A stretch of DNA of 27,322 nucleotides from a virus, in the IMG/VR virus record IMGVR_UViG_3300013372_002350, positions 1 to 27,322 of that record, one strand, 5' to 3'. Below are positions 1 through 27,322 of this stretch, one piece after another. Position 1 is the stretch's first letter; every line of letters starts with the position of its first letter. Position numbers and translations under genes: made by a program. The notes under the pieces were generated by a model that saw nothing but the letters and a program-made list of their open reading frames with translations, did not search any database and was not told the origin of the DNA.

Positions 1-6
1 GTATTA

Positions 7-15
7 TGCTACAAT
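7..15 (+). promoter_or_regulatory. Extended -10 sigma70-like promoter of gene 47
   Basis: TG-c-TACAAT fits an extended -10 element (TGnTATAAT). The -35 region lies outside the window. With the usual spacing (last T at -7) the predicted start is base 22, the A of the gp47 ATG, and no Shine-Dalgarno sequence lies between, so the transcript could be leaderless. This is read from the sequence only. Confidence 0.5.
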
Positions 16-21
16 ATTCTG

Positions 22-1038
22 ATGAGTAATTTATTTAAAAAAGCAGCATTTTTTACCGATATTCACTATGGACTTAAAAGCAATAGTCTACAACACAATC
101 AAGACTGTGTAAACTTTGTTGATTGGTTTATTGCTAAAGCAAAAAAAGAAAACTGTGAAACTTGTTTTTTCTTAGGTGATTGGAATCATCATAGAGCCAC
201 TATTAATATCCATACTTTACAATTTGGGTTACAATCATTAGAAAAACTAAGTAAAAATTTTGAACAAATATTTTTTATACCCGGTAATCATGATTTATAT
301 TATCGTGACCGCCGTGACATTCATAGTGTAGAATGGGCAAAACATTTACCCAATATTACAATTGTTAATGACTTTTTAAAAATTGATGATGTTGTCATTG
401 CACCATGGTTAGTCCAAGATGATTATAAAAAACTTAAAAAAATGAGTGGTAAATATATGTTTGGACATTTAGAATTACCTCATTTTTATATGAATGCAAT
501 GATTTCTATGCCCGATCATGGTGAGATAAATGAACAGCATTTAGCAGGATTTGAAAAAGTATTTAGTGGGCACTTTCACAAACGACAATCACGAAATAAT
601 ATTTGGTATATCGGCAATACCTTTCCGCATAATTATGCTGACGCAGGGGATGATGCTAGGGGCATGATGATTTTAGAATGGGGAACTGAACCAGAATTTC
701 ATAGTTGGCCCAGACAACCTATATACAGAGTTCATAAACTAAGTGCTGTATTAGAAAATCCTGAAAACTTACTATTGATTGATAGCCATGTGCGTGTTCA
801 TTTAGATATAGATATATCATATGAAGAAGCCAATTTTATTAGAGAAACCCTTATTCCAGAACACAAGTTAAGAGAAATGACATTAATACCCATGAAAGCA
901 GATCAAGTAGAACAAAGCCAAAACTTAGATGGATTAAAGTTTGAATCAGTAGACCAAATTGTAATTGCTCAAATCAATAGTATTGAAAGCAATAGCTTTG
1001 ATAAAAAGATTTTGTTAGACATTTACAACAATCTTTAA
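22..1038 (+). CDS. 47: Recombination endonuclease subunit gp47 (SbcD/Mre11-like)
   Basis: This is the nuclease subunit of the phage Mre11-Rad50 (SbcCD) type complex. In T4 it works with gp46 to resect DNA ends for recombination-dependent replication. The 338-aa product has the calcineurin-type phosphoesterase motifs in order: D13-x-H15, GD at 52-53 followed by NHH at 55-57, GNHD at 88-91, GH at 148-149 and GHFH at 183-186, which together ligate two metal ions. The length matches T4 gp47 closely. Gene 46 follows after 33 nt, the usual T4 order. The ATG at 22 is preceded by an extended -10 element and no ribosome binding site. A longer form starting before the window cannot be fully excluded, but the phosphoesterase fold already begins at residue 8. 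Confidence 0.93.
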   Translation: MSNLFKKAAFFTDIHYGLKSNSLQHNQDCVNFVDWFIAKAKKENCETCFFLGDWNHHRATINIHTLQFGLQSLEKLSKNFEQIFFIPGNHDLYYRDRRDIHSVEWAKHLPNITIVNDFLKIDDVVIAPWLVQDDYKKLKKMSGKYMFGHLELPHFYMNAMISMPDHGEINEQHLAGFEKVFSGHFHKRQSRNNIWYIGNTFPHNYADAGDDARGMMILEWGTEPEFHSWPRQPIYRVHKLSAVLENPENLLLIDSHVRVHLDIDISYEEANFIRETLIPEHKLREMTLIPMKADQVEQSQNLDGLKFESVDQIVIAQINSIESNSFDKKILLDIYNNL

Positions 1039-1071
1039 AGTACTATCTTAAAAATAATTTAATGAAAACCC

Positions 1072-2838
1072 ATGGCAATAACACTTAAAAACATCACCCT
1101 TCGTAATTTTTTATCAATCGGTCAAGTAACCCAAGCAGTCAACTTTGACAGACAAGAACTAACACTTATTCTAGGTGAAAATCTAGATTTAGGTGGTGAT
1201 GGCGCTCGTAATGGTACGGGTAAAACTTCATTGATTCAAGGCTTATCTTATGCATTGTTTGGCGTTCCTATTAACTCAATCCGCAAAGATAATTTAGTTA
1301 ATCGCACCAATGGTAAAAACATGCTTGTTACACTAGAATTTAGTGTTGATGGGTTAGAATATAAAATTGAGCGTGGAAGAAAACCCAATCTATTGCGATT
1401 TTATATAAACAATGATTTGCAAAAAAACACAGATGATGCTCAAGGAGAAAACAAAGAAACTCAAATAGCAATAGAACGAGTTATACAAATGTCTGCTGAT
1501 ATGTTTAGACATATTGTTGCATTGAATACCTACAGTGAACCGTTTTTAGCATTAAAAACAAATGACCAACGTGATATCATTGAACAATTACTTGGCATCA
1601 CTTTACTTTCTGAAAAAGCGGATATTGTTAAAAATATGGTTAGAGATAGTAAAGATAGTATTCAATCTGAAGAATTCCGTGTTAAGGCAGTAGAAGAAGC
1701 CAATAAGCGTGTTAAAGAACAAATTGATTCTACTAAACGTAGAAGTAAACTTTGGCAAGATAAACACAACTTAGATTTAACAAAACTAACTCTTACCTAT
1801 ACAGAGTTAACCAACATTGACATTACTGCTGAGTTACAAGCACATAAAAATTTAATTGAATATATTCAAAAAAGAAAAGACATTGATGAACTAACTAAGT
1901 TAATTACTAGATGTGTAACCGATGAAGCCAAAGATTTAAAGTTAATAACTAAATTAAAAAAAGAAATTGCAGATTTAAAAAATCATACTTGTTATGCATG
2001 CGGGCAAGAATTGCATGACACCAAACATGAAGAAGTATTAGCAGATAAAGAAAAAGCATTACAAGAAGCTGCATTACAAGCATTAGCAACTAATTCTCAA
2101 TATATTGAAAATACAGGGTTGTTGCAACAGTTAGGTACATTAGGGATGTTGCCAATTACGCATTATAATACAGAAGCAGAAGCGGTAAAACATTCTAGTG
2201 AAATTGCTAATATCGTAACCCAATTAGAAAACAAAGCCAATGAGGTAGATCCGTACAGTGAACAGATTGTAGAAATGGAACGTCATGCATTACAATCCAT
2301 TGATTTTGAAGTTATTAATAAATTGACACGAACTATGGAACATCAAAAATTTTTATTAGATTTACTAACTAGTAAAGATAGTTTTGTTCGTAAAAAGATA
2401 ATTGATCAAAACTTAAGTTATTTAAACGCTAGATTGACCGATTATTTAGACAAAATTGGATTACCACATCAAGTTATTTTTAAAAATGATTTACAAGTTG
2501 AGATCACTGAGTTGGGAAGAGAACTTGATTTTGATAATTTATCAAGAGGAGAGCGAAATAGATTAATTTTAGGATTAAGTTTTGCTTTTAGAGATGTATG
2601 GGAAAATTTATACAAACCCATTAATACGTTATTTGTTGATGAATTAATTGATAGCGGGTTAGATACAATGGGTGTAGAAAATGCCATTGCTATTTTTAAA
2701 GATATGAGTCGCCGTCGGCATAAGTCTATATGGTTAGTTAGTCATAGAGAAGAACTTGCTGGCAGAGTACCAAGTGTACTTAAAGTTGTAAAAGAAGGCG
2801 GCTTCACAAGTTACCATAACACTGTAGACATAGAATGA
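1072..2838 (+). CDS. 46: Recombination endonuclease subunit gp46 (SbcC/Rad50-like ATPase)
   Basis: This is the SMC/Rad50-type ATPase partner of gp47. The 588-aa protein has an N-terminal ATPase lobe with the Walker A stretch NGTGKT at 47-52, a long predicted coiled coil (about 180-400) with a zinc-hook CxxC at C307 and C310, an ABC signature LSRGERNR at 490-497, Walker B with D523-E524, and a late SHREE histidine-loop motif. The length is close to T4 gp46 (about 560 aa). The first Walker A glycine is replaced by Ala (ARNGTGKT). The gene directly follows gp47 and is probably co-transcribed. No strong ribosome binding site precedes ATG 1072, so translation may be coupled to gp47. Confidence 0.94.
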   Translation: MAITLKNITLRNFLSIGQVTQAVNFDRQELTLILGENLDLGGDGARNGTGKTSLIQGLSYALFGVPINSIRKDNLVNRTNGKNMLVTLEFSVDGLEYKIERGRKPNLLRFYINNDLQKNTDDAQGENKETQIAIERVIQMSADMFRHIVALNTYSEPFLALKTNDQRDIIEQLLGITLLSEKADIVKNMVRDSKDSIQSEEFRVKAVEEANKRVKEQIDSTKRRSKLWQDKHNLDLTKLTLTYTELTNIDITAELQAHKNLIEYIQKRKDIDELTKLITRCVTDEAKDLKLITKLKKEIADLKNHTCYACGQELHDTKHEEVLADKEKALQEAALQALATNSQYIENTGLLQQLGTLGMLPITHYNTEAEAVKHSSEIANIVTQLENKANEVDPYSEQIVEMERHALQSIDFEVINKLTRTMEHQKFLLDLLTSKDSFVRKKIIDQNLSYLNARLTDYLDKIGLPHQVIFKNDLQVEITELGRELDFDNLSRGERNRLILGLSFAFRDVWENLYKPINTLFVDELIDSGLDTMGVENAIAIFKDMSRRRHKSIWLVSHREELAGRVPSVLKVVKEGGFTSYHNTVDIE

Positions 2839-2870
2839 CAATATTAATTAATATTTTTTAAAGAGAAAAA

Positions 2871-3446
2871 TTGACGATAAGTATTAACATGCCATCACCA
2901 CAGAAAACTAAAGGATCCGGATTTGAACGAGAAGTTGCAAAATTTCTTAGTGATACATACGGTGAAAGTTTTATCCGAGCGCCTGGCTCTGGAGCATATG
3001 TTGGTGGTAAAAATCAAGCAAGAACTGAATTCTTACATGAAGGGCAAATTCGTTCCTTTAAGGGCGATATTGTTCCGGGAGAAAGTTTTAGTAAAATGAA
3101 TATAGAATGTAAGTTCTATGCTGATTTTCCTTTTCATTTATTATTATCAGGAGAATGTAAAGTAATAAATATGTGGATTGAACAATTAATGGATGTTGCT
3201 GTTGAAGGTGACATTAGTATGTTGTTCATGAAATTTAATAGAAAAGGGCGTTATGTTGCCGTGCAATGCGGCCCAACTTGGGTAACAGACAACTTTATAT
3301 ATTACTCTTCAGATAAATTTGGTGATTGGTTAATCATTGAATTTATTGATTTTTTCAAAAATAACAAACTATTATTAAAATCCTATTCAGGATTACCAGA
3401 CACAACGTCAATACAAAATATCAAAACTTCTAATATAATTATATAA
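2871..3446 (+). CDS. Putative PD-(D/E)XK nuclease, Holliday-junction-resolvase-like
   Basis: This 191-aa protein carries a PD-(D/E)XK-like pattern: an early acidic helix (E19/E21 in GFEREV), an RAPGSGAY segment at 36-43, GDI with D66, and an E79-x-K81 pair (IECK). RecU/Hjc-type resolvases and related phage nucleases are built this way. Lying third after gp47 and gp46, it plausibly processes recombination intermediates, perhaps in place of T4 endonuclease VII (gp49), which is not seen here. The start is uncertain: TTG 2871 has a weak purine-rich stretch (AAAGAGA) just upstream, while ATG 2889 would remove six residues without harming any motif. The C-terminal 25 residues are low in motif content. 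The exact family is inferred. Confidence 0.6.
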   Translation: MTISINMPSPQKTKGSGFEREVAKFLSDTYGESFIRAPGSGAYVGGKNQARTEFLHEGQIRSFKGDIVPGESFSKMNIECKFYADFPFHLLLSGECKVINMWIEQLMDVAVEGDISMLFMKFNRKGRYVAVQCGPTWVTDNFIYYSSDKFGDWLIIEFIDFFKNNKLLLKSYSGLPDTTSIQNIKTSNIII

Positions 3447-3454
3447 TAAAAATT

Positions 3455-3912
3455 TGTGTGATTGGGGTTCCCCAATCCTCCTTGAGGTTGTACAGATTGT
3501 GCTGTGCCATCAGATTCTGGAGTAAGCGTAATTACATATGTAATTATGGAATACCGATAGGGCTCTCGTCAAAGCGAACCCTAAACAAGTCTACTGATAT
3601 TTTATCTTGATTCAGTAGAATGTGCGTTGTGGAAGAATCATTATAAACGTGATAGCTTCACTACAGTCCCGTAAACTTTACAGAACAACCGGTAGCGTTT
3701 AATAGCCTAAATAGCTGATTAAACGGGGAATAGATAACAATGGTCGATGGGCATAGCAAATATCCCAAATCCAATGGTGGTGCTTATTAGCACTACCATG
3801 GCTCTCCAAGCAGCAATATATAACACAAGGTACTCTTAAAAAAAAGTAAGTACCCGTGAAAAATAAGAACGAGCGATAGCGAAGTTCTTAGATGGGCTAT
3901 AGCCCATCTTCT
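3455..3912 (+). ncRNA. Candidate large structured RNA (about 460 nt) in the 502-nt gene-free gap
   Basis: No convincing ORF lies between the nuclease stop (3446) and the end of the minus-strand gene (3949), but the stretch is packed with stems. They are 3460-3467/3470-3477, 3477-3480/3484-3487, 3527-3537/3538-3548 (18-bp palindrome core), 3559-3562/3579-3582 with an inner 3566-3568/3575-3577, 3590-3597/3612-3619 (8 bp), and a composite hairpin 3632-3640/3650-3659. Further stems are 3668-3670/3726-3728 enclosing 3696-3703/3718-3725 (8 bp), 3746-3755/3761-3771, 3774-3784/3789-3799 (11 bp), 3829-3834/3849-3854, 3864-3870/3884-3890 and the palindrome 3890-3909. Two stems use G-U pairs only as + strand RNA (3779-3794 and 3528-3547), favouring this strand. 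No tRNA, tmRNA, RNase P or group I/II signature was recognised. Large phage RNA classes such as GOLLD or ROOL are candidates only. Confidence 0.5.
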
Positions 3913-3948
3913 AATAACAAAAGAATTATATAAATGAATAATTACGGA

Positions 3949-5006
3949 TTAGAAATATGGAAGTTGAGACTTTTTTGTTACTTCCATATTATGCTCTATT
4001 AATTCGTATATGTGTGTTCGTTCGTCAGCAGACATATTTAATACATCTTCATATGACACACCACCTCGCATGTGCCATGCCAAACTAATCGCATTTTTCT
4101 TAATGGATAGACACTCTTTTTCCATGTTATCTATCAGCTTCTCAACACCTTCAGTGTTAAGGTGTAGAAGCCTTATGCGAAAAAATCAGTTATGTTCAAT
4201 GTAAATGGTTGTGAATAGTCATGACTACACTTAATGCATTTAATTGCTAATGGTTTAATTTCTGCTTCTGCTTTTAGTTTAGTATTAAAATCTCTAATGG
4301 CTATGTATGATTGCTTATCACAATTAGTTAAATAGTCCATAATAAATTCTTTGTCAGTAACTTTACTGTTTGGGGTTTCAATATATTCAATAGAATTTGA
4401 TATTAACTGTATAGTTAGTTCAACTATAGATTTTATTGCCAATTGAGTCTTTTCAATTCGGATAGCATCGTCTGTGTTAGTATTTGACTCTAACCCTGCA
4501 AGAATTCGTTGAACTTCAAATTGACTTATCTTAGTTTGATTTAGTTCTTTATAAGTTAAGGATTTAAATTTAATGTGTAACTCATTAATTTCCATAGTAT
4601 TTTCATAATTTGCTGCGGTTAATGTAGTTAATAATAAAAGTAAATTTATTCCATATTTACTAGAGTCGCTACACGCCGGGCATGTAGATTCTATTTCTAA
4701 GTCATTGCCACCGGATGCAGCTTTTATTGCTATTAGTATAGCATCCAAATCAACACTAGAAATCAACCATGGATCAATAATATCCGGGATACAACTTTTA
4801 ATAATGTCAGTCATTGCAGTTCCGTTATACAATGCGTCTGGTGTTTTTGATGTTATTTCATCAATTGCCGTCATTGGATATACCGGCAATTCTCCGGATT
4901 CTGGCATATTAAGTATATTTGGAGGATATTTGCCACCACTTGGTAATTTTAGATAAATTGATGGCCGACGAAAATATTGTTTTAATGGGTTATTGTTTAG
5001 TGGCAT
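3949..5006 (-). CDS. Frameshifted gp26-type chaperone, long form (join 5006..4179, 4179..3949)
   Basis: A -1 shift on the slippery T TTT TTC (4185-4179) bypasses the stop at 4175-4173 and continues in an open frame to the TAA at 3951-3949. The predicted long form has 276 + 76 = 352 aa. The extension contains a compact helical module with LAWHMRGGVSYEDVLNM and the end KKSQLPYF. From memory, short proteins with AWxMRGG...TTKKSGLPFF-like ends occur beside gp26 in other T4-like phages. An internal ATG at 4125 would give a 58-aa protein, but no ribosome binding site stands before it, which favours the frameshift route. The arrangement parallels the lambda G/GT tape-measure chaperones, and a tape-measure-like gene lies divergently next door. 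Expression of the long form is inferred. Confidence 0.6.
4136..4185 (-). promoter_or_regulatory. Programmed -1 ribosomal frameshift signal
   Basis: On the minus strand the heptamer T TTT TTC (4185-4179) is in the correct X XXY YYZ phase of the gp26-like frame. A 6-nt spacer (GCATAA, which contains the zero-frame stop) separates it from a strong stem-loop: 4172-4166 pairs with 4142-4136, and 4165-4159 pairs with 4151-4145, giving about 14 bp with a 2-nt bulge (4144-4143) and a 7-nt loop (4158-4152). Heptamer, spacer and stem match the standard geometry of bacterial and viral -1 frameshift sites, and the -1 frame stays open for 76 codons. Confidence 0.75.
4173..5006 (-). CDS. 26: Baseplate hub / tail assembly protein gp26-like, zero-frame product
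   Basis: The 277-aa product resembles the T4 gp26/gp51 baseplate family (Pfam T4_baseplate): an N-terminal LPSGGKYPP segment (21-29), then SGELPVYPMTAIDE (37-50), and two cysteine pairs, CPAC (C109, C112) and CIKC (C257, C260), that could form one zinc site. In T4, gp26 and gp51 are needed for hub assembly. Because this gene sits beside the probable tape measure gene, a tape-measure chaperone role is plausible here. ATG 5006 is preceded by AAGGAA at good spacing. A late-promoter motif on the minus strand (5063-5057) lies upstream. The protein ends in NITDFFA, with the DFF codons forming the frameshift site. Confidence 0.85.
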   Translation of the reverse strand: MPLNNNPLKQYFRRPSIYLKLPSGGKYPPNILNMPESGELPVYPMTAIDEITSKTPDALYNGTAMTDIIKSCIPDIIDPWLISSVDLDAILIAIKAASGGNDLEIESTCPACSDSSKYGINLLLLLTTLTAANYENTMEINELHIKFKSLTYKELNQTKISQFEVQRILAGLESNTNTDDAIRIEKTQLAIKSIVELTIQLISNSIEYIETPNSKVTDKEFIMDYLTNCDKQSYIAIRDFNTKLKAEAEIKPLAIKCIKCSHDYSQPFTLNITDFFA

Positions 5007-5044
5007 ACTGTTCCTTTTGTAATCTTGGTACTAATAAATCAATA

Positions 5045-5063
5045 CTAAATACTATATATTTAG
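5045..5063. promoter_or_regulatory. Palindromic bidirectional late promoter
   Basis: CTAAATA (5045-5051) and its reverse complement TATTTAG (5057-5063) flank a 5-bp spacer. Each arm is a variant of the T4 late -10 box (TATAAATA). With T4 spacing the rightward transcript would start near 5057 toward the tape measure gene (ATG 5094) and the leftward one near 5051 toward the gp26-like gene (ATG 5006). The two promoters would therefore overlap. Confidence 0.5.
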
Positions 5064-5093
5064 TGGGTAAAAACATGATGGAAGAAAAATATT

Positions 5094-7871
5094 ATGAGTG
5101 AAACGGAACGGCAACTAGCAGAACTTATTGAGCTTATGAAAGAGGAGCGAGGCGGAGGCCGACGTAGTAGCCCCGCGGGGTCACCAAACACCGCCGGATC
5201 GTCCACGTTATTTAATACTAGTAATTTGTTTACTGACCTTACTCGCAGTGTGAGAGAGTTTGATCGAGCTTTAGATCAATCTAATAATTCTCTTCACACT
5301 TTTTCCAAATATAATTATGCAATAGAAGGGTTAACTAAATCTCTAACTACTGTAACCGGTAATATACCAGGACTTGGTTCAGCAATGAATCTATTAGGAA
5401 AAGCGGTGTCCGGGCTTGCAGGAGCAGTATTTAAACAAACTGATGAATTACTTCAAGCCTCAGATCAATTTGCTAAAATAGGTGCAGCAGGGTCATTGAC
5501 TACCAAAGATATAATGAAAATGGGCGAGGCCGCCGGCCTAACTACTAAAGATTTAGGTATATTAACTAATGCAACAGGAAAAATTGGTACTGGATTAATT
5601 GGATTAGGCGCTAATGCTACTGAAGGCATTAAAGCATTTGCCGGTATGGCTAATGTTGGTAAAGATGTACGACAAGAATTTCAACGAATGGGTGTAAGCC
5701 AAACTGAATTAATGGACCAACAGGCTAAGTATGTTGAGATACAAGCACTTTCCGGCAAATCAATGTTAACTCAAACAATGGGTGCGGAAAAACTTAAAAA
5801 ATCATCGTTAGAATATTCTGAAAATTTATTACGGTTATCAGCATTAACCGGAAAAAGTGCGGATGTATTACAAGAAGAACAAAAGCAACAGGCTATGGAG
5901 TTGGAAGAGATGATTGCCTCACGGCAAGAAAATGATAAAATAGCCGAATTAAGAGCATCAAAAAATGATGCAGAAGCAGACTCATTGCAAAAAGAACAAG
6001 ACAGCAGGAAAGCATTTGTTAAGGATATTGAAGCAAAGTACGGAAAAGCAGCAGGAGTGGCTCTTGGTAAAGTTGCAAGAACCGGTAGTTATGATCAAAC
6101 AACTGCTGGGTTTGCTAATCTAGGAATTGATGCAGGAAAACTACAATCTGATCTTAAAAATGGGGTAGATGGTACAAAAATTGCTAATGAAATGGGTGAC
6201 CAACTTAAATCAGGAATGCAATCACTGTTGAAAAATTTAGGTCAAGGTGCTCAATTTAATGCTCAGGAATTATTTACCTCAATGGGGTTTACTGATTTCA
6301 AAGAGTTACTTGGAAAAGTTGGAACAAGAATAGGTTTCAGTGATCAAGCACAAAGTGATGCTGCAAAAAAAACAATTGAGGATAATAAGTCAAAAACAGG
6401 GGTAGCAGCTATAGGGGCAGCTGCTACAGACTTTGCTCAAATATCAAGAAATTTTGTTAAAGAAACTGAAATTAGTCTAAACTTAACTAAACAAGGGTTT
6501 ATTGCGCTTGCTAATGTATTGGTACAAGGGCCGGCAAACTTTGAAACAAATCTTAAGGAAGCAGGAGAAAAACTTAAAGAGTTTGCAAAAAGTTTAGTTC
6601 CAGAATCACTAAGTAAAGCCGCAACAAAACCGACAAATATACCGGTCGCTAACGAAGCCAACCTTACCAAAGGTGAAGTTGCTCTTGGAGGCGCTGCTGT
6701 CGCAACTGCAGCTAAAGTTGGAGAAGCAGTTTTAGGAGGTGTACCGGTCGTTGGAACTGCTTTTAAAATAATAAAAAAGGTTGGCAAAACCGCGACTTGG
6801 GCCGCTATTATAGATATGATAGGGGGAGATCAAATTGCAGATTGGCTGAAAGGGGATACTAAAGTAGAAGATATTAAAAAACTTCCAACAACTATTGCTA
6901 AACAAACCCCAATTGCTGTTAACGCGGTAACGGATGAAGTATTACCCGGGCCAAAACAATTTGAAAATATTAAACAAGGGTTGCAAGGGGTAGAAAAGTG
7001 GTTGACGATGTTCTCGGAGAATACTAAAAAGTTACTAGGAGATCTAGCAGGCATTCCATCAGCACCCGCAGCGCCAGTCGCAACTCCAGCCGCAACTACA
7101 GGTAGTCCTGATACTAGTGCAACTAGATCGCATGGTACTACCGGGGAAACAGGAAAAGAAGTTGAACCAAAAGATGTTGTAGCACAATTACATGCCGGCG
7201 AAAAAGTATTGCCTAAAGAAGAAGCTAATATATATATAAAAGATAAAGCAACTGCGCCGGGAGTAGCAGCAGCACCGGCAGTAGCAACCACAGTAGCCCC
7301 AGTACCAGTAGCACCGGCAGTAGCAACCACAGTAGCCCCAGTACCAGTAGCACCGGCTATAGCAACCCCTGTAGTAGTAGAAGCAAAAAGTAGTACTAAT
7401 AAAACTGATGTGGGAAATTTTAGCATAGAAGATTATGTAGCACCCACAACCGGAAATTTTGCCCGCGCTGACCGAGCGGCAGAAGTTGCAGCGTCAACAT
7501 CAAGGGCAGGTAGTGAAGCTTCTGGCGATGTCACTAGTGAACTAGACTTAATTAGAAGGAATGCAGGATTAGCAGCACCCGCACCTGCACTATTAGCAGC
7601 ACCGGCAGAAGTAGCACCGGTTAGTACTGCAATTTCAGCGTCTGAAACACTATCAAAAGTTACTTTGGAATCGGTAAATCCAGTAGTTGTTGAAGCACTT
7701 AAAAAGATTACTCCATCTTCAACCCCGGCAGCAGCAGCAACAGCATCTAACAATTCAGAACAAATGATGTTTGAGGTTCTATCTTTATTCACTGATAAAT
7801 GTGATGAAATGATTGATAAACTTGAAGAAGCCAATGATATAGCAGCAAGAATATTAAGAGAATCCCGTTAA
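5094..7871 (+). CDS. Probable tail tape measure protein
   Basis: The 925-aa protein starts with a charged, Gly/Ser-rich stretch, then a helical Ala/Lys/Gln-rich body typical of tape measure proteins. Hydrophobic patches occur near 95-115 and 525-575. A motif VVAQLHAGEKVLPKEE follows at about 701-716, similar to the LHAGExVL motif seen near the ends of tail tape measure proteins. After it comes an Ala/Pro/Val-rich linker with a 13-aa tandem repeat, and an acidic helical C-terminus. Its length and its position next to the gp26-like chaperone with a frameshift site suit this role. It does not resemble T4 gp29 by eye. Other large virion proteins are possible. The start ATG 5094 overlaps the end of a tiny upstream ORF (5075-5101), and GGAAG lies 9-13 nt upstream. 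Confidence 0.6.
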   Translation: MSETERQLAELIELMKEERGGGRRSSPAGSPNTAGSSTLFNTSNLFTDLTRSVREFDRALDQSNNSLHTFSKYNYAIEGLTKSLTTVTGNIPGLGSAMNLLGKAVSGLAGAVFKQTDELLQASDQFAKIGAAGSLTTKDIMKMGEAAGLTTKDLGILTNATGKIGTGLIGLGANATEGIKAFAGMANVGKDVRQEFQRMGVSQTELMDQQAKYVEIQALSGKSMLTQTMGAEKLKKSSLEYSENLLRLSALTGKSADVLQEEQKQQAMELEEMIASRQENDKIAELRASKNDAEADSLQKEQDSRKAFVKDIEAKYGKAAGVALGKVARTGSYDQTTAGFANLGIDAGKLQSDLKNGVDGTKIANEMGDQLKSGMQSLLKNLGQGAQFNAQELFTSMGFTDFKELLGKVGTRIGFSDQAQSDAAKKTIEDNKSKTGVAAIGAAATDFAQISRNFVKETEISLNLTKQGFIALANVLVQGPANFETNLKEAGEKLKEFAKSLVPESLSKAATKPTNIPVANEANLTKGEVALGGAAVATAAKVGEAVLGGVPVVGTAFKIIKKVGKTATWAAIIDMIGGDQIADWLKGDTKVEDIKKLPTTIAKQTPIAVNAVTDEVLPGPKQFENIKQGLQGVEKWLTMFSENTKKLLGDLAGIPSAPAAPVATPAATTGSPDTSATRSHGTTGETGKEVEPKDVVAQLHAGEKVLPKEEANIYIKDKATAPGVAAAPAVATTVAPVPVAPAVATTVAPVPVAPAIATPVVVEAKSSTNKTDVGNFSIEDYVAPTTGNFARADRAAEVAASTSRAGSEASGDVTSELDLIRRNAGLAAPAPALLAAPAEVAPVSTAISASETLSKVTLESVNPVVVEALKKITPSSTPAAAATASNNSEQMMFEVLSLFTDKCDEMIDKLEEANDIAARILRESR
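7272..7349 (+). repeat. Two 39-bp direct repeats in the tape-measure-like gene
   Basis: Units 7272-7310 and 7311-7349 are identical and encode 13-aa APAVATTVAPVPV. A third, degenerate copy starts at 7350. The repeat forms part of an Ala/Pro/Val linker near the C-terminus and can expand or contract in frame. Confidence 0.85.
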
Positions 7872-7876
7872 TAACG

Positions 7877-7884
7877 CTAAATAC
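7877..7884 (+). promoter_or_regulatory. Late promoter-like motif before gene 20
   Basis: CTAAATAC stands in the 28-nt gap between the tape-measure-like gene and the portal gene. T4 spacing would place the start near 7889, leaving an 11-nt leader with no clear ribosome binding site. Confidence 0.45.
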
Positions 7885-7899
7885 TAAAACAAGTATTAT

Positions 7900-9675
7900 A
7901 TGACATATAAAAAACGATTTTTAAATAAAAGTGGGGTATCTAGTCCCATATCTGGTGCAAACAGTAATCAAGGTTCCTGGAATGGAGCTCAAGATGGAAC
8001 ATCACAGGGTGGATGGAATAATCAAGAATTTGGATACAAGAATTATGGTAGCAGATTACCAGAAGTATATACCGGGCATCCAAATCGTATTGAAAGATAT
8101 AATCAATATGAAATGATGGATGTAGATGCTGAAGTTAATGCCTGTTTAGACATTATATCAGAATTTAGTACACAAAAAAATGAACATAATAAAACTCCAT
8201 TTAGTTTAGAGTTTAAAGAAGACCCAACTCAACATGAAGTAGAGTTACTTAAAAAACAATTACAACAATGGTGTAAATTAAATGAATTTGATAGTAGAAT
8301 ATTTAAAATATTTAGAAATTCTATAAAATATGGGGATCAAGTATTTGTGCGAGATCCAGAAAATTTTAAGTTATATTGGGTTGATATGACTAAAATTATT
8401 AAAGTTATTGTTAATGAAAGTGAAGGGAAAAAACCTGAGCAATATGTTATAAAAGACATTAACATTAATTTACAAAATTTAACTGTGGCACAAAAAACTA
8501 ATACTGATTTTGCTGCTAATCCAGCAACAGGATTAGGTGGTACAGGTGGCGGCGGCGGCGGGGGAGGATATACAGTACCGTCAATGCCATATAACACTAC
8601 TGGAAGTAGATTTACATTAGGGCAAAGTGAATCAGCAATTGATGCTAAACATATTGTACATTTAAGTTTAACAGAAGGTTTGGATAGATTTTGGCCGTTT
8701 GGTCAATCAGTGTTAGAAAACATTTTCAAAGTATATAAACAAAAAGAATTACTTGAAGATGCAGTTCTTATATATCGTGTTCAACGAGCACCCGAACGTA
8801 GAATGTTTAAAATTGATGTGGGTAATATGCCAAGCCATATGGCCATGGCATTTGTTGAACGGATAAAAAATGAGATTCATCAAAAGCGAATTCCGTCATA
8901 TAATGGTGCAGGTAGTGTAGTTGATGCTTCATATAATCCATTATCAATGAATGAGGATTACTTTTTTCCAGTTACCGCTGACGGTAGAGGCAGTAGTGTT
9001 GAGATGTTACCCGGTGGACAAAATTTAGGTGAAATAGACGATTTAAGATATTTTAATAATAGACTAGCACGTGGATTACGAGTTCCAAGTTCATATTTAC
9101 CTACCGGACCAGATGATAATACAACCCCATTAAGTGATGGCCGTGTTGGTACAGCAATGATTCAAGAATTTAGATTTAATCAATATTGTGAAAGATTGCA
9201 AAGTTATCTATGTCACAAATTAGATGAAGAATTTAAATTATTTTTACGTTGGAGAGGATTTAGTATAGATAGCGGAATATTTTCTTTAGTTTTTAATCCT
9301 CCTCAAAACTTTGCAGCATATCGTCAAAGTGAATTAGATACTGCAAGAATAGGATCATTTACTTCTATGGAACAATATCCATACATTAGTAAACGATTTG
9401 CCTTAGAAAGATTTTTAGGATTAACTGAAGAAGAGATCAGTAAAAATGAAAAATTATGGCGTGAAGAACAAGATAAAGAACAAGATGTTGACCCACTAGG
9501 TAGTGATTTACGAAGTGTAGGGGTGTCTGTTGGGGATATTGAATCGGATGAACAACTTGGCCAAGAGTTAGAAAATCCACCTGAAGAAGGTGCGGAAGGG
9601 CCAGAAGTTGCTGGACCAGTAACATCTGCTACCTCGCAAGCTGCGGTACCGGGCGGTGCGCCAGGTCAAATATAA
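7900..9675 (+). CDS. 20: Portal vertex protein gp20
   Basis: This protein forms the dodecameric portal at one capsid vertex, through which DNA is packaged and the neck attaches. The 591-aa sequence shows conserved gp20 segments: RIERYNQYEMMDVDAEV early on, IKYGDQVFVRDPENFKLYW, HIVHLSLTEGLDRFWPFGQS, and DAVLIYRVQRAPERRMFKID. It is somewhat longer than T4 gp20 (524 aa). A Gly-rich insertion (about residues 213-224, encoded by a run of GGN codons) interrupts the middle, and the C-terminal 60 residues are acidic and Gly/Pro/Ala-rich. It is followed directly by the small ORF at 9691 and the rest of the head cassette. No strong ribosome binding site is seen before ATG 7900. Confidence 0.95.
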   Translation: MTYKKRFLNKSGVSSPISGANSNQGSWNGAQDGTSQGGWNNQEFGYKNYGSRLPEVYTGHPNRIERYNQYEMMDVDAEVNACLDIISEFSTQKNEHNKTPFSLEFKEDPTQHEVELLKKQLQQWCKLNEFDSRIFKIFRNSIKYGDQVFVRDPENFKLYWVDMTKIIKVIVNESEGKKPEQYVIKDININLQNLTVAQKTNTDFAANPATGLGGTGGGGGGGGYTVPSMPYNTTGSRFTLGQSESAIDAKHIVHLSLTEGLDRFWPFGQSVLENIFKVYKQKELLEDAVLIYRVQRAPERRMFKIDVGNMPSHMAMAFVERIKNEIHQKRIPSYNGAGSVVDASYNPLSMNEDYFFPVTADGRGSSVEMLPGGQNLGEIDDLRYFNNRLARGLRVPSSYLPTGPDDNTTPLSDGRVGTAMIQEFRFNQYCERLQSYLCHKLDEEFKLFLRWRGFSIDSGIFSLVFNPPQNFAAYRQSELDTARIGSFTSMEQYPYISKRFALERFLGLTEEEISKNEKLWREEQDKEQDVDPLGSDLRSVGVSVGDIESDEQLGQELENPPEEGAEGPEVAGPVTSATSQAAVPGGAPGQI

Positions 9676-9677
9676 TT

Positions 9678-9686
9678 GATAAATAG
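9678..9686 (+). promoter_or_regulatory. Late promoter-like motif at a predicted leaderless start
   Basis: GATAAATAG ends 4 nt before ATG 9691. If GATAAATA occupies -13 to -6 as in T4 late promoters, +1 is base 9691, the A of the start codon. Confidence 0.45.
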
Positions 9687-9690
9687 TTAA

Positions 9691-9921
9691 ATGAAACTTT
9701 TTGAAATGTTTGATGCCCCGATTCAGGGTTACCAAGATATTGCTGATGACAATAGTAAACCAAAGTGGAAAGAATCTCGTAAAACTAAATTAACATTAAA
9801 GCAAATTAGAAAATTAAGAAAAATGTTAGATGTTAGAAATTATGAAAAACAAGAGTACATGAAAAAAGTTCATGAACAATATGGTGCCGCAGCAGCACAA
9901 GCAGGACAGCCGACAGTATAA
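9691..9921 (+). CDS. Small basic head-cassette protein, unknown function
   Basis: I do not recognise this 76-aa protein with certainty. It is rich in Lys/Arg, mostly helical by composition, with a conserved-looking core KLTLKQIRKLRKMLDVRNYEKQ and a C-terminal Ala/Gln tail. It lies between portal gp20 and the acidic core-like protein, where T4 has the prohead core genes 67 and 68, so a prohead core or head-assembly role is a fair guess from position. The late-promoter-like box is so close that the mRNA may start at the ATG itself, and no Shine-Dalgarno sequence is present. Confidence 0.7.
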   Translation: MKLFEMFDAPIQGYQDIADDNSKPKWKESRKTKLTLKQIRKLRKMLDVRNYEKQEYMKKVHEQYGAAAAQAGQPTV

Positions 9922-9961
9922 ACTTTAGCAATTAAAGTTTTGTAAAATCATCAGATTTTAC
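9921..9961 (+). terminator. Tandem hairpins between head genes, possible attenuator
   Basis: AACTTT (9921-9926) pairs with AAAGTT (9934-9939), followed by a short T-containing stretch. Then GTAAAATC (9942-9949) pairs perfectly with GATTTTAC (9954-9961) around a 4-nt loop. The U tract is poor, so partial termination or RNA processing is more likely than a full stop. A third, imperfect stem spans about 9979-10012. Confidence 0.35.
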
Positions 9962-10010
9962 CAAAAATGTAAAAAAAGCATACATATTACGCTCTTTTAT
10001 TGTATATGTG

Positions 10011-10018
10011 CTAAATAA
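10011..10018 (+). promoter_or_regulatory. Late promoter-like motif before the prohead core-like gene
   Basis: CTAAATAA lies 32 nt before ATG 10051. T4 spacing puts the start near 10023, giving a leader of about 28 nt with a good ribosome binding site (TAGGAG, 10037-10042). Confidence 0.4.
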
Positions 10019-10050
10019 TTTTACAAGCCATTACTTAGGAGAAAAAAACA

Positions 10051-10947
10051 ATGGATAACAAAAAATTTGAACAACTCATTGATTTAATTATTAACGAGAA
10101 TGAAGAACAAGCCCGTGCATTATTTCACGATATCGTGGTAGAAAAATCCCGCGAAATTTACGAACATTTAATGGACGAAGACACCCTAGAAGAAAATCTA
10201 TATGCTGAGCCAACTGCGTCATCAGAACCTCCGGTAAATGCAAGCGGCGAAGCCGCTGGATTGCTGGACGAAATTGAGATGGAAGAACAAGGTATGAACG
10301 AAGAAGATGATGAAATGGACCTAGATGACATGGATGATGAAGATACAGAAATAATGGATCTTGATTCTGATGAAGAAGGTATGGATGACATGGATGATGA
10401 AGGGTCAGTTGAAGACCGAGTAGTAGATATTGAAGATAAAGTGGATAATCTTGAAAGATTAATGGCTGAGTTTGAAGAAATTATGAATGGTGGCGGAGGT
10501 GATGAAGAGTCATTAGACGGCATGGATGACGAAGCCGGTGCATTTGCAGGCGGTGATGACATGGATAATCCAGAAGGTGATGAAATGATGGAAGCCATCA
10601 CACTAAAACCAGTAAAAGGGCTATATGGTTCTAACATTGGTGGTGACAATGGTCAGCAAACAAAAAGTACCGTAAGATTTAATTCGGGTCAAAATGGTAT
10701 GGCAAGCAAGCCTTTTGCACTAGGTGGTAAATCAGAATCAGTACCAACAAGTCCAAAAGGACCAAGCAATTATGGCAGTAAAGGTGAAACGCAAGTTAAA
10801 GGCGCAGGCTCATTCAAAAATGCTCCTGCACAAGCAACTCAAGATTTAACAGCGGCACCAAAGCCAACGACAACGCAAGCGGCTGGAGTTAATACCAAAA
10901 GCCCATTGGCCGAGTCACGAAGAACAGTACGTAAAACTACTAGATAA
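10051..10947 (+). CDS. Acidic prohead core protein, gp67-like
   Basis: The 298-aa product begins with a short helical region (1-45, with EQARALFHDIVVEKSREIYE) that resembles the N-terminus of T4 gp67. Two strongly Asp/Glu/Met-rich stretches follow (about 71-118 and 151-180), then a Gly/Ser/Lys-rich tail. Prohead core proteins of T4-like phages are acidic and are cut by gp21. A potential gp21 site (LxE) sits at L286-A-E288, leaving a basic 10-residue tail. The gene is in the place of T4 67/68, directly before the protease gene. It is much longer than T4 gp67 (80 aa), so it may be a fusion or an expanded form. A 19-nt direct repeat (10324-10342 and 10384-10402) encodes part of the acidic stretch. 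Confidence 0.65.
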   Translation: MDNKKFEQLIDLIINENEEQARALFHDIVVEKSREIYEHLMDEDTLEENLYAEPTASSEPPVNASGEAAGLLDEIEMEEQGMNEEDDEMDLDDMDDEDTEIMDLDSDEEGMDDMDDEGSVEDRVVDIEDKVDNLERLMAEFEEIMNGGGGDEESLDGMDDEAGAFAGGDDMDNPEGDEMMEAITLKPVKGLYGSNIGGDNGQQTKSTVRFNSGQNGMASKPFALGGKSESVPTSPKGPSNYGSKGETQVKGAGSFKNAPAQATQDLTAAPKPTTTQAAGVNTKSPLAESRRTVRKTTR

Positions 10948-10961
10948 GGAATCTGAGAGTA

Positions 10962-11603
10962 ATGGCTTATCTCAAAGAGCAACTGACTTTCGGCCAAGCC
11001 GGTATGGTCCTCGAAAGTTCAGGTGAGGGAAATACAAAGTCCCTTTATATGAAGGGTATTTTCATTCAGGGTGGGGTAAAAAACGCAAACGAGCGTGTTT
11101 ACCCCATTTCTGAAATTGATAGTGCAGTAGAGACTTTGAATAAACAAATTACTGAAGGTTATTCTGTATTAGGTGAAGTAGATCACCCAGATGACTTAAA
11201 AATTAACTTAGACCGAGTATCACATATGATAACATCTATGTGGATGGACGGAGCAAACGGTTTTGGTAAATTAAAAATATTACCAACTCCAATGGGGCAG
11301 TTAGTAACTACCATGTTGGAAAGTGGTGTTAAACTAGGCGTATCTAGTCGAGGTAGCGGAAACGTTAACGACTCTGATGGCCGTGTCAGTGACTTTGAAA
11401 TAGTCACAGTGGATATCGTTGCTCAACCGAGCGCACCTAATGCATACCCTAAGGCTATTTATGAAGGCATGATCAACATGAAACATGGTCATAAACTCTT
11501 AACTATTGCAAAAGATGCTAAAGGCGATAAAAAAGTACAGAGATTTCTTAAAGAGGAAGTTAAACGCCTAATTAATGATCTCAAAATTAAAAAAGGGGAA
11601 TAA
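10962..11603 (+). CDS. 21: Prohead core protease gp21
   Basis: This serine protease of the herpesvirus-assemblin-like fold matures the prohead by cutting core proteins and the capsid protein after LxE/IxE. The 213-aa protein shows GEVDHP with likely catalytic H75, GVSSRGSG with likely catalytic Ser at 128 or 129, and the early segment GGVKNANERVYP typical of phage prohead proteases. The length matches T4 gp21 (212 aa). It lies between the core-like gene and scaffold gene 22, and its stop is 2 nt before the gp22 ATG, so the two are translationally linked. Confidence 0.93.
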   Translation: MAYLKEQLTFGQAGMVLESSGEGNTKSLYMKGIFIQGGVKNANERVYPISEIDSAVETLNKQITEGYSVLGEVDHPDDLKINLDRVSHMITSMWMDGANGFGKLKILPTPMGQLVTTMLESGVKLGVSSRGSGNVNDSDGRVSDFEIVTVDIVAQPSAPNAYPKAIYEGMINMKHGHKLLTIAKDAKGDKKVQRFLKEEVKRLINDLKIKKGE

Positions 11604-11605
11604 GT

Positions 11606-12706
11606 ATGTTTGATGCTATCAAACCATTACTTGAAAGTGGATTAATTAATGAAGAAATCGGGCAGGAACTTAATGAAGCCTGGGACTCTAAATTGGTTGA
11701 AGCACGAGAGCAAGTACGCACAGAACTAAGAGAAGAGTTTGCAAATCGTTATGAGCATGATAGAATCGTGATGGTAGAGGCACTAGATAAAATGGTTACT
11801 GAAGGCCTTAGTTCTGAAATTGTAGAATTTCAGAGCGAACGTCAAGCAATGAATGAAGACCGAATTAAAGCAAAAATTAAACTACATGAATCTGCTACTA
11901 AATTCAATGATTTTATGGTTGTTAAATTAGCCGAAGAAATCAAAGAATTGCGTAAAGATCGTAGTATCCAAAAAGAAAATCAACAAAAAGTAGGACAATT
12001 TATTGTTCATGCTTTATCCCGCGAAATTAAAGAATTCGCACAAGATAAACAAGCTGTTGTTGAATCTAAGGTTAAATTAGTTGCTGAAGGTCGTAAACAA
12101 TTAACTGCATTGAAAGCACGTTTTGTCGCTGAATCTGCTAGTAAATTGAATTCAATTGTAACTACTCATCTAAAGGGTGAACTACATCAATTAAAAGAAG
12201 ACATTAAAATTGCTAGAGAAAACAATTTTGGTCGTCGGCTTTTTGAAGCATTTGCAGGGGAATTTTCAGTAACTCATTTAAATGATAAAGCTGAAACTCG
12301 CAAATTAATGGCTAAACTAGGTGAAAAAGAAACTCAACTAGCAGAATCTATTAAATCGGTCAACGCAGTCAAAAAACTGGTTGAAGGGAAAGAACGTGAA
12401 GTTCGCATGATTAAAGAATCAAATCTAAGAGAAAAAACAATGAGCGATTTATTGTCTACTCTCAATGAAGAGAAATCTGGAGTTATGATGGACTTACTAG
12501 AAAGTGTACAAACTAACAAGTTGAAAGTCGCTTTCGATAAGTATTTGCCAGCAGTTCTTAATAATGGTAATGAGAAAAAGATTGGAAAATCTGCTTTGAA
12601 TGAATCTATTATTACAGAAATTACTGGTAATAAAGCTGCTAAACAAGAAGTTGATATCTATGAACGTGATAACGTAATAGACATTAAACGTCTAGCAGGG
12701 CTGTGA
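11606..12706 (+). CDS. 22: Prohead scaffold (core) protein gp22
   Basis: This is the major internal scaffold around which gp23 assembles; it is degraded by gp21 during maturation. The 366-aa protein is highly charged and almost wholly helical, with long coiled-coil-like stretches from about 30 to 300, which fits the family (T4 gp22 is 269 aa). It contains LxE-type sites such as QLAES. The GGGGAA just before ATG 11606 acts as ribosome binding site and lies in the end of gene 21. Identification rests on both composition and its fixed place between genes 21 and 23. Confidence 0.88.
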   Translation: MFDAIKPLLESGLINEEIGQELNEAWDSKLVEAREQVRTELREEFANRYEHDRIVMVEALDKMVTEGLSSEIVEFQSERQAMNEDRIKAKIKLHESATKFNDFMVVKLAEEIKELRKDRSIQKENQQKVGQFIVHALSREIKEFAQDKQAVVESKVKLVAEGRKQLTALKARFVAESASKLNSIVTTHLKGELHQLKEDIKIARENNFGRRLFEAFAGEFSVTHLNDKAETRKLMAKLGEKETQLAESIKSVNAVKKLVEGKEREVRMIKESNLREKTMSDLLSTLNEEKSGVMMDLLESVQTNKLKVAFDKYLPAVLNNGNEKKIGKSALNESIITEITGNKAAKQEVDIYERDNVIDIKRLAGL

Positions 12707-12736
12707 AATAAAGACATACATTAGGAGATATATAAA

Positions 12737-13933
12737 ATGTCAAAAGTATTATTAGAAGGCCGTTGGAACGAAACCAAGGACGCCCTGTTAGAAGGTCTAA
12801 AAGGCAACCGTCGTTCAACAATGGGTGTTATTTTAGAAAACACAAAAAGACAGTTACTTGCTGAATCTTCAGCCGGTACTACAACAGCTGGAAACATCGC
12901 TACATTAAATCGTGTGATTCTTCCGGTTATCCGTCGTGTCATGCCAACCGTTATCGCTAACGAATTGGTAGGCGTTCAGCCAATGACAGGTCCAGTTGGT
13001 CAGATTCATACATTGCGTGTTCGCTATGCTCAGTCTTTAACAGACAACAGTGCAGCAGCAACTAGTGTTACAGCTGGTCAAGAAGCATTAAGTCCGTTCA
13101 TGATTGCTCAGGCGTATTCACGTACTCCACAAGCAACAAGTTCAACTAGCAGCTATACTGCAAATAATACCGCTGCCCTTGAAGGCAATGGCGGTAAACA
13201 AATCAGTGTGCAAATTCTACGTCAAGCCGTTGAAGCGAAATCACGTAAATTGCAAGCACGTTGGACATTTGAAGCTGCTCAAGACGCACAAAGCCAGCAT
13301 GGCATTGACGTTGAGGCAGAAATTATGGCTGCTTTGGCACAAGAAATTACTGCTGAAATTGACCAGGAAATTCTATTGTCATTACGTACTTTAGCAACCA
13401 CTGAGTTTACATTCAATCAGGCAACCGTATCTGGTACTGCTACATATGTTGGTGATGAACATGCTGCATTGGCAGTTCTTATCAATCGTGTTGCTAACTT
13501 GATCGCTCAACGCACCCGTCGTGGAGCAGGTAACTGGGCTGTTGTATCTAGCGCAGCGTTAACGGTTCTACAAAGTGCTACAACTTCTGCATTCGCTCGT
13601 ACTACAGAAGGTACTTTTGAAGCACCAACAAATACAAAGTTCGTTGGTACCTTAAACGGCGCTATGCGTGTATTTGTTGACTCTTATGCACCTGATACAC
13701 AACCTGTATTGGTTGGTTATAAAGGCTCTTCAGAAACAGATGCAGCGGCATTCTATTGCCCTTACATTCCGTTGATGAGTTCTGGTGTTGTTCTTGATCC
13801 AACAACATTCGAACCAGTCGTATCATTTATGACTCGTTACGGATATATCGAGCTTACTAATACTGCAAGCAGTTTTGGTAATGCTGCGGATTATGTTGGT
13901 GAAATAGCTGTTGCAAATTTAACATTCCAATAA
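12737..13933 (+). CDS. 23: Major capsid protein gp23
   Basis: This is the main shell protein of the T4-type head. The 398-aa sequence has the family hallmarks: an N-terminal amphipathic segment, TLNRVILPVIRRVMP, GVQPMTGPVGQIHTLRVRY, a central KSRKLQARWTFEAAQD, and the near-terminal VVSFMTRYGYIELTN. It is clearly shorter than T4 gp23 (521 aa), so the insertion domain is probably reduced, as in distant T4 relatives. A gp21-type cleavage site is seen at L41-A42-E43, predicting a mature protein starting at S44. A good ribosome binding site (TAGGAGA) precedes ATG 12737. A strong terminator follows the stop, ending the head transcript. Confidence 0.96.
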   Translation: MSKVLLEGRWNETKDALLEGLKGNRRSTMGVILENTKRQLLAESSAGTTTAGNIATLNRVILPVIRRVMPTVIANELVGVQPMTGPVGQIHTLRVRYAQSLTDNSAAATSVTAGQEALSPFMIAQAYSRTPQATSSTSSYTANNTAALEGNGGKQISVQILRQAVEAKSRKLQARWTFEAAQDAQSQHGIDVEAEIMAALAQEITAEIDQEILLSLRTLATTEFTFNQATVSGTATYVGDEHAALAVLINRVANLIAQRTRRGAGNWAVVSSAALTVLQSATTSAFARTTEGTFEAPTNTKFVGTLNGAMRVFVDSYAPDTQPVLVGYKGSSETDAAAFYCPYIPLMSSGVVLDPTTFEPVVSFMTRYGYIELTNTASSFGNAADYVGEIAVANLTFQ

Positions 13934-13941
13934 AATTTGGG

Positions 13942-13986
13942 TTGTTTGTTTTGTCAAACAAAGAGGGTGCTTCGGCACCCTTTTTT
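13942..13986 (+). terminator. Rho-independent terminator after gene 23
   Basis: GGGTGC-TTCG-GCACCC (13965-13980) is a perfect 6-bp stem with a stable UUCG tetraloop, followed by six T residues (13981-13986). Just upstream, TTGTTTG (13942-13948) pairs with CAAACAA (13955-13961), making tandem hairpins. It separates the head genes from the fibre/lysis genes. Confidence 0.92.
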
Positions 13987-13994
13987 GTTATTGC

Positions 13995-14002
13995 ATAAAT
14001 AC
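13995..14002 (+). promoter_or_regulatory. Late promoter-like motif after the gp23 terminator
   Basis: ATAAATAC begins 9 nt after the terminator T tract and 28 nt before ATG 14023. T4 spacing predicts a start near 14007 and a leader of about 16 nt containing TGGA. Its position after a terminator supports a fresh transcription unit. Confidence 0.55.
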
Positions 14003-14022
14003 AATATAACAATGGAATATTT

Positions 14023-14295
14023 ATGTCATCAGAATTATTCAACAGTATAACCGGTTACTCTGTAGGGATTCCACCAACGTTGGTTGTAAATTCATCAGGT
14101 ACAATATTAACTAATGTTGATAACGATTATGTAACTGCAAACACTGTACTTGCTAATATATTACAGTCCCCACTAACTACTAAAGCATCTAGTGCTACAG
14201 GCACAATTGGACAAATATGCTGGGATGCTAATTATATATATGTTTGTACTGCAACTAATACATGGAAAAGAGCCACATTAACCGGCGGATATTAA
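14023..14295 (+). CDS. Small fibre-like structural protein with C-terminal IYVCTATNTWKRA motif
   Basis: The 90-aa product has a Ser/Thr/Asn/Val-rich N-terminal half and a C-terminal motif GTIGQICWDANYIYVCTAT ending in NTWKRA. I know this motif as a recurrent end module of structural proteins in aquatic tailed phages; its exact role is unknown to me. A split version of the same motif ends the 426-aa protein at 17430. The gene opens the transcription unit after the gp23 terminator and stands 1 nt before the endolysin gene. A role as a small virion decoration or fibre part is inferred from composition. Confidence 0.65.
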   Translation: MSSELFNSITGYSVGIPPTLVVNSSGTILTNVDNDYVTANTVLANILQSPLTTKASSATGTIGQICWDANYIYVCTATNTWKRATLTGGY

Positions 14296-14296
14296 T

Positions 14297-14917
14297 ATGA
14301 TTACAATAGAATTATTACACACCCTTTGTCCTAAAACAAAAGATAGTATTCTAACTACATATATTGAACCGTTGAATACTGTAGGTGAATACTATGACAT
14401 GTTTGTTAATACAAATAGAATAGCAGGGTTTTTAGCGCAAATCGCACATGAGTCCGGAGGATTTAATTTTGTAAAAGAAAATTTAAATTACAGTGCCAAA
14501 GGATTACTGACTACTTTTAAGAAATACTTTCTTGATGAAGCAACTGCAAAAAGATATGAACGCAAACCCGAAATGATTGCTAATCGTGTATATGCTAATC
14601 GTATGAAAAACGGAGATGAAGCAAGCGGCGACGGATATCGATTTTGTGGTAGAGGGTTAATTCAATTAACCGGTAGAGATAATTATACTAAATTTGCCCT
14701 AGCATTAGATTTATCAATTGAAGATACTGTTGCATATTTAGAAACTCCAAACGGTGCCGTAGCAAGTGCAGGCTGGTTTTGGGATAATAATAAATTAAAT
14801 CAATATTGTGACAGTGGTGATTTTGTAACACTGACAAAAAGAATTAATGGTGGGACCATTGGATTGGAAGATAGAAAACATCATTATGAGATAGCATTGG
14901 ATATGCTGCAAAGATAA
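14297..14917 (+). CDS. GH19 chitinase-like endolysin
   Basis: This is a glycoside hydrolase family 19 muramidase/chitinase-like enzyme that would cut the peptidoglycan glycan strand for host lysis. The 206-aa protein shows the signature order: AQIAHESGGF with catalytic-type E52, then E61 in KENLNYSA, and YRFCGRGLIQLTGRDNY at 114-130, followed by a C-terminal WFWDNNKLNQYCDSGDF region. The length suits a single-domain endolysin without a cell-wall-binding domain, and no signal peptide or membrane segment is seen, so a holin from elsewhere is presumably needed. It may instead be a virion-associated lysozyme, since it sits among structural genes. Confidence 0.9.
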   Translation: MITIELLHTLCPKTKDSILTTYIEPLNTVGEYYDMFVNTNRIAGFLAQIAHESGGFNFVKENLNYSAKGLLTTFKKYFLDEATAKRYERKPEMIANRVYANRMKNGDEASGDGYRFCGRGLIQLTGRDNYTKFALALDLSIEDTVAYLETPNGAVASAGWFWDNNKLNQYCDSGDFVTLTKRINGGTIGLEDRKHHYEIALDMLQR

Positions 14918-14918
14918 T

Positions 14919-17408
14919 ATGGCACAGCCTATTTGGAACACCCCCGCCGGATCTTTGGGAACATTTCCATCATTGTTACCGGCTACTTTTCAATTATCAG
15001 CATCTGCACAGTCACCTGCATCATCAATATCATATGCATTATTATGCGGAGTACTACCGCCCGGATTATCATTAGATCAAGATGGATTAATAACAGGCAC
15101 CCCTACTTTAGTTACATTAGCAACAACTAGTACTTTTACTATACGTGTTACTGATAATTTAAATAATTTAAGAGATAGAACATTTTCTATGGTTGTATTA
15201 GGAGCTGCAATTCCAAACTTTACTACTCCCACTGGATCTTTATTAAGTGTACAAGATAGTATTTGGGTTGAAATTCCAATTCAATATTCTAATCCTGATG
15301 TTAACAATACTGTAATTATATCCCTAAAAGAAGGCTTATTGCCGTCTGGGTTAGAAATAAATGAATCAGGTATTATTAGAGGATATCCAAATCCACCAAT
15401 ACTTAATATAACATTTCCGTTAATAGTAACAAGTGCTTCTCTCACAACTGCATCAACAAATATTATAACTTGTTTAAGTACAACTGGATTTGCTTTGGGT
15501 AGAATTGTACTTTTTTCCGGCACTACATTCGGGACAATATCATCCACTACCACATATTATGTTAAAAGTATAATTAATAGTACCGAATTTACTGTTTCTA
15601 CTACCCAAAATGGTCCAACTTATTTAGTTACAGACGCAGCAGGGTATATGACAGTTACTTTACCGACTACTAGTGTAGGTCAGCCAACAATAAGAACATC
15701 ATCTTTTACATTAAAATTAGAAAGTGCATTAGGCACTGCTGTGGCTGAATATCAACTTACTGTTATTAATCAAAATACTCCAGTAAGTCAAGGGGGTCCG
15801 GGTAAAATACCAAATTCAAGAAGTCCGGTTATTTTAAATACAAGACCCACTACATTTAATATTTTACCAACTAATGAATATTATGGATATTATTTTACAC
15901 CGCCTAAAGAAAGTGGAACATTAACTACCCCGTCTGCTACGTCAACTTTCATAGGTACTGCTCAAAGTGATAATTATTTTGCATTTAAAATAATAGGAAA
16001 AGACTTTGATAATTCTGTAATTACATATTCTTATTCAGGATTGCCAAGTGGAATCATAGGGAATACAACAACCGGTTGGATAACTGGTACTCCAATTTTA
16101 GGGTCAACTGGAATTAACCAATATAATTTTTCAGTTGCTGTATTAAAAGGATCGTTTATAAGTGAATATGTTGAGTTTTCATATAAAATAAGTAATGGTC
16201 TTGATGGTATTGTTACTTGGATTACTCCAGCTGATATGGGAACAATTTATAACGGAACAATTAGTACATTAAATGTATTAGCAACTGCTCAAGTAGAACT
16301 ATATTATAACATTGTGTCAGGTTCACTTCCTCCTAATTTAGAATTATTATATAATGGAGAAATAACAGGATATGTTGCGGATCAACCTACTACTCAAGTT
16401 TTAACACTAAACGAAACTACTGATTTTACTGTTACCATACGAGCATACTCTCCTGACCATCCATTATTAAATTCAAATAAAACATTTACTATATCTGTTT
16501 TACAACAATATACTCAACCAACAGATATATTATATATTAACGCTACCCCTAGTATTACAGATAGAAATATAATAAATTCATTGTTAACTAATACTACATT
16601 GATTCCTACTATAGATTTATATAGAGCAACTGATATATATTTTGGCAAAGCAACTAGTGTTGTATATGAGCATTTATATGGTGTATTTTCTAGCGATTTA
16701 GATGAATATATTGCCGCAGTGACACAAAATCATTATTGGAGAAATATAACATTGGGTGAATTAAAAACTGCTGTTGCTAAAAATAGTGCAGGTACTATTA
16801 TATATGAAGTTGTATATAGTGAAATCATAGATAATTTAATAAATCCCAGTGGCGTAAGTGTTAGTAGTGAAATATATTGGCCTACTCCTATTAATTTATT
16901 TCAGGGTTCTTGGTATACTAGTGTAGATGATATATATACTAGTTATGTAAATATATTTGGTCAAGAATATTATACTAGTTTAACTCCGGGCTCGGCTACA
17001 GTGTTATATCCAAATAGTTTAATTAATATGCGTAACAGAGTGTCAGCAGTTTTGGGTCAAGAATATGATTCTTCTTTATTACCTTTATGGATGACTAGTC
17101 AACAAGCCAATGGTAATACATTGGGATATACACAAGCTTGGGTTATTTGTTATACTAAACCAGGTAAAGCAATTACTATTAAAAATAATATAAATGACAA
17201 TTGGGCATATAAATTAAATCAAATTAATTTTAATATTGATAGATTTACTGTGGATAAAAGCACCACATATAACTATGATAAAACTACTAATCCTCCTACT
17301 TGGACAGGATTGCCCAGTGCTACCCCGGTACCGGATCCATTAAATAGTAAAAATTTTCATGTATTATTTCCACATAAAACTATTTTACCAAATGAATCTC
17401 AATACTAA
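14919..17408 (+). CDS. Large structural protein with Ig-like (He_PIG-type) repeats
   Basis: The 829-aa protein contains at least four Ig-like putative domains recognised by their closing motif: LPPGLSLDQDGLITGTP (46-62), LPSGLEINESGIIRGYP (141-157), LPSGI...TGWITGTP (375-392) and LPPNLELLYNGEITGYV (470-486). A segment at about 171-250 (LFSGTTFGTISSTTTYYVK core) is an inserted beta-rich module also found twice in the next protein. The C-terminal 300 residues carry no motif I recognise. Ig-like repeats are common in phage tail and surface proteins, where they aid adhesion. The start is 1 nt after the endolysin stop. It is probably a virion surface or fibre component; the precise place in the particle is unknown. 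Confidence 0.7.
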   Translation: MAQPIWNTPAGSLGTFPSLLPATFQLSASAQSPASSISYALLCGVLPPGLSLDQDGLITGTPTLVTLATTSTFTIRVTDNLNNLRDRTFSMVVLGAAIPNFTTPTGSLLSVQDSIWVEIPIQYSNPDVNNTVIISLKEGLLPSGLEINESGIIRGYPNPPILNITFPLIVTSASLTTASTNIITCLSTTGFALGRIVLFSGTTFGTISSTTTYYVKSIINSTEFTVSTTQNGPTYLVTDAAGYMTVTLPTTSVGQPTIRTSSFTLKLESALGTAVAEYQLTVINQNTPVSQGGPGKIPNSRSPVILNTRPTTFNILPTNEYYGYYFTPPKESGTLTTPSATSTFIGTAQSDNYFAFKIIGKDFDNSVITYSYSGLPSGIIGNTTTGWITGTPILGSTGINQYNFSVAVLKGSFISEYVEFSYKISNGLDGIVTWITPADMGTIYNGTISTLNVLATAQVELYYNIVSGSLPPNLELLYNGEITGYVADQPTTQVLTLNETTDFTVTIRAYSPDHPLLNSNKTFTISVLQQYTQPTDILYINATPSITDRNIINSLLTNTTLIPTIDLYRATDIYFGKATSVVYEHLYGVFSSDLDEYIAAVTQNHYWRNITLGELKTAVAKNSAGTIIYEVVYSEIIDNLINPSGVSVSSEIYWPTPINLFQGSWYTSVDDIYTSYVNIFGQEYYTSLTPGSATVLYPNSLINMRNRVSAVLGQEYDSSLLPLWMTSQQANGNTLGYTQAWVICYTKPGKAITIKNNINDNWAYKLNQINFNIDRFTVDKSTTYNYDKTTNPPTWTGLPSATPVPDPLNSKNFHVLFPHKTILPNESQY

Positions 17409-17412
17409 ATAC
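17405..17412 (+). promoter_or_regulatory. Late promoter-like motif before the 426-aa fibre-like gene
   Basis: CTAAATAC overlaps the stop codon of the preceding gene (TAA at 17406-17408). T4 spacing predicts a start near 17417 and a 13-nt leader before ATG 17430. Confidence 0.45.
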
Positions 17413-17429
17413 TTCATGGAATATAGAAT

Positions 17430-18710
17430 ATGAGTACAATTAATACTAATGCATTAGATGTCAATTATCCAATACCGGGCGTTAATAACAACAGTCAGGG
17501 ATTTAGAGATAATTTTGCATCTATAAAAACTAATTTAAACACCGCTGCCACTGAAATTACAGATTTACAAAATAAAGTAGTAGTTAAATCAGCGTTAAGT
17601 GGGAGTTCATTAAACAACGACATGGCTAATACAATTATTAGTAATGCTGCAACTAGAAGTTTTAGAGCAACTACTTATAATTTAGGGAATAGTCTGTCAG
17701 GAACTGTATTAGTAGATGTATCATTAGGAGATGTTCAATATGGTACCGTTGCAGGTAATATAACATTTCAATTTGGAAATTGGGCTCCAACTGGAACACA
17801 AAGTAATGTTCAACTGCAATTGGCAATAAGTAATGCTAATTCATTTATATCTTTCCCTAGTGAAATGGTAATTAATGAAAACACCGGCGTAACAACTTTA
17901 GAAAATTTTTCAAATATTGCAGGTGTGGCTACTGTTTCTATTCCATATAATATTAGTCAACTTGATTATAGAATAAGTACCGTTGATTGTGGAAATAGTT
18001 TATTGGTAGAACCCTATAATAGACCAAGAATAGATACTCAAATTCAAAATAATCGTCTTGTTCCCCCAACTGGATTTCAAGGAGATGTGCCTGGCACTGT
18101 AGTAGCAAGTCAGTCTTTAGACCAACTACCCATAACTATTTCTAACGCAGCAGATTATTTTACTACTACAGGAAATACAGTACAATTATATACTGATATG
18201 CCTATTACTTTTTCCGGCACTAGTTGTGAAGCAAATATTGCAGTTGGTACAACATATTATGTTAGAAATGTCGTTTCTGCTACTACGTTTTCGGTTTCTT
18301 CTACGTTAGGCGGTGCCAATATTAATTTAGCAGGTAATTCGTCATTAACTAGTACAATGTACGGGAATCCGGTAAATTATGTTTATATATGTACTGACAC
18401 ATATAATTCTACTAGTTATTTAAAAAATGTTAGCAATACTACAGTGACTACTAATGCTGTCACGTTAGATAATATAACTAATTTAACAGTTAATGCTCCA
18501 ATTATTTTTACTGCCAATATAGGTGGAATATATGCTAATACAGTATATTATATTAAAGCAATATCTAGTCCAAATATTACAGTTAGTCAATCTAGAACCA
18601 ATGGAGTTGCGGACACCGTAGTTACTTTAAGTTCCAATTCAACTGCTACTACCGCAACAGCATATGTTGGTAATGATATATGGAAAAAAATAGTTGCCAC
18701 AACCTGGTAA
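17430..18710 (+). CDS. Fibre-like structural protein with inserted modules
   Basis: The 426-aa protein starts with an anchor-like segment PIPGVNNNSQGFRDNFASIK (14-33), followed by a short coiled coil (34-55). The middle is beta-rich, with NITFQFGNWAPTG. Its C-terminal end contains a split version of a phage terminal motif: NYVYICTDTYNSTS and, much later, DIWKKIVATTW. Two copies of a roughly 75-aa module lie before and between these parts: one with ITFSGTSCEANIAVGTTYYV, one with IIFTANIGGIYANTVYYIK. The first also resembles residues 171-250 of the preceding 829-aa protein. This suggests a tail fibre or similar appendage that has gained modules by recombination. Its N-terminal anchor is like that of the giant fibre at 22826. 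Confidence 0.7.
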   Translation: MSTINTNALDVNYPIPGVNNNSQGFRDNFASIKTNLNTAATEITDLQNKVVVKSALSGSSLNNDMANTIISNAATRSFRATTYNLGNSLSGTVLVDVSLGDVQYGTVAGNITFQFGNWAPTGTQSNVQLQLAISNANSFISFPSEMVINENTGVTTLENFSNIAGVATVSIPYNISQLDYRISTVDCGNSLLVEPYNRPRIDTQIQNNRLVPPTGFQGDVPGTVVASQSLDQLPITISNAADYFTTTGNTVQLYTDMPITFSGTSCEANIAVGTTYYVRNVVSATTFSVSSTLGGANINLAGNSSLTSTMYGNPVNYVYICTDTYNSTSYLKNVSNTTVTTNAVTLDNITNLTVNAPIIFTANIGGIYANTVYYIKAISSPNITVSQSRTNGVADTVVTLSSNSTATTATAYVGNDIWKKIVATTW

Positions 18711-18716
18711 TAAATA
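18709..18716 (+). promoter_or_regulatory. Late promoter-like motif at a predicted leaderless GTG start
   Basis: AATAAATA lies right after the preceding stop. With T4 late spacing (-13 to -6) base 18722, the G of the GTG start codon, becomes +1. Confidence 0.4.
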
Positions 18717-18721
18717 TATGA

Positions 18722-18955
18722 GTGGAACACCCATTCATATCTAATCTTAAAGACAAGTCAGTAGACGAGTTGCAAAAAACTATATCAGAATTAACGGGCA
18801 AATTGTCATTTGCTTATAAAATCTTGAATCAACCATTAATACATCAACTACGCATGGCTATAGAAAGTTATAAAGTAGAATATAATCGTCAAATGGATGA
18901 AATGATTAAAAAACAAGAAATAACTAATAAAATTCAAATAAACAAGGATAAGTAA
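18722..18955 (+). CDS. Small helical protein, conserved-looking, unknown function
   Basis: The 77-aa product has a helical, charged sequence with LKDKSVDELQKTISELTGKL and a Lys-rich end. From memory it resembles short proteins starting MEHPFI that occur in T4-like phages of aquatic bacteria, but I know no function. The start must be GTG 18722, because the codon before it is TGA and the nearby ATG 18718 leads to an early stop. No Shine-Dalgarno sequence precedes it and a late-promoter-like box ends 5 nt upstream. It lies just before the 200-aa unknown gene, with a 1-nt gap, so the two are probably co-expressed. Confidence 0.65.
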   Translation: MEHPFISNLKDKSVDELQKTISELTGKLSFAYKILNQPLIHQLRMAIESYKVEYNRQMDEMIKKQEITNKIQINKDK

Positions 18956-18956
18956 A

Positions 18957-19559
18957 TTGAACACAATGCGTCATAGAATAAAACAACATTTTGCTTTTCA
19001 AGCAGCAGTGTATGTTGAAGAGACATTTTTAATGAACATCTATGAAATAACTTTAGAAATGCATGTTGTTACCGGAGATAGTAAAGAACAAAATATTGCA
19101 ATGTCTCGCATAAATTATATGATAGAGGACTGTTTTCAAAATTGTGTATTTGTTCACCAAACTGAAACTGCGGTTATTGAAAAATATATTGCAGCAAACT
19201 TAAAAGTTTCTACTACTCCAGATGAGCCATATGATCAGTTACTGGCTATATTATTATTAACTAAATTAAATATAATTACTGAAGGAAGATTGTTGATAAC
19301 TGATATAACTTTAAGTTCTGGATTAAGTGATGGTATTAAGTTTTTATATAGTCCTGCACTAGAACATACTCCATTAACAACTGGTATTTTCAATTGGTGG
19401 AACGAACTGAATACTAAAATTGTTGACTTTCCAAAAAGAGAAACTAAAAAGGAAAAAATAGTTAAATTGGTCAAAAAAACAAACGATTGGGCTCATTTAA
19501 ATTTAGAATGGCAAGAAAAAACATTACCTACATCTCAAATTATTTTTACCGACAAATAA
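18957..19559 (+). CDS. Conserved-looking phage protein, unknown function
   Basis: The 200-aa product shows no catalytic motif that I recognise. It has mixed alpha/beta composition, with a hydrophobic stretch LLAILLLTKLNIITEGRLLI near 90-110 and a GIFNWWNELNTKIVDF segment at about 142-157, then a Lys-rich linker. No signal peptide is evident. The start is either TTG 18957, which has AAGGA 7 nt upstream, or ATG 18966, which would remove three residues. I favour the TTG by spacing. The gene follows the 77-aa gene by 1 nt and precedes a new sigma70-like promoter, so it ends the late unit. Confidence 0.65.
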   Translation: MNTMRHRIKQHFAFQAAVYVEETFLMNIYEITLEMHVVTGDSKEQNIAMSRINYMIEDCFQNCVFVHQTETAVIEKYIAANLKVSTTPDEPYDQLLAILLLTKLNIITEGRLLITDITLSSGLSDGIKFLYSPALEHTPLTTGIFNWWNELNTKIVDFPKRETKKEKIVKLVKKTNDWAHLNLEWQEKTLPTSQIIFTDK

Positions 19560-19568
19560 CCAAATACA

Positions 19569-19597
19569 TTGCTTTTTATGCAGACTTGTGTTAATAT
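19569..19597 (+). promoter_or_regulatory. Sigma70-like promoter with extended -10 before the DnaE-like gene
   Basis: TTGCTT (19569-19574), a 17-bp spacer and TGtTAATAT (-10 hexamer 19592-19597, extended TG at 19589-19590) make a good host-type promoter. The last T at -7 puts +1 at 19604, the A of the ATG, again predicting a leaderless transcript. Confidence 0.6.
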
Positions 19598-19603
19598 CAA
19601 CAG

Positions 19604-20113
19604 ATGAAAATAGATAGATATGGGCAATCAATTTTAAATGAGTCGGATTTGTGTCATTTATTTTTAAACGACCCTACTAAAATTTTTAATAATGTAGTAC
19701 TAGTAGATTCTCCAATAGAATTTAACGAATGTTTGACAATAGAGAATATACCTGATTTAAAGGTATACACTGAATTAGATTTATCAGTAACCCAGTTTGA
19801 TTCTATATGCCAAGCAACTTGGTTTATGCCAAAAGAATATTATAGTATGGATATTGCTAAATGGGTATTAGAACAATGTACTTCTGAACCTGAGTTACAA
19901 CGAGCCGGCGAAGAATTAATTATGTTCCAAGAACGAGATATGTTTACATTATTACAATATTTAAAATATCTAGTTGATGTTATGCGTAAAAATAATATTA
20001 TATGGGGAGTGGGTAGAGGTAGTAGTGTATCTAGTTTTGTATTATTCCTAATAGGAATCCACAGAATAAATAGTTTACATTATCAATTGTCAATTGATGA
20101 GTTTTTAAAATAA
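19604..20113 (+). CDS. Truncated DNA polymerase III alpha (DnaE)-like palm fragment
   Basis: The C-terminal half of this 169-aa protein matches the start of the palm of bacterial DnaE: ERDMFTLLQYLKYLVDVMRKN (110-130), WGVGRGSSVSSFVLFLIG (134-151), then SLHYQLSIDEFLK (157-169). E. coli DnaE has GPGRGSGAGSLVAYAL and DLLFERFLN in the same order. The protein stops just before the position of the PDFDxDF motif that holds two catalytic aspartates, so it cannot polymerise DNA on its own. The N-terminal 95 residues are unlike the PHP domain. It is the first gene of an early-type unit with a GroES-like protein and gp44. Possible roles are a non-catalytic replication accessory protein or a relic. The frame is intact and ends in a normal stop. 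Confidence 0.75.
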   Translation: MKIDRYGQSILNESDLCHLFLNDPTKIFNNVVLVDSPIEFNECLTIENIPDLKVYTELDLSVTQFDSICQATWFMPKEYYSMDIAKWVLEQCTSEPELQRAGEELIMFQERDMFTLLQYLKYLVDVMRKNNIIWGVGRGSSVSSFVLFLIGIHRINSLHYQLSIDEFLK

Positions 20114-20122
20114 AGGAAATAT

Positions 20123-20470
20123 ATGTCAAAGTATAGAACAGCACAGGGTAAATTAGTTGATATGAGTGCGCTTCAAGCAAAAAACGAACGTACTAGAGCC
20201 GTGGGGAATATGAAGGTCAATGCCAGGGGTGATACCATTGATTCTAATGGGAAAATTATTGTCCCCGTGACCACTAAGGTAAATTCTATATATTCAAAAA
20301 CGGTAGGCAATAAATCGGCTAACAAATTACGAGAGCAAATACATGTGGATGCCCCGATTGCACAAAACGTATTAAATGAGACATTAACTGTTTCGGAGCG
20401 TGAATTAGAAGATGCATTAGAAGATGATATTGCAGTTGAAAAAATTAAATCTATGGATGTGAAAAAATAA
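20123..20470 (+). CDS. Conserved-looking hypothetical protein
   Basis: I do not know a function for this 115-aa protein. It has a Lys/Arg-rich N-terminal part with YRTAQGKLVDMSALQAKNER and VNARGDTIDSNGKII, a central Lys/Ser-rich stretch, and an acidic helical C-terminus (SERELEDALEDD). Similar sequences in T4-like phages of aquatic bacteria come to mind, but without a known role. AAGGAAAT before ATG 20123 is a good ribosome binding site. It stands between the DnaE-like and GroES-like genes in one tight unit. Confidence 0.65.
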   Translation: MSKYRTAQGKLVDMSALQAKNERTRAVGNMKVNARGDTIDSNGKIIVPVTTKVNSIYSKTVGNKSANKLREQIHVDAPIAQNVLNETLTVSERELEDALEDDIAVEKIKSMDVKK

Positions 20471-20471
20471 T

Positions 20472-20837
20472 ATGGAAAAGAAACTAGCATTTGCCCCTCA
20501 TAAAATACGTTCATTAACTCCACTTAATGATACAATATTAGTAGATGAGATGAAGTTTGACGAGCGAATTACGTCAGGCGGTATTGTATTGTTAAATGAT
20601 GATATGAAAAGTGCAGGAATTCGCCCAAGATGGGCAAGAGTTTATGCTATTGGACCAAAACAAACCGATGTTCAAATTGGGCAATATGTCCTAATTACTC
20701 ACGGTAGATGGACTCGTGGTGTTAAAATTGAAGATGAGAACGGTGAACGCACTATCCGTAAAGTAGACAATGATGATGTACTTTTAATTAGTGATGAGCC
20801 AGTAGACGATTTAACATTGAGTGATAAGGTATATTAA
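20472..20837 (+). CDS. 31: GroES-like co-chaperonin (gp31-type)
   Basis: The 121-aa protein has the GroES fold markers: SLTPLNDTILVDEM (14-27) for the first strand pair, a mobile-loop region around 28-38 followed by GGIVLL (36-41), RWARVYAIGP (53-62), and VQIGQYVLI (67-75). GroES itself is about 97 aa; T4 gp31 is 111 aa and replaces GroES during folding of gp23. Such a role with the host GroEL is likely here as well. The insert LNDDMKSAGIRPRW (41-54) is longer than in GroES. The gene overlaps the next by one base (TAATG at 20835-20839). Confidence 0.82.
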   Translation: MEKKLAFAPHKIRSLTPLNDTILVDEMKFDERITSGGIVLLNDDMKSAGIRPRWARVYAIGPKQTDVQIGQYVLITHGRWTRGVKIEDENGERTIRKVDNDDVLLISDEPVDDLTLSDKVY

Positions 20838-21124
20838 TGATTAATTGGATAAAAAGACAACTATATAATTTGGGAACTAATTCCTATCCGATGGATAGGA
20901 ATACTGTAGTATCGTCAAGAAGGGGAAACCATGGTCTAACTGAGTTTAACTCCGATCCATTACGGTTGAATATATATTTTGCCTCTGGTGGAACGATTGT
21001 GGAAAGTTGTATGTTTGATCGCAAGACTGATCATACTCAATCTAAACTACATATTGTGGGACCAAGTGAAAACTTAGGTGAAAGTATTGGACATATTATT
21101 ACCCTTGAACTTTTGAAAAAATGA
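20837..21124 (+). CDS. Small protein of unknown function
   Basis: This 95-aa protein is not recognised. It has a basic N-terminus (MINWIKRQLYNLG), a beta-rich middle with LRLNIYFASGGTIVE and a C-terminal helix GESIGHIITLELLKK. The start overlaps the end of the GroES-like gene and its own stop overlaps the ATG of gene 44 (ATGA), so it is translationally coupled on both sides. That suggests a role tied to replication or protein folding, but nothing more can be said. Confidence 0.65.
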   Translation: MINWIKRQLYNLGTNSYPMDRNTVVSSRRGNHGLTEFNSDPLRLNIYFASGGTIVESCMFDRKTDHTQSKLHIVGPSENLGESIGHIITLELLKK

Positions 21125-22047
21125 AAAATAACCTTTGGACAGAAAAATATAGACCTAACACAACTGCGGATTATGTGTTTGTTGATGACAGGCAACGCAG
21201 TCAAGTATTAGATTGGATTAAACAAGAAAGTATCCCTAATTTATTACTAAGCGGAGATCCAGGCACAGGAAAAACTACACTAGCAAAAATTCTAATTAAT
21301 GAATTGGGTGTGGAAAGTTATGATGTATTAGAAATTAATGCTAGTCGTGAAAACGGAGTGGATGTAATACGAAACAAAATTGTAGGGTTTGTTCAAACAA
21401 TGCCATATGGTACTTTTAAGGTTGTATTACTTGATGAAGCAGATTATTTAACTGCGGCTGGTCAAGCAATGCTTAGGCATGACATGGAAGAATATAGTGC
21501 TACTGCTAGGTTTATACTAACATGTAATTATCAACATAAAATTATTCCAGCATTAAAAAGTAGGTGTCATGAATTTCATATTGCTAAAACAGATAGAAAT
21601 GAATTTACTGCTAGAGCAGCAACCGTACTAGCAACTGAAAATATTGATTTTGAGTTAGATATATTAGATAATTATGTTAGGGGAACTTATCCCGATTTGC
21701 GTAAGTGTCTAAATCAATTACAAGTAAACAGTAGTTCGGGTAAACTATTATCACCGCAGGCAGAAGGGTCTAGTGAAAATGAACTAATGATAACTGCTAC
21801 CCAGTTGTTTAAATCGGGTAAAATTATTGAAGGTAGACAACAATTAATGCAATATTTAAGTTTATACCCTACCCGAATTGAAGAAATTTATGTTTGGGCA
21901 TATTCTAATTTAGATTTATGGTCATCTACTAATAAAGGTAAAGATGCTGCTATTATTATTATTAGAAATGGATTGTCTACTTTACCGCTAGTAGGTATAC
22001 CAGAAATAGCGATAGCAGCAACTTTATGTGAATTGACTACAATATGA
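21121..22047 (+). CDS. 44: Sliding clamp loader ATPase gp44
   Basis: This AAA+ ATPase, of the RFC/gp44 family, loads the phage sliding clamp (gp45) onto DNA. The 308-aa protein begins WTEKYRP, the typical family opening, and shows Walker A GDPGTGKT (45-52), Walker B VVLLDEAD (101-108), sensor-1 in LTCN (N136), and the SRC motif (147-149) with the arginine finger R148. The length is close to T4 gp44 (319 aa). The T4 partner gp62 normally follows gene 44, but the next ORF is only 88 aa and unlike gp62. The start overlaps the preceding stop, and the stop overlaps the next start (ATGA), indicating tight coupling. Confidence 0.95.
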   Translation: MKNNLWTEKYRPNTTADYVFVDDRQRSQVLDWIKQESIPNLLLSGDPGTGKTTLAKILINELGVESYDVLEINASRENGVDVIRNKIVGFVQTMPYGTFKVVLLDEADYLTAAGQAMLRHDMEEYSATARFILTCNYQHKIIPALKSRCHEFHIAKTDRNEFTARAATVLATENIDFELDILDNYVRGTYPDLRKCLNQLQVNSSSGKLLSPQAEGSSENELMITATQLFKSGKIIEGRQQLMQYLSLYPTRIEEIYVWAYSNLDLWSSTNKGKDAAIIIIRNGLSTLPLVGIPEIAIAATLCELTTI

Positions 22048-22310
22048 GATATTTATTAATACAATTTATACGAAAACCGGGAGGACAAATTGATGAACAA
22101 ATTACTGTTTCTAAAAAAGTTAAACCCGCAGACTTACAAACAATGAATGTCATTCTAGACTATGCTAAAAAAAAGATAGATAAATGCGTTATTGAGGGTA
22201 AAACACTAAACCAAGATTGGGATAAAATGAATGAATATTATAAAAACATTTATCCTGCATTAATAGAACAGTTAGAAAAAGAAGCGCAAATAACAGCCAA
22301 TTCTAAGTAA
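22044..22310 (+). CDS. Small protein coupled to gene 44, unknown function
   Basis: The 88-aa protein begins MRYLLIQFIRKPGGQIDEQ, with the pattern of a beta-strand pair, then a helical core with ADLQTMNVILDYAKKKIDKCVIEG and DKMNEYYKNIYPALIEQLEK. It does not look like T4 gp62 (187 aa), which would be expected at this place. It may be a reduced clamp-loader partner or an unrelated conserved phage protein; I lean to the second. It starts on an ATGA overlap with gene 44. Its last 8 bases overlap the convergent minus-strand gene. Confidence 0.65.
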   Translation: MRYLLIQFIRKPGGQIDEQITVSKKVKPADLQTMNVILDYAKKKIDKCVIEGKTLNQDWDKMNEYYKNIYPALIEQLEKEAQITANSK

Positions 22311-22731
22311 CATTTAATGTTCGTGCAGTTTTTAAGATTGCACTCATTAATTTAAAATTGTTACTTGCCAGTTCAAGCAATTTATCAGCCGGTCTAGTAC
22401 TAACACTAGCCATTCCAAAAGCAATTTCACCCATATCTATAAAATAAGTTTGTGTAGGCCAACGTGCTTGCTTTACTTGCCATCCGTCAATAAATAAACA
22501 TTCTTCGCCAATTGATTGTAGCGCGGTAGCCCTTAGTGCTCCACTCAGTGTTTGAGCGCCAAGTATTTTAATTGCGATAGGGCGGTCCCAAATATTTGGT
22601 TTATCTATTGTACGAGCGATAACATGTACTAGAAAAGCTTCCATATCAGATGCTAAAAACACCTGACTTTTACCTTGGGCCTCCATAACAATTTCCCACC
22701 CTGCTTTAATATATGGTTGCCAGTGTTTCAT
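22303..22731 (-). CDS. Unknown protein on the minus strand
   Basis: The 142-aa protein starts MKHWQPYIKAGWEI, and includes LVHVIARTIDKPNIWDRPIAIKIL, GEECLFIDGWQVKQARWPTQTYFIDMG and a C-terminal helix. I recognise no motif of known function. From memory similar short proteins occur in T4-like phages. It runs against its neighbours, and its 3' end overlaps the convergent gene by 8 bases. Its promoter-like CTAAATA box sits so close to the ATG that +1 would equal the start codon. No ribosome binding site is seen. The antisense reading of this gene is not open for long, so the strand call is safe. Confidence 0.7.
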   Translation of the reverse strand: MKHWQPYIKAGWEIVMEAQGKSQVFLASDMEAFLVHVIARTIDKPNIWDRPIAIKILGAQTLSGALRATALQSIGEECLFIDGWQVKQARWPTQTYFIDMGEIAFGMASVSTRPADKLLELASNNFKLMSAILKTARTLNVT

Positions 22732-22736
22732 TTAAC

Positions 22737-22743
22737 TATTTAG
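22737..22743 (-). promoter_or_regulatory. Late promoter-like motif of the minus-strand gene
   Basis: CTAAATA (22743-22737 on the minus strand) is followed by GTTAA and then the ATG at 22731, the same spacing and the same five linker bases as at 9686-9690. T4 spacing puts +1 on the A of the ATG. Confidence 0.4.
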
Positions 22744-22752
22744 TTAATATTA

Positions 22753-22777
22753 ACTCAACTTAGTTGAGTATTTTTTT
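22753..22777 (+). terminator. Rho-independent terminator before the giant fibre gene
   Basis: ACTCAAC (22753-22759) pairs perfectly with GTTGAGT (22763-22769) around a 3-nt loop, then A and seven T residues follow (22771-22777). It would stop + strand transcripts that run through from the gene 44 unit over the antisense of the unknown gene. Confidence 0.7.
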
Positions 22778-22801
22778 GGATTTATTCTTTGTGGTAAAAT
22801 G

Positions 22802-22809
22802 ATAAATAC
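22802..22809 (+). promoter_or_regulatory. Late promoter-like motif before the giant fibre gene
   Basis: ATAAATAC lies 17 nt before ATG 22826. T4 spacing gives a start near 22814 and a 12-nt leader with TAAGG. An extended -10-like TGgTAAAAT (22792-22800) just upstream could be a second, host-type promoter but has no clear -35. Confidence 0.5.
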
Positions 22810-22825
22810 TTAATAAGGTATATTT

Positions 22826-25800
22826 ATGGCACAAAGAAATATAGATTTTGGTACATTCCCGGATGATCCGGACGCAGACGCAATTAGAACAGCCTTTCAA
22901 AAAGTACAGGATAATTTTGGTGAACTATTTGAAGGTGCTGATGTAGGCTCTGTTATATCTGTTAATAGAACTCAGGGTGCAGGTATTACCGTAAGTACTC
23001 CTACCGGAAATGTTGTCATTACTGCAAATATTGCTTGCGTTCAGGTGCATACTAGTACATTAAGTATTGGGCGTGATGCAAACGGGTCACTAGATACCTC
23101 AATTACTGCATCATCGCAAACTCTATATGTTGATTTACCGGCAAATATAGCAAATGTGGCAAATATTAACTTATCGGGATATGCAAATGTTCAAGGTAAT
23201 TTATCAGTAGTTGGTAACTCAAATTTAGCAAATGTAGGTATTTCTGGTAATATAACTCTTGGTGGAAACATCGTAATTACCGGAAATGTATCCGCATTTA
23301 ATGTATCTGCTACTAATGCTCTTAGCGCAGGCACTACTTTATCGGTAACCGGCAATGCTAATGTTGGTAACTTAGGCACTGCAACTGCTATAATCACTAC
23401 TGGTAATATCACCACTATCAATAGCGGTTTACTAAAAAATGGTAATAGCAATATAACTCTTACTGCTAATGGTAATATCTCTACTACTGTAGTTGGAAAT
23501 ACTGTTTTAGTTGTAACAGGTACTGGAGTTAATGTTGCCGGTACATTAAATGCCACAGGTAATATAACCGGTGGGAATTTAATCACTGCCGGATTTGCTA
23601 ATGTTGGTGCTAATGCGAATATAGGCACTACTTTATCGGTAACGGGTAACGCTAATGTTGGTAACTTAGGTACGGCTGGATTGATTGTTGCAACAGGTAA
23701 TATAACTGGTGGTAATTTAATCACTGCTGGATTTGCTAATGTTGGTGCTAACGCTAACATAGGCACTACTTTATCTGTAATTGGTAATGCTAATGTCGGT
23801 AATCTTGGCACTGCTGGATTGATTGTTGCTACTGGAAACATAACCGGTGGAAATTTAATCACTGCTGGATTTGCTAACGTCGGTGCTAATGCTAACATAG
23901 GTACTACTTTATCTGTAATTGGCAATGCTAATGTCGGTAATCTCGGTACTTCAACAGCAATAATCACTACAGGTAATATCACTACTATCAATAGTGGATT
24001 AATGCAAAACAGCACAAGTAATATCACTATTACAGCTGCTGGCAATGTATCTACATTTACCGCCGGCAACGCAACAGCACAATTTGTAGTCACTTCAACT
24101 GGCGCTAATATACCAGGCACTGCTAATATAATTGGTAATGCTAATGTTGGTAATCTTGGTACTGCTGGATTGATTGTTGCTACCGGAAATATAACCGGTG
24201 GGAATTTAATCACTGCTGGATTTGCCAATATTGGCGCTAATGCGAATATAGGCACTACTTTATCTGTAATTGGTAATGCTAATGTTGGTAACTTAGGTAC
24301 TGCTGGATTGATTGTTGCAACTGGAAATATAACTGGCGGAAATTTAATCACTGCTGGATTTGCTAATATAGCCTCTAATGCTAACATAGGTACTACTTTA
24401 TCTGTAATTGGTAATGCTAATGTTGGTAATCTTGGCACTGCAGGAGAAATTATTGCTACAGGTAATATAACTGGCGGGAATTTAATCACTGCTGGATTTG
24501 CTAATATAGCCTCTAATGCGAATATAGGCACTACTTTATCTGTAATTGGTAATGCTAATGTTGGTAACTTAGGTACTGCAGGGGTAATTGTTGCAACAGG
24601 AAACATAACTGGTGGGAATTTAATCACTGCTGGATTTGCTAATGTTGGTGCTAATGCTAACATAGGCACTACTTTATCGGTAATTGGTAATGCTAATGTT
24701 GGTAATCTTGGTACTGCTGGATTGATTGCTGCAACTGGAAATATAACCGGTGGGAATTTAACCACTGCAGGGGTAATTGTTGCAACAGGTAACATAACCG
24801 GTGGAAATTTAATCACTGCTGGATTTGCTAATGTTGGTGCTAATGCTAACATAGGCACTACTTTATCGGTAATTGGTAATGCTAATGTTGGTAATCTTGG
24901 CACTGCTGGGTTGATTGTTGCAATAGGTAATATAACCGGCGGTAATTTAATTACTACCGGATTTGCTAATATAGCCTCTAATGCTAATATAGGTACTACT
25001 TTATCTGTAGTTGGTAATGCTAATGTTGGTAATCTTGGTACTGCTGGATTAATTGTTGCTACTGGAAACATAACTGGTGGGAATTTAATCACTGCTGGAT
25101 TTGCTAATATAGCCTCTAATGCTAATATAGGTACTACTTTATCTGTAGTTGGTAATGCTAATGTCGGTAACTTAGGCACGGCAACTGCTATAATCACTAC
25201 AGGTAATATCACTACTATCAATAGTGGGTTACTACAAAATGGTAATAGCAATATAACTCTTACTGCTAATGGTAATGTTTCTACATTTACTGCCGGAAAC
25301 GCAACAGCACAATTTGTAGTTACTTCAACTGGGGCTAACATCCCAGGTACTGCCAATGTAATTGGTAATGCTAATGTTGGTAATCTTGGTACTGCTGGAT
25401 TGATTGTTGCAACAGGTAACATAACCGGTGGAAATTTAATCACTGCTGGATTTGCTAATATAGCCTCTAATGCTAATATAGGCACTACTTTATCAGTACT
25501 AGGTAATGCTAATGTTGGTAACTTAGGTACTGCTGGATTGATTGTTGCAACAGGTAACATAACTGGTGGAAATTTAATCACTGCTGGATTTGCTAATGTT
25601 GGTGCTAATGCGAATATAGGCACTACTTTATCTGTAGTTGGTAATGCTAATGTAGGTAACTTAGGCACTGCTGGTGTTATGATTGCTACAGGTAATATAA
25701 CCGGCGGAAATTTAATCACTGCCGGGTTTGCTAATATAGCCTCTAATGCTAATATAGGCACTACTTTATCTGTAGTTGGTAATGCTAATGTTGGTAACTT

Positions 25801-27322
25801 AGGTACTGCTGGATTGATTGTTGCAACCGGTAACATAACCGGTGGAAATTTAATCACTGCCGGATTTGCTAATGTTGGTGCTAATGCGAATATAGGCACT
25901 ACTTTATCTGTAGTTGGTAATGGTACATTTGGTAACATAAACACATCTGGAACAGAAACAGCCACTCGCTTTATCTCAAACATAGCAATTGGCACCGCTC
26001 CACTAACAGTAACATCTACTACACGGGTGGCTAACTTAAATGTTGACTATGCTAATGTAGCAGATTTTATCAATGTAACTGCGCCAGGTACTGGAACTGC
26101 ATATATCATAGGTGCTAATGCAACTACAGGAAATATTGCTGAGTTGACAAGCACTGGTATAACAATGAATTTAGCAAATAATGCTATTACTGCAACTACA
26201 TTCGTTGGTGCATTATCAGGTGCAGCAACCACAGCAGGCACAGTAACTACTAATGCACAACCAAATATAACTTCAGTTGGATCATTAACTGGACTAACTA
26301 TTAGCAATGCAACCGGGATAATTGATTTCACTACATCTGCAAATGTTACTTTAGGTGCAGTGGCAAATTTACATATATCCGGCGGAACAGCAGGATATAA
26401 TTTAAAAACTGACGGATTGGGTAATTTATCATGGGGAGTGGATAGTGCTATTGCTGGCGGGAGTAACACACAAATACAATTCAATGATGATTTAGCATTA
26501 AACGGTAATTCAGGATTCACTTTTGATAAAACAACCGGTGCATTTGCTGTGCCGGGTACCGGAACATTAACTGGATTAGCAGTAAGTAATGCATCCGGGC
26601 TTGTTAATTTTACCGGAACAGGAAATGTATCACTAGGGTCAGTATCTAACTTACATATTACAGGTGGCACAGCATCTACGTATTTGGTTACTGACGGGTC
26701 CGGGGGATTATCTTTTACATCGTTAGCAGGAAGTCCTCCTGGAGGTTCTAATCAGGCTATACAGTTTAATGATACTACTGTTTTCCAAGGAAATACAGGA
26801 TTCACTTTTAATAAAACAACAGGTGATGTCGCAGTACCCGGTGCCTTAACAGTAACTGGAAATATTGGTGCAGGAAATGTTTCTGGTACTTTATTAACGG
26901 GAACATTAACAACAGCGGCACAATCAAATATAACAAGTACCGGTACATTAACAAGTTTAACCGTATCAGGTAATATTGGTGCAGGTAATGTAACTGCTAG
27001 TAGATTTATATCAAATGTTGCAAACGGAGGACTTTCCCCGTTTGTAGTTTCTTCTACTACAGTAGTTGCTAATTTGGCAGCAGACACTGCTAATACAGTA
27101 ACAGCAGCGGCACAAGGTAATATTACTTCAGTTGGTACATTAACAAGTTTAGCAGTAACTGGTAATAGTAGTGCAGGTAACTTGAATACTGCAGGAGCAG
27201 TAGTAGCAAGCACATTGACATCTAATGTAGCAATAGGTACCGCCCCATTGACAGTAACAAGTACAACTCGTGTTAATAACTTAAACGTGGCTTACGCTAA
27301 CGTTGCTGATTTTATTATTGTA
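22826..27322 (+). CDS. Giant repetitive tail-fibre-like protein (3' end beyond the window)
   Basis: The frame opening at ATG 22826 appears to stay open to the window end, 1,499 codons; I read it codon by codon in the N-terminal 150 or so residues and from 26042 to the end, and checked repeat spacing between. The N-terminus MAQRNIDFGTFPDDPDADA followed by AIRTAFQKVQDNFGELF (19-35) is an anchor-like segment similar to the 426-aa protein at 17430. From about residue 177 to 1032 tandem units of 46 aa dominate, with a core such as GNLGTAGLIVATGNITGGN and TAGFANVGANANIGTTLSV. After the array come fibre-type motifs: QPNITSVGTLTGL, and GTAPLTVTSTTRVANLN, which recurs at the window end. A trimeric beta-rich shaft of a tail fibre is likely. 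A ribosome binding site TAAGG is 9-13 nt upstream. Chaperone or receptor-binding parts would lie beyond the window. Confidence 0.85.
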   Translation, partial: MAQRNIDFGTFPDDPDADAIRTAFQKVQDNFGELFEGADVGSVISVNRTQGAGITVSTPTGNVVITANIACVQVHTSTLSIGRDANGSLDTSITASSQTLYVDLPANIANVANINLSGYANVQGNLSVVGNSNLANVGISGNITLGGNIVITGNVSAFNVSATNALSAGTTLSVTGNANVGNLGTATAIITTGNITTINSGLLKNGNSNITLTANGNISTTVVGNTVLVVTGTGVNVAGTLNATGNITGGNLITAGFANVGANANIGTTLSVTGNANVGNLGTAGLIVATGNITGGNLITAGFANVGANANIGTTLSVIGNANVGNLGTAGLIVATGNITGGNLITAGFANVGANANIGTTLSVIGNANVGNLGTSTAIITTGNITTINSGLMQNSTSNITITAAGNVSTFTAGNATAQFVVTSTGANIPGTANIIGNANVGNLGTAGLIVATGNITGGNLITAGFANIGANANIGTTLSVIGNANVGNLGTAGLIVATGNITGGNLITAGFANIASNANIGTTLSVIGNANVGNLGTAGEIIATGNITGGNLITAGFANIASNANIGTTLSVIGNANVGNLGTAGVIVATGNITGGNLITAGFANVGANANIGTTLSVIGNANVGNLGTAGLIAATGNITGGNLTTAGVIVATGNITGGNLITAGFANVGANANIGTTLSVIGNANVGNLGTAGLIVAIGNITGGNLITTGFANIASNANIGTTLSVVGNANVGNLGTAGLIVATGNITGGNLITAGFANIASNANIGTTLSVVGNANVGNLGTATAIITTGNITTINSGLLQNGNSNITLTANGNVSTFTAGNATAQFVVTSTGANIPGTANVIGNANVGNLGTAGLIVATGNITGGNLITAGFANIASNANIGTTLSVLGNANVGNLGTAGLIVATGNITGGNLITAGFANVGANANIGTTLSVVGNANVGNLGTAGVMIATGNITGGNLITAGFANIASNANIGTTLSVVGNANVGNLGTAGLIVATGNITGGNLITAGFANVGANANIGTTLSVVGNGTFGNINTSGTETATRFISNIAIGTAPLTVTSTTRVANLNVDYANVADFINVTAPGTGTAYIIGANATTGNIAELTSTGITMNLANNAITATTFVGALSGAATTAGTVTTNAQPNITSVGSLTGLTISNATGIIDFTTSANVTLGAVANLHISGGTAGYNLKTDGLGNLSWGVDSAIAGGSNTQIQFNDDLALNGNSGFTFDKTTGAFAVPGTGTLTGLAVSNASGLVNFTGTGNVSLGSVSNLHITGGTASTYLVTDGSGGLSFTSLAGSPPGGSNQAIQFNDTTVFQGNTGFTFNKTTGDVAVPGALTVTGNIGAGNVSGTLLTGTLTTAAQSNITSTGTLTSLTVSGNIGAGNVTASRFISNVANGGLSPFVVSSTTVVANLAADTANTVTAAAQGNITSVGTLTSLAVTGNSSAGNLNTAGAVVASTLTSNVAIGTAPLTVTSTTRVNNLNVAYANVADFIIV
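23354..25935 (+). repeat. Tandem repeat array of 138-bp units with longer variants
   Basis: Seventeen copies of the anchor AATGCTAATGTTGG or close variants (the last is AATGGTACATTTGG) begin at 23354, 23648, 23786, 23924, 24137, 24275, 24413, 24551, 24689, 24878, 25016, 25154, 25367, 25505, 25643, 25781 and 25919. The spacings are 294, 138, 138, 213, 138 (x4), 189, 138, 138, 213, 138 (x4), all multiples of 3. The pattern starting with each 213 step recurs after 1,230 nt, so there is a higher-order duplication. Units differ mostly by synonymous changes and by a GFANVGAN/GFANIASN switch. Confidence 0.93.

Follow-up and report, generated by a model that had tools for sequence, protein, structure and literature searches.

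The DNA analysed here (hereafter, the window) is a virus record of 27,322 bases that represents a fragment of the genome of a T4-like phage. Its genes are arranged in the order gp47/SbcD, gp46/SbcC, a RusA-like resolvase, a gap, gp26, a gene that weakly matches tape measure, and then the portal, protease and major head protein genes. The gap is bounded on one side by the stop codon of the plus-strand RusA-like gene at 3446 and on the other by a small minus-strand reading frame followed by gp26 (Table 1), and the next sizeable plus-strand gene starts at 5094. Because the nearest downstream genes are convergent, a leader role is excluded for the RNA described below as it occurs in the window. 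The named phages closest by gp46 (the best 50 of 3079 matches; 36-49% identity) are nearly all jumbo phages, including PA5oct, Phosso, Atu_ph07, XaC1, 121Q and others. ARAGORN detected no tRNA or tmRNA gene in the 27,322-base window, and the sequence TATAAATA, which we take to be the T4 late-promoter octamer, has no occurrence on either strand of the whole window, compared with 6.8 expected (sd 2.4). Two minor features of the coding regions are recorded here. Near the C terminus of the RusA-like protein (3390-3446), a D-T-x-S motif is, as read by eye, kept in most relatives, and the tail beyond it is variable. An open frame of 934 codons (23191-25995, minus strand) lies antisense to a large plus-strand ORF that starts at 22826 and is perhaps an effect of composition.

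The first-pass annotation of this DNA, made from the letters of the window, proposed a large structured noncoding RNA in the gap, and the results below bear this out. The region 3440-3950 folds with −143 kcal/mol on the plus strand (z −5.3) and −140.4 kcal/mol on the minus strand (z −6.9), and none of 100 shuffled sequences folded as well on either strand. Folding alone constitutes little proof; therefore, relatives were collected for comparison. The best 80 relatives by gp46 and the best 80 by portal yielded 162 loci that include the window itself twice, and these loci are close kin by selection and not all independent (L072 and L127 share a contig, as do L052 and L142). A search with nhmmer (E ≤ 1e-3) detected the RNA in 114 of the 162 loci, and many of the remaining loci end before the gap. 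After 9 partial and 19 duplicate rows had been dropped from the 114 matches (105 of them full length), 86 distinct homologues remained, with a mean identity of 67% (range 50-100%). When the loci were restricted to those with tblastn matches to the genes on both sides, the RNA was detected in 101 of 105, and in all 101 it lies between the plus-strand RusA-like gene and a minus-strand gene. The four loci in which it was undetected (L152, L154, L159 and L161) are more distant and carry other sequence in the gap. Furthermore, at least 120 IMG/VR stretches, a range to which the first-pass annotation did not extend, carry a core pattern. In 16 large contigs of 116-525 kb, picked for holding the RNA, there is one strong copy per contig, and two of the 16 have an additional match at E 0.65 and 0.85.

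Covariation was assessed with a test that imitates R-scape (G statistic, APC, a tree-based null with 40 simulations) and is not R-scape itself; the null replays inferred substitutions on the tree, and the cut-off was E ≤ 0.05. The RNA yielded 29 significant column pairs, 24 of which are standard base pairs. In contrast, 511 nt of SbcC (79 sequences) gave 0 significant pairs in the same pipeline. A 320-nt RusA stretch gave 2 significant pairs, and its top two, 3466-3472 and 3465-3473, are pairs of P1, which this control stretch overlapped. An independent alignment (A1) was made of 47 of the 86 sequences, with at most 92% identity in the core. Across 57 named pairs, both pseudoknots included, 94.9% of its cells are paired, compared with 76.2% after shuffling and 33.9-40.6% after sliding. 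The comparison of homologous gaps that the first-pass annotation had called for thus revealed compensatory changes: for 45 of the 57 pairs, at least one sequence has both partners changed. Among the 86 distinct homologues, such changes occur in P3, P4, P5, P6, P7, P10, P11 and P16. Local realignment gave P1, P2a/P2b and P15 covariation support and confirmed P3 and P16.

The same alignments address the strand on which the structure functions. In 65 pairs of the well-aligned helices, a count that excludes P1, P2, P2a, P2b, P3, P8, P9, P15 and the outer P13 pairs, there are 199 G-U and 10 A-C combinations; over all helices of the first 86-sequence alignment, in which P1, P8, P9 and P15 are poorly aligned, the counts are 568 and 199. 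A G-U pair on the plus strand is an A-C mismatch on the other strand, and the large excess of G-U over A-C therefore identifies the selected molecule as plus-strand RNA, as the first-pass annotation had concluded from two G-U pairs. Both of these pairs exist. Of the 86 sequences, 75 have AU and 11 have GU at 3779-3794; at 3528-3547, 40 have AU, 11 GC, 7 GU and 6 UA, the others being gapped or different. The ratio is strong evidence that neither a DNA palindrome nor a minus-strand RNA is the main cause of the conserved complementarity.

The region was also described as lacking any ORF. In the homologues, the longest ORF has a median of 44 aa on the plus strand (maximum 90) and 56 aa on the minus strand (maximum 114), and the lengths of the homologues (411-510 nt, median 451) are spread evenly over all three phases; the window itself contains a 50-aa frame that begins with GTG at 3458-3610. 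We see no sign of conserved coding in these alignments. The comparison of the homologues demonstrates that 3455-3912 encodes a conserved plus-strand RNA fold of approximately 450 nt that has been kept by selection.

Table 1. Features of the RNA locus and its flanking genes, in positions of the window.
Feature	Position	Strand	Basis or remark
gp46/SbcC-like gene, upstream of the RNA	1072..2838	+	PHROG 77, E 2.3e-97
RusA-like Holliday junction resolvase gene, immediately 5′ of the RNA	2871..3446	+	PHROG 244, E 4e-19
Whole RNA	3455..3912	+	Homology and covariation; ends inferred
P1 hairpin, 5′ end of the RNA	3460..3477	+	Significant pairs after local realignment
P2 (3478-3481 with 3519-3522, CUCC/GGAG), closing P2a/P2b (3486-3511)	3478..3522	+	P2a/P2b covary
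P3 hairpin	3526..3548	+	Covariation
P4, 5′ strand (partner 3690-3694)	3552..3556	+	3552-3694 changes on both sides; other four pairs invariant
P5/P5a hairpin	3558..3583	+	Covariation
P6 hairpin, loop with PK1 5′ strand (3602-3607)	3586..3622	+	Two-sided changes in 10 of 10 counted pairs
PK1, 5′ strand UUAUCU (partner 3732-3737, AGAUAA)	3602..3607	+	Pairing in 100% of cells; two-sided changes in 5 of 6 pairs
P7, 5′ strand (partner 3684-3689)	3626..3631	+	Covariation
P9/P8 stem-loop, variable	3632..3659	+	Pairing in 76.5% and 79.2% of cells, each with compensatory changes
P10, 5′ strand UCCC (partner 3726-3729, GGGA), crossing P4 and P7	3667..3670	+	Covariation
Two bases able to pair with 3694-3695, read as Px equivalent	3676..3677	+	3677 covaries with 3552 and 3694
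P7, 3′ strand (3684-3689), then P4, 3′ strand (3690-3694)	3684..3694	+	Covariation
P11 hairpin	3697..3724	+	Two-sided changes in 9 of 9 pairs
P10, 3′ strand (3726-3729), and PK1, 3′ strand (3732-3737)	3726..3737	+	Covariation
P13 hairpin, sequence nearly invariant	3775..3798	+	3784-3789 covaries
P15 hairpin	3865..3889	+	Covariation after local realignment
P16 hairpin, final element	3890..3909	+	Covariation
Conserved element GATAAATGAAYARTTACGG, one mismatch in the window	3929..3947	+	Downstream of the RNA in many relatives
Small convergent ORF adjoining the RNA	3949..4125	-	tblastn match on the minus strand in 101 of 101 relatives with the RNA and both flanks
gp26-like baseplate hub gene, convergent	4173..5006	-	PHROG 150, E 7.1e-17

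The RNA begins with P1, followed by P2 with P2a/P2b, by P3 and by a core in which P4 encloses P5, P6, P7 and P8/P9. P10 crosses P4 and P7 and has P11 between its strands, and the 3′ strand of PK1 lies two bases past P10. There are about a dozen helices, at the positions where the first-pass annotation had placed ten to twelve stem-loops. The same annotation noticed that CCC (3668-3670) and GGGG enclose a hairpin and suggested a multi-branched core. The pairing is real, with P11 inside it; however, because P10 crosses P4 and P7, it forms a pseudoknot and not the plain closing stem of a multi-branched loop. P10 and PK1 are the two long-range pseudoknots supported by the comparison, and PK1 is an addition to the earlier description. 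In P2, all 344 of 344 cells are paired, and the pairs are invariant apart from a single U-A, among C-G pairs, in one of the 86 sequences.

Positions 3552, 3677 and 3694, likewise absent from the earlier description, vary jointly (UAU in 46, AUA in 15, CGC in 9, CGU in 8, UGU in 6, and UGC and CAU in one each of 86 sequences), which may reflect a base triple or two exchanging helices; the neighbouring pair 3676-3695 is nearly constant (CG 84, AA 2) and is therefore without covariation. Positions 3751 and 3810 covary strongly in a non-standard manner, as G/G in 52 and U/U in 23 of 86 sequences, and probably form a tertiary contact. In addition, the RNA contains invariant unpaired bases. Downstream of the RNA, GATAAATGAAYARTTACGG has an exact match in 58 of 387 loci, duplicates counted; no conserved ORF starting in this element was found, and it could be a promoter or a protein site. 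A small ORF (ATGAAT...) after the RNA was considered and rejected, as it is not conserved and has a median length of 8 aa.

The strand order P7, inner hairpins, P10, P7′, P11, P10′ corresponds to that in the group I intron core, P3-P8. According to this analogy, the RNA might be catalytic, and the crossing helices, the possible base triple and the invariant unpaired bases would be in keeping with such an activity. However, the likeness is topological only, being confined to the order of the crossing helices P7 and P10 with P11 between; pseudoknots of the same order are common in non-catalytic RNAs, no intron or ribozyme of Rfam matches, and, unlike a group I intron, the RNA is intergenic in 101 of 101 loci. 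We therefore regard a ribozyme as quite unlikely.

No family of Rfam 15 matches the whole window at the gathering score, and a scan of 3380-4000 relaxed to E 10 returned six weak matches, all to unrelated RNAs. Six loci from named phages likewise gave no Rfam match, the relaxed scan returning sub-threshold unrelated RNAs alone, and the 121Q gap described below is without a matching Rfam 15 family as well. The first-pass annotation had offered two options, membership in GOLLD, ROOL or a similar class, or a new RNA. According to the available excerpt of PMC12286853, many GOLLD RNAs exceed 800 nt and are often near tRNA islands, ROOL is a large phage RNA with several pseudoknots, and OLE is a large, conserved and ornate RNA mainly of extremophilic bacteria; no function is described there for GOLLD or ROOL. 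The window RNA resembles GOLLD in being large, ornate, phage-encoded and of undescribed function, ROOL in being a large phage RNA with several pseudoknots, and OLE in size, conservation and ornateness. These likenesses in size class, phage host and ornate fold are what could be said for a catalogued RNA. In contrast with GOLLD, the window RNA is approximately 450 nt long and has no tRNA gene in its 27-kb fragment; as with ROOL, from which it also differs in the absence of tRNA from the window, there is no covariance-model match, and unlike OLE, which it likewise fails to match, it occurs in phages. Because neither GOLLD nor ROOL matches at gathering scores, and no relevant family appears up to E 10, the second option is the correct one, and we consider membership in a catalogued class most improbable. 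By the descriptions in that excerpt, the fold, neighbourhood and copy pattern of the new RNA set it apart from GOLLD and ROOL. Large phage noncoding RNA is a known kind; this family, without a match in Rfam 15, is new.

A blastn search of named phages with the window RNA matched 45 records in short pieces, and among the best 20 of these 45 none exceeded 10% query coverage. The exact core pattern has 0 matches in bacterial and archaeal genomes, which, given the strictness of the pattern, is a weak test. Among the matches listed for open-licence PMC papers, none, judged by title and the start of the abstract, concerns this RNA. The terms "intergenic", "non-coding" and "ncRNA" are absent from the available text of the phage CBB paper (PMC5259590), which mentions no such RNA, a term search of that of the phage MIJ3 paper (PMC6892783) gave zero matches, and a jumbo-phage review (PMC13282480) mentions non-coding RNAs once in its available part, for phiKZ. 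An RNase P-like reading of ACAG..CAACC was dropped, as it has no Rfam match.

Unannotated gaps occur at the same place in named jumbo phages, with 836 nt in 121Q and 792 nt in XaC1. The DNA of the 121Q gap matches 40 phage records at 161 places. We compared 50 copies (L331-L380; an RNA of approximately 500 nt), each of which could be aligned to 447 or more of the 580 query positions, from 11 RaK2-like jumbo phages: 121Q (4), RaK2 and K64-1 (3 each), and XaC1, Munch, Hallingskeid, pEa_SNUABM_12, CBB, GAP32, XbC2 and Kaldavass (5 each), that is, 3-5 per genome; some of these phages are near-identical, and the copies are not all independent. The order of elements is a hairpin with the PK1 loop, P7 (GUUGC/GCAAC) and a P10 that crosses it, a hairpin, P10′ and then directly PK1′, as in the window type. 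Unlike the window type, the 121Q type has several copies per genome, a promoter-like sequence, no HMM match and an extra helix, Px, around ACAG..CAAC, for which we read 3676-3677/3694-3695 as the window-type equivalent. Its covariation comprises 22 significant pairs, 21 of them standard. In 37 pairs, 92.7% of cells are paired compared with 68.9% after shuffling, and 35 of these pairs change on both sides; one of the five measures in this test, further pair types, was not above the shuffles (75 of 500 reached it). The cells of PK1 are paired in 99.7% of cases, and G-U exceeds A-C by 135 to 13.

The copies of the 121Q type occupy varied positions. In both 121Q and Hallingskeid, gp46-endonuclease VII and the baseplate hub gene flank one of the copies, and in GAP32 and CBB one copy adjoins endonuclease VII. 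No copy was detected in the gp46-gp26 gap of RaK2, whose three copies are elsewhere. The gp46-side copy of 121Q is flanked by minus-strand genes on both sides, and the other three lie between plus-strand genes. An exact TATAAT is present upstream of 47 of the 50 copies, compared with 8.65 expected from shuffles, and TGn precedes it in 41 of the 47. In 44 of the 50 it lies 35-100 nt upstream of the structured part, the exceptions being the five XaC1 copies and L354. The TATAAT sequence and the copy number point to a stand-alone noncoding RNA, and the 121Q type is probably an independent transcription unit. No RNA is annotated at the copies in the stretches viewed. Short hypothetical proteins are annotated over the RNA in some records (L324, L329 and others), for example in Hallingskeid and Kaldavass.

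The spread of the copies bears on whether the locus might serve as a replication or recombination site, at which the RNA would form or prime an R-loop or origin and the copies of RaK2-like phages would mark several origins. The copies are widely spread; those of GAP32, which share a single strand, lie at about 35, 99, 178, 262 and 341 kb, and the window-type RNA adjoins gp46/gp47 and a resolvase. However, one of the five copies of pEa_SNUABM_12 is on the opposite strand, 121Q and XaC1 have less regular spacing, and the copies cluster by locus across genomes, with XaC1 apart, so that the spacing may be one old event. Moreover, window-type contigs have a single strong copy, and selection acts on the plus-strand RNA fold. 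A replication site is, in our judgement, improbable.

Beyond these phages, model R1 found nothing in the stretches around gp46 of PA5oct, Phosso, Atu_ph07, Vibrio 2.275 and SCTP-2, and the 121Q DNA had no match in the whole records of the same five. Large, well-folding unannotated gaps do occur near gp46/gp26 in PA5oct (L163, 15871-16533) and Phosso (L164, 9408-10421); they have no match to the window-type or 121Q-type HMMs, and among named phages their DNA matches its own kind alone.

A third type of RNA was recognized at L161, one of the four loci without the window type. From the best 80 loci among the relatives of L161, 39 copies were aligned, with a mean identity of 60%. Most carry CCGUUG...CAACCGCCUC and a Px of GAGG or GGGG opposite CCUC. 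For P10, 30 of 38 copies (one of the 39 was dropped) have a complementary four-mer when any of four offsets is allowed, compared with a mean of 9.5 and a maximum of 16 in 500 shuffles. For PK1, the mean longest complement, with G-U allowed, is 7.0, compared with 4.84 in shuffled sequences (maximum 5.41 in 200 shuffles). In fixed columns, 21-33 of 25-39 are paired; these poor counts arise because the alignment slips by one base, for which the four-offset test allows. L159 and L472 are matched by the L161-type query, and the 5′ module of the window (the P2 region) matches L472 at E 6.6e-5 and, weakly, L159 at E 0.054. At the position of the window's CUCC..GGAG, L159 has CCCA..UGGG, which would be a compensated P2. 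A repeated motif at L161 3082-3148 has copies that covary as identical bases (G/G or A/A; U/U or A/A) in this type. In L152 (4073-5231) and L154 (3109-3751), 640-1160 nt separate the RusA-like gene and the gp26-side genes; this sequence has no full-length match to the window or 121Q type, and model R1 with filters off gave chance-level matches alone on L152, L154 and L161.

Detectable similarity between the window and L161 types is limited to short 5′ and 3′ segments, and comparisons of the 121Q type with the window type (HMMs and model R1) and with L161 yielded nothing significant. Nevertheless, a P6-type hairpin with a loop that pairs 3′ of P10, and a P7 of the form GUUG...CAAC crossed by P10, are found in all three. 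The P7 motif alone was set aside as proof of kinship because it is unspecific: 2 of 35 matches fall in RNA loci and a reversed control also matches, although in 121Q-type phages the figure is 23 of 29. On the basis of helix order, crossing pattern, P7 motif and place, the window, L161 and 121Q types probably constitute one jumbo-phage RNA superfamily.

We believe it probable that the window contains the gene of a stand-alone noncoding RNA, plus-strand and highly structured, encoded by jumbo T4-like phages. Two pseudoknots, one in which P10 crosses P4/P7 and another in which the loop of P6 reaches beyond P10, would tie its compact core, P4-P11, and the core would be flanked by the 5′ module P1-P3, the near-invariant hairpin P13 and the 3′ hairpins P15 and P16. 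The RNA would be transcribed during infection and would act in trans; its most probable form is that of a folded RNA or an RNP, which may bind a phage or host machine through the invariant unpaired positions and hairpin P13. We rank this explanation first, followed by a 3′ mRNA element, a replication-linked RNA and a ribozyme. The argument from promoter and copy number derives from the 121Q type, the kinship of which is suggested by common helix topology and location; for the window type, no conserved promoter of its own was found and TATAAT is not enriched. The window-type RNA might therefore still represent the 3′ end of the mRNA of the recombination genes, a cis-acting element that ends the gp47-gp46-RusA message, protects it or regulates its decay. 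P1 starts 14 nt past the RusA-like stop and the strong terminal hairpin P16 is the last element; in the 101 relatives, the distance from the upstream gene's tblastn match to the start of the RNA match has a median of 25 nt (−2 to 101), and that from the end of the RNA match to the match of the convergent gene a median of 9 nt (−13 to 645), limits that are partly set by the query 3440-3950. However, the structure, pseudoknots and invariant unpaired bases far exceed the needs of termination, a terminator scan of 3300-4100 found 0 sites, and the 121Q-type copies occur in varied gene contexts, most of them behind a promoter-like sequence. A 3′ element is therefore the lesser prospect, though a more serious one than the replication site.

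To our knowledge, few RNAs longer than 400 nt with a conserved, ornate fold have been described. The present study adds a large RNA family with strong covariation and without a match in Rfam 15, and its topology ties it to the cultured E. coli phages 121Q and PBECO4. More speculatively, the superfamily might be an RNA machine of ancient origin in jumbo T4-like phages, with a double-pseudoknot core, present in one clade as a single copy next to the recombination genes and multiplied to 3-5 separately promoted, widely spaced copies in RaK2-like phages (in this reading, of E. coli, Klebsiella, Salmonella, Erwinia and Xanthomonas), where it could serve as a trans-acting catalytic RNA or RNP core in takeover or genome handling; we hold this broader proposal only tentatively. 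The topological link to cultured coliphages makes the role of large phage RNAs directly testable, and the host given in the Sharanji record is K-12 MG1655. Furthermore, a related RNA offers an explanation for the unannotated gaps of 121Q and XaC1.
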